Shown here piece after piece: positions 1 through 54,357 of a stretch of 54,357 nucleotides of DNA. The position numbers and the translations under genes were made by a program. The stretch spans positions 1 to 54,357 of the forward strand of contig NZ_JASJOC010000018.1 of the NCBI RefSeq assembly GCF_030068615.1. The letters run 5' to 3'. The notes below the pieces were generated by a model. That model saw nothing but the letters and a program-made list of their open reading frames with translations. It was not told the DNA's origin and made no database searches. How positions within the stretch are numbered: position 1 is the stretch's first letter; each line of letters begins with the position of its first letter. The DNA is from Halostagnicola sp. A-GB9-2. Lineage in GTDB: Archaea; Halobacteriota; Halobacteria; Halobacteriales; Natrialbaceae.

Positions 1-492
1 CGACACCGTTGAAATCGTCGTCCATCTCGTCGGCGTGGTCTCCGACTGAGTGGATCGAACTCTCTTCGATCGTTATCGTAAGGTCCTCGACGGTGTGCGT
101 TACATCGACGTCGTCGTACTCGGCATCATCGTCAGCCATTCCGACACCGTCGTCGTCAACGGGTGCGTCCATCATGTCGTCGTCATCGAAGACGACGTAG
201 ACGGTCGCCTCTTCGATCGTGACCGTCATCGAGTCATCCGTTACCGGATCGTCCTCGATCGGATCGTCGTCAGGTCCGTCATCGACGGGATCATCCTCCG
301 TGTCGTCTGCTACGCCGTTGTCTGTCGGCTCATCAGCTGTTTCGTCTTCCGGTTGGTCCGCCTCGATTTCATCGTCGGGTGCGTCCTCTTGCGTGACGGT
401 CTCGGATGGTGACGCTCCTGCCACCATCGCCCCGCTCGAGACCACGAGCATCAGCGCTGTTACCACGACGAGTAGTTGATTGCGTACGTTCA
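1..492 (-). CDS. Secreted acidic protein, truncated at the window edge
   Basis: An open frame reads leftward from an ATG at 492 and leaves the window after 164 codons, so the C-terminus is not seen. Residues 1-27 form a Sec-type signal peptide (short basic start MNVRNQ, then a Val/Leu/Ala core ending near AGA). Residues 30-88 are an Asp/Glu/Pro/Thr-rich linker with no predicted fold. Two similar hydrophobic segments follow, MTVTIEEATVYVV at about 89 and LTITIEESSIHSV at about 138, separated by another run of Asp; this suggests a repeated beta-strand unit. I do not recognise the family. It lies downstream of and on the same strand as the membrane-anchored winged-helix gene, and such pairs may be functionally linked, which is inference. 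Confidence 0.75.
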
Positions 493-637
493 TGTCTGTG
501 CCTGGAAGGCATTGAGAAATCGGTAGTTTGAGGCATAAACCGAAGCAACCTTTCCGGTGAGAAATTCGTCAATACGGGCAAACAAACCACTCAGCAGTCG
601 ACTCGGAACGAGAAAACGGGTATTTATTGTTGAAACA

Positions 638-1156
638 TCACGAATTGTTCGAGCTGTCGGTCGACTTCGACGCCGTTGGCTCGTGACCGGGGAGACAAAC
701 TAGATTCTCTCTACCGAGTCGGAGTTTGGTAATCTCTTCGTCGTCCTCGAGTTCAGCCAGAAGTCGGCTTACTTTTGCTTTCGACCATTCGACCGAGTTG
801 ACTATTTCCGACTGTTTCATGCGGCCGCCGTTTTCGTCGACAAGTTCGCAAACCTTCTCTCGGTCCGTTTTGAACTCTTGTCGTTCAGCGGGCGGCTTTC
901 CCGATCCCGTACTGTCGTTGTGCAACCGGTTTTTAATGAGAAGGGTTCCCCCGAGAGCGACGAGTACCACCATTGCGGCGGCCGCGACGAGTTGCGTACT
1001 CCACTCGAGTTGGAGGATCTGGACCGTGCCGCTGCCGACCTCGAGTTCGGGAATTTGCCATCCCAGCGCGATGAGAGAGGCTGCTGTGGAAACTGGGGCA
1101 TCAGTGGTCATTGCTGTGGCCAGGGTCGATAATCGTTCACCGTCGATACCTTCCAC
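638..1156 (-). CDS. Membrane-anchored winged helix-turn-helix protein
   Basis: 172 residues. One transmembrane helix lies at about 53-74 (QLVAAAAMVVLVALGGTLLI). A flexible charged stretch (75-97) follows, then a C-terminal winged helix domain at about 98-157 (KVCELVDENGGRMKQSEIV, then WSKAKVSRLLAELEDDEEI as the recognition helix and wing). This architecture, a one-pass protein with a cytoplasmic wHTH, is common in haloarchaea and is thought to regulate transcription in response to an envelope signal; no target is known here. I keep the GTG start at 1156 because a TATA-like run (1176-1184) sits about 25 bases upstream, as expected for a leaderless message. The alternative is the ATG at 1111. 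The next gene downstream on the same strand encodes the secreted acidic protein. Confidence 0.8.
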   Translation of the reverse strand: MEGIDGERLSTLATAMTTDAPVSTAASLIALGWQIPELEVGSGTVQILQLEWSTQLVAAAAMVVLVALGGTLLIKNRLHNDSTGSGKPPAERQEFKTDREKVCELVDENGGRMKQSEIVNSVEWSKAKVSRLLAELEDDEEITKLRLGRENLVCLPGHEPTASKSTDSSNNS

Positions 1157-1175
1157 GTCATGGTGCTACAAAGTA

Positions 1176-1184
1176 TTTTTTATA
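1176..1184 (-). promoter_or_regulatory. TATA-like promoter element of the wHTH gene
   Basis: On the minus strand the sequence reads TTTATAAAAAATA. Its centre is about 25 bases from the GTG at 1156, the usual archaeal TATA-to-start distance. This supports GTG as both transcription and translation start. Confidence 0.5.
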
Positions 1185-1255
1185 AATCATATTCTGTTAT
1201 TGGGTTAGTTATATGTGATTGTGTAATTCTACGCGACTTCGGTAACCGACTTCTC

Positions 1256-1297
1256 GAGATATGCTGTTGTGTAGTCGAGATGTACTGTTGTGTAGCT
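1256..1297. repeat. Two-copy 21-bp tandem repeat
   Basis: Copy 1 is 1256-1276 and copy 2 is 1277-1297. They match at 17 of 21 positions and share the core CTGTTGTGTAG. The repeat lies 100-140 bases upstream of the wHTH start, so it could be a tandem protein-binding site, but two copies may also be chance slippage. Confidence 0.55.
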
Positions 1298-1547
1298 GTC
1301 TGCGCTCGAGTAGTCGCGCCATCCAGTTCGAGTGACGATATCGGTCCGAATAAACTGGGCTGGACGTTTGAGACTATTAGCGCAGGTTCACTGCGAATTT
1401 GAGTCGGTAATATCACACTCTGTTGGGTAGTCCAACTGCGTTACTGGTAGCGGCTGATCGATACTGCTTCTCCGGATTTACGCGGTCGAAATCGATTGTT
1501 GAATCGGCGTAGGGAGTGCGAACGGCCCCAGCCAGTGCCCGGTCCGG

Positions 1548-1925
1548 CTAGACGCCGGGAACACCGACGGCATCGAATCCCGTCACGCCCAGAATGGCGA
1601 GGACGTACAGGACGATTAGGACGGACGCCCACGCGATTATCGTGATCGCTGCTGCCTGAACCCATCCGCCGGGGTATCGTGCGTTGACCACGGCAAGGTA
1701 TGCAACGAGCACGAGCAACGGGCCGAGCAGGGGAATCCATCCAAAAAAGAACCCGACGACTCCCCAGACGATTGCTCCGAGCAACGCGGTGACGATCGCG
1801 TAGGTGTAGTCTTCCGTATCGACGATGACCCGTGCGCCGACGTATATTCCGACCGCCCCGATCAGGAGACTCACGATGAACACGATCAAGCTGTCGATCA
1901 TAGGAGACTGGAAGGCATCCGACAC
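1548..1925 (-). CDS. Small multi-pass membrane protein
   Basis: 125 residues, nearly all hydrophobic, with four likely transmembrane helices: about 10-30 (LIVFIVSLLIGAVGIYVG), 42-62 (YAIVTALLGAIVWGVVGFFF), 64-82 (PLLGPLLVLVAYLAVV) and 92-117 (AAAITIIAWASVLIVLYVLA). It resembles the uncharacterised small membrane proteins frequent in haloarchaea; I cannot name a function. The frame opens at GTG 1925, with an in-frame ATG at 1901 (MIDSLIVFIV) that would remove only the short N-terminal tail, so the exact start is uncertain. It stands alone between two intergenic regions. Confidence 0.75.
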   Translation of the reverse strand: MSDAFQSPMIDSLIVFIVSLLIGAVGIYVGARVIVDTEDYTYAIVTALLGAIVWGVVGFFFGWIPLLGPLLVLVAYLAVVNARYPGGWVQAAAITIIAWASVLIVLYVLAILGVTGFDAVGVPGV

Positions 1926-2168
1926 CGTTAGTTATCACTCACTTACAACGACTGGTATCGGGTTTAACACCGGAGTGGAGTTTTCTCCGTTGACTGTGGC
2001 GATCTTCCCTGAATCGAAATATCATTGTTCTTGCGGAACGAACGTCGTTCTTTATTGGGGGTACACCCGAAGGTATTCCCCTGCTAGCAATCCGTATTCT
2101 GTCACTATTTGACTCCGTGAACTAACGCGTTCGTTGTCATGCTCTTCTCACTGTCTCGAACAGTAACG

Positions 2169-2176
2169 ATATACGT
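2169..2176 (+). promoter_or_regulatory. TATA-like box before the crotonase gene
   Basis: GATATACGTATAC is centred about 26 bases before the ATG at 2198, the spacing of a leaderless haloarchaeal promoter. Confidence 0.5.
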
Positions 2177-2197
2177 ATACACGGCGATGCGAACGAT

Positions 2198-2992
2198 ATG
2201 CAACCGGATTTCGAGACGCTCGAAGTGACGTTCGAGACGGACACAGGGATCGGTCACGTTCTGCTGGATCGGCCGGACTCGCTCAATGCGCTGAGCGATC
2301 AATTACGCGAAGACCTCATCGGCGGACTGGAGTATCTCGAGTCGTTCAACGACGGTGCCGACGAAATTGTCCTTCGCGCCGTCGTCCTCGAAGGGGCGGG
2401 CGAAAATTTCTGCGCCGGTGCCGATATCAACGAGTTCAGTGAATCGACTCCCGGCCGGAGTTCCGAGCGAACACACTACGATGTCATCACGGATTTTCCG
2501 GTTCCGGTGATCGCGAAGATTCAGGGGTACTGTCTCGGGGGTGGACTCGAGACCGCTCTGGCCTGTGACGTTCGCATCGCTCACGAGGAGAGTCGATTTG
2601 CGTTCCCGGAAGTGGACCTCGGAATTATCCCCGGTGCGGGTGGTGTTCAGTACACGAGTCGGCTCGCAAATCCGGCGGCGGCGATGGAGTTGGCGATGAC
2701 CGGTGAGCACGTTTCGGCCTCGAAAGCGGCCGACCTCGGTATCGTCAATCGGACGTACGGCGACGACTTCGAGGACGAAACGCGAGCGTTTGCCGAAACC
2801 ATCGCGTCGAAACCGCCGCTTGCGGTCCAGGCGATCAAAGAGTCGGCGACGCTAGCTACCCAGACCGGTCTGCAGGAGGGCCGACGGTACGATCGCCAGC
2901 GGTTCGACTCACTCCTCGAGACCGAGGATCACGAAAAGGGAGCACGCGCCTTCGCGGACGATGAGTATGAACCGGAATTTACCGGCCGCTGA
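2198..2992 (+). CDS. Enoyl-CoA hydratase/isomerase family protein
   Basis: 264 residues, the full length of a crotonase-fold enzyme. The oxyanion-hole segments are present: GENFCAGADINEF at about 67 and IQGYCLGGGLETALACD at about 107. Both acidic residues that activate water in true hydratases are retained, in GGGLE (matching Glu144 of rat mitochondrial hydratase) and in PEVDLGIIPGAGG (matching Glu164). That favours hydration of a trans-2-enoyl-CoA, a step of fatty-acid or branched-chain amino-acid oxidation, over isomerase or dehalogenase roles. It is cytosolic and has no signal peptide. It is not in an operon with other beta-oxidation genes here: the next gene is convergent. The start fits the TATA-like box 26 bases upstream. 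Confidence 0.9.
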   Translation: MQPDFETLEVTFETDTGIGHVLLDRPDSLNALSDQLREDLIGGLEYLESFNDGADEIVLRAVVLEGAGENFCAGADINEFSESTPGRSSERTHYDVITDFPVPVIAKIQGYCLGGGLETALACDVRIAHEESRFAFPEVDLGIIPGAGGVQYTSRLANPAAAMELAMTGEHVSASKAADLGIVNRTYGDDFEDETRAFAETIASKPPLAVQAIKESATLATQTGLQEGRRYDRQRFDSLLETEDHEKGARAFADDEYEPEFTGR

Positions 2993-3040
2993 GGCGGGAA
3001 TCAACCACACCAGTCGAGAGGGAGTTCGAGTCGGCGGGCC

Positions 3041-4018
3041 TTATCCCCTCGAATCGATCGACGGGAGCTCGACTTCGTCGTCCACCGCGGATTCGATCGG
3101 TTCGGCAGTGCCGAGTGACTGAATCCCCGCCTCGAGAGAGATGCGCGGTTCGAACCCGAGTTGTTTGGACGCTTTCGAGATATCGGCCTGACTGTGGCGG
3201 ACGTCTCCCGCGCGCGGCGGTTCGTGGACGATCGTCGAGTTGCTGTCGGTGACCTCGCGAATAATCTCTGCGAGTTCGAGGATCGTCGCCGATTCCCCGG
3301 TACCGATATTGTACGCCTCCCCGGTTCGATCCGTCGTCGCGGCAAGGAGATTAGCGCGGACTACGTCGCTGACGTGGACGAAGTCTCGAGTCTGCTCACC
3401 GTCACCGTCGATCGTCAGCGGGTCGCCTTCTTGAGCTTGCTCGAGGAACGTCGAGATGACGCCGCTATAGGGTCCCTGTTGACGCGGTCCGTAAACGTTG
3501 AAGTACCGCAACGCGACCGCGGGAAGGTCGTAGAGTTCGTCGTACAACCGCGCGTACTGGTCGATTGCGAGTTTCTGAATGCCGTAGGGAGATGTCGGAT
3601 CCGGTGGCGTTCGTTCCGAAACGGGGAGTTCGTTCGGATGGCCGTATATCGCCGCGCTTGAGGCCAGAACCACCCGCGCGTCTTCCTGTCGGGCTTGCTC
3701 TAGAATAAGGACGGTCGAATCGAGGTTCGTCCGGTTGCTCGTCCTGGGGTCGTCGACGCTCTGGGTAACGCTCACGAGGGCGGCCTGGTGAAAGATGATG
3801 TCGACGCCGCGAGCGGCCTCCTGTAACGCGATCGGATCACCGATATCGCCCTCGATAGTCCGCACCTCGTCTGGGAGATTCCGTCGATGACCGGTCGAGA
3901 AGTCGTCGAGCACACGAACGTCGTTATGGGGGACCAGTGCGTCGGTGATGTGACTACCGATGAAACCCGCGCCACCGGTGACGAGGATCGTCTGATCGCG
4001 AATCGTTGGCGAGTTCAT
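3041..4018 (-). CDS. NAD-dependent nucleotide-sugar epimerase (UDP-glucose 4-epimerase-like)
   Basis: 325 residues, extended short-chain dehydrogenase/reductase family. The N-terminal Rossmann motif GGAGFIGSHI is at about 15-24. The catalytic Ser appears in ASSAAIYG and the Tyr/Lys pair in SPYGIQKLAIDQ (YxxxK). The C-terminal substrate-binding half contains FNVYGPRQQGPYSGVI and QTRDFVHVSDVV, typical of GalE-like enzymes that act on UDP- or dTDP-hexoses. The likely role is supplying nucleotide sugars for glycoconjugates such as S-layer glycans or exopolysaccharide, but the substrate cannot be fixed from sequence. It runs convergently to the crotonase gene and divergently from the dihydroorotase-like gene. 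Confidence 0.9.
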   Translation of the reverse strand: MNSPTIRDQTILVTGGAGFIGSHITDALVPHNDVRVLDDFSTGHRRNLPDEVRTIEGDIGDPIALQEAARGVDIIFHQAALVSVTQSVDDPRTSNRTNLDSTVLILEQARQEDARVVLASSAAIYGHPNELPVSERTPPDPTSPYGIQKLAIDQYARLYDELYDLPAVALRYFNVYGPRQQGPYSGVISTFLEQAQEGDPLTIDGDGEQTRDFVHVSDVVRANLLAATTDRTGEAYNIGTGESATILELAEIIREVTDSNSTIVHEPPRAGDVRHSQADISKASKQLGFEPRISLEAGIQSLGTAEPIESAVDDEVELPSIDSRG

Positions 4019-4205
4019 TGGCTCAACGGTGTATGTACTGTCCGTTTAGTATGCCAAACATACCGCGCGGTAACCCCGTCCTACCCGCAATTTCTGGAAT
4101 GTGTGCCCGTTTTCGACCGATCTTTGCGGCGGACTCGGACGCGGTTCATCGAATTTTCGTCCCTCAACAGAAGCTATATCCGCACCTGATCGAAACATGT
4201 ACGCA

Positions 4206-5576
4206 ATGACCGTCGATCTCGTGGTGGAAAACAGCACCGTCGTGACATCGACAGGCCGTGTCGCGGACGCCGGCGTCGCCGTGGATAACGGCACGATCGT
4301 CGCCGTCGGTCACAGTCGGTCGCTCCCCGAAGGCGATAACGTCCTCGACGCAGATGGCAACGTGTTAGTTCCGGGAATCGTCGATTGTCACATTCACAAC
4401 CGCGAACCGGGACTCGAGTACAAAGAAGACTGGGAGTCTGCGACCCGTTCCGCGGCGGCGGGCGGAGTGACGACGGTCGTCGGGATGCCCAATACGGATC
4501 CGATTATCGATCGACCGGAGCGACTCGAGCTAAAGTACGACCGCGGGGAGGCCTCCGCCTACGTTGATTTCCAAAGCTATGCCGTTATCACATCCGAAAA
4601 CCTCGACCGCATACCCGAGCTCGACGACGCTGGGGTACTCGGATACAAGATTTTCCTCGGATCGACAGTCGGCGACGTTCCGCCGCCGTCGGACGGTGAA
4701 GTACTTGAGGCGATGAAGCGGATCGCGGAGACGGGCAAACGACTCGGTTTCCACGAGGAAAACGACGAGATCATCGAGTACTACGAGCGGGAGTTCAAAG
4801 CGGCCGGAAAGAACGACCCGATCCATCACTCTCACTCCCGGCCGGTCGTCGCCGAACGCGAGGCGATCGAGCGAACGATTACTTTCGCCGAGGAGACCGG
4901 TGCGAAGATTCACATGTATCACGTTTCGTCGGGTACCGGTGTGCAAGCCGTGGCACGAGGGAAGGCCCGCGGCGTGGACGTAACCGCGGAGACGACGCCG
5001 CATTATCTCTGGTTTACCGAGGACGTTATGCACGAGAAGGGCAACGTCGCCAGAATCCAGCCACCGATCCGAGACGAGGGCGAACGACAGAAACTCTGGG
5101 ATATCGGTATGGACGGCGGAGCGATCGATTTCGTTGCGACCGACCACGCCCCCCACACCGACGAAGAGAAGATGGTCGACGATCCGTTCGGAAACACGTG
5201 GGACTCGATTTCCGGATTTGTCGGCCTCGAGACCGAAGTTCCGGCGATGCTCACCTTCGTCGACGAGGGGCGGCTGACCCTCGAGGAGTGGGTTCATCGC
5301 CATTCGACGCGCCCGGCTCAGGTCTGGGGGATGTACCCACAGAAAGGGTCGCTTCAGGTCGGTACCGACGCCGACTTTACGGTCGTCGATCCGGGACACG
5401 AGTGGACGCTCGATGACCGGAACGCGCTACACTCGAAATCACGCGTAACACCGTTTGAGGGCGAAACGTTCACCGGAAAGCCGGTGTCGACGGTCGTCCG
5501 CGGAGCGGTGGTCTACGATGACGGCATCGTCGGAGAACCTGGGTACGGAACTCGAGTCGACGTTGACGGGACATAG
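4206..5576 (+). CDS. Dihydroorotase-like cyclic amidohydrolase
   Basis: 456 residues, amidohydrolase superfamily (dihydroorotase / allantoinase / hydantoinase branch). Metal ligands are visible: the HxH motif in DCHIHNREPG, the candidate carboxylated Lys in GYKIFLGS, His in FHEENDE and in HMYHVSSGTG, the ETTPHYLWF segment, and the catalytic Asp in ATDHAPHTDEEK. The protein would open or close a cyclic amide such as dihydroorotate, and it most resembles class I dihydroorotase; allantoinase or hydantoinase activity cannot be excluded. I chose ATG 4206 because a TATA-like box at 4172-4179 lies about 30 bases upstream; ATG 4197 is also possible. No other pyrimidine gene is nearby. It is divergent from the epimerase gene. 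Confidence 0.85.
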   Translation: MTVDLVVENSTVVTSTGRVADAGVAVDNGTIVAVGHSRSLPEGDNVLDADGNVLVPGIVDCHIHNREPGLEYKEDWESATRSAAAGGVTTVVGMPNTDPIIDRPERLELKYDRGEASAYVDFQSYAVITSENLDRIPELDDAGVLGYKIFLGSTVGDVPPPSDGEVLEAMKRIAETGKRLGFHEENDEIIEYYEREFKAAGKNDPIHHSHSRPVVAEREAIERTITFAEETGAKIHMYHVSSGTGVQAVARGKARGVDVTAETTPHYLWFTEDVMHEKGNVARIQPPIRDEGERQKLWDIGMDGGAIDFVATDHAPHTDEEKMVDDPFGNTWDSISGFVGLETEVPAMLTFVDEGRLTLEEWVHRHSTRPAQVWGMYPQKGSLQVGTDADFTVVDPGHEWTLDDRNALHSKSRVTPFEGETFTGKPVSTVVRGAVVYDDGIVGEPGYGTRVDVDGT

Positions 5577-6594
5577 CTTCCCAGTCGGTAATTCTCGGAC
5601 CAACCACGTTCGGACTGCACAGAGAGTGATTATTGGGCCGCTCGACTGTTTCTGGCTGCCCCAACAGAGATATATTTGATATAATGCACCTATTAGCTCT
5701 TATTTGATGTTTACTTATCTCTTGAACCGGTACATTATTTGGCAATTGAGCGACTTGTATACAGTGTGCTCACCTCCTTGTGTCACACGCCACATCCCTT
5801 GCCGAAGTAATAGATGTAATTTACCTCGAGCATAACACGAGTCATCATCAGACTGGTCTATATCTATATGGGTTGATACATAGAGCGTAATTTATTTGTC
5901 TGTGAAGTATTTCGAACCCATATAGATCAAATAGGTTATAGTAACTCAGTGATTGGTTCACGAGGTGGTACAACTGAACTCACCTTTTACAATTACCTGT
6001 CAACAGGGTATTGTTGTCTATTACAACCATATGAGTGTAATAACTCCCGTTCGGCTCATAACGATTTTGTGCGGGAAAATAAATCGAATTCGCCTCTTCG
6101 ATCAGCGCTCGCACAATCTGGACGGACGAGTCTAGTTGCTCGGTTCGTGTGGCCATCCCAGTTGCCGTCGCCTGGTGCTCAACCGATCGGGACCGTCTGT
6201 AACCGTTTACTATTTGGAAACATCTGAAATCGTACTCGGATCCGTTGGTACGCGAATTCTTTTCGCTGGTTTACGGGCGAGTGCGCGATTATCTCTCGAA
6301 ATCCCCGCGATTTTGATTACAGGCATAGGCTTGTAATTGTAACGTTTCGACCTCACTTGCCTCCCGCACAGCGGGACACCACTCGCGGAAAAATCGTACG
6401 TTTCCCATTAGTAAACGACTGGCGAACGTCGTCTCATCCGTCCAGTGATGAACCGAGAACAGAGGCTGGTGAAGCCGAATCACCTAAATTGGGTGACTTC
6501 TCTCGAGACGGTATCCCCGTTTCCGTCCTTTCGATACCATCGTCCTATCACTCCCATCACAAGAACTATTACTGACGTTGCCGATGCGTGTCAC
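5577..6594. other. 1-kb AT-rich intergenic region
   Basis: No gene can be supported. Positions 5650-6060 are markedly AT-rich compared with the flanks and contain a spaced 13-bp inverted repeat (5862-5927). Open frames on both strands between 5949 and 6575 lack recognisable motifs and the acidic composition of the real proteins here. The promoter of the TIM-barrel gene must lie near the right end. The AT-richness may mark a degraded insertion or a horizontally acquired segment. Confidence 0.6.
5862..5927. repeat. Spaced 13-bp perfect inverted repeat
   Basis: ATCTATATGGGTT at 5862-5874 is answered by its exact reverse complement AACCCATATAGAT at 5915-5927, with a 40-base AT-rich interval. I see no target-site duplication outside the arms. 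It could be a regulatory site, a cruciform, or terminal repeats of a very small decayed element. Confidence 0.6.
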
Positions 6595-7332
6595 ATGGCA
6601 CAGACTGCGATTCAACTCTATTCGCTTCGCGAACTCGAGGAACCGCTTCCCGACGTACTGAACGAAATCGACGAGACGTCGTTCGACGGCGTCGAGTTTG
6701 CACATCGGATCCGTGACGCGGACGGAACGGAAGTTGCTCGAGCCCTCGAACGGACAGGACTCACTCCGGCTTCGGCCCACGTCGACCTCGAGTCCCTGGA
6801 GGACGATGTCTCGTCGACGGTCGAGTTCTACGACCGCCTCGGATGTGACACGTTCGTCGTCCCGTATCTCGACGAGTCCCACTTCGAGTCGCTCGAGGCA
6901 GTCGAATCGACGGCGAACCGGCTGTCAGCCGTCGCGAGCGACCTCGCGGAGCGCGGAGTCGACCTTCACTATCATAACCACGAACACGAGTTCGTCCCCT
7001 GTGGCGAACGGACTGCGATGGTCGAACTGCTCGAGCGAACAGGCGACGTCGTCGGGTTCGAACTCGATCTGGGCTGGGCGAACGTGGGCGGCGTCGATCC
7101 GGTTGCGTTCCTCGAGCGATACGAGGAACGGATCTCGCTCGTTCACCTCGCGGACGCCGAGACTGATTCGGGTTCGCCGACGGAACTCGGCGAAGGCGAC
7201 CTCGATCTCGAGGGGTGTTTCGAGGCCGTTGAGCGCGCGAACGTCGAGTGGTGCATTTACGAACACGATCGGCCGACTGATCCACGTCGATCGCTCTCCC
7301 ACGGCGCTGAGACGCTCGATCGGCTTCGTTGA
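6595..7332 (+). CDS. Sugar phosphate isomerase/epimerase-type TIM barrel protein
   Basis: 245 residues, xylose-isomerase-like TIM barrel (AP endonuclease family 2 fold). It begins MAQTAIQLYSLRE. Predicted metal/substrate residues lie in DGVEFAH (about 38), YHNHEHEF (about 124), FELDLGWANVGGVDP (about 153), SLVHLAD (about 180) and CIYEHDRP (about 220). The family includes isomerases, epimerases and keto-sugar lyases acting on free or phosphorylated sugars and on inositols; the substrate is unknown. It is the first of four closely spaced plus-strand genes, with 68 bases to the next. A Tat-exported homologue with the same motifs is at 51677-52669. An upstream in-frame ATG at 6445 exists, but the family's usual N-terminus begins at 6595. 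Confidence 0.88.
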   Translation: MAQTAIQLYSLRELEEPLPDVLNEIDETSFDGVEFAHRIRDADGTEVARALERTGLTPASAHVDLESLEDDVSSTVEFYDRLGCDTFVVPYLDESHFESLEAVESTANRLSAVASDLAERGVDLHYHNHEHEFVPCGERTAMVELLERTGDVVGFELDLGWANVGGVDPVAFLERYEERISLVHLADAETDSGSPTELGEGDLDLEGCFEAVERANVEWCIYEHDRPTDPRRSLSHGAETLDRLR

Positions 7333-7400
7333 CCGAACGGAACACCGTATGGGAAAACACTAAGCGGCTGTACTGTGATTGTTCGAGCCGTGATCGTCCT

Positions 7401-8504
7401 ATGAGAGAGTATACTGTCGCAATCGTCGGGACGGGACCCGATCCGGCGACGCCAACGGTCGACGGATTCGCGATGGGGTATCGTCACGCGGAAGCGTATC
7501 AAAACAGCGATCGGTGCGAGATCGTCGCCTGTGCGGACATCGTTCCGGAAAATGCCGATGCGTTCGCGACGGAGTTCGACGTTCCGACCGCTCGAGTCTA
7601 CGAGGACTATCGAGAGCTACTCCGAGAGGTCGAACCCGATATCGTGAGCGTAACGGTTCCTCCGCAGATTCACGAGGACATCGTCGTGGACTGTGCGCGG
7701 AGCGACGTGGTCGAAGCGATTCACTGCGAGAAACCGATGGCCCACACGTGGGCGAGCGCCTGCCGAATGGTACGGGAGTGTTCGCGTCGCGAGGTGCAAC
7801 TGACGTTCAATCGACAGCGGCGATTCGGTCGCGTCTTCACGGAAGCAGACCGACTCGTCGAGGAGGGAACGATCGGAGAACTCCGACGAATCGAAATCGG
7901 GTGGGGAGACTTTTACGATACGGGGGCACACACGATCGATCTGGCCGGGATGTTCACCGACGATTGCTCTCCGGAATGGGTCATCGCTCAACTGGATTAC
8001 CGCGACGAAGATGTCCGCTTTGGAGCGCATCAGGAGAATCAGATGTGGGCCCAGTGGCGCTATTCGAACGGCGTCCACGGCATTCTCTCGACCGGGGCCG
8101 GCGATGGGATGCTCGAGTCGGCGTTCGTCCTCCGCGGAACCGACGGAGCCGTCCGCATCGACGTCGAGGACGGGCCGATGGTCGCACTCGACCGAAACGG
8201 AACGCGGGAATCGATCGACGTCGGCGAGGAAACTATACACGCCTCCGGTCTCGAGGAGGATCGGTTCGGCTCACTCTTTCACGACCGAGTCGTCGATCAC
8301 CTGCTCGAGTGTCTCGACACCGGCGAGGAACCCGCGATTAGCGGACAAGTCGGTCTCAACACGGCGGAGATTCTGTTCGCCGGATACGAATCGGTTCGCA
8401 AGCGCGGGCGCGTTGACCTTCCGCTGTTGATCGACGACAACCCGCTCGAGTCCATGGTTTCATCGGGCGAACTGACGCCCGAACCGCAGTCCGAGGACGA
8501 CTGA
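7401..8504 (+). CDS. Gfo/Idh/MocA family oxidoreductase
   Basis: 367 residues. The N-terminal NAD(P)-binding Rossmann fold starts MREYTVAIVGTGPDP; the glycine-rich loop is about ten residues longer than usual, with FAMGYRHAEAY completing it. The family signature EKP is at about 110 (CEKPMAHTW). The catalytic-region motif DTGAHTIDLAG is at about 174, where His and Asp match the conserved active-site pair. Members oxidise or reduce hydroxyls of sugars, sugar acids or inositols, often giving 3-keto sugars. The upstream TIM-barrel gene and the downstream second Gfo/Idh gene suggest a joint pathway. No TATA box is apparent, consistent with cotranscription from 6595. ATG 7401 is preferred over the upstream frame opening at 7329 because that overlaps the previous gene. 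Confidence 0.9.
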   Translation: MREYTVAIVGTGPDPATPTVDGFAMGYRHAEAYQNSDRCEIVACADIVPENADAFATEFDVPTARVYEDYRELLREVEPDIVSVTVPPQIHEDIVVDCARSDVVEAIHCEKPMAHTWASACRMVRECSRREVQLTFNRQRRFGRVFTEADRLVEEGTIGELRRIEIGWGDFYDTGAHTIDLAGMFTDDCSPEWVIAQLDYRDEDVRFGAHQENQMWAQWRYSNGVHGILSTGAGDGMLESAFVLRGTDGAVRIDVEDGPMVALDRNGTRESIDVGEETIHASGLEEDRFGSLFHDRVVDHLLECLDTGEEPAISGQVGLNTAEILFAGYESVRKRGRVDLPLLIDDNPLESMVSSGELTPEPQSEDD

Positions 8505-8593
8505 GGAGGGTCGAAGGTTCCACTGAAGAGCCGATTAGTGACCGCCGACGGCCGAGACGCAACTTTATTTCCCTCGATGCGAACAGGGTAGTT

Positions 8594-9676
8594 ATGACCG
8601 CAAACCGGGACCAACTGACGATCGGGATCGTGGGGGTGGGAACCCACGGGATGAATCACGCGCGGGTCCTTCGTGATCTCGGCCACGAGGTGATCGCCGC
8701 CGACGCGGATCCGACGACTCGAGCGACGTTCGAATCCGAGTTCGAGACGGATCCGTACGAGAACCCCTCGGAGTTGTTCGAGAGCGACGTCGATGCGGTG
8801 ATCATTTCGACGCCGACGAAGTTTCACGAACCGGTCGCCACCTCGGCGTTCGAGGCCGGACTCGACGTGCTCGTCGAAAAGCCGCTGGCGCACACCGTCA
8901 CCAGTGCAGAGCGCATCGCGGCTGCAGCAAAGCGGACGAACCAAATCTGCATGGTCGGATTTCATCACCGGTTTCGAAACGCTTGCACCGTTCTCGAGGA
9001 GTACATCGAGGAAGGGTATCTCGGGGACGTCACCCACATCGACGCCAAGTTCATTCGACGGCGAGGCGTTCCCGGTCGCGGGACGTGGTACACCTCGGAC
9101 GAAATTGCCGGCGGCGGTGCGCTCATGGATGTCGGGAGTCACGCACTCGATTTGCTCTTTAGCTTCTACGACTGGCCGACGATCGAAAACGTCCTCGCCA
9201 CGGCGAACGCGGAGTTCGGCGGGCAGGAATCGTACGCCTACCTGCACATGTGGGGCGAGGATAGCGAGGCTCGGATGTACGACGTCGAGGACTCGGTGAA
9301 CGCCTTCCTCGAGTTCGATGACGGGCGGACGGCCGATATCGAGATCGCCTGGGCGGCGAACACGCAATCGGTTCACAGCTACGACGTCCGCGGAACGGAG
9401 GCCGGCGCATCACTCGATATTACGAATACACTTGAGGAAATCGATCCGACCGGCAGCCGTCAGAACACCCTTGAGCTCTACGAAGTTCGGAACGGTGTCG
9501 TCGATCACTTCGTCGATTCCGAGGTCGTCTGCCCGAGGAACGATCCCTACCGCGATGAGCTCTCGACGTTCCTCGACGCCGTCGTTTCCGGGTCGCGTCC
9601 TGAACGGAACAACGTCCACCAGGCGCTTTCCGTTCAACGGGCGATCGATCGTCTCTACGACGAAGTCGACTACTAA
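8594..9676 (+). CDS. Gfo/Idh/MocA family oxidoreductase (second copy)
   Basis: 360 residues. It has a standard glycine-rich loop, IVGVGTHGMNHARVL at about residue 11, the EKP motif (LVEKPLAHTV, about 96) and the catalytic segment MDVGSHALDLLF (about 178). It is only distantly similar to the gene at 7401, so they probably catalyse different steps or use different substrates of one route rather than being a recent duplication. The 89-base gap upstream contains an AACTTTATTTCC stretch about 25 bases before the ATG, so this gene may also have its own promoter. The downstream IclR gene follows after 71 bases. Confidence 0.9.
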   Translation: MTANRDQLTIGIVGVGTHGMNHARVLRDLGHEVIAADADPTTRATFESEFETDPYENPSELFESDVDAVIISTPTKFHEPVATSAFEAGLDVLVEKPLAHTVTSAERIAAAAKRTNQICMVGFHHRFRNACTVLEEYIEEGYLGDVTHIDAKFIRRRGVPGRGTWYTSDEIAGGGALMDVGSHALDLLFSFYDWPTIENVLATANAEFGGQESYAYLHMWGEDSEARMYDVEDSVNAFLEFDDGRTADIEIAWAANTQSVHSYDVRGTEAGASLDITNTLEEIDPTGSRQNTLELYEVRNGVVDHFVDSEVVCPRNDPYRDELSTFLDAVVSGSRPERNNVHQALSVQRAIDRLYDEVDY

Positions 9677-9747
9677 TTCGAACGGCAGTCCGAGACGGCA
9701 TCGAATTCCCGCCACGCTTATTCGCTCCCCTTCCGTCGGCTATCGAC

Positions 9748-10539
9748 ATGAACGAACGCCAGGCGGATACCGGGAAGACGATCCAGTCGATCGAAACCAT
9801 GATTCGTCTGCTCGATGTTATTCGTCGCCGCGAATCGGTCGGCGTCACCGAGCTTGCGAACGAAGTCGGCCGCTCGAAGAGTACCGTCCATCACTACCTC
9901 AGGACCCTCGAGTTGTACGATTGCCTCGAGAAATCGGACGGCACCTATCAGCTCGGGCTGCGTTTTCTGACCTACGGGGGCCAGGCTCGCTTTCGACAGC
10001 GAATCTACCAGTTGGCTAAGAGCGATGTGGATCAGCTCGCCGCCGAAACGGGTGAGCAGGTTCGGCTTGTGGTCGAGCGCGGCGGTCACGGGATCGCGAT
10101 CTATCAGGCCGAAGGCGAGCACCTCGACTACCCGCGTTCGTACGTTGGCTCCGTCGACGAACTCCACTGCACCGCCGCCGGAAAGGCGTTTCTCGCCGCG
10201 CTTTCGCCGGATAGAGTCGCCGAGCTGTTGGCCGAAACCGAACTGGTCGGATACACCGAGAACACGATCACGGATAAAGACGTCCTCCTCGAGGAACTGG
10301 AACAGATTCGATCACGCGAAGTCGCGTACGACGACGAGGAGCGAACCGAGGGGATTCGGTGTGTTGCAGTGGCGATTACGAGCCGATCCGGCGAACTGCT
10401 CGGCGCGATTAGCGTCTCCGGACCGACGGACCGGCTGACGGACGAACGGTTCCGGTCTAAAATTCCGAGTCAGCTTCAGAATATCGTCGGCGTGGTCGAA
10501 ATAAACACCACCTATTCTGACTGGGCGGACACCGTTTGA
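9748..10539 (+). CDS. IclR family transcriptional regulator
   Basis: 263 residues. The N-terminal winged helix lies at about 10-70, with VTELANEVGRSKSTVHHYL as helix-turn-helix and a wing ending in YQLGLRFL. The C-terminal 180 residues form the IclR effector-binding (GAF-like) domain, with SYVGSVDELHCTAAGKAFL and EGIRCVAVAI in the usual places. IclR proteins control carbon-source catabolic genes by binding a pathway intermediate. It closes a run of three enzyme genes on the same strand and likely regulates them. Start at ATG 9748. Confidence 0.92.
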   Translation: MNERQADTGKTIQSIETMIRLLDVIRRRESVGVTELANEVGRSKSTVHHYLRTLELYDCLEKSDGTYQLGLRFLTYGGQARFRQRIYQLAKSDVDQLAAETGEQVRLVVERGGHGIAIYQAEGEHLDYPRSYVGSVDELHCTAAGKAFLAALSPDRVAELLAETELVGYTENTITDKDVLLEELEQIRSREVAYDDEERTEGIRCVAVAITSRSGELLGAISVSGPTDRLTDERFRSKIPSQLQNIVGVVEINTTYSDWADTV

Positions 10540-11038
10540 TGGTGGGTGGACAGCGTTTGATGAGCACTCGATGGCTGATAGTAACCTCGCTCCCGTTCGG
10601 GCTATTTTGGCCGAATCCCATTTCTGGAGACCGCGACCGGTTCCCTTCAGAGCGATACTGCCTTTTCGAGACCGTCAGAACGATGGAATCGATCGTTGTT
10701 CGGACCTACTTTGATGCAACGAGTATCGAACACGGTCTTGTTCTCGAAGAATTCAAACACGTGCCATTAACTTGTATTGAGTTGACACGATCGTTCAATG
10801 GCCGGGCGATATCAATCGAACCGGAGAGTTGGCACTGTTCGTAACTCTCGAGACACCGAATCTCCCCGGCCAGTTTTCGGAGATCTGCTTCTATCTGGTA
10901 CCCGGTAAGGGGTCAGTAGTGAGTTCGAAATCGCGTCAAGACCGCCGGAATCCGGAGCGATAGTCGGAGAGGGCTCTTACTCGATTCGCTGTAATACGTA
11001 ATACCAAGAGCGGAACGACCGGTTGCCGTTCTCGATTG
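10540..11038. other. Intergenic region, nothing supported
   Basis: About 500 bases between the IclR gene and the convergent mannonate dehydratase gene. An open frame of 102 codons (10536-10844) overlaps the IclR stop but has no recognisable domain, is rich in Cys/Ser/Trp unlike its neighbours, and is not retained. Confidence 0.5.
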
Positions 11039-12004
11039 CTACCGGTTGTCGTTCCCGACCTGCTCGAGCAACCCCTTCATGTACCCGATCGCGAACAATC
11101 GTCCCATCGTTTCGTAACCGGGGTTCTCGTTCGTCTCGCCGGCCATCGTGGGAACGTGATCCGGCCGTGCGGGGCCGTCGAATCCGATGTCTTCGTACGC
11201 CTCCATCGCGGCGAGCATGTCTGTCGGGCCGTCGTCGTGCCACGTTTCGACGAAGCCGTCGGCGTCGCCCTCGACGTCCCTGAAGTGGACGAAATTGATT
11301 CGGTCGCCCAGCCGCCGAATCGCCGATGGCACATCGACGCCCATCGCGGCAAAGTTACCCTGACAGAACGTGACGCCGTTGTGTTCGCTGTCGACGATAT
11401 CGAGCGCGCGTTCGTACGCCTCGACGCTGTTGATGATCCGCGGAACGCCCCGAACCTCCTCTCGCGGCGGGTCGTCGGGGTGGAGTCCCAGTTTCACGCC
11501 CGCTTCCTCTGCGACGGGGACGACTCGCTCGAGGAAGTACTCGAGGTTCGCCCAGAGTTCTTCGGCGGTAATCGGCGGGATATCCGGCTTCGGTCCGCGA
11601 CTCATCTGTTCATTATCGTAGGCGGTCGTGAGCGATCCCCCTCGAGACGGAACCGAGGTCGCGGTCCGAGCCCAGCGGATGCCGGCCATCCAGTCGTAGC
11701 AGACGACGGGAACGTCGAGTCGGCCCAGATTTCGAAGGAATCTACAGAAGTCGTCGATCTCCTCGTCTCGGCCGGGTTTTCCGAGCCGGGTGGTATCGGT
11801 CAGCGGAACGCTCCCCTCGATCACGCTGAGATCTATTCCGGCGTGTTCGAAGCGGTTCTTCCATCGCAAGAGTGTATCATAGTCGGTCGGTCGACGTCCG
11901 TCACCGATCTCGAGGGTGTGAACGACGGCGTTCGTGACGCCCATCTGTGCGGCGATCTCCCAGCGATCGTCTGTCGTCGGCGGAAGTGTGAGAGCGAGAT
12001 CCAT
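11039..12004 (-). CDS. uxuA: Mannonate dehydratase (UxuA family)
   Basis: 321 residues. UxuA-family TIM barrel. Key segments: CYDWMAGIRWARTA near 100, GLHPDDPP near 175 (metal-binding His), FCQGNFAAMG (conserved Cys) near 215, NFVHFRDVEGD near 240 (His ligand) and RPDHVPTM near 275. The enzyme dehydrates D-mannonate to 2-keto-3-deoxygluconate, the entry of glucuronate or related sugar acids into the Entner-Doudoroff route; some family members act on D-gluconate instead. The protein is shorter than the roughly 390-residue bacterial UxuA. Start chosen at ATG 12004 (MDLALTLPP) because a TATA-like AATAAAA lies about 28 bases upstream. It is divergent from the NAD-dependent epimerase gene, with a 258-base shared control region. 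Confidence 0.88.
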   Translation of the reverse strand: MDLALTLPPTTDDRWEIAAQMGVTNAVVHTLEIGDGRRPTDYDTLLRWKNRFEHAGIDLSVIEGSVPLTDTTRLGKPGRDEEIDDFCRFLRNLGRLDVPVVCYDWMAGIRWARTATSVPSRGGSLTTAYDNEQMSRGPKPDIPPITAEELWANLEYFLERVVPVAEEAGVKLGLHPDDPPREEVRGVPRIINSVEAYERALDIVDSEHNGVTFCQGNFAAMGVDVPSAIRRLGDRINFVHFRDVEGDADGFVETWHDDGPTDMLAAMEAYEDIGFDGPARPDHVPTMAGETNENPGYETMGRLFAIGYMKGLLEQVGNDNR

Positions 12005-12262
12005 GTGGTATTCACGCGATGTAGCCGGGCATTTTATTCGATTCGCCTTATATCTTCCTTTGCTGGAGATCGAATTTAGACCAGTCATCGGCTCCGGCCT
12101 TCGCAACTATGCCGCCCACACACCTCGATATCTGCATATTCCACTGTTCGCACATCCCGATGGCCGCACACCACGTTTCCCGTGAACAGTCCAACGTTGG
12201 GTCCCCCCGCGACGAGGTGGAGAGACGATACCTATAATTGCGTGTCTCGAAAAAGGAAGGGT
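12005..12262. promoter_or_regulatory. Divergent control region of mannonate dehydratase and epimerase genes
   Basis: Two outward-facing promoters are visible. A TATA-like AATAAAA (minus strand, near 12030-12036) lies about 28 bases from ATG 12004. A second, ACCTATAATTG (plus strand, near 12230-12239), lies about 28 bases from ATG 12263. The shared region suggests co-regulation, possibly by the IclR or TrmB regulator in the same locus; this is inference. Confidence 0.5.
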
Positions 12263-13144
12263 ATGACTATCGAGCAAGTTGCAGTTACCGGCGGCAACGG
12301 AAAGATCGGCGAGGCGATTCTCGCCGAGTTCGCGGACAACGGGTACGGGACCATCAACATTTCCCGAGGGAAACGCCGTGAAGAGAGCTCGGACACCTTC
12401 CAGTCGGTAGATCTGTTAGACGCTGGTGCGGTGTACGGCTCGCTCGCGCGGACGGACGCCGACGCCGTCGTCCACATGGGAACGATTCCGGGTCCGACGG
12501 ATCATCCGGGGTTCGAGACCTACGAGAGCAACGTCCAGTCGGCCTACCACGTCCTCGAGGCCGCGACGAACCTCGGCCTCGAGTCGGTCGTGCTCCCCTC
12601 GAGTATCAACGCGATGGGTGCCGCCTATCAGGACGCGCCGACTGACGTTCGATACCTCCCGGTCGACGAGGAACATCCCCTGACGCCCCGAGATCCGTAC
12701 GCCGTCAGCAAGCACGCGATGGAGGTCACCGCGGACGGGTTCGCTCGAAATTCCGACGCGCCGACAATTTCGTCGCTTCGGTATCCGTGGGTCGGAACCG
12801 ACGAGGAGCTCCGAGAGATGTTCGTCGACGCGGATCGGTCACTCGAGGGGCTCGAGGACGCGTGGCACCACACGACGCGGGACGTTCTGTTCTCGTATCT
12901 TCACATCGAGGACGCCGCGTCGATCGCGCGGCTGGCCGCCGAGGCGTCGTTCGACGGACACGAGCGGTTCTGGGCGGTTGCGGGAGACACGTCGGCGGCG
13001 GTAGATTCGGCAGAGTTGGTGGACCTGTACTATCCGGATGCGACAGTGCGAGCGGGGCTCGAAGGGCACCAATCGCTGATTTCGACCGAGAAAGCTCGCC
13101 GGATCCTCGGCTGGGAGCCGGAGCGAAGTTGGCGTACCGTCTAG
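12263..13144 (+). CDS. NAD-dependent epimerase/dehydratase, possibly a uronate dehydrogenase
   Basis: 293 residues, extended SDR family. The Rossmann motif TGGNGKIGEAI is at about residue 8. The Ser of the triad is in VLPSSINAMG and the Tyr/Lys in DPYAVSKHAME. A C-terminal segment YLHIEDAASIARLA matches the family. Next to a mannonate dehydratase, a role in sugar-acid metabolism is attractive: uronate dehydrogenases belong to this family and oxidise glucuronate or galacturonate to the aldaro-lactone. The motif around the catalytic Ser does not let me separate this from an epimerase. Start at ATG 12263, with a TATA-like box 28 bases upstream; an earlier in-frame opening at 12182 is disfavoured for that reason. 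Confidence 0.85.
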   Translation: MTIEQVAVTGGNGKIGEAILAEFADNGYGTINISRGKRREESSDTFQSVDLLDAGAVYGSLARTDADAVVHMGTIPGPTDHPGFETYESNVQSAYHVLEAATNLGLESVVLPSSINAMGAAYQDAPTDVRYLPVDEEHPLTPRDPYAVSKHAMEVTADGFARNSDAPTISSLRYPWVGTDEELREMFVDADRSLEGLEDAWHHTTRDVLFSYLHIEDAASIARLAAEASFDGHERFWAVAGDTSAAVDSAELVDLYYPDATVRAGLEGHQSLISTEKARRILGWEPERSWRTV

Positions 13145-13591
13145 TCGCGCATCCGTGTTTGATCGCCTCCGATAGCAGACCTCTCGGATTTCAATCAACT
13201 ATGGTGGAAATAACGGGGGATCAGCATCGATTCGTCGTTCAGTTCGTTCTGAATGCTGTAAACGGTATTGAGGGGGCTTCAACGCCCATCTCTCAAAAAA
13301 TCATGATAACACTACAATTTGTGAGTACTGTTTCGAGATTACACGAATACACGTACAAACAATCGTCTTCGGAAGAGAACCGTAAGCTGGTGGGGGATAC
13401 CTAACGGTGATCCCAGATTAGAGGTCATGGCACTCCATCAACAATAACGACAGCGTTCGGGAAGTCGATACGTTTTCCCACGGTATCCGATCACGCCTCG
13501 AGCACCGGCGGGCGCACAACATTTATGAAACGAAGTGATAACAGAGTACTATGAACCGGACAACCGCACACTCGGAACGGATCCCGTTTCG
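13145..13591. other. Intergenic region, nothing supported
   Basis: About 450 bases with moderately low GC. I see no protein motif, tRNA-like structure or strong repeat. The promoter of the small membrane protein at 13592 should be near the right end. Confidence 0.45.
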
Positions 13592-13831
13592 ATGAGTTCC
13601 CAACAGTCCACTCGTGAGTTGTTCTGGGATATCGTCAGCGACTACCACCGGCTGTTCATGGCGCTTTTGTACATCAATATCACGCTTCTCGTTCTGATGG
13701 CCGTCGCCATCATCCTCGGTGCATTGGGAACCGAGGCGTACGTTATCTCCGTGATCAACGTCGTGCTCCTCAGCGGAACATCGATATTGATCGGATTCGT
13801 TACGTGGCGTTCGAAAAATCGCGGAGATTGA
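13592..13831 (+). CDS. Small two-helix membrane protein
   Basis: 79 residues starting MSSQQSTRELFWDIV. A short amphipathic N-terminus is followed by two transmembrane helices at about 26-47 (LYINITLLVLMAVAIILGAL) and 52-72 (YVISVINVVLLSGTSILIGF) and a basic end WRSKNRGD. No family recognised. An in-frame GTG at 13535 would add 19 polar residues; I prefer ATG 13592 because the helices then begin at a normal distance. It lies between the epimerase and the HEAT-repeat gene, with no visible link to sugar metabolism. Confidence 0.65.
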   Translation: MSSQQSTRELFWDIVSDYHRLFMALLYINITLLVLMAVAIILGALGTEAYVISVINVVLLSGTSILIGFVTWRSKNRGD

Positions 13832-13928
13832 GTCCGCGTGAGACCTCGAGCGGCCATCGCCCGAAAATCACGACTAAACCGCACGATTATTCGGGAATTA
13901 TTTACGATTGTAGCTGGTTGCTATTCCC

Positions 13929-14852
13929 ATGGAAGAAGAGCACGTCGTAGGGAAACCCGTCTCCTGCGACCCGGACCGTACGGATATCGAGACCCTCGAG
14001 TCCATGCTCAGGGACGAACGCGGACAGACGCGAAAGAACGCCCTCGATGCCGTACTCCGAATCGGTAAATCGGAGCCGGATCGAGTAACGCCGCTGGCGG
14101 ATACCATCGTCGATCGACTCGACGATTCGTTTCTCGTCGCCCAAATAACCGCGGCGGACGCGGTTTCGACTCTTGCAACACGCCAACCGGATGCCGTCTC
14201 TCACGGGCGGGTACAACTTCTCAGTTTGCTCGATGAGGATCCGCCACTCCTGCGCTCTCGAGCGGCGCGTGCGATTTCACACCTCGTTGATGCGGACCCG
14301 GTACAGTTTGTCGAGCACAGCGAGCGTTTTTTTGACATCCTTCGAAAGGGACCGACGGTCGAGACGGGAACGGAATCGTTGCTGACTGGCGACGAGCCGT
14401 CGCTCGAGGAGCAAAAGGCGGCTCGCCAGCTACGGCGAAATCGTGGACAGGCGCTGTCGAACGACAAACAGCGCTCGGTATACGTACGCCGTGTCGCTGC
14501 GGAAAGTCTCGGTTCGGTTGCTCAGGTTGACCCGGAATCGTGTTCGCGGCAGGTTTCTGACTGCGTGAATCTTTTCAAGGACGAACAGGCGCGGGTTCGC
14601 GGCGAAGCGGTTGATGTTGTCCGCCACGTCGCAGAATGGAATTCGGGTGCTGTTGGGGAAGCTATCGATCCGCTCACGAATCGGCTCGACGACGAGGCCG
14701 AGTTCGTACGGGCTCGAGCGATTCGGGCGCTCGGGTTCGCCGAAGCGACGCAAACGGTCCCGCAACTCGAGGCCACCGCAGCGGCCGAGTCGGCGGATTC
14801 CGTCGCGGAACTGGCCGCGACGACCGCGGAATGGCTCGAAAACCGGGCATGA
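13929..14852 (+). CDS. HEAT-repeat protein
   Basis: 307 residues built from repeated helix pairs of about 35-40 residues (LESMLRDERGQTRKNALDAV, LADTIVDRLDDSFLVAQITA, LLSLLDEDPPLLRSRAARAI, LFKDEQARVRGEAVDVV, LTNRLDDEAEFVRARAIRAL). This is the HEAT/PBS-lyase-like repeat fold, used as a protein-binding scaffold. A less regular insert at about 140-185 (KGPTVETGTESLLTGDEPS) separates the repeat blocks. No enzymatic residues are evident. A TATA-like ATTATTTAC sits about 28 bases before the ATG at 13929. It is probably unrelated to the transporter that follows. Confidence 0.85.
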   Translation: MEEEHVVGKPVSCDPDRTDIETLESMLRDERGQTRKNALDAVLRIGKSEPDRVTPLADTIVDRLDDSFLVAQITAADAVSTLATRQPDAVSHGRVQLLSLLDEDPPLLRSRAARAISHLVDADPVQFVEHSERFFDILRKGPTVETGTESLLTGDEPSLEEQKAARQLRRNRGQALSNDKQRSVYVRRVAAESLGSVAQVDPESCSRQVSDCVNLFKDEQARVRGEAVDVVRHVAEWNSGAVGEAIDPLTNRLDDEAEFVRARAIRALGFAEATQTVPQLEATAAAESADSVAELAATTAEWLENRA

Positions 14853-14886
14853 GCGTCGCCTTTCGAACGCGCGTTCTCAGAATTTA

Positions 14887-14902
14887 CTATAATTATATAG
14901 AT
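14887..14902 (+). promoter_or_regulatory. Strong TATA-like element before the ABC transporter operon
   Basis: A 20-base AT-only stretch reading TTACTATAATTATATAG precedes the binding-protein gene. It is by far the most AT-rich promoter in this part of the window and is well placed to drive the five-gene operon. The Halobacterium TrmB site (TACT, spacer, GAGTA) is not present here in full. Confidence 0.5.
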
Positions 14903-14933
14903 CATTAGAAACATTTATGTGCGTTGCCATACC

Positions 14934-16670
14934 ATGACAATCAGTATGGGTGAAGACCATATCGACAGGGATTACTGTGAGCTAGTATCACGCCGTAGCT
15001 TCATAGCAGCGACAGGTGTTGCCGGTTCCGCCGCGCTTGCGGGCTGTTATGGAAGTGGGGATGACGGTAACTGGTTCAATACTGCACAGGTCGAACACGA
15101 GGTCGGCCAGTACCAGTACAATCCACATGAATGGGGCGGCTTTACGCACGCTTCGTTCGGCCTCTTCGATGAATACGCCCAGTATCTCGTCGGGGAAGAC
15201 GAGTTCTACCCGCACTTCGTCGAGGAGTGGGAGACCGACGAAGGAGAAATGACGTTACACTTGCGCGACGACTACACGTGGGGCAACGGTGACGATATTA
15301 CGGCGGATGACATCGTTATGCAACTCGAGATCGGCGAAGCGCTGGACTCGAACCTCTGGGAGTTCGCGGACGACGTCGAGGCGACGGACGACCACACCGT
15401 CGTCATCTCCTACTCGGAGGGGACGAACACAGATATCATCGAACACACCGTGCTCAACGAAAGCCTCGACCATCCCCCAGCCGATTGGGTGGAGATCCAC
15501 GAGGCGATTCAAAACGGTGATGACGTCGATATCTTCGGGCACGAGATCGAAGAACCCACGCCCTCGGGCCCGATCGAGTTATCGAACACGACCGATTCCT
15601 ACCACGAGTACACGATTCGAGACGACCATCCGCTCGCGGACAACTACGATTGGGAGGGGTACCGGATGGAATACCGATCCGAAAACCAGGCGGCACACCA
15701 GTCCTTCCAACAGCAGGACCTCGACGGGATCCACAGTCTCTTCGCGGATCCCGAAATCATGGACACGTTCCCCGATAGTCTGGAGGAGATTCAGATCCCG
15801 GGCGGGTTCGGATTCGGCGTCGCTTTCAACTACGACGACGAGCACTACGGCGATCGGGAGGTCCGGCAGGCGTTCATGCATGCGCTCGACCGCGATCTCG
15901 TCATCGAAAACATCGGGGAGTCGACCAGCATCAAACACGACGCGCCGACCGGGTTGACGGCGGTCGCAAACGACGAGTGGTTCGGCGATCCGACGGATCA
16001 GTACGAGCCGTACGAACACGATCTCGATCGGGTCGAAGAGCTCCTCGAGAGCGCGGGCTACGAACGGAACGGCGACGATATTTGGGAGCGCGACGGCGAG
16101 GTTCTCGAGGCCAATATCATCGTCGCCTCGAGCTGGAGCGACTGGGTGACGATGGCGAGTACCTGCGCCGATCAGCTGTCTCAGGCCGGTTTCGACTCCT
16201 CGGCGGACACTCGCGGCGAAGGTGCCTGGTACGAACTGATGGCTGACGGCGATTTTCAGGTTACGGCCTACGGCCATACGCAGGGCGGGGATCCGGCGAT
16301 GAACCATCCGTTCTTTGCGCTCCGGTGGAAGCTCCTCAACCGGGAACACGACAGCGACTCCTCGTTTTATAACTACCCCGAGGAGGTAACCGTGCCCGAG
16401 ATGGACGGCGACGGAGAAATGACCGTCGACTTCAACGAGGAGTTCGAAGCGCTTGCGGCGACCAACGACGAAGCGGAGATGCAGGAGATCGTCGAACGAC
16501 TCGCGTGGGTCGTCAATCAGGATGTCCCGTTGGCGATTATTCAGGAAAAGTACGAGCAAACGTTCATCGACAGAGAGATGTGGGATATTCCGGACGAATC
16601 GGAGCACTTCCAGAGCTACTGGCCGCTCTGGTGGCTCCCGAAAGTGGACGATATGAGTGCTGCACAATGA
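14934..16670 (+). CDS. ABC transporter substrate-binding lipoprotein (SBP family 5, dipeptide/oligosaccharide type)
   Basis: 578 residues. Tat signal and lipobox: SRRSFIAATGVAGSAALAGC, with the Cys at about residue 39 as lipid anchor, so the protein is exported folded and held on the outer face. The mature part is the large two-lobe family 5 solute-binding fold (EVGQYQYNPHEWGGF, then YTWGNGDDITADDIVMQLE, then YDDEHYGDREVRQAFMHALD). Family 5 binds peptides, but in hyperthermophiles and haloarchaea it also serves cello- and other oligosaccharides; the downstream GH3 gene favours a glycoside here. Start: ATG 14934 or 14946, both giving an intact signal; the frame opens at GTG 14919. First gene of a five-gene operon. 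Confidence 0.9.
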   Translation: MTISMGEDHIDRDYCELVSRRSFIAATGVAGSAALAGCYGSGDDGNWFNTAQVEHEVGQYQYNPHEWGGFTHASFGLFDEYAQYLVGEDEFYPHFVEEWETDEGEMTLHLRDDYTWGNGDDITADDIVMQLEIGEALDSNLWEFADDVEATDDHTVVISYSEGTNTDIIEHTVLNESLDHPPADWVEIHEAIQNGDDVDIFGHEIEEPTPSGPIELSNTTDSYHEYTIRDDHPLADNYDWEGYRMEYRSENQAAHQSFQQQDLDGIHSLFADPEIMDTFPDSLEEIQIPGGFGFGVAFNYDDEHYGDREVRQAFMHALDRDLVIENIGESTSIKHDAPTGLTAVANDEWFGDPTDQYEPYEHDLDRVEELLESAGYERNGDDIWERDGEVLEANIIVASSWSDWVTMASTCADQLSQAGFDSSADTRGEGAWYELMADGDFQVTAYGHTQGGDPAMNHPFFALRWKLLNREHDSDSSFYNYPEEVTVPEMDGDGEMTVDFNEEFEALAATNDEAEMQEIVERLAWVVNQDVPLAIIQEKYEQTFIDREMWDIPDESEHFQSYWPLWWLPKVDDMSAAQ

Positions 16671-16698
16671 AAACGGATCGTACGACCGCGTTCACGCT

Positions 16699-17709
16699 AT
16701 GAATTGGGTGCTCAAACGGACCGGACAGTCGGTGTTTACCGTCTGGGCCGTCGCGACGATCTCGTTCGGCCTGATTCGACTGATGCCCGGCGGAGCGGAG
16801 GATATCATCGTCGCGCGAATCCACGAAAGCCAGGGCTCGGACGTTCCAGCGGAAGTGATCAGAGAACAGGTACAGCACCGGATCAACATCGATCCGAACG
16901 CGCCGATTCACGAGGCCTACCTGCAGTACATGGGCGGGCTCGTTCGCGGGGATTTCGGCCATTCGGTGTATCTAAACAGGGACGTCGCCACGATTCTGGC
17001 GGAGGCGCTCCCGTGGACGATATTCCTCATGGCGATCAGCACGCTACTCACCTTCGGGCTGGCGCTCTCGCTTGGGGCGATGATGGCCTACAAAGAAGGA
17101 ACCAGGTTCGACATCTCTCAGACCGGGGTCGCGATACTGACGACGTCGATCCCGTACTACGTCGCCGCCGTGTTGTTCATCGCGTACCTCGGAAACAGGA
17201 CGTCGATCTTCCCCGCTCGAGGACGATACCCTGCGGTCGTCGAACCCGGATTTACCATCCAGTTCATCGTCGGTTCCTTTCACCACGCGATTCTCCCTGC
17301 GGCGTCCTTCGTACTGACAGTGTACGGCCTGACCGCCCTCGCGATGCGTGGCAACAGTATCCAGATACTCGGGGAAGACTACGTACGCGTCGCGCGCCTC
17401 CGTGGCCTCTCCGACAGGCGAATCGCCCTGCGGTACGTCGGTCGCAACGCCGTGCTTCCGATGTACACGAGTCTCCTCATTTCGATCGGGTTCATGTTCG
17501 GCGGTTCGATCATTCTCGAGGAACTCTTCCAGTACCCCGGTATCGGCTACTACATGTACCAGGCCATCGAGTACCAGGATATGCCCCTGATGATGGGGAC
17601 GTTCCTGGTCATCACGGTGGCTGTCGTCATCGCCTTGTTCGTCGGTGATGCGACCTACAGCAAACTGGATCCGCGGATCAAATCGGGTGATGACAGTGAG
17701 TCCTACTGA
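16699..17709 (+). CDS. ABC transporter permease (DppB/OppB family)
   Basis: 336 residues, starting MNWVLKRTGQSVF. First helix at about 10-29, then an external loop (30-105) as in all DppB-type permeases, then five more helices. The EAA loop that contacts the ATPase is seen as RVARLRGLSDRRIALRYVG at about 230. It pairs with the next permease to form the membrane channel. The start at 16699 lies 28 bases after the binding-protein stop; its stop overlaps the next start by 20 bases, which indicates cotranslation. Confidence 0.92.
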   Translation: MNWVLKRTGQSVFTVWAVATISFGLIRLMPGGAEDIIVARIHESQGSDVPAEVIREQVQHRINIDPNAPIHEAYLQYMGGLVRGDFGHSVYLNRDVATILAEALPWTIFLMAISTLLTFGLALSLGAMMAYKEGTRFDISQTGVAILTTSIPYYVAAVLFIAYLGNRTSIFPARGRYPAVVEPGFTIQFIVGSFHHAILPAASFVLTVYGLTALAMRGNSIQILGEDYVRVARLRGLSDRRIALRYVGRNAVLPMYTSLLISIGFMFGGSIILEELFQYPGIGYYMYQAIEYQDMPLMMGTFLVITVAVVIALFVGDATYSKLDPRIKSGDDSESY

Positions 17710-18760
17710 GGGGGATCGAGAGCCCCAGACGGACGGTGGCGAGATGTTCGCCACCGCCGAACTCACCCAGATCAGTCGACGCCAACGGTACGGTGAGTGG
17801 TTTCAGGAGGCGGTTCGAGAACCGTTTTCGATCGCCTGGGAAGACTGGCGGATGAAAGTTGGGCTGACGATCATTCTCGGGTTCATCGCCATGGCTGCTC
17901 TCGCCTGGGTTTCGTCCTCGACGTTCTGGGTTCTCGAGAACGTGACGATCCTCGAGGAACCGATCTCGAATCAGGGGCCACAGTCCCTGCAACCGTTCGA
18001 GAGCTCGGACCACCTGCTCGGCACGGACAATCAGGGTCGTGACATCCTCGCCGGAGTCGTCCACGCGACGCCGATGATGTTACAGATGATCCTCGCGGGT
18101 GCCGTGTTCGCGACCGTGATGGCGACTGCGGTCGGAACCGTTGCAGGGTATAAAGGCGGGACGACCGAACGAATCCTCATGACGATCAGCGACGTGGCCA
18201 TGACGATTCCCGGACTGCCGCTGGTGATCGTCCTGGTCGTGCTGATCAATCCGCAGAACCCCTGGTTCATCGGAATCATCATCACGATCAACGTCTGGGC
18301 CGGAATCGCGCGAACGATTCACTCGCAGGTGTTGACGCTCCGCGAGCACTCCTACGTCGAAGCCTCCCGAACGATGGGGATCAGTACGCCGAGGGTGATA
18401 CAGAAAGACATCCTGCCGAATCTGATGCCGTACATCACCGTCAACTTCGTCTACTCGGCTCGTCGGGTCATCTACGACAGCGTCGCGCTGTACTTTCTGG
18501 GCATCCTCTCGTTCCAGACCGTCGAAAACTGGGGCGTGATGATGAACCTCGCCTACCAGACGGCGGGAGCGCTGTACAACCCGGCGACGACGTACATGCT
18601 GATCATCCCGATGATACCGATTATCGTGCTTTCGTTCGGCCTGATCCTGTTCGCACAGGGGACGGACCGCCTGTTCAATCCGCGCGTTCGGACGCGCCAG
18701 AGCGGACGAACCGAACCGACAGAAGACGCCGACGACGACACGCCACGAGTTCCACAATGA
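17690..18760 (+). CDS. ABC transporter permease (DppC/OppC family)
   Basis: 356 residues. A soluble N-terminal tail of about 50 residues precedes the first helix (LTIILGFIAMAALAWV, about 64-80). The DppC hallmark HLLGTDNQGRDILAGVVHATPM (start of the core domain) lies at about 107, followed by five helices and the EAA loop EASRTMGISTPRVIQKDIL at about 223. The C-terminus is an acidic tail. ATG 17690 is inside the preceding gene; ATGA overlap with the following ATPase at 18757. Confidence 0.92.
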   Translation: MTVSPTEGDREPQTDGGEMFATAELTQISRRQRYGEWFQEAVREPFSIAWEDWRMKVGLTIILGFIAMAALAWVSSSTFWVLENVTILEEPISNQGPQSLQPFESSDHLLGTDNQGRDILAGVVHATPMMLQMILAGAVFATVMATAVGTVAGYKGGTTERILMTISDVAMTIPGLPLVIVLVVLINPQNPWFIGIIITINVWAGIARTIHSQVLTLREHSYVEASRTMGISTPRVIQKDILPNLMPYITVNFVYSARRVIYDSVALYFLGILSFQTVENWGVMMNLAYQTAGALYNPATTYMLIIPMIPIIVLSFGLILFAQGTDRLFNPRVRTRQSGRTEPTEDADDDTPRVPQ

Positions 18761-19938
18761 GTACGTACGAACGATCACAACACGATCGAGCACTGTACGA
18801 GACGGCCGACCCGGTCATCGAGCTCCGGGACGCGGAGGTCGTCTTCGAGATGGACCGCGGAGTCTCCCGCGTTCTCGACAACGTCACCCTCGACATCCAG
18901 CGAAACGAGGTGCTCGGGATCGTCGGCGAGAGCGGGAGCGGCAAATCCATGCTCGCGTCCGCGATGTTAGACGCCGTCGTTGACCCCGGCGTTCTGTCGG
19001 GTCAGGTAACGTACCACCCGGCGGACGGCCACCCCGTCGACGTGCTCGAGCTCAGCGAACGGGAACTACTCAAACACCGCTGGGAGGACATTTCGATGGT
19101 GTTCCAGGGAGCGATGAGTTCGTTCAACCCGACGATGGAGGTCGGCGAGCACTTCGAGGAAACGATCGAGGCTCACGACTACGATATCGGAGCCGGAATG
19201 GACCGCGCTCGAGAACTGCTCGAGGATCTGTACCTCGATCCGGATCGCGTCCTCCCATCGTATCCCCACGAACTCAGCGGCGGGATGAAACAGCGGGCGC
19301 TCATCGCGCTCTCGCTGGTGTTGGAACCGGACGTCCTTGTCATGGACGAGCCGACAGCCGCCCTCGACCTGCTGATGCAACGATCGATCCTCTCGTTGCT
19401 CGAATCGCTCAAAGAAAAGTACGACCTGACGCTGATCTTCATCACGCACGACCTCCCCCTGGTCGCGGAACTGGCGGATCGACTCGCCGTGATGTACGCG
19501 TTCGAACTCGTCGAAATCGGGGCTACGGAGGAAATCCTCCGGCGCGGTTCCCACCCCTACACGCGGTCGCTGTTGAACGCGACGCCGAACCTCGACGCTC
19601 CGCTTGAGGAGATGCGCCCGATCGAGGGGGCGGCACCCGACCCGGTCGACGTGCCGTCGGGCTGTTCGTACCACCCCCGGTGTCCGCTCGCGGACGACGA
19701 GTGTGTCGCCTCGGACCCTGCGTTTCAGGCCGTTTCCGACGAACACAGTGTTGCCTGCTATCACTGGCAGGACGCTCCGGACGCGATTCCGTTTAACGTG
19801 GAGGTGGAGGTGGCAGAAGATTGCCCACAGACCGATAAGGAGGGTGAGTGCCTGCCAGACGAGAGAACGGCGGACTCGAGCGAACCCGAACCCCAGCAAG
19901 CAGAGAATCGTGCGGAAACGGACGGTGGTGACCAATGA
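18757..19938 (+). CDS. ABC transporter ATPase (DppD/OppD family)
   Basis: 393 residues. Walker A GESGSGKS at about 53, Q-loop MVFQGAMSSFNPTM at about 113, signature LSGGMKQRALIALSL at about 172, Walker B LVMDEPTAALD at about 193, switch His in FITHDLPL at about 230. After the ATPase core comes the oligopeptide-transporter C-terminal domain with three Cys (CSYHPRCPLADDECV), typical of this family. A 45-residue acidic tail (about 350-393) is an extra not usual in bacterial DppD. It forms a heterodimer with the next gene product and energises import. Start overlaps the permease stop (ATGA). Confidence 0.93.
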   Translation: MSTYERSQHDRALYETADPVIELRDAEVVFEMDRGVSRVLDNVTLDIQRNEVLGIVGESGSGKSMLASAMLDAVVDPGVLSGQVTYHPADGHPVDVLELSERELLKHRWEDISMVFQGAMSSFNPTMEVGEHFEETIEAHDYDIGAGMDRARELLEDLYLDPDRVLPSYPHELSGGMKQRALIALSLVLEPDVLVMDEPTAALDLLMQRSILSLLESLKEKYDLTLIFITHDLPLVAELADRLAVMYAFELVEIGATEEILRRGSHPYTRSLLNATPNLDAPLEEMRPIEGAAPDPVDVPSGCSYHPRCPLADDECVASDPAFQAVSDEHSVACYHWQDAPDAIPFNVEVEVAEDCPQTDKEGECLPDERTADSSEPEPQQAENRAETDGGDQ

Positions 19939-21026
19939 GCGGGAGCGATCAACACCTCGTCTCGCTCGAGGGCGTCGAAGTCCACTTTGAGGAGAGCACT
20001 GGCTTACTCGATTTCGGCGATCCGGATGTCGTCCGGGCCGTCGACGGTGTCAGCCTCGATATCGAGCAAAACGACGTGGTGGCACTCGTCGGCGAGTCCG
20101 GGTGTGGGAAAACGACCCTCGGCAAAACCGCAATCGGTCTCCAGCGGCCGACCGGTGGGAGCGTCCGTTATCGCGGCCAGGACATCTGGGACGCGAAAGA
20201 CGGGCGCGGCGACGTCGAGATTTCCTACACCGATATACGGCGCTCGCTCCAGATCATCCATCAGGATCCGGGGAGTTCGCTCAATCCCAATCGGCGCGTG
20301 CTGAAGATTCTCGAGGCACCGTTAAAGCGGTGGCAGGCGGGGATGAGCGCGGGAGATCGACGGCGGGAAGTCCTGTCGATGCTCGAGCGCGTCGGCATGA
20401 CGCCGGCCAAAGACTACGCCGGACGATATCAACATCAGCTCTCCGGCGGGGAAAAACAGCGCGTTGCACTCGTCAGGGCGCTGTTGATGGATCCGGACCT
20501 CATCCTCGCGGACGAGGCGATCAGCGCGCTCGACGTCTCGTTGCGCGTCGAGATGATGGACCTCATGCTCGAGTTGCAGGATCAGTTCGACACCTCCTTC
20601 GTCGCCGTCTCCCACGACCTCTCGAACGCGCGGTACTTCGCCGCCCACGGTGGGGGTCGAATCGGCGTTATGTACCTCGGCCAGCTCGTCGAAATCGGAC
20701 CGGCCGAAGAGATAATCTCCAATCCGAAACACCCCTACACGAAGGTCCTTAGATGGGCCACGCCCGACCTCCGTGCGGGAACCGACTCGAGCGAGCCGCC
20801 GGTTCGACGGATCGATATTCCGGATCCGAAGAATCCGCCGTCGGGCTGTCGGTTTCATACGCGCTGTCCGGAGGCTCGCGAGTGGTGTCCGCGCGAACAA
20901 CCGGAGCCGATCGACGTCGACACAGACCACGAGGTCGCCTGCTTCCGCGAAGACGAGGACCACGAGTACTGGTCGAGTCCAGCACTCGAGGACGAACAAG
21001 CCGCCGGGTCAGCGCGGTCGGACTGA
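19935..21026 (+). CDS. ABC transporter ATPase (DppF/OppF family)
   Basis: 363 residues. Walker A GESGCGKT at about 53, Q-loop IIHQDPGSSLNPNR at about 110, signature LSGGEKQRVALVRALL at about 168, Walker B LILADEAISALDVS at about 188. The usual Pro after the catalytic Glu (DEP) is Ala here; the Glu itself is kept, so ATPase activity is expected. Switch His is in AVSHDLSN. The C-terminal Cys-containing extension (CRFHTRCPEAREWC) matches DppF. It ends the transporter operon; GH3 begins 105 bases later. Confidence 0.93.
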   Translation: MSGSDQHLVSLEGVEVHFEESTGLLDFGDPDVVRAVDGVSLDIEQNDVVALVGESGCGKTTLGKTAIGLQRPTGGSVRYRGQDIWDAKDGRGDVEISYTDIRRSLQIIHQDPGSSLNPNRRVLKILEAPLKRWQAGMSAGDRRREVLSMLERVGMTPAKDYAGRYQHQLSGGEKQRVALVRALLMDPDLILADEAISALDVSLRVEMMDLMLELQDQFDTSFVAVSHDLSNARYFAAHGGGRIGVMYLGQLVEIGPAEEIISNPKHPYTKVLRWATPDLRAGTDSSEPPVRRIDIPDPKNPPSGCRFHTRCPEAREWCPREQPEPIDVDTDHEVACFREDEDHEYWSSPALEDEQAAGSARSD

Positions 21027-21131
21027 TCGATAGCGATCGGAATTGATCGGTGTTGCTCGAAGCGATTCCGGCGAAGGTCGGCGGTTGTTCGTCCGTCGAA
21101 TTTATGTGACTTGCAATCAATTACCAATCGT

Positions 21132-23333
21132 ATGACTCAGCAGGTTAGCCCCGCGTCGAGAGACATCAGTATACAGGAATTGATCGACGAGTTGTCCCTT
21201 CCGCAAAAAGTCGGACAGCTCGTCGGAACGTACGTCGGATCGATGGACCAAGATATCACCCTCGAGAACGCACGGGAGATGGTTATTGACTCCCACGTCG
21301 GAACGGTCGCCGCGTTCGGAATCGGCGTTTCGAACCATCACGACCCGGTCCGCGTGGCCGAGATGGCGAACGAACTCCAGCGGACCGCACTCGAGGAGAC
21401 TGAACACGGCATTCCGCTCTTGCTCCCCGTCGACGCCGTTCACGGCCACGCGTACGTAAACGGTGCGACGATATTCCCCCACGGACTCGGCGTCGCTGCG
21501 ACGCGAAACACCGACCACGCATTCAGCGCAGGGGCGATTACGGCGACCGAGATGCGAGCCACCGGCGCGAACGTCAACTACGGACCCACCTGCGACGTTG
21601 CCAGGGACCCGCGCTGGGGCCGAACGTTCGAAACGTACGGAGAGAGCCCGCTCCTGTGTGGCGCGTTCGCCGGGGCGACCGTTCGGGGCCTCGAGTCCGC
21701 TGAAGACGGGCCTCGAGTTGCCGCGACGGTAAAACACTTCCCGGCCTACGGCGACCCGGAAGCCGGCGAGGACGCCGCCGTCGTTGATCGGTCGCCAACC
21801 ACTGTCCACCAGCAGTTGCTCCCTCCGTTTCGGGAAGCGATCAACGCCGGCGGCTCGCTCGTAATGCCGTGTTACAACTCGATTGACGGCGAACCGGCCC
21901 ACGGCTCGCGGCGGTACCTGACCGAACTTCTCCGGGAGCGACTCGGCTTTGACGGAGCCGTGGTCTCCGACTGGGGCGGCGTGGACATGCTCCACGAGGA
22001 TCACCGCGTTACCGCGTCACAACGCGATTCGGCGAGAACGGCTCTCGAGGCCGGCCTGGATCAGATTTCGATCGGACGACGGGCGTACGCCGACCACCTC
22101 GTGTCTCTCGTCGACGACGGCGAACTTTCGGAGGGACGGATCGACGAGGCGGTTCGACGGCTCCTCGAACTGAAACGGAATCTCGATCTCTTCGAAAACC
22201 CCTACGTCGACATTAACCGAGAGACGTCGGTTCTGGGGGCGGACAACCATCGAGAACGGGCGTATCAGGCCGCACTCGAGTCACAAACGCTGTTGAAAAA
22301 CGAGGAGGATTTCCTCCCGTTGTCGCCGGACCTCGACTCGATTCTGGTCGCGGGGCCGAACGCGGATTCGCTTCGAAATCAGTACGGCGGTTGGAGCGTC
22401 CAACAGCCCGAACCCGATTCCGGCGTGACCGTTCGAGAGGGAATCGAACGGGCCGTCGGACCCGACGCGACGGTTCGATACGAACAGGGCGCGACGACGA
22501 CCGAAGTAGTCGATCTCGAGGCCGCGTCCAGCAGTGCGGCAGAGTCGGACGTCGCCGTGCTCGCTCTCGGGGAGAACTGGTATTTCCACGAATTCGGCCC
22601 GCAGGAACTCGTCGGCACCACCGGCGAGAATCCGACCCGTTCGCAACTCGAGTTACCGTCCGCACAACGGGAGTTGCTCGAAGCGGTTTGGAAAACCGGG
22701 ACGCCAACCGTTCTGGTGTTGATTACTGGGCGTCCGCTTTCGATCCCCTGGGCGGACGAACACGTTCCCGCGATCGTCCAATCCTACTATCCGGGAAGCG
22801 AAGGTGGGCGCGCCGTTTCCGACGTACTATTCGGGAAACGCAACCCGTCCGGTCGGTTGCCGATCAGCGTGCCTCGCTCGACGGGTCACCTACCGACGCG
22901 GTTCAACCACCTCGCGCATCCGACCCCGATCGGGAGCGACGAACACCCCGAAACCTACGACCCGCTTTACGAGTTCGGTCACGGGGAAAGTTACACGGAG
23001 TTCGCCTGTGAGAATCTCGAGGTCGGGAGCGAGGAAATCGGCTCCGCAGAGTCGGTAACCGCCCAAATCACCGTCGAGAACGTCGGCGACCGGGCGGGAA
23101 CACGAGCGCTCGATTTCTTCCTTCGGGACCGCGTGAGTTCACGGGTGAGGCCCGTCAGGGAACACGTCGGCTTTACGACGGTCGATCTCGAGCCTGGCGC
23201 GGCGGCGACGGCGGGAATCACCGTCCCAAACGATTCGCTCGCCGTACCCGACTCGAGGGGTCGAAAGACTGTCGAATCAGGCACGTTCGAGGTTTCGTGT
23301 GCCGGAGAAACGACGTCGTTCGACGTTCGATGA
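21132..23333 (+). CDS. GH3 family beta-glycosidase, intracellular
   Basis: 733 residues. Three-part GH3 architecture: N-terminal TIM barrel, alpha/beta sandwich (from about 390), and a C-terminal fibronectin-III-like domain (after FGHGESYTEFACENLEV, about 620). The catalytic nucleophile is the Asp of VVSDWGGVDML at about residue 280; substrate-binding ATVKHFPAYGDPEAGED is at about 200. It hydrolyses terminal non-reducing beta-linked sugars, most often beta-glucosides or beta-xylosides. No Sec or Tat signal is visible, so it should act inside the cell on material brought in by the upstream importer. ATG 21132 is preferred to the TTG at 21111. Confidence 0.92.
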   Translation: MTQQVSPASRDISIQELIDELSLPQKVGQLVGTYVGSMDQDITLENAREMVIDSHVGTVAAFGIGVSNHHDPVRVAEMANELQRTALEETEHGIPLLLPVDAVHGHAYVNGATIFPHGLGVAATRNTDHAFSAGAITATEMRATGANVNYGPTCDVARDPRWGRTFETYGESPLLCGAFAGATVRGLESAEDGPRVAATVKHFPAYGDPEAGEDAAVVDRSPTTVHQQLLPPFREAINAGGSLVMPCYNSIDGEPAHGSRRYLTELLRERLGFDGAVVSDWGGVDMLHEDHRVTASQRDSARTALEAGLDQISIGRRAYADHLVSLVDDGELSEGRIDEAVRRLLELKRNLDLFENPYVDINRETSVLGADNHRERAYQAALESQTLLKNEEDFLPLSPDLDSILVAGPNADSLRNQYGGWSVQQPEPDSGVTVREGIERAVGPDATVRYEQGATTTEVVDLEAASSSAAESDVAVLALGENWYFHEFGPQELVGTTGENPTRSQLELPSAQRELLEAVWKTGTPTVLVLITGRPLSIPWADEHVPAIVQSYYPGSEGGRAVSDVLFGKRNPSGRLPISVPRSTGHLPTRFNHLAHPTPIGSDEHPETYDPLYEFGHGESYTEFACENLEVGSEEIGSAESVTAQITVENVGDRAGTRALDFFLRDRVSSRVRPVREHVGFTTVDLEPGAAATAGITVPNDSLAVPDSRGRKTVESGTFEVSCAGETTSFDVR

Positions 23334-23505
23334 GTCGGCGTTTGCCGGGTTGGAGTGCCCGACGTGACTCAGCGGCGACCGGGAACCGCTGACGAATTTC
23401 AGAACGAACGTTCGAAATAGCGCTCGGAAACTGGCGGTCTGGAGCGATCGAGGTCGTCGTATCACGCACGCAATATTTTTGGTCGGGGGCGAACGGGTAC
23501 TGTGC

Positions 23506-24570
23506 ATGGAAACGGATACCCTCAAAACGGCGCTCGAGGAAGCTGGACTCACCGGCCAGCAAGCCGATGCGTATCTAACCTTGCTCGAGTTGGGACCGTC
23601 GCCCGTCGTCAGGATCGCCGAGCACTCCTCGGTCTCCTCGTCGCGGATTTACGACGTCGTTCGTGCGCTCGAGGAACAGGGGTTCGTCGAAACTATCGAA
23701 CGCGATCGGCTTCACACTCGGCCGCGGGAACCGATGGACGTTCTCGATCGATTGCGGAACAAAAGCGAAATTCTCGCTGACGCCGCTGACGAAATCGAAG
23801 ATCGGTGGGAACAACCGGATCCGATGGAGTCACGCGTGAGCGTCCTCAAACGAAAGGAGACGATTCTTCGACGCACCGCAGAAGCGATTTCCAGGGCGGA
23901 GATTGCTATCGAACTGGCGGTCACGCCGTCGCAACTTCGAGAACTTCGGTCGACGATCGAGACAGCGATCGAAGAACGCGACGTTCTGGTCCAGATCAGC
24001 GTGTACGACGCCGGAGATGCGGATGTTCCGGTTCCCGATGGCGTTCTCGAAATACGTCGCTGTCCGATCCCGGGCCCGTTTCTCGCGATAATCGACCGGC
24101 TGTACGTCTTCTTTTCGCCGAACGTTCACGCCGACGAGCCCTATGGCGTGACGATTGGCGACGAAATCCTCTCCTTTATCCTCCACTGGTACTTCCTTAC
24201 GTGTCTCTGGGCGCAGAACGAACCGATACACGTCTCGAGCAACCATCCCCCAACGTACGTCAGCGTCGAGGGATTCGTCCACGACGTTTCGCCCCTGTTC
24301 TTCGACAGTGCCGAGATAACGGTCCGGATTATCGGCCACGATACGACCACTGGAGAGTTGCTCGAGGTGACGGGATCGCTCGCCCATATCACCAGCAATG
24401 GACAGTTCGCTCCGAATCACCGCCCTACTTACACGGAACTCGCCGGCCAGGTAACGCTGTTTCTCGACACCGAAGACGGGCTCTACACGATCGGCGGGTG
24501 GGGTGCGCTCGTCGAAGACGTTGAGGCGGAGGTCCTCCGGATCGAAGGGATCGAATTTCCGCCATTATAA
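23506..24570 (+). CDS. TrmB family sugar-sensing transcriptional regulator
   Basis: 354 residues. Winged helix at about 8-75 (LTGQQADAYLTLLELGPSPV, HSSVSSSRIYDVVRALEEQGF), a linker helix with coiled-coil character (about 80-115), a phospholipase-D-like middle part (RAEIAIELAVTPSQL) and the C-terminal TrmB effector domain (about 240-354, ending EDVEAEVLRIEGIEFPPL). In archaea TrmB proteins bind sugars and control sugar transport and glycolytic genes. Its place just after the ABC importer and GH3 genes makes those its likely targets. A TATA-like CAATATTTTT lies about 30 bases before ATG 23506. Confidence 0.92.
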   Translation: METDTLKTALEEAGLTGQQADAYLTLLELGPSPVVRIAEHSSVSSSRIYDVVRALEEQGFVETIERDRLHTRPREPMDVLDRLRNKSEILADAADEIEDRWEQPDPMESRVSVLKRKETILRRTAEAISRAEIAIELAVTPSQLRELRSTIETAIEERDVLVQISVYDAGDADVPVPDGVLEIRRCPIPGPFLAIIDRLYVFFSPNVHADEPYGVTIGDEILSFILHWYFLTCLWAQNEPIHVSSNHPPTYVSVEGFVHDVSPLFFDSAEITVRIIGHDTTTGELLEVTGSLAHITSNGQFAPNHRPTYTELAGQVTLFLDTEDGLYTIGGWGALVEDVEAEVLRIEGIEFPPL

Positions 24571-24646
24571 GGTGTCGGGTTCGCGCTGCGGCGAGTTCCA
24601 TACGCACCAGAACACGCTCGTTCGCCGCAGGCACAAGCGCGTTCGC

Positions 24647-25525
24647 TTACTCGAGGCCGATCCGCGACCGAAATTCCGGAACGCCTGTAGCATCGACCTC
24701 GGTCGAAGGGACGCGAAACAGGGCCCCTGCCCCGTCACCTTCGGACTGGCGCGTTCCGCCGTCGAGTGCGGTCGTCAGGTAGCAGTCCTCGTATGCCGGG
24801 CCGCCGAACGTGACCGATGAAACCTTCCGTGCCGGAACGTCGATTTCCGTCACCGCAGTTCCGTCGGAGTCGTACCGAACGACGCGGTCGCCGTTCCAGC
24901 GAGCCGACCAGACATCACCCGATTCGTCGACGGTCATTCCGTCGGGAACGCCGTCGTTCGCAGGCGTTTCGACGAACGCCCGTCGGTCAGAAAGTTCACC
25001 GGTGTCCCGATCGTACGCGAACGCGTAAATCCGGCGGGCCTCCGATTCCGTAAAGAAGAACGTCTCGAGGTCTCTCGAGAATCCCATCCCGTTTGGGATG
25101 TCGACATCCTCGATAACGATCCGAGTCGATCCGTCGGGGTCGATGCGATACAGATCGCCGAGGGCCTCAGAACCGGGCATCGTTCCGCAAAAGACCCGGC
25201 CTTCGGAGTCGGCGATGACGTCGTTGAACCGCGTCTCCGCATCGATCCGGAGAACGATTTCGTGACCGCCCGATTGTGTATTCCAACGGCGGACCTGCCC
25301 GTGCTCGAACAGGAGTAGGGAGCCGTCCGCCTCGATCGTGAACCCGCCGAGGGGCGAGCTATCGTTGGTCTCGTAGACGACGGAATTCTCTCCCGTTTCG
25401 GGTTCGTATCGATATAGTAATCCTGCGGGGATATCCACCCAGTACAGACAGCGTTCCTCTGGGTGCCACAGCGGCCCTTCGCCGGTCTCCGCATACGTAT
25501 CCGCGATTCGCTCGAGCGTAGTCAC
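24647..25525 (-). CDS. SMP-30/gluconolactonase family lactonase
   Basis: 292 residues, six-bladed beta-propeller. Metal ligands characteristic of the family are visible: the Glu in GEGPLWHPEE near the N-terminus, the Asn in RFNDVIADSEG and in IPNGMGFS, and the Asp in VPDGMTVDESGDVW. The reaction is opening of a sugar lactone such as glucono- or aldaro-1,4/1,5-lactone. This fits an oxidative sugar route in which a dehydrogenase (Gfo/Idh or the SDR at 12263) makes a lactone, with mannonate dehydratase acting later; that link is inference. It runs convergently to TrmB. No signal peptide. Confidence 0.9.
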   Translation of the reverse strand: MTTLERIADTYAETGEGPLWHPEERCLYWVDIPAGLLYRYEPETGENSVVYETNDSSPLGGFTIEADGSLLLFEHGQVRRWNTQSGGHEIVLRIDAETRFNDVIADSEGRVFCGTMPGSEALGDLYRIDPDGSTRIVIEDVDIPNGMGFSRDLETFFFTESEARRIYAFAYDRDTGELSDRRAFVETPANDGVPDGMTVDESGDVWSARWNGDRVVRYDSDGTAVTEIDVPARKVSSVTFGGPAYEDCYLTTALDGGTRQSEGDGAGALFRVPSTEVDATGVPEFRSRIGLE

Positions 25526-25601
25526 GAACGTGTAACTCGCGTCGTCTCCCTTGAATCTACCTCTGTGCGCCAGATTGGTCGGTACGACTTTCGCCCGTCG
25601 T

Positions 25602-25952
25602 CTACGACGATCTGGCCTCGAGGATCTCGACGAGTCGGCTTCTCCCGAGTTCCTCGATCAGTACCGCCAGTTCGAGGACTCGGTCTTCGCCGAGTTCGTC
25701 GACGAGCGAAACGATTTCGTCCGGCGTGAACGTCCGTGCGAGACTCGACATGGTCTCGACGACCTCGACCGTTCGCTCTGCGGTCTCCGCCGTCGGATCG
25801 ACGGTGAGCGGTCGATTGACGAACTCCCCGTCCTTGTAGTAGCAAAAACGGAGTTCGGTATCGTCGCTCGATTCGGGAGTAACGATCTGGACAACGCCGT
25901 GGCCGTCCTCCCAGTCATCGATCCGTTGCTCGAGCAGGGTTTGATAGCGCAT
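25602..25952 (-). CDS. Uncharacterised haloarchaeal protein behind an operator-like palindrome
   Basis: 116 residues starting MRYQTLLEQRIDDWEDGHG. The N-terminal half looks like a small beta-rich unit (VVQIVTPESSDDTELRFCYY, then YKDGEFVNRPLTVD); the C-terminal half is helical and acidic (TPDEIVSLVDELGEDRVLEL, then AVLIEELGRSRLVEILEA). No family recognised and no catalytic motif. ATG 25952 is preferred because an 18-bp palindrome at 25966-25983 and a TATA-like GATATAC near 25993-25999 sit just upstream; the longer frame from 26027 would run through both. Confidence 0.7.
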   Translation of the reverse strand: MRYQTLLEQRIDDWEDGHGVVQIVTPESSDDTELRFCYYKDGEFVNRPLTVDPTAETAERTVEVVETMSSLARTFTPDEIVSLVDELGEDRVLELAVLIEELGRSRLVEILEARSS

Positions 25953-25965
25953 ACACAAGCTAATT

Positions 25966-25983
25966 CGCTTATGCACATAAGCG
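25966..25983. promoter_or_regulatory. Perfect palindromic operator candidate
   Basis: CGCTTATG, a two-base CA spacer, then CATAAGCG: eight-base arms with no mismatch. It ends 14 bases before the ATG (25952) of the minus-strand gene, and overlaps the transcription start predicted from the TATA-like box at 25993-25999. A dimeric repressor bound here would block initiation. Confidence 0.6.
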
Positions 25984-26095
25984 TTAATGGTTGTATATCG
26001 CCTGGTATAGAGACTATTCAAAGGCAATATTCAGAAAAGTGGACTCCCGCGTTCGTCTAGAATCTCGTAAAATGTGGATCCGCTCGCGCCCGTTT

Positions 26096-26455
26096 TCAGA
26101 TGATAATCATATCCAGCAACGGTTCACGGAAGACCAACAGAACGATGTTGTTGCTCGCGAAGAACGCGTACGCAGAGACGATGATAGCGACGAATCCGAC
26201 ATCGAGCGGACTCGAGAGAACGTAGCCGACCGTGACGATGACTACTGCGTAAGTAACGGCTGCGAGAACGACGCCGGGCAATCCGATGAATTCGTAGAAC
26301 ATGACAGTAATCGGGTTGAGTTCGTGAGCGTACGGAACGAGGAAGAGATGGACCGATGCAACCAAATCCGCGAACCACGTGATAAAAAAGGCGAGCCGTA
26401 ACCGGGAACCTCCGGGTCGATTCGAGCGCAATGAAGGGACAGTCTCTACGGACAT
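26096..26455 (-). CDS. Small membrane protein, three or four helices
   Basis: 119 residues starting MSVETVPSLRSNRPGG. After a basic N-terminus there are hydrophobic segments at about 18-40 (AFFITWFADLVASVHLFLV), 48-75 (VMFYEFIGLPGVVLAAVTYAV) and 78-108 (VGYVLSSPLDVGFVAIIVSA). The motif HELNPITVMFYEFIG (small DUF5658-like haloarchaeal membrane proteins have similar wording) suggests a helical bundle, but the function is unknown. The long upstream frame (to 26668) overlaps the RPA gene start and is rejected; ATG 26455 is the first in frame that gives a normal N-terminus. Divergent from the RPA operon. Confidence 0.7.
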   Translation of the reverse strand: MSVETVPSLRSNRPGGSRLRLAFFITWFADLVASVHLFLVPYAHELNPITVMFYEFIGLPGVVLAAVTYAVVIVTVGYVLSSPLDVGFVAIIVSAYAFFASNNIVLLVFREPLLDMIII

Positions 26456-26647
26456 GATATCAACCGAGTTACGGAAGGAGGAAATAAAGGGCTTGACCCT
26501 GACCCTGCCGCCCGACCAGTTGAAAAAGAGAGCCATCACCAAACGTGGTAAGGGCTTACTAACATCACGGCCTTGAGCCGTTTGACTCCGCGTTTCACTT
26601 TCACCCTGACGCGGGAACGCTTTTGAGGCCCCCACTCGAAATACCCA

Positions 26648-27922
26648 ATGATGGAACTCGACAACCATGCCGAGGATCTTGCCTCCGATCTCGGTATTGA
26701 CAAAGAGGAGGTCAAAGCGGACTTACAGAATCTCGTGGAGTACAGCGTGCCGATCGACGAAGCCAAACAGAGCCTTCGCCGGAAATATGGCGACGATACG
26801 GGCGGCGGGTCCGCGCCATCGTCGAAGGATATCGAGGAAATCACGACCGACGACGGCAACGTCACGATCACCGCCGTCGTCCTGACCGCGGGCGAACGAT
26901 CGATCCGCTACCAGGGCGACGATCACGTCATCGTCGAAGGTCGCCTCGCCGACGAGACGGGCGCCATCGACTACACCGCCTGGGAGGATTTCGGACTCTC
27001 CGCAGGCGATACGGTCACCGCCGGGAACGCCGGCGTGCGAGAGTGGGACGGCGAACCCGAACTCAACCTCGGCGAGAGCACGTCGCTTTCGTTCCTCGAG
27101 GAATCGCTCGAGGTCCCCTACGAAATCGGCGGCGACGCCCAGATAGCCGACCTGCAGACGGGCGATCGAGCCGTTTCCGTGGACGTCCAGATCGTCGAAT
27201 CCGAACGTCGAACGATCGACGGCCGTGACGGGGAGACGGAGATCCAGAGCGGAGTACTCGGCGACGAATCCGGTCGACTTCCGTTTACCTGCTGGGCCCC
27301 CGACCCCGAAATCGAACCGGGAGCCTCCGTTCGAATCGAGAACGCCTACGTTCGGGAGTTCCGCGGCGTTCCGGAGGTGAACGTCTCCGAATTTTCGGTC
27401 GTCTCGAGTCTCGAGACGGAAATCGAAGTCGGGAGCGACGCGACGACGATGGGAATCGGCGAGGCGGTCGCGACGGGCGGCGTCTACGACGTCGAACTCG
27501 TCGGCAACGTTATCGCCGTTCGCGACGGCTCCGGATTGATTCAGCGCTGTCCAGAGTGCAATCGTGTCGTCCAGAAGGGCCAGTGTCGAACGCACGGCTC
27601 CGTCGACGGCGAGGACGATCTGCGCGTGAAGGCGATTCTCGACGACGGAACGGGAACGGTCACTGTCGTCCTCGACGACGAGCTGACCGAACAGGTCTAC
27701 GGCGGCGATCTCGAGGATGCCCTCGAGCAGGCTCGCGAAGCCATGGACCAGGAAGTCGTGGCCGATACGATACGCGAGAAAATCGTCGGCCGTGAGTATT
27801 CCGTTCGGGGTCACCTCTCGGTCGACGAGTACGGTGCCAACCTCGACGCGGAAACGTTCGAGGAGAGCGCTGCGGATCCGACGGTGCGTGCAAGTAGTTT
27901 CCTCGAGGAGGTGCGAGCATGA
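26648..27922 (+). CDS. rpa1: Replication protein A large subunit (single-stranded DNA-binding protein)
   Basis: 424 residues. An N-terminal helical region (about 1-50) is followed by three OB folds (about 70-170, 175-270, 280-420). A zinc finger is inserted in the third: CPECNRVVQKGQC-RTHG at about 298. This is the archaeal RPA arrangement; the protein coats single-stranded DNA in replication, repair and recombination. It is followed with a 4-base overlap by an RPA-associated protein and then by a calcineurin-like phosphoesterase, the three-gene order described for one of the haloarchaeal rpa operons. ATG 26648 or 26651 (MMELDN) are both possible. Confidence 0.93.
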   Translation: MMELDNHAEDLASDLGIDKEEVKADLQNLVEYSVPIDEAKQSLRRKYGDDTGGGSAPSSKDIEEITTDDGNVTITAVVLTAGERSIRYQGDDHVIVEGRLADETGAIDYTAWEDFGLSAGDTVTAGNAGVREWDGEPELNLGESTSLSFLEESLEVPYEIGGDAQIADLQTGDRAVSVDVQIVESERRTIDGRDGETEIQSGVLGDESGRLPFTCWAPDPEIEPGASVRIENAYVREFRGVPEVNVSEFSVVSSLETEIEVGSDATTMGIGEAVATGGVYDVELVGNVIAVRDGSGLIQRCPECNRVVQKGQCRTHGSVDGEDDLRVKAILDDGTGTVTVVLDDELTEQVYGGDLEDALEQAREAMDQEVVADTIREKIVGREYSVRGHLSVDEYGANLDAETFEESAADPTVRASSFLEEVRA

Positions 27923-29697
27923 GCGCCGAATCGCCGACGCCGAACCGGGAAATCGCCTACCGTCTGTTCGCCGCCGAATTCGACGACTCGACGCTTTCAC
28001 ACGCCGAGAGCGACGAGGAGCGCGCCCCGAACTACGTGATTTCGCCGACCGGCGCGCGGCTCAACCGCTTGTTCGTCGTCGGCACACTCACGGAAATCAC
28101 GTCGGTTAACGACGAGATGCTCCGAGCCCGCGTCGTCGACCCGACGGGTGCGTTCGTCGTCTACGCCGGCCAGTATCAGCCCGACGAACTCGCCGCCTTG
28201 GAACAGCTCGAGCCCCCCGAGTTCGTCGCGATAACGGGGAAAGCACGGACCTTCCAGCCCGACGACTCGGATCAGGTCTACACCTCGATCCGACCCGAGA
28301 GCATCGCGGCCGTCGACGCGGAGACGCGCGACCGCTGGGTCGTCAGTGCGGCCGAACAGACGATCGACCGGATCGGCACGTACGCGAGAGCTGCCGAAGT
28401 CGATGCCTATGACAGTACCCTCCGCGATGCCCTCGTCGAGGCGGGCGTCGACGAGCCCCTCGCACAGGGAATCTCGCTCGCACAAGACCACTACGGAACG
28501 ACGCCGACCTATCTCGAGAGCTTGCGCGAACGCGCCCTGGAAACGGTGGAAGTCATCGCCGGTGACCGAGACGCGGTCGAGGAGTTCGGCGTTCGTTCGA
28601 ACGAGACGAACCCGGAAAGCCGGTCGTTCGAGGAAATCGCGACCGATTGCGCCGTTGAACTCGATGTCTCAGCAATGCAGGCGGCGGTACCGGATACGGC
28701 TACTGAGGAACTCGAGGAACCACTCGAGGGTGAGACGGCAGTAGCGTCGACCGCCGCGTCCACTTCGTCCGGCGATGTCGGGTCCGACGAACTACTGGGG
28801 TCCGCGGACGGTTCCGAGCCGGAGGAAACCGACGTGTCCGCGGAGCTATCCTCGTCCGCTGACGACGAATCAGTCGAGGAAACCGATACGGTTCGTGCGG
28901 ACGACGACTCGGATAGCGACGTCGAAACTGATGCCGATACACAACCGGCCGCAGAGGCGGATTCGGATGCAACCGGGTCGGCTGCGACCGAGCCAAACGG
29001 AGATCAGGATGCCGCCGTCGCCGGCACCGATCCGGACGATGTCGTCGCCACTGAGCAGTCAGAAACGAGCTTCGAGGCGGGCGACAACCCCTCCCTCGAG
29101 ACAGACGATGAACCAACTCTCGAATCGGACGACGAGTCGGACCTCAAGGACGATGACGAAATGGCGTCTGAAGAACCGGCTGCTGTCAATTCGGGAACCG
29201 AGACATCCGAAGCGATCGAGTCGGACACCGGCTCCGAGGACGAGGACCTCGGCAACTTCGATAGCGAGGGGTTCGACGACGGGATGTACGAGATGGACGA
29301 TGAAGAACGCGAAGAGCTCGAGGCCGAGTACGGTGCGGAGTTCTCGACCGGAGCCGAAGTCGACGACCCGGGATCGGCGGATATCGACGTTCCCGACGAA
29401 GAAGAGCCTGCAGAATCCGCGGCGGAGGAAGCCGCTCAGTCGTCCACTAAGGAGACGGATACCGAGCAAGCCTCCGAATCCGAGGACGAACCGGACGAGG
29501 ATGTCGACGTCCAGGCGCAGGTTATCAAGACGATGAATCAACTCGACGACGGCGACGGTGCGGACCGATCGACAGTCGTCTCGGAAGTCGCCGACGAAAC
29601 GGGTGCGGCCGCCGACGAGGTCGAAGACGCTATTCAGGACGCGTTGATGGGCGGACAGTGTTACGAACCCGACGACGAGACGCTGAAGGCGATCTAA
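27919..29697 (+). CDS. RPA-associated protein (COG3390 type) with a very long acidic linker
   Basis: 592 residues. Residues 1-150 form an OB-fold domain (NRLFVVGTLTEITSVNDEML, then ARVVDPTGAFVVYAGQY). Residues 150-260 are helical (EQTIDRIGTYARAAEVDAYD). Residues about 265-525 are a low-complexity Asp/Glu/Ser/Thr/Ala linker with almost no hydrophobic residues. The last 65 residues form a winged-helix-like domain (IKTMNQLDDGDGADRSTVV, then CYEPDDETLKAI). RPA-associated proteins bind their cognate RPA, which sits immediately upstream with an ATGA overlap. The linker makes this protein longer than I expect for the family. Acidic tails of this kind may mimic DNA or recruit partners. Confidence 0.9.
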   Translation: MSAESPTPNREIAYRLFAAEFDDSTLSHAESDEERAPNYVISPTGARLNRLFVVGTLTEITSVNDEMLRARVVDPTGAFVVYAGQYQPDELAALEQLEPPEFVAITGKARTFQPDDSDQVYTSIRPESIAAVDAETRDRWVVSAAEQTIDRIGTYARAAEVDAYDSTLRDALVEAGVDEPLAQGISLAQDHYGTTPTYLESLRERALETVEVIAGDRDAVEEFGVRSNETNPESRSFEEIATDCAVELDVSAMQAAVPDTATEELEEPLEGETAVASTAASTSSGDVGSDELLGSADGSEPEETDVSAELSSSADDESVEETDTVRADDDSDSDVETDADTQPAAEADSDATGSAATEPNGDQDAAVAGTDPDDVVATEQSETSFEAGDNPSLETDDEPTLESDDESDLKDDDEMASEEPAAVNSGTETSEAIESDTGSEDEDLGNFDSEGFDDGMYEMDDEEREELEAEYGAEFSTGAEVDDPGSADIDVPDEEEPAESAAEEAAQSSTKETDTEQASESEDEPDEDVDVQAQVIKTMNQLDDGDGADRSTVVSEVADETGAAADEVEDAIQDALMGGQCYEPDDETLKAI

Positions 29698-29724
29698 GCC
29701 CACCGGAGAACACGAACAGACCGA

Positions 29725-30591
29725 ATGGCCTCACCTTCTCGATCCGATGACGACAGCGGCGCAGTCCTCGACCCGATCCCAGGCCACCCCGCGGCGATCG
29801 CAACGCTCGAGGGAGAACGAGCGCTGGTAATCTCTGATTACCACGCGGGATACGAAGCCGGCCTGCGCTACGAACGGGGTGTCGACGTTCCGAGTCAGGC
29901 ATCCGACCGCCGGGATCGATTGCTCGGGTTACTCGAGCAAACCGCGGTCGACCGCCTCGTGGTCTGTGGCGATCTGATGCACGCCATCGGCGATCCCGGT
30001 GGAGCCGAGCGCGGCGAACTCGAGGTGCTGTTGGAGTCGTTCCCCGAATCCGTTTCGACGACGCTCGTGAAAGGAAACCACGACGGGGCGATCGAAACGT
30101 GGCTCGGCCCCGATGGGGACGATCAGCACGAATCTACCGGGACCGATATCGACCCGAACGAGCGGGTCGAACGGGCACTCGAGATCGTCTCGGGCAACGG
30201 GGTTCGACTTGGTCCGCTCGGCGTCTGTCACGGGCACACGTGGCCGGCACCCGAGGTGCTCGAGGCCGACGTGGTCTGTTTCGGCCACGAACACCCCTGT
30301 ATACGGCTCGAGGACGAGGTCGGCGGAAGTCGCGTGGAGCCGATCTGGCTCCGCGGACGACTCGACCCGGGGCCGTTCGCGGAGCGAGACGAGTACGACG
30401 GGCTATCGTGGCTGAACGGCGGGAATCCGCCACGGATGGTCGGCCTTCCCGCGTTCAACGACCTCGTCGGCGGGACGTGGGTGAACGTCCCCGGTCAATC
30501 GTTTCTCGCACCGTTTTTACCCGACGGGATCACCGACGGAGAGGCGTATCTGCTCGACGGAACGCGCCTGGGCCCGTTTCGCGAGGTCTGA
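29725..30591 (+). CDS. Calcineurin-like metallophosphoesterase of the RPA operon
   Basis: 288 residues. All metallophosphoesterase motifs are in order: ISDYHAGYE (Asp/His), CGDLMHAIGDPGG (GD), KGNHDGAIE (GNHD), and CHGHTWP plus FGHEHPC (GH). The enzyme should hydrolyse phosphomonoesters or phosphodiesters; being third in the rpa operon (27 bases after the RPA-associated gene), a DNA-end or nucleotide substrate is plausible but not shown. Cytosolic; the first 20 residues are a polar tail. Start at ATG 29725. Confidence 0.9.
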   Translation: MASPSRSDDDSGAVLDPIPGHPAAIATLEGERALVISDYHAGYEAGLRYERGVDVPSQASDRRDRLLGLLEQTAVDRLVVCGDLMHAIGDPGGAERGELEVLLESFPESVSTTLVKGNHDGAIETWLGPDGDDQHESTGTDIDPNERVERALEIVSGNGVRLGPLGVCHGHTWPAPEVLEADVVCFGHEHPCIRLEDEVGGSRVEPIWLRGRLDPGPFAERDEYDGLSWLNGGNPPRMVGLPAFNDLVGGTWVNVPGQSFLAPFLPDGITDGEAYLLDGTRLGPFREV

Positions 30592-30701
30592 TAGGGTCGT
30601 TCGTAACTATTTTCAGCCAGCCTGAGTAGATTGTGAACTCGCTCAGATACCCGTTGTCTGTTGGACAAAAGAGTAAGACATCTCACGGTCTAAGCGAATA
30701 C

Positions 30702-31046
30702 ATGGCAACAGAATCGTGCAGCTGCGGCGATTCGGAACCCGAGGTCGAATACTACCAACCCCTTGCTGATGCGATGTCTGTCTTGAGCAAGAAATACGCG
30801 CTGGAAACGATCAGCATCATCGAGAAACACGAACCGATGCGATTCAAAACACTCGAAGAACACCTGAGGGATGCGAGCAGTAAAACACTGTCCGATCGAC
30901 TTGATCAACTCGTAGACAAAGGCCTCATAACACGCACACAGTACGAAGAGATACCTCCTCGGGTCGAGTACGAACTCACCGAGGATGGCCGCGAACTCCG
31001 TCGACATCTCGAACCGCTTCTGGACTGGGCAAAAACACAGGAGTGA
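30702..31046 (+). CDS. HxlR-type winged helix regulator
   Basis: 114 residues. Core fold: PLADAMSVLSKKYALETISI, then MRFKTLEEHLRDASSKTLSD, then RLDQLVDKGLITRTQYEEIP and VEYELTEDGREL, the standard HxlR (MarR-related) wHTH dimer. The N-terminus carries two closely spaced Cys (SCSCGDSEP), unusual enough to suggest redox or metal sensing. ATG 30702 is selected since the frame upstream (from 30633) is not HxlR-like. It converges on the siderophore synthetase gene with 30 bases between stops. Confidence 0.88.
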   Translation: MATESCSCGDSEPEVEYYQPLADAMSVLSKKYALETISIIEKHEPMRFKTLEEHLRDASSKTLSDRLDQLVDKGLITRTQYEEIPPRVEYELTEDGRELRRHLEPLLDWAKTQE

Positions 31047-31076
31047 CCATTGTACACCCACCAGAGCCTACCACTG

Positions 31077-33137
31077 TTATTCCACTGGATTAACGAGTGG
31101 GTTCGAGACGTGACTGGTGACGTACTCGTGTCGCTTCCCTTGCAGACGCATTGCAGTCAGAGCTTTGTGTGTCGCGGGATCTTCGAATAACGCATTTTCG
31201 TCTCGATTGACCCACTTTTCGGGAATATTCGATTCTGTGCGAAGCATCTCGAAGGTCTCTAAACACCGCGTTCGAACGGAGTCCCAACAGGCGGTTTCGT
31301 CCAGCGGTGTGTGTTCAACAAGCGAGATGATCAGCTCCGTGAAATGATTCTGGAAGAGTGCATAGTACAGCTTGTTGTAGAGATCCCGTTCCCCGTCGGC
31401 ATCGACATCAGAGTCAGGATAGGCATCAAAGGTGAAACCGTGGCGGGCAAGTCGATCGTTTAATACGCGAATGCCTCCGAGATCTCGCACTACTGTAGCG
31501 ACCGGCTCTCCATTACTGAAGACCACGTACGAGTTTTGTGGATGGGTTTCAAGCGCGATACCGTATTTACTCAGGAGACGCAGCTGTTCAGGAACGACCG
31601 TATCGACGTAGGCTTCGAAAAACGCCTTCGCGATCGCCGTAGTGACCGGTTTGTTACGAGTGGCCGCAAACTGATCCAGAACGTCACAGACGATCGGGTG
31701 ATTGGTGACGGGAGATGGCGTCAGCAAACTCCCGACAGCGATCGGTACGCCTTCCTCTGGTACCAGTGAATGAGCGTACGGATTCTGGCGAGCGAGTCCC
31801 GAGAGATTGCGGGCATTATGGTACTCATCGCCGTCTGGGTGGGGGCCACCAGGTGCGTGATAACACGTTGCCGCAGCCTCAGAAAGGATACCGAGGTGAT
31901 CGAACGAGTCACACTCCAGAATCGTGTGCAACAATTCCGTTACCTGTGGGCCATTGGAGACGGCCTGTGGCGACACCGTTCTGACAACGTTGGTCAGCTG
32001 TACGTCAACAGCGAGTTTGAGGTGTGGCTGTGGGTGGGTTTGTGGGTTGTCCGTCTTCGGAACCACGGTTCGGAGATTGAGCAATGGCGTTGCCGACACC
32101 GTGTATTCCGGAACTGGAACCACTCGATCAACGTCAATCTGTGCAGCATACCGATCGGAAATGACGTGATAATACTGCCAGGGGTGGACTGGGACTACCA
32201 CGTAGTCCTCACTAGATCGGTTCGTCGGAACCCCTCGCTCAACTGCCGCTTCCAGTCTGGGGAAGCAGTCGTACAGTAATTCAGTAAGCGTCGGTCCAGT
32301 GTGAGCCTGGAGTGCGTGCTCCGTATCGACGGCGACAAATCGAACGTCGATCTCATCGGTGAACTCAGGGGCGTATAGCAGCGACTCTGCTGGAGTCATC
32401 CCCCGCCTGATTTTTGCACTCGGATGGAACGGATGCCCCTCAGTTGCGAGCCGCTCAAGCGCACTCGCTGGATCGGCACCAGGAAGCGTTTCGAGTATGT
32501 CGAGAACGGTTGAGTGATCCACGGATGCCTCGAACGTGGTGCCAGGATTCGTGGGACCTGCGAGGCGAGCGAACGCGAGATTTGCGGTGCTTTCAGCGAT
32601 CTCCTCGGTAATTCGTTCGGCTTGCTCTTGCGACGTCACTCCTTCCTGTTCGAGTAGTGAAATAATAGTAACCGGATGTGGGTTCTGTATTGCTTCTGTA
32701 GAGGAAAGGAGGGTAACTGCTTCTGCGAGTCGAAATCGATCGTAGCCGTGAATCGCTTCGATCGGTGCCGCCACGATCGTTTCAGCAGTCGGGAACGGGA
32801 GGAACGCAACGGACTGGCAGCGGTTGGGAAGCGGTTGGATTTGTCGGAAGAGTTCGTCAGCCCCTATCCTTCGCAATGCTTGATGTGCGTCATCCGGAAG
32901 TTCTGCCCGTTTGACCGGGAGAATGGTATGTGATGGTAACCCATCCGGCTGTCCACGAAGGAGGCCTCGTACGAGCCGAGAGCAAATATTTCGGCGGGCA
33001 GCGGGAAGTCGATCGAGGAACTCCTTCGGTTGTGAATTGGGTGTCCGTTGTTTCAGATACACGATTGCTGCACCGAAGACGTCTCGTTCAGCATTCGTCT
33101 GGAGTGTCCAAGCACTGGCGTTTCTATGGTGTGACAT
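31077..33137 (-). CDS. IucA/IucC family siderophore synthetase (NRPS-independent)
   Basis: 686 residues, larger than the typical ~600-residue members. Characteristic segments: GHPFHPSAKIRRGM at about 236 (nucleotide-binding His/Lys), PVHPWQYYHVI at about 320, HLKLAVDVQLTNVVRT at about 378 and HPQNSYVVF with RDLGGIRVL at about 530-550. These adenylate a carboxylate (usually citrate) and join it to an amine or hydroxamate to build a siderophore. No monooxygenase, acetyltransferase or diaminobutyrate genes lie next to it, so its partners must be elsewhere or absent. A TATA-like CTATAAAC lies about 33 bases upstream. The first 60 residues are less conserved. Confidence 0.92.
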   Translation of the reverse strand: MSHHRNASAWTLQTNAERDVFGAAIVYLKQRTPNSQPKEFLDRLPAARRNICSRLVRGLLRGQPDGLPSHTILPVKRAELPDDAHQALRRIGADELFRQIQPLPNRCQSVAFLPFPTAETIVAAPIEAIHGYDRFRLAEAVTLLSSTEAIQNPHPVTIISLLEQEGVTSQEQAERITEEIAESTANLAFARLAGPTNPGTTFEASVDHSTVLDILETLPGADPASALERLATEGHPFHPSAKIRRGMTPAESLLYAPEFTDEIDVRFVAVDTEHALQAHTGPTLTELLYDCFPRLEAAVERGVPTNRSSEDYVVVPVHPWQYYHVISDRYAAQIDVDRVVPVPEYTVSATPLLNLRTVVPKTDNPQTHPQPHLKLAVDVQLTNVVRTVSPQAVSNGPQVTELLHTILECDSFDHLGILSEAAATCYHAPGGPHPDGDEYHNARNLSGLARQNPYAHSLVPEEGVPIAVGSLLTPSPVTNHPIVCDVLDQFAATRNKPVTTAIAKAFFEAYVDTVVPEQLRLLSKYGIALETHPQNSYVVFSNGEPVATVVRDLGGIRVLNDRLARHGFTFDAYPDSDVDADGERDLYNKLYYALFQNHFTELIISLVEHTPLDETACWDSVRTRCLETFEMLRTESNIPEKWVNRDENALFEDPATHKALTAMRLQGKRHEYVTSHVSNPLVNPVE

Positions 33138-33147
33138 TGGATATCCA
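33138..33147. promoter_or_regulatory. Palindrome directly upstream of the siderophore synthetase start
   Basis: TGGATATCCA is a perfect 10-base palindrome immediately before the minus-strand ATG at 33137. It could be an iron-regulator half-site, but its length makes chance occurrence likely. Confidence 0.3.
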
Positions 33148-33573
33148 TAGGTGCTGAAGCAGTTTATAGAGGGAAGTCGATCTCGGTAAAGAAATTGTAC
33201 GCAAGCGTAGTTGCTGTACTCAGCTACAGAAATCCCCAGACCGCGACGAACTCACAGCTGTGAGAGTGAACGACGAGGAGTGGGGACTCGAGTAGAACGC
33301 GGTCACAGGCGGTCGGCATCTCGAGGAGGGTGAATTGACGGGTGGCCTCTCCTTTTTCGGGCGATGCATTTCGACGACGATTCGGGCCAAATCAGCACGC
33401 GGCCGAAACGCTGTTCGCACGGCAGTTGATTTGATTCTTCGTTCGTTTTGAGAGACGCTCTGTCCGCACTACCAATAGCGCATCTCGAGAGGCGCTTCTG
33501 TGACTGTGGGCGATGATCGGCATCACCAACGATAGATTTAATAACAGGTGTAAAGTACGCTTTACTGTAAAGC
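33148..33573. other. Intergenic region between siderophore synthetase and DUF2178-like gene
   Basis: About 425 bases with divergent promoters at both ends. No protein or RNA feature is recognised in the middle. Open frames on the minus strand (33220-33668) are Arg/Ser-rich and not like the neighbours. Confidence 0.45.
33535..33572 (+). promoter_or_regulatory. TATA box plus triple operator half-sites
   Basis: An AT-rich ATTTAATAA (33535-33543) is followed by GTAAAG (33550-33555), CTTTAC (33560-33565) and GTAAAG (33567-33572), the last one base from ATG 33574. The first two form a perfect inverted repeat with a 4-base spacer; the second and third form another with a 1-base spacer. The region covers the expected transcription start, so it probably binds the small XRE regulator encoded two genes on. 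Confidence 0.65.
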
Positions 33574-34005
33574 ATGTCCGACACCACACTTCCGACCGTT
33601 GGCACGCCCGAACGAACCCGAAAAGTGTACGAACGGACCGTATATGCGATCTTTGCCGTAGCGATCATTGGGCTACTTGCAGGGCTCGTGTTTAACCAAG
33701 AGTACGCGGGGACCGTGATCTATCTCGTCGGTGTTTGGCTCGGCGTGGGTCTGGCTTACCTGCTTCCCAAGTGGAGCGATGTGCGGTTCGATGACGAACG
33801 CGACGAGGAGATCTTTCGCCAGGCGAGCGGGCTGGCGATGTCCGTCGCGTTCGTCGTCGGTCTCGGCGTCGTTCCCGCGGTGTACGTGTTAGGCGCGGCG
33901 GGACACCTGACAATCACGTCGACGATGTGGGGAGCGATCTACGCAGCCTCCGCGATGTACCTGGTCTGGGGTGCCTGTTACACGATCGTTTCTCGTCGCC
34001 TTTGA
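33574..34005 (+). CDS. DUF2178-like membrane protein
   Basis: 143 residues with four transmembrane helices, two in the first half (about 24-44 and 46-66) and two in the second (about 88-110 and 118-138), joined by the acidic loop DVRFDDERDEEIFRQASG. This loop is the hallmark of the DUF2178 family, whose members are encoded next to small XRE regulators in many bacteria and archaea. The family function is unknown. The next gene, six bases after its stop, is such a regulator. Confidence 0.85.
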   Translation: MSDTTLPTVGTPERTRKVYERTVYAIFAVAIIGLLAGLVFNQEYAGTVIYLVGVWLGVGLAYLLPKWSDVRFDDERDEEIFRQASGLAMSVAFVVGLGVVPAVYVLGAAGHLTITSTMWGAIYAASAMYLVWGACYTIVSRRL

Positions 34006-34011
34006 TCACCG

Positions 34012-34224
34012 ATGGATAATGACCTACCCGAGCGACGAAAAGCGCAAAACCTCAGTCAGGGGGAACTCGCCGAAGCAGTAGACGTCACTCGACAGACGAT
34101 CAACGCTATCGAACGCGATCGATACGACCCGTCGTTGGAGTTGGCGTTCAAACTCGCTTCGCACTTCGATTGCGAGATCGAAGCGATATTCGATCCGAGT
34201 CAAAACGGCAACGATCCGTCGTAA
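34012..34224 (+). CDS. Small XRE-type helix-turn-helix regulator
   Basis: 70 residues, almost only the DNA-binding domain: LSQGELAEAVDVTRQTINAIERD is a classical HTH_3 motif, followed by YDPSLELAFKLASHFDCEIEAIF. Such YozG/XRE-like proteins act as dimers and repress their own operon; the triple half-site at 33550-33572 is the likely operator. The gene starts six bases after the membrane protein gene stops. Confidence 0.92.
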   Translation: MDNDLPERRKAQNLSQGELAEAVDVTRQTINAIERDRYDPSLELAFKLASHFDCEIEAIFDPSQNGNDPS

Positions 34225-34318
34225 CGACCTGTTTTTGAGTCCGTCTGTTGGCGACTGAGCGGAGCGGTCGGTTCCCAAAGCGTGGCGCTTATCCGCCGTT
34301 CTCCCCTACCTGTGTTCG

Positions 34319-37147
34319 ATGATCAACGGGGACGTCGCGGCGTTTACCAATCTCGGCGAGACGGTTCGTGACGCGCTCTCCGAACGCGGTTTTTCGACGC
34401 CGACGGCACCGCAGCGACTCGCGATTCCACCGCTTTCAGACGGTGACGATACGCTCGTCATCGCTCCGACTGGGAGTGGCAAGACCGAGACTGCGATGCT
34501 CCCCGTCTTCGACGACCTCGTTTCGGGCGGTCCACCAGACGGATTCGGCGCGCTGTACGTCACTCCGCTTCGTGCGCTGAACCGAGATATGCGCGACCGC
34601 CTCGAGTGGTGGGGCGAGTACCTCGGCCTCGAGGTCGACGTTCGTCACGGCGATACGACCCAGTATCAGCGGGGAAAGCAGGCGGAAGACCCGCCGGACA
34701 TCCTCGTGACGACTCCCGAGACCCTTCAGGCGATGCTGACGGGTGAGCGGCTTCGCGATGCGCTTACGGACGTCTCTCACGTCGTGATCGACGAGGTTCA
34801 CGAACTCGCCGCCTCCAAACGAGGTGCACAGCTCGCGATAGGCATGGAACGGCTCAGGGATCTTTCGGGCGAATTTCAGCGGATCGGACTCTCCGCGACG
34901 GTCGGTGACCCGGAAGATGTCGGCCAGTTCCTGACCGGGGGACGTCCCTGTACGATACGGGAAATCGACGTCGGGAGCAACGTCGACGTCACCGTCCGAG
35001 AACCCGAGGTGACGGACGAAGACGAACGACTGTCCGGGAAACTGATGACCAGCGCCGAGACGGCGAGTCACGTTCGGCTCGTGAGAGACATCGTCGACGC
35101 CCACGAGTCCACGCTCATCTTCGTTAATACCCGCCAGACGGCCGAAGCGCTCGGCTCGAGATTCACCGAACTCGACCTTCCCATCGGCGTCCACCACGGC
35201 TCGCTTTCCAAGGAGGCCAGAATCGACGTCGAGGACCGCTTCAAGCGCGGCGAACTCGACGCGCTACTGTGTACCTCTTCGATGGAGCTCGGCATCGACG
35301 TGGGACGTGTCGATCACGTCGTCCAATACCAGAGCCCGCGACAGGTGGCTCGGCTCCTCCAGCGGGTGGGACGGGCGGGCCATCGGCGGGATGAAGTCTC
35401 GAGCGGAACCGTCGTCACGACCAGGCCCGACGATACGTTCGAAGCGCTCGCCATCGCACGGCGTGCTCGAGACGGCGAGGTCGAACCGGCGGCGATCCAC
35501 GAGGGAAGCCTCGACGTCGTTGCAAACCAGATTCCCGGCTTCGTCCAGAGCCGCGGCTCGACGTTCGTTGACGACGTGTATTCGACTGTCTCCGCGGCGT
35601 ACCCGTTCCGAGATCTCACTGAGGAGACGTTCCGAGAAGTTCTCTCGGAGCTCCACCGCAATCGAATCGTCTGGTTCGACGAGAGCGAGGATCGAGTCGA
35701 GACGACCGGCGGGACCTGGCAGTACGTCTACGCCAACCTCTCGATGATCCCCGACGAGGCAACGTATGAGGTCCACGATATCGCCTCTGGAAAGCAGATC
35801 GGGACGCTCGACGAGCGGTTCGTCGTTAACTTCGCCGCGCCGGGAGAGATCTTCGTCCAGCGCGGCGAGATGTGGCGGATCGCCGAAATCGACGACGACG
35901 AAGACGAAGTGAAGGTAAGTCCCATCGAGGATCCGGCGGGCGAGATACCGTCCTGGATCGGACAGGAGATCCCCGTTCCCTACGATGTTGCACAGGAGGT
36001 CGGCGAGCTTCGAGGCGTCACGGCACCGCAACTCGAGTCCGGTGCCGACGCCGGAGCCGTGGCTCGCGAACTCGAGGGTCGGTATCCTGCAGACCACTAT
36101 ACGCTCACGGAGGCGGTTTCTCAGCTCGAGGACCACATCGAGACTGGGACAACCATGCCGACGCAGGATCGGATCCTGCTCGAGCGACAGGGTCGAACGG
36201 TCGTCCTGAACGCGCCCTTCGGGCACACGACGAACGAGACGCTCGGACGGATGCTTTCATCGTTGCTCGGCCAGCAGAGCGGCTCGAGCGTGGGTCTCGA
36301 GACCGATCCCTATCGGATCGAACTCGAGCTTCCGGGATCGGTGGCGACGAGCGACGTGCTGGACGTTCTCGAGGAAACCGATCCGAGCCACGTCGAGTCG
36401 ATACTCGAGTTGGGACTCAAGCGTTCGGACGCGCTCGCGTTCCGACTCGCGCAGGTCTCGGCGAAGTTCGGCGCGCTCAAACGGTGGCAGGGATCGGGTC
36501 GGATGTCGAACGACCGCCTGCTGTCCGCGCTCGAGGAAACGCCGATGTACGACGAGGCGATTCGCGAGGTGTTTCACGAGGACCTCGACGTGGATCGGGC
36601 GAGCCGGGTACTCGAGGAAATACAGTCGGGATCGCTCGAGGTCGTGACGGCTCGCGGTCGAACGCCGATCGGGCTCGGCGGTCGCTCGTCGGGCAAGGAA
36701 CTACTAGCGCCCGAAAACGCCGACGCGAGCGTCATCAAGACGGTCCGAGAGCGCATTCAGAACGACCGCATCATCCTGTTGTGTACCCACTGTACGGACT
36801 GGAAGGTCAAAACCAAGGTCGGACGGGTTAGAGACCAACCCGAGTGTCCCGAGTGCGGATCGACTCGCATCGCGGCGCTGAACCCGTGGGCGGAAGAGGT
36901 CGTCGACGCGGTTAGAGCGCAAGAGAAAGACGAGGACCAAGAGTCGATGACTGAGCGGGCCTACCGGAGCGCAAGCCTCGTCCAGAGTCACGGTAACCAG
37001 GCCGTGATCGCAATGGCGGCTCGAGGCGTCGGCCCGCACAACGCGGCCCAGATCATTAACAAGCTTCGAGAGAACGAGGACGAGTTCTATCGGGACATCC
37101 TTTCGAAAGAACGACAGTATGCTCGTACACAGGCATTTTGGGACTGA
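34319..37147 (+). CDS. lhr: Lhr-type superfamily 2 helicase
   Basis: 942 residues. Helicase motifs: Q-motif-like FSTPTAPQRLAIPPL, Walker A APTGSGKT at about 49-56, TPLRALNRD (Ia), VTTPETLQ, DEVHEL at about 157 (motif II), GLSATVGD (III), LIFVNTRQTAE (IV), TSSMELGIDVGRV (V) and LLQRVGRAGHRR (VI). Then a winged-helix and Lhr-core domain and, near 820, a four-Cys ribbon (CTHC...CPECG). Lhr proteins unwind DNA or RNA-DNA duplexes in repair. The size and ribbon fit the archaeal Lhr2-like branch (the name is a family call). Monocistronic, starting at ATG 34319. Confidence 0.93.
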   Translation: MINGDVAAFTNLGETVRDALSERGFSTPTAPQRLAIPPLSDGDDTLVIAPTGSGKTETAMLPVFDDLVSGGPPDGFGALYVTPLRALNRDMRDRLEWWGEYLGLEVDVRHGDTTQYQRGKQAEDPPDILVTTPETLQAMLTGERLRDALTDVSHVVIDEVHELAASKRGAQLAIGMERLRDLSGEFQRIGLSATVGDPEDVGQFLTGGRPCTIREIDVGSNVDVTVREPEVTDEDERLSGKLMTSAETASHVRLVRDIVDAHESTLIFVNTRQTAEALGSRFTELDLPIGVHHGSLSKEARIDVEDRFKRGELDALLCTSSMELGIDVGRVDHVVQYQSPRQVARLLQRVGRAGHRRDEVSSGTVVTTRPDDTFEALAIARRARDGEVEPAAIHEGSLDVVANQIPGFVQSRGSTFVDDVYSTVSAAYPFRDLTEETFREVLSELHRNRIVWFDESEDRVETTGGTWQYVYANLSMIPDEATYEVHDIASGKQIGTLDERFVVNFAAPGEIFVQRGEMWRIAEIDDDEDEVKVSPIEDPAGEIPSWIGQEIPVPYDVAQEVGELRGVTAPQLESGADAGAVARELEGRYPADHYTLTEAVSQLEDHIETGTTMPTQDRILLERQGRTVVLNAPFGHTTNETLGRMLSSLLGQQSGSSVGLETDPYRIELELPGSVATSDVLDVLEETDPSHVESILELGLKRSDALAFRLAQVSAKFGALKRWQGSGRMSNDRLLSALEETPMYDEAIREVFHEDLDVDRASRVLEEIQSGSLEVVTARGRTPIGLGGRSSGKELLAPENADASVIKTVRERIQNDRIILLCTHCTDWKVKTKVGRVRDQPECPECGSTRIAALNPWAEEVVDAVRAQEKDEDQESMTERAYRSASLVQSHGNQAVIAMAARGVGPHNAAQIINKLRENEDEFYRDILSKERQYARTQAFWD

Positions 37148-37332
37148 TCCTCGGACACAGCTCCCTCGAAATTGCGGATCCGAGAACGTAATTTCCGTCG
37201 GGCGAGTACAGGGCAAGCACGTACCGAGTGGAAGGGCGATCTGCCCAATTCGTGGCATAGAACACCGTGCGAGAGACAGGGCTCGAGTTCAGATTCGGGC
37301 GAGAGGAAGAACGAACGAACCGAGAGATCGAC

Positions 37333-37584
37333 TCACCACCATTCGGAGACGCCGTCAACGGGTGCCCCACCGTCACTAACTTCACGGGTGTTCGCGCTAT
37401 TGCAATCGAAGCTCGACCAGATGCCGCCTGCCCCGTAGATGTGGCCATTCGGATCCGGAAGCTCGTCGACGCCAGCTTCCGGTGACTCGTCGAGCGATGG
37501 GCACCCGACTATACTCGAGCAACCGGCCAGAACGGCACTTCCGACGACGACGGCCGCTAAAAACGATCGTCGATCAGCGGACAT
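37333..37584 (-). CDS. Small Tat-exported lipoprotein
   Basis: 83 residues. The N-terminus has a twin-arginine motif and lipobox, MSADRRSFLAAVVVGSAVLAGC, so Cys at about 22 becomes the lipid anchor (the first 20 residues are the signal). The mature part is only about 60 residues, with three further Cys and many Gly/Asp (IYGAGGIWSSFDC), which suggests one or two disulfides outside the cell. No family recognised. It stands alone between the helicase and the SpoIIM-like gene. Confidence 0.75.
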   Translation of the reverse strand: MSADRRSFLAAVVVGSAVLAGCSSIVGCPSLDESPEAGVDELPDPNGHIYGAGGIWSSFDCNSANTREVSDGGAPVDGVSEWW

Positions 37585-37702
37585 CGGTTCCTAAACAGTC
37601 AGTTATACAATAATTAGACTCCGGTCGCACCAACGGAATCGGACGACCCCACGTTGATGGACAAAAATATATGATCGTCCTTACAACACTGTAGTCACGG
37701 CG

Positions 37703-39241
37703 ATGAAACTTTCAACAGCAGTATCGGCGGTCGGCAGATCACTACGCAAGCCGGGGGATCTGCTGCCGTTTTACATCCTCGGCGGCGCGATTCCGGCAAT
37801 CGCTCGCGTGTTCCCCTTCCTCGGAATCCTGGCTGTCTGGATTCTTCTCTGGGCGACAGGAACGATCGCGGCTATTCGAACCGAAATCGAGAACATCGAG
37901 GGAACCGCACCGAATCCGGAACAGAATCCAGAGGCGTTCGCGGAGTGGATGAACGAGGTGTGGATAGCGATCGAGTCGGGATTCACCCCACTCGTCGGAG
38001 TAGTGTCGGGTTTGACACTCCTTGTGACGGTTCTTCTCATGATCGTGTTCTCGATTGGTCTCTACGCAGTCGCGTCCGCAGGCCAACTTGCGACGTGTTA
38101 TGCCCGACTCCGTACGGAACGGGGCATGGTCGCAGGAATCGCGGGCACTCGTCGGTTCTGGCTCTCGATGCTGGGACTGTACGTTCTCGAAGTCGTCCTG
38201 TGGATACTGGTGACTCTCTTTCTCGCGGGGGGAGCCGGTCTCGTTGCGATGATGTCGATCGTTGTTCTGGATTCCGCACTCCTAGCGATTCCCGTCGCGC
38301 TCATCGGTGCGCTCGTGTGGTTCGGCGCTATTATTGCGATTCGAGCCGTGTTCACGTTCGCTCCGGTCGCCGTCGTCGTCGACGATACCACCGCCTTCGG
38401 GTCGCTCTCGAACGCCGCCGGGTTCATTCGATCGGCACCCGTCGAGGCGATCTTCTACTTTATCATCGCACTCATCGCATCGATCGGCTTCGTCTCGGTG
38501 ATTTCGGTTCTATCGGTCGTCGGTTCCGGAAGCGTCGTCACGCTCGTTACGCTCTTGCTCGTCACTCCGGCACTCGACTTATTGAAGACGGCGCTATACG
38601 GCGGTTATCGCGGTCAAATCGCATCTCCTGCTCCAATCGAATCGTCATTCCGATCGCAGTTCACGGGTGGGATTCGTCGCGGTCTCGCCAGCCTGAGTGG
38701 GTTCGTTCGCGCGACACCCGGAACGCACGCGTTTATTCTGATACTCGGCGTCGGAACCTTCGTCGCTGGCTGGATGGCCGCCGCCCCGTTCGAAGGAATA
38801 CTCGATGCGGCAATCTCCGAACGAATCGAAGGGATCATGCCGCCAACGGCGGCCCTCGAGTTCTTCGGGAACAACTGGATGGTCGCGCTGACGACCGCCT
38901 TCTCCGGGCTCGCGTTCGCAATTCCGGCCATCTTCGGAATCGCGTTCAACGGCGTCTTCCTCGGCGCAACGGCCCGCCTCGAGGTCGAACCCCTCGAGTT
39001 GCTCGCGTTCGTGATCCCACACGGAATCTTCGAGATTCCGGCGATCATCTTCGCCGGAGCGCTGGGCGTTCATCTCGGTGTGGTGTTCTGGAAAGCGTCG
39101 ACCGGCTCGATAACTCGAGAGGCCTTCGCCGACGAACTCGAGCGAGCGTTCTGGGTTCTCATCGGTATCGGGGTTCTTCTCGCGATCGCCGGCTTCGTCG
39201 AAGGATTCATCAGCCCGTTCTACTATCGGCCGTTCTTCTAG
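37703..39241 (+). CDS. SpoIIM-like multi-pass membrane protein with long N-terminal membrane region
   Basis: 512 residues. The C-terminal ~190 (about 320-512) match the SpoIIM/DUF95 integral membrane family: AFSGLAFAIPAIFGIAFNGV, then FLGATARLEVEPLELLAFVIPHGIFEIPAIIF is the conserved P-H-G/E core seen in that family. The first ~300 residues add six or more helices with small loops (FLGILAVWILLWATGTIAAI; LTLLVTVLLMIVFSIGLYAV; VFTFAPVAVVVDD), resembling membrane proteins of the glycerophosphodiesterase-like membrane type. Function unknown in archaea; SpoIIM relatives lie in the cytoplasmic membrane. ATG 37703. Confidence 0.82.
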   Translation: MKLSTAVSAVGRSLRKPGDLLPFYILGGAIPAIARVFPFLGILAVWILLWATGTIAAIRTEIENIEGTAPNPEQNPEAFAEWMNEVWIAIESGFTPLVGVVSGLTLLVTVLLMIVFSIGLYAVASAGQLATCYARLRTERGMVAGIAGTRRFWLSMLGLYVLEVVLWILVTLFLAGGAGLVAMMSIVVLDSALLAIPVALIGALVWFGAIIAIRAVFTFAPVAVVVDDTTAFGSLSNAAGFIRSAPVEAIFYFIIALIASIGFVSVISVLSVVGSGSVVTLVTLLLVTPALDLLKTALYGGYRGQIASPAPIESSFRSQFTGGIRRGLASLSGFVRATPGTHAFILILGVGTFVAGWMAAAPFEGILDAAISERIEGIMPPTAALEFFGNNWMVALTTAFSGLAFAIPAIFGIAFNGVFLGATARLEVEPLELLAFVIPHGIFEIPAIIFAGALGVHLGVVFWKASTGSITREAFADELERAFWVLIGIGVLLAIAGFVEGFISPFYYRPFF

Positions 39242-39361
39242 CGGTACTCACAATCGGTTTTCGACTCGCCGTTCGAGGCCGGGTCCTCGGGGGTGCTCAA
39301 TCACTCGAGTGCACAAAAGATCTGCAGACCACTCACGATCCTGTCGGTCGGAATTGATTCA

Positions 39362-39431
39362 CACATTGCACACTGTTTATACAGTTTACACATTGTACAC
39401 CGTCTATATAGTCCGTATATTGTACACACTG
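39362..39431. repeat. 27-bp imperfect tandem repeat, about 2.5 copies
   Basis: Copy 1 is 39362-39388, copy 2 is 39389-39415, partial copy 3 is 39416-39431. The consensus opens CACATTGTACAC and continues with TATA and AGT blocks. Each copy contains a short inverted sequence (ACTGT, TTAT, ACAGT in copy 1). The tract is AT-rich and open in all three forward frames. It could be an array of binding sites or a local duplication. Confidence 0.65.
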
Positions 39432-39509
39432 CTCCCTGGGCTACCGCCGAAAACAGGAACGGCTCGAAGACGACAGTCACCCCCAGTTTAAAAGGTACAA
39501 GGTCGTGAG

Positions 39510-39623
39510 ATGACGCTCTCACTGCCCGAAGTGATCAACCTGCTCGCTCTCGAGCGCGTTCCAACGGTCGTCGACGGAAAATTTTGGTGGTCAGTTGACG
39601 TGTCTCCCGGCGATCTCCCTTAG
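39510..39623 (+). CDS. Possible 37-residue protein
   Basis: Too short to be certain. ATG 39510 gives MTLSLPEVINLLALERVPTV and ends with a Trp-Trp-containing acidic tail. A TATA-like GTTTAAAAGG lies about 22 bases upstream, and the codons (CTC, GAC, GTC, GGC) match haloarchaeal use. Its stop overlaps by four bases the stop of the opposing small gene at 39620-39751. No family is recognised. Confidence 0.3.
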   Translation: MTLSLPEVINLLALERVPTVVDGKFWWSVDVSPGDLP

Positions 39624-39751
39624 GCGACGGTCCCGCCGTTAGCGGCGGCAGCGGTGCCAGCCTGGGAGAGGAGGAGACAGATCGTAAACAATACGCCTAG
39701 TAATAACGGATTATCGGTTACGAACTTGGGGATCGATTTTGTCTCGGTCAT
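39620..39751 (-). CDS. Haloarchaeal 43-residue single-helix membrane peptide
   Basis: Reading leftward from ATG 39751 gives a 43-residue protein starting MTETKSIPKFVTDNPLLLG, with one hydrophobic helix (LLLGVLFTICLLLSQAG) and a short Ala/Gly tail AAAANGGTVA. The pattern of a charged start, N-P, a helix with LLLSQAG and an Ala/Gly end is that of a very small, often multi-copy haloarchaeal protein family (I believe DUF7503). A strong TATA-like CTATAATATT lies about 24 bases upstream of ATG 39751; an in-frame ATG at 39760 is too close to it. Function unknown. Confidence 0.75.
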   Translation of the reverse strand: MTETKSIPKFVTDNPLLLGVLFTICLLLSQAGTAAAANGGTVA

Positions 39752-40134
39752 CACCACCATGGTAACAAAATATTATAGACTTTTTGGAAAGGTCATTTAA
39801 TATTGAATCGCTAGTAAACATATACTTTGTCTCGTAAAAAGGAGTGACGAAAAAGCGGCGAAACACTCCGAGGGTGCCACATCGTCCGGATCACCATCGT
39901 CCCTACAGGAGCGCGGTAAACCTATACTACCCTCGTGTAGTCGCGTAATTATCGTTCTCAAACGACGTTGAGAGATGAGGGCCGTACGATCACGGTACCG
40001 GGCCGTAGTTGGTCTTCAGAGTTGGTTTTAGGACGATATTACTTCACCCATCCGAATTTTTCCGAGTAAGAATGGTTTATACAAGGTGCACAAGCAAGCC
40101 CAACAGCTACCCTGAAAAAGCGAATAGGAACGGT

Positions 40135-40281
40135 ATGGTCAGACTGTCGACGGTCGTTATCATTCTCGCTATCGTCCTCGCAATCGGCCTCATCCCGATT
40201 CCCGTTATCCCCGGCGTCGGCCTGTTCATTGGTATCTCGGGAATCATACTCGGCATCATCCTCCGAGTGCTCGGGCACTGA
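40135..40281 (+). CDS. 48-residue membrane peptide
   Basis: Starting at ATG 40135, MVRLSTVVIILAIVLAIGL is a hydrophobic helix; then IPIPVIPGVGLFIGISGIIL gives a Pro/Gly-rich turn and a second helix ending LRVLGH. The codon use is haloarchaeal. Small two-helix proteins like this are frequent and functionally unknown in haloarchaea. In-frame starts upstream (40009, 40072) add basic, Cys-containing residues that look non-coding. Confidence 0.6.
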   Translation: MVRLSTVVIILAIVLAIGLIPIPVIPGVGLFIGISGIILGIILRVLGH

Positions 40282-40781
40282 CGGACGAAATCGACCGTCC
40301 GATCCGAAACTACCCCGTACGCAAACTACGACCGTACGCGAGTTGCTGAACGGGCGCGAGTCGGAGACCGAGCGAAAGTGAAATTGCAACGAGAAGCACA
40401 GAGATGGTTTCACCGACTCTAAACAGGGACGATCCGCTCGAGGCGGGTTCCTTCGTCGTAGAGCGTTCGCCCCGTTTTCTTGCTCATCGGACTACGTACG
40501 GCCACCGAACGCCTCTCCACAAGCTATTTGTGCATCAGTGTCATTTATCAGCCAGAGACCGATGGAAACCTCTTCTCTCCACTGAGCCGAATGCCGTCGG
40601 TGAATCGCCTTGGAGGCAAGCCCCAGGGCATTCTCCTAGTCCGCTTGCAACCTTGTGTATTGAGTCCAAGTACGACGGACACAAGCGGCTCGTTTTTCGG
40701 CAACTAGTGCTGGTATGGGCCAGTTGAGTCAGGGCACAGTATCGATTCCAATAGTCAGACGATCACGAAACAACCATTCAA
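40282..40781. other. Intergenic region upstream of hflX
   Basis: About 500 bases. Frames on the plus strand between 40404 and 40727 are open but lack the acidic bias and any domain I know. The part 40535-40720 could be the decayed 3' end of a transposon gene, but I cannot support that from motifs. The hflX promoter should be near the right end. Confidence 0.4.
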
Positions 40782-42110
40782 ATGTCACGAACATCCAGCC
40801 ACAGTCGACGCACAGTCATCGCAAAACGCTCCGCGACCGGCCCGATCGAAACCGACGAAATTCGGGCGCTCGTTTCCGGGGCCGGGCACGAAATCGTCGC
40901 AGAACTAACGCAGGTCGGCCCAGCGGACCCCGGAACGTATTTCGGACGGGGGAAAGTCGAGGAACTCGCCGAATCAGTCCTCGATCACGGCGCACAGCGC
41001 GTAGTCGTCGACGGCGAGCTCTCGCCGAGTCAACACCACACCCTCGAGTCGATGCTGCCGGACGAAACGGCTGTGACCGACCGATACCGGCTCGTTCTCG
41101 AGATATTCGAGAACGGTGCCGGCACACGACGAGCACAGTTACAGGTTGAACTGGCACAGCTCCGATACGATCTACCGCGGTTGATCGAATCCGCGGACGA
41201 GGGCGCGCTAAACAAGGTGACCGAAAAGGGATCACCCGTCTACGACGTTCGCGGTCGTATCGACCACCTCGAGCAGAAACTCGCGGAGCTTCCGGATCCG
41301 GCCGACCAATTTCGCGAACGTCGCCGCGACGAGGGGTTCGACCTGGTGACGATCGCCGGATATACGAACGCCGGGAAATCAACGCTACTCCACCGACTCG
41401 CCGACGATCTCTCTATCGATCAGTCCGACTCGGAGGCGAATGAGTCAGCGTCACACTCGAACAAAGACGCCACGGCGGCCATCGAGGATAGACTCTTCAA
41501 GACCCTCGAGACGACAACCAGACGCGCGACTATCGCCGACCGGCCGGTTCTCGTGACGGATACGGTCGGATTCGTTGACGACCTTCCCCACGACCTCGTC
41601 GAATCGTTCAGTTCGACACTGTCGGAGGCGACGGCGGCCGACGCGGTCGTACTCGTCGTCGACGCGAGCGATCCACCGGACCAGTTCCGCGAGCGACTCG
41701 ATGTTTCCCTCGAGGTGCTCGCCGCACAAGGAGTCGACCGCGATCACATTATTCTCGTCCTGAACAAGATCGATTTGCTCTCAAGCGAAGCCCAAACACG
41801 GCGAGAAACGATCGCTGCAGAGCGCGTTCCAGCGGGAGTCGCGGGACCGATTTCGGTCAGCATCCGTAACGGAACAACCCTTGAACCGTTGCGGACGGCA
41901 CTTCGAGCGCAGTTGCCGTCGGAACGGGCGAGCATCGAAATGCCGAACTGCGATGAGGCGATGTCCATCCTCTCGAACGCCTACGATCGAACATCGGTAG
42001 AGCGCGCCGACTTCGATGGAGATCAGCTACTCCTCGAGTGTCAGGGTCGCCCGTCCGTTCTTCGTCAGTTACGAAATCGGGCGTCGTCGCTCGAGGATTC
42101 GGAGCAGTAG
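40782..42110 (+). CDS. hflX: GTPase HflX
   Basis: 442 residues. The N-terminal HflX domain (about 1-160) contains QVGPADPGTYFGRGKVEELA and the family signature FENGAGTRRAQLQVELAQLR. The G domain has G1 GYTNAGKST at about 193, G3 DTVGFVDDLP at about 260 and G4 NKID at about 327. HflX binds the large ribosomal subunit and rescues stalled or stress-damaged ribosomes in bacteria; archaeal homologues are common. A polar insert with Ser/Asp (DQSDSEANESASHSNKD, about 211-228) between G1 and the switch region is haloarchaeal. Single gene, convergent with the next. Confidence 0.95.
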   Translation: MSRTSSHSRRTVIAKRSATGPIETDEIRALVSGAGHEIVAELTQVGPADPGTYFGRGKVEELAESVLDHGAQRVVVDGELSPSQHHTLESMLPDETAVTDRYRLVLEIFENGAGTRRAQLQVELAQLRYDLPRLIESADEGALNKVTEKGSPVYDVRGRIDHLEQKLAELPDPADQFRERRRDEGFDLVTIAGYTNAGKSTLLHRLADDLSIDQSDSEANESASHSNKDATAAIEDRLFKTLETTTRRATIADRPVLVTDTVGFVDDLPHDLVESFSSTLSEATAADAVVLVVDASDPPDQFRERLDVSLEVLAAQGVDRDHIILVLNKIDLLSSEAQTRRETIAAERVPAGVAGPISVSIRNGTTLEPLRTALRAQLPSERASIEMPNCDEAMSILSNAYDRTSVERADFDGDQLLLECQGRPSVLRQLRNRASSLEDSEQ

Positions 42111-42147
42111 TTCTCAGATCGCGTCTCAAATTTTCCCAGTTGCCCGG

Positions 42148-42747
42148 TTACCGGAACGCAGCGACGGTATCGACGATAAGTCGGTGAACGCCGAGTGCGA
42201 GTTCGCGGAGAACCGGAGCGCCGTCGTAGAGCCACAACAGCGCGGCGAACAGCCCCATCCCGAACTGAGCGAGGATGTACAGCGACGGATCTCCAGAGAA
42301 CAGTTCATGATAGTACGTTCCCAAGAGCGAGAAGAAATGCTCCGAAAAGGAGACGCTGTGGTCGTGGCCCCGACTCGAACCGAACGGCCAGAGCACGATG
42401 CCGAACTCGAGGTAGCCGTCTCTGACGACCCCGTCGATGATGTCTGCTGGAAGGTGCACGAGGTAGCCGAATCCGAACGCGATTCCGGCGTGTGTCCGGC
42501 CGTAGGATCTTGCGAGGAGTCCCACGGCGAGAGAGAGCGGGATCGCAAAGAAAATTGAGTGGCCCAGCGCGTACCCCGACTCGAAGATCTCATACTGCCA
42601 GGCGAGTGGTTTGTCGATCAGATCAGGTAACACCGACGCGAAGACGACGGCGAATGCCTCGAGACCACCCGGCGGGGCTCGATAGTAGGCGTGACAGAAC
42701 AGGGAGTAGACGACGTATCCCATGATCGCGTGCTCCCACGGCCACAT
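42148..42747 (-). CDS. YdjM/DUF457-type membrane-bound metal-dependent hydrolase
   Basis: 199 residues with four or five helices and the His/Asp set of the family: WEHAIMGYVVY (first His, near the start), VLPDLIDKPLAW (Asp), LGHSIFFAIPL (GHS), HLPADIIDG and HDHSVSFSEH. These would bind a metal at the membrane face. The family includes E. coli YdjM (LexA-regulated, of unknown substrate). Convergent with hflX (37 bases between stops). Confidence 0.85.
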   Translation of the reverse strand: MWPWEHAIMGYVVYSLFCHAYYRAPPGGLEAFAVVFASVLPDLIDKPLAWQYEIFESGYALGHSIFFAIPLSLAVGLLARSYGRTHAGIAFGFGYLVHLPADIIDGVVRDGYLEFGIVLWPFGSSRGHDHSVSFSEHFFSLLGTYYHELFSGDPSLYILAQFGMGLFAALLWLYDGAPVLRELALGVHRLIVDTVAAFR

Positions 42748-43002
42748 ATTACGTTCTCACCGTCACAGTTGCCGGGATACGTGTTACGGACCGCTTCCGT
42801 CCCAACGTAACGATTCCCGACGCTAAAGAGAGACCCATTACTCGAGACGTGGGGCCAACCGGCTAAAAGATTTCCGAGAGCGAGATTGTGTGTAGCTCAC
42901 GAAATTGTCGATCTCCTGGCCCGAATACGTCCGCGGATAGTACCAGGTAATCAATGATTGCGTGCCGAAACGGCCAAACGGCTCGACCTCGTCGGATCGT
43001 CT

Positions 43003-43773
43003 ATGAAGTTCGCGCCAGGGGCCTGGAAGTACGCGATCGTGCCGCTGATCGTCGCGCCGTTTGCATTTCTGGTCAGCGTCGGCGCGAGCGCGATTTCGCT
43101 CGTCCTCGGACTCGCAACGCTCGCGTTCTTCCGTGATCCGGATAGAGCGGCGCCGGTGTCGGGGACGGTCGCCCCCGCCGACGGTAACGTCTCCGTGCTG
43201 CGATCTGAAGGCGACAGAACCCGGTTAGGGACGTTCATGAACGTCTGGCACGTCCACGTCGTTCGCTCTCCTTTCGACGCCACGGTGACCGACGTCGAAC
43301 ACATCGACGGTGCAAACAAACCGGCGTTCTCGAAGGACTCGGACCGGAACGAGCGGGTTCACGTGACCCTCGAGTTGGAGGATCCCGACGCCGTTGTCCC
43401 CGGCTGGGAGTCAGCTTCGGAAGCAGATCCAAACGAAGGGCCAGACGAGGTGCGAGAAAACACTCCGGAAACGACACCGGATACGACAGCAACGACAACC
43501 ACAGCACCGACAGCCACTGTCACCTTCGTCGCCGGCGCGTTCGCCCGACGAATTCATCCTTACATTGAACCGGGAGAGACGCTCGAGCGGGGCCAGCGAC
43601 TCGGCCACATCGCCTTCGGCAGTCGCGTCGACGTCCTGTTCCCGCCCGGCGTCACAATGGGGGATATCACAGTCGACCCCGGCGATTCGATGAGGGCGGG
43701 CGAAACCGTCGTCCTTGAATCGCCGAACGTAACGGTCGATGACGGTTTCGCAGAACCTACAGGCAGCGACTAG
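43003..43773 (+). CDS. asd: Archaetidylserine decarboxylase (phosphatidylserine decarboxylase family)
   Basis: 256 residues. Two N-terminal helices (KYAIVPLIVAPFAFLVSVGA, then SAISLVLGLATLAFF) are followed by the decarboxylase core: VAPADGNVSVL, GTFMNVWHVHVVRSPFDATV (conserved His) and the self-cleavage site IAFGSRVDVLFP, where Ser after Gly becomes the pyruvoyl group. This is the short proteobacterial/archaeal Psd type. The enzyme makes archaetidylethanolamine-type lipid from archaetidylserine. A low-complexity insert (about residues 127-172, rich in Pro, Glu, Thr) splits the core between VTLELEDPD and VTFVAGAFAR. ATG 43003 is preferred over TTG 42958. Confidence 0.9.
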   Translation: MKFAPGAWKYAIVPLIVAPFAFLVSVGASAISLVLGLATLAFFRDPDRAAPVSGTVAPADGNVSVLRSEGDRTRLGTFMNVWHVHVVRSPFDATVTDVEHIDGANKPAFSKDSDRNERVHVTLELEDPDAVVPGWESASEADPNEGPDEVRENTPETTPDTTATTTTAPTATVTFVAGAFARRIHPYIEPGETLERGQRLGHIAFGSRVDVLFPPGVTMGDITVDPGDSMRAGETVVLESPNVTVDDGFAEPTGSD

Positions 43774-43834
43774 ACGAATCGAAGAGGTCGGAACCGAATC
43801 TGTGTTTTTATGGCTCGTGTCGCCGGTCGTCCGC

Positions 43835-46012
43835 TTAGCTCTCGGTGTCGACCGCAGTTCGAGCCGCCTCGAGGTGGGACTGTTCGATAACCACATCGCC
43901 CGCTCTCTCGTTTGCCTCCTCGGGGCCGTACTCCATCGCAATCTCCCGAATGGCCTTCATCGAGGCGTCGCGGACGAGCGCCTCGAGATCTGCGCCAGTG
44001 TACCCCTCCAGTCCGTCCGCGAAGGCGTCGATATCCACGTCATCTGCAAAGGGCTTGCCGCGGGTGTGAACCTCGAGAATCTTCCGTCTCGCTTCGGTAT
44101 CGGGTTCGGGGACGAGAACGTGTGTATCGAGCCGACCGGGCCGAAGAAGCGCCGGGTCGATGAAGTCTCGACGATTGGTCGCGGCGAGCACGACGAGGTT
44201 CGGATTCTCGCTCATCCCGTCGAGTTCCGTCAACAGCTGCGAGACGACGCGTTCGGTGACTTCGTGGCTCTCTCCTCGAGTTCCCGCGATGGCGTCGATT
44301 TCGTCGAAGAAGACGATCGAGGGTGCGGCCTGTCGAGCGCGCTCGAACACCTTGCGAATCGCTTTCTCCGACTCGCCGACGTAACGGTCGATGATTTCAG
44401 GGCCGTCGACTCGAACGAAGTTCACGTCGGTTTCGCCGGCGAGCGCCCGTGCAAGTAGGGTTTTTCCCGTCCCGGGTGGACCGTGGAGCAAGACGCCGGA
44501 GGGTGGCTCCGTGTTCGTCTCCTCGAACAGCCTGTCGTAGGTCAGGGGCCACTCGACGGATTCGCGGAGGGTTCGTTTGGCGTCCTCGAGGCCGCCGACG
44601 TCCGAGAAGTCCGTGGTCGGCGATTCGGCGACGTACTCGCGCATCGCGGAGGGTTCGACGGAGGCCAGCGCGGCGTCGAAGTGCGATTTCGTCACCTTCG
44701 GGTCCTGATTCCAGGCCGTTCGACCGTCGGCGTCGGTCGGCCTGCTTCGGATGGCGGCCATCGCGGCCTCGCTGGCCACGGCGTCGAGGTCGGCACCCAC
44801 GAAGCCGTGCGTTCGACTCGCGATCTTGTCGATTCGAACGTCGTCCGAGAGCGGCATTCCGCGGGTGTGGACCTGCAAAATCTCCTTGCGACCTTCCGCG
44901 TCGGGAACGCCGATCTGAATTTCGCGATCGAACCGACCGCCCCGCCTGAGCGCGGGGTCGATCGAATCGACGCGGTTGGTCGCGCCGATGACGATCACCT
45001 CGCCGCGCGCGTCGAGGCCGTCCATCAGCGTCAGCAGTTGCCCGACGATCCTGTTTTCGGCGTCCCCGTCGTCGTCTCGAGTGCCAGCGATCGAGTCGAT
45101 CTCGTCGAAGAAGATGATCGTCGGCGAATTTTCCCGAGCTTTCTCGAACGTCTCCCGAAGCTGCTCCTCGGATTCGCCCTTGTACTTCGACATGATCTCC
45201 GGGCCGGAGACGGTCTCGAAGTTCGCGTTGACCTCGTTCGCAACGGCTCTGGCGATCAGCGTCTTCCCCGTTCCGGGCGGGCCGTAGAGCAACACACCCG
45301 ACGGCGGTTCGACACCCAATCGCTGGAAGAGATCGGGTTCCGACAGCGGGAGTTCGATCATCTCACGAACTAACTCGAGCTCCTCGTCGAGACCGCCGAT
45401 ATCTTCGTAGGTAACTCCGGAGGGCGATTCCGGCTCGGGTTCGGCGGCGGGTTCTGACGGAGAAGCGACGGTCCCGGACTCGTCGTCCGCGGATGGATGC
45501 GCCCGGGTGACCTGGATGGAGGTCGAACTCGTGATTCGAACGTCGCCGTCGGGATCGGTATCGAGCACGGTAAACGGTTCGGGCGCGACGCCCTCGACTC
45601 TGATCTGTTCGCCGGCCCGAATCGGTCGATTGCGAAGTTTCTTCGTCGCGACTCGCTCGGCCAACCGCGATTCGGCGTCGGCGAGCTCCGCCGGGGCCCC
45701 GAGCGTAACCCGCTTGGCCTGGCTGATTGCCGACGTGTCCTTCGTTCGAACGACGACGGTGTCGCCCACGTGGACGCCCGCGTTGGCTCGGGTGTCGCCG
45801 TCAATCTGGATAACTGACTCGGGAATCGACGGATCTGCCGGCCACATCTTGGCGATCGTCGTCTCCTCGCCGTCGATGACGACCGTATCTCCGCTCAGCA
45901 CGCCGAGTTTTCGCCGGGCAAGCTCCGGAATTCGAGCCACACCCCGCCCCGCGTCGCGTTTCTCGGCGGCCCGAACGGTTAGCGAAACCTGAACGGAATC
46001 CGACTCACTCAT
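43835..46012 (-). CDS. cdc48: Cdc48/VCP-type AAA+ ATPase
   Basis: 725 residues. N-domain (double-psi barrel and a second barrel, about 1-185), then two AAA modules. D1 has Walker A GPPGTGKT at about 243, Walker [13 protein letters not shown] and arginine finger region; D2 has GPPGTGKT at about 510, [11 protein letters not shown] and [13 protein letters not shown] short Glu/Pro/Ser linker joins the N-domain to D1. It unfolds proteins for the proteasome and remodels complexes; haloarchaea usually carry several paralogues. Acidic C-terminus. Divergent from the zinc-finger gene at 46152. Confidence 0.95.
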
Positions 46013-46151
46013 AGGTCACCGTTTCGGCCGTACCGTCTTGAGAATTGCCCCATCGAACTGGGACGGGATGGACGAGAGCGAGGACAAACGGCAGCGAACG
46101 GCGGATCGTTTCGGAGAAACGCCTTTGAGTTCAGGTACCCCTAGACCGGCT

Positions 46152-46286
46152 ATGGTCGTCGAGACAGAGCGCGACAACGCGACGTGGTACGAGTGTGAAA
46201 CCTGCGGATTGCTCTTCAACGACGAGACTGAAGCGACCGAACACGAAAAACAGTGCGACGATACGGATCCCTCCTACATCCAGTAA
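46152..46286 (+). CDS. Very small zinc-finger protein
   Basis: 44 residues starting MVVETERDNATWYECETCGL. It has a C-x2-C pair, then F-N-D, then H-x4-C (ECETCGLLFNDETEATEHEKQC in the full stretch, key residues Cys15, Cys18, His31, Cys36 approximately), so one zinc finger of C2HC type. Proteins of this form are common in haloarchaea and are presumed nucleic-acid or protein binders; no function is known. The longer frame from 46038 would add a tail unlike other members. It is divergent from cdc48. Confidence 0.75.
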   Translation: MVVETERDNATWYECETCGLLFNDETEATEHEKQCDDTDPSYIQ

Positions 46287-46304
46287 CGGCTGTCTCGCCG
46301 CTCG

Positions 46305-46559
46305 CTAATTCGACTCGAGGCGATCGCGATGCTCCGTGGCCAGTTCCGCCGCCTGCTCGCGGGTCTGGGTCGCCGTCCACCGAACGCGGTCCCCGTCGTC
46401 GTAGGCCAGCGCCGTTTTGAGTTCGTCCCGAAGGATGCCGGAGCCGATACTCCGCACCGTTCCGTCCTCGTCACCGAGTTCGTAGACGCCGGGGCGATCC
46501 GGAACGCGCCCGATCGTTTTTCGATTCAACTCGTGCCACTGTTTCTGGAGCGGCATCAC
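46305..46559 (-). CDS. Small GIY-YIG-like protein
   Basis: 84 residues. VPDRPGVYELGDEDGTVRSI followed by GSGILRDELKTALAYDDGD resembles the start of a GIY-YIG domain (GVYxL...xIGxG...L), but the classical second Tyr and the catalytic Arg/Glu are not all present, so it is probably a binding relative. It overlaps by four bases (ATGA) the preceding gene, 46556-46987, and is translated after it in one operon. Confidence 0.7.
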   Translation of the reverse strand: MMPLQKQWHELNRKTIGRVPDRPGVYELGDEDGTVRSIGSGILRDELKTALAYDDGDRVRWTATQTREQAAELATEHRDRLESN

Positions 46560-46987
46560 TCGGCCCTCTCGACGAGTTCGTAGGCGTGCTCGCTCATCTC
46601 GTCTTCGGCGAAGACGAACACGCGCCCGTCGACGAGCGAGGGCTCTGCGTCGACGCGAATCGAGTACGCCTCCGTCGAGACACGGACGCCGGGGAACAGT
46701 TCCTCGTCGTCCTCTCCCTCGAGCATCACGCGGCCGACGCCCGTGGTCTCGAGGATTTCATCGTGGGTGTTCCGATCGTTGACGTAGGTCATCACGCCCT
46801 CGATGCCATCCGGATCGGTGACGAGCACGTGGACCTCCTTTCCCGGCGGCGTTTTGATCGAGCCCTCGACGGCCTCCGGCGGGCCGTGATAGAACGCTTC
46901 GCGGCCGTCGAGATAGTGGACGACGATACCGCCATCGACGAGATCGACCTCGAGCGTACTCGGGGCGACGTTACTTCGCATGCTCAT
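46556..46987 (-). CDS. Uncharacterised haloarchaeal protein (DUF5796-like)
   Basis: 143 residues starting MSMRSNVAPSTLEVDLVDGG. The sequence is beta-rich: VVHYLDGREAFYHGPPEAVE, then HVLVTDPDGIEGVMTYVNDR, then RVSTEAYSIRVDAEPSLVDG. No catalytic motif. I recognise the length and the HYLDGREAFYHGPP region as a haloarchaeal conserved family of unknown function. The frame opens much further upstream (47239), but that part is antisense to shikimate kinase and looks non-coding. First of a two-gene operon with the GIY-YIG-like protein. Confidence 0.75.
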   Translation of the reverse strand: MSMRSNVAPSTLEVDLVDGGIVVHYLDGREAFYHGPPEAVEGSIKTPPGKEVHVLVTDPDGIEGVMTYVNDRNTHDEILETTGVGRVMLEGEDDEELFPGVRVSTEAYSIRVDAEPSLVDGRVFVFAEDEMSEHAYELVERAE

Positions 46988-47102
46988 ACCCGAACCGACG
47001 TGACGGACTCGCAAAAACGAACCGCTCTCCACGTCACCGACCGCTCCGGCCAAAACGGCGTAGACCGCCAGCCGTAAATAGTCGCTCTGAATGGTGATAG
47101 AT

Positions 47103-47975
47103 ATGGACGGCCGTGCTGTTGCACCCGCCGCGGGAACGGTGCTGAACGCGCTCGCAACCGGAACCGGTTCAGCCTTCGCTATCGACCTCGAGACGACGGC
47201 AACGGTCGATCTGACGAACGACGGCGAAATCGAGGCCACGATCGCCGATCAGCCCGATTCCGATACGGCGCTCATCGAACACTGCGTCGAAATGACCGTC
47301 AATCGATACGCCGAGGACGCGGGGCTCAGTCCGGAGGCGGTCGGGGCGCGCGTTCACACCGAGAGCGAGATTCCGATGGCCGCCGGGCTGAAAAGCTCGA
47401 GTGCGGCGGCCAATGCGACGGTGCTTGCGACCCTCGACGCGCTCGAGATCGCAGACGCCGTCGAACGCGTTGACGCATGTCGGCTCGGCGTGCAGGCGGC
47501 CCGAGAAGCTGGCGTCACCGCAACGGGCGCGTTCGACGACGCGAGCGCGAGCATGCTCGGCGGGGTGACGATAACCGACAACGCCACCGACGAAGTGTTG
47601 TCCCGCGAAGCGGCCGACTGGCACGCGCTGGTGTACACGCCGCCCGAACAGGCGTTCAGCGCGGACGCGGATATTTCGGATTGCGAGCGCGTCGCACCGA
47701 TGGCGAATCTGGTCGCCGAACTCGCGCACGAGGGCCGCTACGGCGAGGCAATGACCGTCAACGGATTCGCATTCTGTGGTGCACTCGGGTTTTCCACCGA
47801 CCCAATGCTCGACGTGCTTCCGGCGGTCGAAGGCGTCTCGCTGTCAGGAACCGGCTCGAGCTTCGTCGCGATCGGCGACCGCGAGCAACTCGAGGCCGTT
47901 CGAGACAGCTGGGAGAATCGAGCCGGATCGACGCGTTTGCTACGGACACGAAACGACGGTACACAAACCACATGA
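47103..47975 (+). CDS. Shikimate kinase, archaeal GHMP type
   Basis: 290 residues. Starts MDGRAVAPAAGTVLNALATG, the typical archaeal shikimate kinase opening. The ATP-binding GHMP motif PMAAGLKSSSAAANAT is at about 96; the third GHMP motif appears as GVSLSGTGSSFVAIGD at about 243. It phosphorylates shikimate to shikimate-3-phosphate in aromatic amino-acid synthesis and is unrelated to bacterial AroK. The stop overlaps the chorismate mutase start by four bases. ATG 47103 is preferred to 47091. Confidence 0.95.
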   Translation: MDGRAVAPAAGTVLNALATGTGSAFAIDLETTATVDLTNDGEIEATIADQPDSDTALIEHCVEMTVNRYAEDAGLSPEAVGARVHTESEIPMAAGLKSSSAAANATVLATLDALEIADAVERVDACRLGVQAAREAGVTATGAFDDASASMLGGVTITDNATDEVLSREAADWHALVYTPPEQAFSADADISDCERVAPMANLVAELAHEGRYGEAMTVNGFAFCGALGFSTDPMLDVLPAVEGVSLSGTGSSFVAIGDREQLEAVRDSWENRAGSTRLLRTRNDGTQTT

Positions 47976-48286
47976 CTCGAGAAACACCACCAAACGGGGA
48001 GAACCGGAAGCCGGAGGAAATGGACCTCGAAGAACTTCGCGAAGAGATCCAGACGATCGACCAGGAACTGGTCGAACTGATCGCACAGCGAACGTACGTC
48101 GCGGACACCATCGCCGCGGTCAAGGAAGACCGGGACCTTCCGACGACCGACGAGAAACAAGAGGAACAGGTCATGGAACGAGCGGGAGAGAACGCAGAGC
48201 AGTTCGATCTCGACCGGAATCTCGTCAAGGCGACGTTCCGAATGTTGATCGAACTGAACAAGGTTCACCAGCGTGAGAATCGGTGA
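47972..48286 (+). CDS. Chorismate mutase, AroQ type
   Basis: 104 residues. All-helical AroQ fold: LEELREEIQTIDQELVELIA with the catalytic Arg at the start of the first helix (LREEI), AQRTYVADTIAAVKED (Lys) and NLVKATFRMLIELNKVHQ. It converts chorismate to prephenate for Phe/Tyr synthesis and is coupled to shikimate kinase by an ATGA overlap. The first 15 residues are a polar tail. Confidence 0.93.
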   Translation: MTRETPPNGENRKPEEMDLEELREEIQTIDQELVELIAQRTYVADTIAAVKEDRDLPTTDEKQEEQVMERAGENAEQFDLDRNLVKATFRMLIELNKVHQRENR

Positions 48287-48379
48287 ATTACAGACTCCTC
48301 GCGGGGTTCGGCCGCTCGAACTCGCTTCGGTGATACCGATCATCGAATTCGACAATTACCGTCGGTAGCGTCTTCGATT

Positions 48380-48883
48380 TTAAACGTCGCCTTCGTACCG
48401 AACGGGAGTCCGCCCAGTCTCCTCGGGTTCCAGGTCCGGGTCGGGTGGCAGGAGGACTTCATCGACAAGGCTCGTGCGAACGCATTCTTTCCACGCCGCT
48501 ACCGCGGTCGAGTGATACTCCTCGATAGTTTCCTCGTCGACGTTCTCATCGTGGTCGTTGCGAGCGATCGATCGTGACTCCTCCCTCGAGGGGGCCGGAA
48601 TGCGAGTTCGTTTCGGGTCGTAGTCTCCGTGGACGTTGACGAAGGCTTCGGGGCCAAGATCAATCGGCGTCGGCTCATCGTCCGAGTCGGCGGAGGAAGG
48701 TTCGTCCAAAATACGCGGCGTAGCCCGTCTCTCACCCTCGAAAGGGTGGGAAACGCGGAGGACGTGACGGCGTCGTTCGGTTTCATCGCGGCCGTTTCGC
48801 TCGAACGCTGCGATGATGTCCTCGAAATCGACGACGACGGTTTCGATCCGCTTTGCCGTCGTTCGGGGTTCGGTCTGGGTCAT
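48380..48883 (-). CDS. Uncharacterised acidic haloarchaeal protein
   Basis: 167 residues. N-terminal VVVDFEDIIAAFERNGRDET followed by RHVLRVSHPFEGERRATPRI, a Ser/Asp-rich middle, and a C-terminal helix ETIEEYHSTAVAAWKECVRT ending in a Pro/Asp-rich tail. The HPFEGERRA stretch is distinctive and conserved-looking, but I recognise no family and no fold. Convergent with chorismate mutase, divergent from the ZIP transporter. Confidence 0.7.
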   Translation of the reverse strand: MTQTEPRTTAKRIETVVVDFEDIIAAFERNGRDETERRRHVLRVSHPFEGERRATPRILDEPSSADSDDEPTPIDLGPEAFVNVHGDYDPKRTRIPAPSREESRSIARNDHDENVDEETIEEYHSTAVAAWKECVRTSLVDEVLLPPDPDLEPEETGRTPVRYEGDV

Positions 48884-49010
48884 CTCGATAGTGTATGTGT
48901 GCTATGGCAGTTTATATTCACGGTCGAGTCCCTACGTCTCGAGTGGAGTTCGAAAAAGCCAGTCAAGGTGAGATTCTCCTTGTCGTATGTGACGGGGTAT
49001 ATACCGGTGG

Positions 49011-49024
49011 GGCCACGAGTGGCC
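49011..49024. promoter_or_regulatory. Palindrome between TATA box and start of the ZIP transporter
   Basis: GGCCAC, a GA spacer, then GTGGCC: six-base perfect arms. It lies after a TATA-like GTATATAC (48997-49004) and five bases before ATG 49029, so a bound protein would block initiation or translation. A metal-dependent repressor is possible. Confidence 0.45.
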
Positions 49025-49028
49025 ATCG

Positions 49029-49832
49029 ATGCCCGTCACGGACGAACTGCTCCTCGTGTTTATTGCGGGGCTCGTTACCGGCCTCGCCACGGGACTGGGT
49101 GCCCTCCCTTTCTTTCTGGTCCGCGAGGTCACGGATCGATGGCTGGTCGTGCTCTGGGGGGTTGCAACCGGCGTTTTGTTCTCAGCGTCGACGGTCGGCC
49201 TCCTGGCCGAGGGGGTGGCGGACGGGAGCTTCGGTCACGTCCTCGTCGGCTGTCTTGCGGGGGTTGGGTTCGTCTTCGTTGCAGACCGAATAATTGCCAA
49301 CTGGAATGTCCCCGCCCAACAGGACCCGACGGCCGATTATCGGATGGTCGTGTTGGCCGTCGGCGTACTGACCCTCCACAGCATTCCCGAGGGGATCGCC
49401 GTCGGAGTCGCGTTCGCCGATATCGGCCACGAGACGGAGGTCGTTCTTGGAGACGTTGCAGTGTCGACGCTGGCCGTCTACATGACCCTCGCGGTTTCGA
49501 TCATCAACATCCCCGAGGGGCTGGCGATTGCGATTCCGCTTATCGCCTACGGAATGAACCGGTGGAAGGTGGTCGGCTGGGCGGTGTTCTCAGGGCTACC
49601 ACAGCCTCTCGGTGCCGTACTCGCGTACCAGTTGGCCACCAGTATCGAGGCGCTCCTCCCGATGAGCTTCGGGTTTGCGGCCGGAGCACTGCTGTATCTC
49701 GTCTTCTCGGAGTACCTTCCCGCAGGGATAGCCAACGGAACCGACCTCCCTCGCAAGGGTCGGCCCGAACTCGTCTGTGGCGTCGCCGTCGGCCTCGTTG
49801 CAATGCTCGCTCTCCTCGTGATGATCGAATAA
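49029..49832 (+). CDS. ZIP family divalent metal transporter
   Basis: 267 residues with about eight helices. The two intramembrane metal-binding motifs are visible: LTLHSIPEGIAVGVA at about 115 (His plus Glu) and AVSIINIPEGLAIAIP at about 160. In the second, the His that precedes N-x-PEG in many ZIP proteins is Ile (SIINIPEG). The family imports zinc, iron or manganese. It lies downstream of a palindrome-bearing promoter. Start at ATG 49029, about 28 bases after a TATA-like box. Confidence 0.9.
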   Translation: MPVTDELLLVFIAGLVTGLATGLGALPFFLVREVTDRWLVVLWGVATGVLFSASTVGLLAEGVADGSFGHVLVGCLAGVGFVFVADRIIANWNVPAQQDPTADYRMVVLAVGVLTLHSIPEGIAVGVAFADIGHETEVVLGDVAVSTLAVYMTLAVSIINIPEGLAIAIPLIAYGMNRWKVVGWAVFSGLPQPLGAVLAYQLATSIEALLPMSFGFAAGALLYLVFSEYLPAGIANGTDLPRKGRPELVCGVAVGLVAMLALLVMIE

Positions 49833-51000
49833 CGTCAGTCTCGAAGTCAGCGGCGGAGATCAACCCGGTCGCGAGGAAGTACGGTTCGTGCCTACTACCG
49901 CCGGCACTGACTCATTACCGATTCACATACTAGGTCAGGTTCGATGGTCGTTCGTCCCCCCACGTCTCGAGACCCGGTTTCGGCGGACTGTTCGTTTATA
50001 TCGAGATTCGACGTACACCGACGCAGTTTGCTTCGCGGTCTCGGGATCGATAGAGCGCGACTGTGGCCTCTTTAACGCACGCTTGGCGAGCACCTAGACG
50101 GCACAAAACGGATCGATCACGTCGGAGGTCGCACCGAGATCAGCTTCATCGGTTTGGCCCGTCGGTAACATCGCAGGCGACGATCACGGGATCTATTCGG
50201 TGCTGATCAGCGTATCGTGGCAAATTTATTATGGTGCACATCTCTATTTTAGTACACAATCCGCCGCTTGTTCGGTTGAAGACGGATTCCAAAGTTGTGT
50301 GGTGTAGTAGTGACAGGTTTGAGCAATTTAGATAGCGGTACTGGGTGACCGTCCATCGCAAATTGTGAAAGCGGCCGACTTGAATTTCGAAGCGCGAACA
50401 GTGTCCAGTTTCGCCCGTTACAGTCCTATTAAACCCTCTATTTTGACGAACTCTCCGGATAGATACCGTACACTCCGGTGAAAAACACGAGACGGCATAC
50501 TGCCCTACCGATAGAAACGGATTTACAGGTTCGAAGTCAGATTCCCGTTAGCTGGAGACTCTGTCATCGAGAATCAACGTTGGCGAGATATGTTGTGATA
50601 AGAACACGATTTCTTCGAACCACTCTCGAATCTCGATGGCGGCACATAACAGCTTTGTTACCTTCGGATTAGAGAGATCCTGATGTATCACACAGGAGGA
50701 GTGCTCTCGTAAGCGTCAGTTAGTCCGAATATTAATTTCTATTTAAATAACAAATGAGTCATAAATACTACCAAAATGTTGATCTATGAAACGTTCGGTC
50801 ACATTCTGACGATATTCGAACGGTTCACTCACGTCCTCTTCCCCAGCGAAACCGTGGTTCGATAGAAGTCGGTTCACCTCCCATCGAACAACGTTTTGGG
50901 AAACACTGTTAGTCGGAGTGTGAATTCATTTTTTCCTAACGTACCGGAAGAGCCGATGGACGCAGTATATTTAAGACAATCGCTATTCAAAGACTGTACA
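49833..51000. other. 1.2-kb intergenic region, mostly without coding signal
   Basis: Positions 50200-50900 are AT-rich. No domain is recognised in the longer frames (50146-50361, 50478-50672). One short minus-strand frame (50743-50877, listed separately) has haloarchaeal composition. The UspA promoter, GTATATTTAAG near 50966-50976, sits 25-35 bases from ATG 51001. Length and AT content suggest decayed DNA. Confidence 0.55.
50743..50877 (-). pseudogene. Possible gene remnant or 44-residue protein
   Basis: A frame from GTG 50877 reads VNRLLSNHGFAGEEDVSEPF and ends DQHFGSIYDSFVI. The composition is acidic and aromatic as in real haloarchaeal C-termini, but there is no ATG and a stop lies just upstream, so it may be the 3' remnant of a lost gene. 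No family recognised. Confidence 0.3.
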
Positions 51001-51477
51001 ATGATTGAGACAGTCATGCTCGCGATCGGACCTGACGACGGCGATCGAATCGATAAACTTGCTGCGCAAGCGATTGATTTGGCTCAACCTGCAGACGCAA
51101 CGGTTATTCTGGGACATGTCCTCTCCCAGAACACGCTCGAAGAGGAGCGACAACAGTACAACGAGGCGATTGATCAGGTTGGCCAGGATGTCAGGAAAGA
51201 GGATATAACACCAGAACGGCTGGCAAAAGATACGGATCCAGTCAGGAAAGCAATCGATCAGTTAGAAGCAACGGCAGTCGAATTCGAGATTCGCGCTGGG
51301 GCCGGTGACAAAGCGGAAGAACTCAGTCGAATAGCCGAGGCCAACAACGTCGATAACCTAATTATCGGTGGTCAAAAACGTTCGCCAGCAGGGAAAGCGA
51401 TGTTTGGGAGTACGACACAACGACTGCTACTCAACGCGCCATGTCCGGTAACGTACGTTCGCGACCGAGACGAATAA
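51001..51477 (+). CDS. Universal stress protein (UspA family)
   Basis: 158 residues. Rossmann-like Usp fold starting MIETVMLAIGPDDGD. The ATP-binding motif is intact near the C-terminus: IIGGQKRSPAGKAMFGSTTQ, followed by LLLNAPCPVTYV. Usp proteins bind ATP and act in stress tolerance; no partner is visible here. A TATA-like TATATTTAA lies about 30 bases upstream, giving a leaderless message; ATG 51001 is chosen over the longer frame from 50896 for that reason. Confidence 0.93.
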   Translation: MIETVMLAIGPDDGDRIDKLAAQAIDLAQPADATVILGHVLSQNTLEEERQQYNEAIDQVGQDVRKEDITPERLAKDTDPVRKAIDQLEATAVEFEIRAGAGDKAEELSRIAEANNVDNLIIGGQKRSPAGKAMFGSTTQRLLLNAPCPVTYVRDRDE

Positions 51478-51676
51478 CGACCCGAATCACGACCTCGATT
51501 TCGCGGAGGACGGCTGCATCGACTTGTGACTGGCGAGAATATTGGACGCAAATCGTGTAATACGTGAACTTACCCGTGTAGTCGATGGTAAAAGCAAGTA
51601 CATTGTGGATGGATCGGTGGAACGAATTTTTACCATCCACTTCCGCCTGAAGACGGGCGTATTCGCCTTGGCGTCT

Positions 51677-52669
51677 CTATAACTTCGCAGGGTGCTCTTC
51701 GGCGCCCTCGATACCGCAAACCCCACCGGGCGAGTACGGGTGATTCAGTTTAGACATCCACTCTGCGCCGATTTTGATTGACTCGAGTGGGTTGGGTGCC
51801 TGATCGTACTCGTAGACCAGGTAATCGACATCCGCAGCGTTTCGAGCAGCGGTCGCAACGGCTCGCATATTGACGTGGCCCTCGTCAACTTCCACGAAGT
51901 CACCGCTCGCAGTCATGTTCTTCATGTGTATCGACTGAACGTTATCGCTGTACTCGATCACGTAGTCGATCGGATCTTCGCCGCCGACGAGAACCCAGCC
52001 AGCGTCGAGCTGGAGGTGAACGTTGTCATTGATGTTCTCGGCGAAAATATCGTACGCGGTGGTATCTCCGATTTGCTGAAACTCGTGATCGTGGTTGTGA
52101 TAGCCGAACTCGAGCCCTTCGTCGGCGACGCGGTCTGCCATCTCGTTGCATCGTTCGGCGAATTCGATAACGGAGTCTTCGTCGCTCCATGTCCCGTCGG
52201 CTACCATCGGTTCAACGAGTGCGGGACTACCGAACTGCGAGTAGGTCTCTATCGTCCCGTCGAAGTCCTCTTCGAGTTCCTCGAGGCCGACGTGAGCGCT
52301 CCCCATGTGGACGTCCGTCTCGTCGAGCGCATCGGCGATTTCGTCCGCATCGTCGATCATGAACGGTTCGACGGCATCGTATCCAGCGTCAGCGCATTCT
52401 CGGATCAGCTCTGCGGTCGAAAGGTCCGCTTCGGTAAACGACCAAAATTGAGCCGATGTTTCGATTGCTTCCGATGACTGAGCTGCGGGGGTAGATCCAT
52501 ACGCACTGGTTCGGGCTCGCGTCGACTGAGCTGCCTGTGCTGTCCCGATGGCAGCGCTGCCGACACCGATCGCACCGATACCCTGCAGGACGCGTCGGCG
52601 GTTCGCATTGTAACCTGATTCAGTAGATGTCCGTTCGTTCTCCCGGTCTGTCTGTGTTGAGTCGCTCAT
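51677..52669 (-). CDS. Tat-exported sugar isomerase/epimerase-like TIM barrel protein
   Basis: 330 residues. A polar N-terminus is followed by a Tat signal: NRRRVLQGIGAIGVGSAAIG, then TAQAAQ as likely cleavage site, with no lipobox Cys, so the mature protein is released or loosely held outside. The rest is a xylose-isomerase-like TIM barrel with metal-site segments YHNHDHEF, LQLDAGWVLVGGEDP, SIHMKNM and YEYDQAP, matching the cytosolic homologue at 6595-7332. Being exported, it is unlikely to act on phosphorylated sugars; a glycoside or keto-sugar substrate is more plausible. ATG 52669 is chosen for the complete signal. Confidence 0.88.
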   Translation of the reverse strand: MSDSTQTDRENERTSTESGYNANRRRVLQGIGAIGVGSAAIGTAQAAQSTRARTSAYGSTPAAQSSEAIETSAQFWSFTEADLSTAELIRECADAGYDAVEPFMIDDADEIADALDETDVHMGSAHVGLEELEEDFDGTIETYSQFGSPALVEPMVADGTWSDEDSVIEFAERCNEMADRVADEGLEFGYHNHDHEFQQIGDTTAYDIFAENINDNVHLQLDAGWVLVGGEDPIDYVIEYSDNVQSIHMKNMTASGDFVEVDEGHVNMRAVATAARNAADVDYLVYEYDQAPNPLESIKIGAEWMSKLNHPYSPGGVCGIEGAEEHPAKL

Positions 52670-53058
52670 AATGATGTAGTTTGAAAGGCAGTTGCGTTTT
52701 GTGGTCTGCAATCTCCTACCACAGTACAAATTGTGGTAGCCTGTCTGTGAGTGTCAGTTAGTACGCCTTAATGATTTTGGTATCGGGAGTGTCAGAAGGA
52801 CCGGTTTTTCGACACGACGCCGGCGGTTGTAGTAAAGCGGTGACAAATCGATCACGGGTCAACCAACGCTGGAACGACGATCGGATCACGTGGATTTCCC
52901 GTGTGCGCAAACGATATTTTTCGAATCGAGAACGACGCGATCGATGCCGTGCCGACGCGCAAGGACGATGTCTCCAAACCGGATAGGCAAGGTCAACGTG
53001 TCTATGAATGAGGCGACGCACGACCCTATCCGAGAAACGACCTGTCCCCCTTCGACGG
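52670..53058. other. Intergenic region, nothing supported
   Basis: About 390 bases holding the promoter of the exported TIM barrel gene at the left end. Open frames here lack motifs and haloarchaeal amino-acid bias. Confidence 0.45.
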
Positions 53059-53268
53059 TTACCAGTTCAAATCAGTATCGCTCTCTCGGCGAGAGAGCTG
53101 CTCTTTGTCTTTGCTGAAATCGAGATTCCGATCGAGGATCGTTTCCTCGGGATGACGCCACTCTTCGTCACAATCCTCACACCGCCATACTTCATAGGGG
53201 CGTCCCTCTTCTGGCTCCTTTCGACTTGAGTCCACAGGGGCGCGACAATGCGGACAGTATTCCGGCAT
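53059..53268 (-). CDS. Small zinc-ribbon protein
   Basis: 69 residues starting MPEYCPHCRAPVDSSRKEPE. Two Cys pairs (CPHC and CEDC) bracket a strand EVWRCEDCDEEWRHPEE, forming one zinc ribbon, followed by a charged tail. Such proteins are usually nucleic-acid or protein binders; no role is known. The frame upstream (from 53391) is rejected because it is Arg/Thr-rich and overlaps the promoter of the TatD-like gene. Confidence 0.75.
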   Translation of the reverse strand: MPEYCPHCRAPVDSSRKEPEEGRPYEVWRCEDCDEEWRHPEETILDRNLDFSKDKEQLSRRESDTDLNW

Positions 53269-53423
53269 AGTACCATACACTCGCGGAGCCCGCATATATC
53301 TATCTCCCGTAGTCGTTCTACCCCACGTTCTATCCGGCCGAGTTCGGAAACTGATCGGGAAGTGTCGGTGTCCCACCCGATCAGAACACACCTTTAATGT
53401 ACGTTCAATACTACTGGTTGGAT

Positions 53424-54230
53424 ATGTCGATTCCGATAATTGACCCGCACATGCATATGGTTTCGCGGTCGATCAACGATTACGAACGCGCCCGACTGGC
53501 CGGCATCGAGTGTTGTATCGAGCCGGCGTTCTGGAGCGGAACGGACAAACAACACGCCGAATCGTTCTTTGATTATTTTGAACGTCTTATCGGCTTCGAA
53601 ACCAACCGCGCCGAGCGCGCCGCCGGTATCGACCACTACGCCACCATCGGCCTCGAGCCGAAGGAAGCGAACTACCCGGAGATGGCCCAGCGAGTCCTCG
53701 ATGAGCTTCCGGAATACCTCGAGCGCGAGGATGTCGTCGGCCTGGGTGAAATTGGCTTCGACCAGGGGACCGACGAGGAAGAATACGCCTTCAGAGAGCA
53801 ACTCCGGATGGCCGAAGAACGCGAACTCCCGGTTATCGTTCATACGCCGCACACGAACAAACCCGAAGGAACCGAACGACTTGTCGAGATCATCCGAGAC
53901 GAAGGCGTCACGCAGGACCGGATCATCCTCGATCACAACACCGAAAACACCATCGACATCTCGGCCCAGACCGACTGTTGGATCGGCTTTACCCTCTACC
54001 CCGGGAAGATCACCGACGAAACTGCGATCGATATCCTCGAGGAATACGGCACCGACAAGATGTTGCTCAACAGCGCAGCCGACTGGGATCCGTCCGATCC
54101 CCTCGCCGTGCCCAAAGCCAGAGACAAAATGCTCGATCGCGGCTGGGACCGCGAGGCGGTCAAGAAGGTCGTCTTCGACAACCCCTACGAGTTTTTCGAC
54201 CAGTCGCCGAACTTCACCTACGAGGCCTAA
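53424..54230 (+). CDS. TatD-family metal-dependent hydrolase (EboB-like)
   Basis: 268 residues. Metal ligands: HxH in IIDPHMHMVSRS, Glu in VVGLGEIGFDQGT, His in VIVHTPHTNKPEG, His in IILDHNTENT and Asp in NSAADWDPSD. The opening MHMVSRSINDYERARLAGI and the DHNTENT segment look like EboB of the ebo clusters rather than TatD nucleases. The following gene, four bases on, is a TIM-barrel protein, as in ebo-type neighbourhoods. Activity unknown. ATG 53424. Confidence 0.85.
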   Translation: MSIPIIDPHMHMVSRSINDYERARLAGIECCIEPAFWSGTDKQHAESFFDYFERLIGFETNRAERAAGIDHYATIGLEPKEANYPEMAQRVLDELPEYLEREDVVGLGEIGFDQGTDEEEYAFREQLRMAEERELPVIVHTPHTNKPEGTERLVEIIRDEGVTQDRIILDHNTENTIDISAQTDCWIGFTLYPGKITDETAIDILEEYGTDKMLLNSAADWDPSDPLAVPKARDKMLDRGWDREAVKKVVFDNPYEFFDQSPNFTYEA

Positions 54231-54233
54231 TCC

Positions 54234-54357
54234 ATGGACTTTGGCTTCTCACTAAACGCCTTCCGGCAGTACGAGTTGGACGAATCGATCGAAATCCTCG
54301 CCGATATCGGCTACGACGGGATCGAAATCCTGCTCGACGAACCGCACCTGTTCCCGC
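54234..54357 (+). CDS. Sugar isomerase-type TIM barrel protein, truncated at the window edge
   Basis: Only the first 41 codons are visible: MDFGFSLNAFRQYELDESIE followed by ILADIGYDGIEILLDEPHLF, the first strand and helix of a xylose-isomerase-like TIM barrel. Three bases separate it from the TatD-like stop, so they share a transcript. The rest lies outside the window. Confidence 0.8.
   Translation, partial: MDFGFSLNAFRQYELDESIEILADIGYDGIEILLDEPHLFP

Follow-up and report, generated by a model that had tools for sequence, protein, structure and literature searches.

Identification of a putative exported 3-keto-glycoside lyase

The gene at 51677-52669 of the window (the whole stretch of 54,357 nucleotides that was analysed, from Halostagnicola sp. 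A-GB9-2) probably encodes an extracellular, metal-dependent 3-keto-glycoside 1,2-lyase (beta-eliminase), predicted from its sequence to be exported by the Tat pathway and to act in a secreted oxidative pathway of glycoside degradation; the metal of this lyase is probably Mn2+. The observations on which the pathway is based are the active-site residues, the signal, the fusions and the gene neighbourhood. The open reading frame, Tat signal and TIM barrel of the preliminary description, which did not give the strand, were borne out on the minus strand (330 aa; PF01261, E 3e-15), the plus strand being interrupted by stops (Table 1). The protein consists of a polar N-terminus of 22 residues, the Tat signal, a loose linker and the PF01261 barrel, and its AlphaFold2 model has a pLDDT of at least 90 across 236 residues.

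Table 1. Coordinates of features in the window and of related ebo-like loci
Feature	Position	Strand	Basis
Predicted Tat substrate with xylose-isomerase-like TIM barrel; proposed to be an extracellular 3-keto-glycoside 1,2-lyase	51677..52669	-	330 aa; translation, PF01261, top matches AtOGE, AL1 and BT1
Tat signal, residues 23-46, NRRRVLQGIGAIGVGSAAIGTAQA	52532..52603	-	Sequence; motif common to 22/22 listed clade members
TIM barrel, residues 66-313	51731..52474	-	AlphaFold2 model, mean pLDDT mostly >90; Z 25-27 to 3-keto-glucoside lyases
H191 (metal), N192, H193 (catalytic base), equivalent to AtOGE His132-Asn133-His134	52091..52099	-	Alignment; roles from PMC10628242
D222, metal ligand (AtOGE Asp163)	52004..52006	-	Alignment
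H248, metal ligand (AtOGE His189)	51926..51928	-	Alignment
E287, metal ligand (AtOGE Glu233)	51809..51811	-	Alignment
Cytosolic homologue, 245 aa, no signal	6595..7332	+	Ligands H127, D158, H184, E223 and base H129 kept (alignment to AtOGE)
Universal stress protein, convergent neighbour	50896..51477	+	PF00582, E 3e-20; similar protein beside exported barrel in G234 (L148:3363-3845)
TatD-family hydrolase (EboB-like)	53397..54230	+	PF01026, E 7e-18; homologues share exported-barrel clusters in L005, L153, L155
Start of EboE-like TIM-barrel gene, cut by contig end	54234..54357	+	MDFGFSLNAFRQYELDESIEILADIGYDGIEILLDEPHLFP
Loci of the ebo-like set	window 53397-54357; L142:14599-18789, L143:1149-2090; L153:2283-8894; L155:9175-15476; L005:8906-12926		

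Signal and predicted export

The Tat signal is made up of NRRRVLQG, GIGAIGVGSAAIG and TAQA, in which AQA marks the end of the signal, so that the RRxxL motif, the uncharged hydrophobic stretch and the A-x-A site of a Tat substrate are all present. The RRxxL motif and the hydrophobic segment occur in all 22 listed members of the exported clade, one of which (L100:8374-9570) carries a lipobox; L117, which is related, lacks a signal when translated from the start codon that was read. The short, generic NCBIfam Tat model TIGR01409 scored 11.3 bits, under its cut-off of 16.7, yet the motif is found in every listed clade member, and the Tat claim is thus lowered and not cancelled. In-frame ATG, GTG or TTG codons are located at or before residue 1 and then only from residue 104, within the barrel, with none in between, so any such start that gives an intact barrel also carries the signal. 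Export of the barrel by Tat therefore appears to be a clade-wide property, as predicted from these sequences.

These features bear on the reading of the protein as an ordinary cytosolic sugar phosphate isomerase with an unused signal, the name given to its relatives by automatic annotation. That reading is extremely unlikely and was rejected on the clade-wide Tat motif and its lipobox variant, the start codons, the partners with secreted domains described below and the profile scores, in which the sugar-phosphate epimerase UlaE reaches only 25 bits.

Relationship to 3-keto-glucoside lyases

In a sequence search of the PDB, the top matches of the exported protein were 8tct (BT1) and 8bvk (AtOGE), and a profile of the family scored AtOGE highest (200 bits), followed by AL1 (171), 8tcs (171), BT1 (164) and two unassigned Parabacteroides structures before dropping to IolE (73), the hydratase AtHYD (36) and UlaE. 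Regarding structure, the model matched the solved 3-keto-glucoside lyases with Z scores of 25-27 at 2.0-2.5 Å, with AL1 at Z 26.8, BT1 at Z 25.8 and AtOGE at Z 25.4 and 2.0 Å; the functional names of AL1 and BT1 rest on PDB titles, and the unassigned structures 3obe and 3l23 are also among the best fold matches. The identity to AtOGE of only about 24% counts against the lyase reading. No curated sugar-phosphate isomerase/epimerase model in NCBIfam matched the exported protein at E 1.

The nearest characterised enzymes are thus 3-keto-glucoside beta-eliminases (1,2-lyases), which supports the suggestion of the preliminary description that the sugar-phosphate name is probably wrong for the exported copy; it is very likely wrong there. 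That description voiced its doubt for this copy, and the doubt is extended here: the predicted structure of the cytosolic homologue matches the same set of lyase structures equally well, so both copies are lyase-like, neither can safely be called a 'sugar phosphate isomerase', and the cytosolic homologue is probably misnamed too.

Active site and its cytosolic counterpart

AtOGE is a Mn2+ enzyme catalysing the beta-elimination of 3-keto-O-beta-glucosides, with His132, Asp163, His189 and Glu233 as metal ligands and His134 as base (PMC10628242). Mapping by alignment showed that the four ligands and the base are all kept in the exported protein, and Y190, H191, N192, H193, E196, F197, D222, H248, G264 and E287 are invariant columns across 78 relatives. 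The cytosolic homologue starts at the first barrel strand and shares 33% identity with the exported copy over 244 aa (E 2e-41). The metal sites of the two were compared by alignment and through their shared PDB matches: the segments of the preliminary description recur as YHNHDHEF and LDAGWVLVGGEDP in the exported protein and as YHNHEHEF and LDLGWANVGGVDP in the homologue, both proteins having the four ligands and the base. Loss of ligands from the exported copy, which that description had regarded as speaking against its proposal, is therefore not the case. Residue 220 is Gln in the exported protein and Glu (Glu161) in AtOGE; Gln220 was rejected as a mark unique to the archaeal exported clade, since Gln also occurs in BT1 and some actinobacterial forms, and Glu is found in two of the exported archaeal proteins (L154, L155).

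A non-catalytic sugar-binding domain derived from an enzyme is highly unlikely for the window protein, in which all catalytic residues are kept, although degenerate members of the clade do exist: in the exported barrel L148:3879-4844 the catalytic His is replaced by Tyr (YHNYNHEF), so not every clade member need be a lyase, and in L100:9883-13746 neither the catalytic base nor most of the metal ligands remain in the C-terminal barrel. L100:9883-13746 is an exported protein of 1287 aa that also contains three malectin domains and a laminin-G domain, and its degenerate barrel is perhaps a binding domain. The L148 barrel also adjoins a universal stress protein, as at the window locus.

Fusions and gene neighbourhood

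In the same genome, contig C2 encodes a 636-aa paralogue composed of a Tat signal, the barrel and a 3-keto-disaccharide hydrolase domain (PF06439, E 2e-26). Fusions of this kind were confirmed with Pfam in four genomes (G000, G372, G317 and G277), the last three having two PF06439 stretches each, and in G234 barrel and PF06439 matches lie within one 802-aa frame. One such fusion (L160:18001-20298, Natronococcus sp. CG52) is publicly annotated as 'family 16 glycoside hydrolase', which looks like a wrong name.

Secreted proteins near the exported barrels contain GSDH, cupredoxin, malectin, ThuA and multicopper oxidase domains. Within 6 kb on either side of 15 exported and 40 cytosolic haloarchaeal loci, with kinship ignored, GSDH was found at 9 vs. 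0 loci, cupredoxin at 10 vs. 0, any oxidation marker at 10 vs. 1 and 3KDH at 5 vs. 0, a scan that missed divergent hydrolase domains such as that in L144. Likewise ignoring kinship, PF06439 was above cut-off in 10 of the 13 clade-carrying genomes, which span several families, and in 8 of 379 others. In Halocatena salina a TatD gene, two isomerase-like genes, UbiA, the exported barrel, a Bmp importer and a PQQ dehydrogenase are collinear, the last three separated by short gaps.

The fused hydrolase and the dehydrogenase genes of the Halostagnicola genome are on contig C2 and not on the window contig, which counts against the pathway proposed below. Contig C2 further encodes a Bmp-type ABC importer (PF02608), a cytosolic barrel (L142:10399-11367) matching the hydratase AtHYD (8ro4, E 6e-12) and a Gfo/Idh protein whose best NCBIfam match is levoglucosan dehydrogenase (320 bits, below the cut-off of 650). 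A GMC-type C3 dehydrogenase was rejected as the partner, both GMC proteins found in the genome (contig C6) being without signal. In a search bearing on PQQ synthesis, neither PqqC nor the control gave a match, so the absence of PqqC carries no weight. Within the window, the region 14919-23333 looks like an ABC transporter locus, with a putative solute-binding protein of Tat type and genes resembling those of a permease and an ATPase, and then encodes a glycoside hydrolase of family GH3 (PF00933, E 1e-72); exported barrels in L148 likewise have a GH3 gene nearby.

An exported hydratase, epimerase or isomerase whose substrate is the free 3-keto-sugar or 2-hydroxy-3-keto-glycal left by the fused hydrolase would suit the fusions as a subsequent step, and AtHYD shares the fold (fold-match rank 21), but its profile score is 36 bits as against 200 for AtOGE and this genome encodes a separate, cytosolic AtHYD-like protein; this reading is considered unlikely.

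The ebo-like genes and the contig end

An ebo-like set (TatD, UbiA, one or two EboE-like barrels and a PF01663 phosphodiesterase; compared with the ebo genes of PMC5133447) recurs together with a myo-inositol-1-phosphate synthase-like (MIPS-like) gene beside the exported barrel and GSDH. The window is the entire contig C10 and ends within an EboE-like gene after TatD; the right end of C2 (L143) has UbiA followed by an unassigned gene, EboE-like, MIPS, phosphodiesterase and GSDH genes, and in L155 the order EboE_b-UbiA-EboE_a-TatD occurs in one piece. No exact overlap was found between the C10 and C2 ends, and from the gene order of L155 the two contigs are probably adjacent, the assembly being interrupted within the EboE-like gene. 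A second MIPS-like gene in this genome (C12:438672-439820; L139-L141) matches in three separate pieces and is apparently broken, with a TatD gene adjoining and GSDH genes a few kb off; the region is possibly a decayed second copy of the cluster.

The MIPS-like gene was detected in 11 of the 13 clade-carrying genomes and in 44 of 379 others (kinship ignored), a linkage that, with the ebo-like genes, would fit an IolE-like dehydratase acting on extracellular keto-inositol. The top NCBIfam model of the exported protein is indeed IolE (TIGR04379), but its 49 bits are far under the cut-off of 290, for which an IolE identity was rejected, and IolE structures stand far beneath the lyases in the profile search; the dehydratase is very unlikely.

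Distribution of the exported clade

A search of the kind suggested in the preliminary description found members with a Tat signal in other haloarchaea, in about 13 of 392 genomes of the order with a patchy occurrence across several families, and their neighbours include oxidation and 3-keto-hydrolase genes. Among plasmid records, the gene is on large plasmids in each of the named carriers, which are Natronococcus sp. CG52, Haladaptatus pallidirubidus and Halocatena salina. A quick LG+G4 tree built from 103 proteins places the Tat-bearing proteins of haloarchaea in one group (SH-aLRT 82 at its widest extent, with internal values of 96-99), separate from the cytosolic haloarchaeal group containing the homologue in the window. 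Actinobacterial Tat forms are placed elsewhere in this tree, which suggests separate gains of export in haloarchaea and actinobacteria. Examples come from Amycolatopsis, Kibdelosporangium and others (L047-L082); they keep the metal site intact and bear Tat signals of their own.

Proposed pathway and comparison with known systems

Action on extracellular keto-sugars or glycosides, which the preliminary description had considered possible, is supported by the conserved active site and by the secreted domains that are fused to the clade or encoded near it (3-keto-disaccharide hydrolase, ThuA and sugar dehydrogenase). The lyase would fold in the cytoplasm, leave via Tat and act outside the cell. 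Sugar oxidation would take place there through a quinoprotein-type sugar dehydrogenase, cupredoxin and multicopper oxidase, and the putative oxidised glycoside would then be cleaved by the lyase, alongside ThuA and 3-keto-disaccharide hydrolase domains. If the reaction resembles that of AtOGE, the metal coordinated by H191, D222, H248 and E287 would polarise the ketone at C3 of the oxidised beta-glycoside and H193 would take the C2 proton, the C1 group leaving to give a 2-hydroxy-3-keto-glycal. Products may be imported by the Bmp-type ABC transporter, and the cytosolic AtHYD-like and Gfo/Idh proteins may hydrate and then reduce them. Characterised GSDH enzymes oxidise aldoses at C1, which counts against this pathway.

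More tentatively, some haloarchaea may possess, often on large plasmids, a self-contained extracellular machine for oxidising and cutting glycosides. Its multidomain exported proteins would combine lyase, 3-keto-disaccharide hydrolase, ThuA and carbohydrate-binding domains with quinoprotein dehydrogenase and cupredoxin, electrons would be passed to copper proteins, and an ebo-like gene set (isoprenoid/cyclitol) would accompany them; a literature search for the pathway in haloarchaea found no paper with the terms used. Oxidise-then-eliminate cleavage of glycosides has been characterised only recently, and in bacteria. If the proposal is true, archaea perform such cleavage extracellularly, using multidomain proteins in which quinoprotein and copper centres carry the electrons, a misleading database name would be corrected, salt-stable lyases that cut glycosides unlike ordinary glycosidases would become known and the archaeal ebo-like cluster would gain an initial functional context.

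Compared with known systems, AtOGE of Agrobacterium tumefaciens (8bvk; PMC10628242) is similar in fold (the match extends over 211 residues), in its four ligands and in the His-Asn-His motif, and differs in residue 220 and sequence identity, as given above, and in its 259-residue chain without the long N-terminal signal region. AL1 (Alistipes, 8tcd/8tcr) and BT1 (B. thetaiotaomicron, 8tct) are the highest-scoring functionally named folds (Z 25.8-26.8) but are bacterial and only 21-26% identical to the exported protein; a 3-keto-hydrolase fusion or GSDH/cupredoxin partners were not seen for them in this analysis. Plasmids of Xanthomonas sacchari and Paracoccus liaowanqingii (L156, L157) carry AtOGE homologues with signal-peptide-like N-termini adjoining DUF1080 3-keto-hydrolase and TIM-barrel genes, with a GMC-type dehydrogenase and small subunit as partner whereas the haloarchaeal partners are GSDH and cupredoxin; exported bacterial parallels thus probably exist, judging by these signal-like starts beside DUF1080 and GMC genes. 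Their gene set resembles the periplasmic 3'-ketolactose route, the LacABC/DUF1080 pathway of Caulobacter, in which C3 oxidation and cleavage take place outside the cytoplasm with a PF06439 hydrolase (PMC9007349). The haloarchaeal proposal shares with that route the cutting of a C3-oxidised glycoside outside the cytoplasm and the PF06439 hydrolase, and differs from it in the dehydrogenase and in the lyase-hydrolase fusion, none being described in PMC9007349. The Agrobacterium route of oxidation, elimination, hydration and reduction resembles the gene set of contig C2, and the haloarchaeal proposal would move its first two steps outside the cell, in a form distinct from the known bacterial ones in being archaeal, Tat-exported and multidomain.
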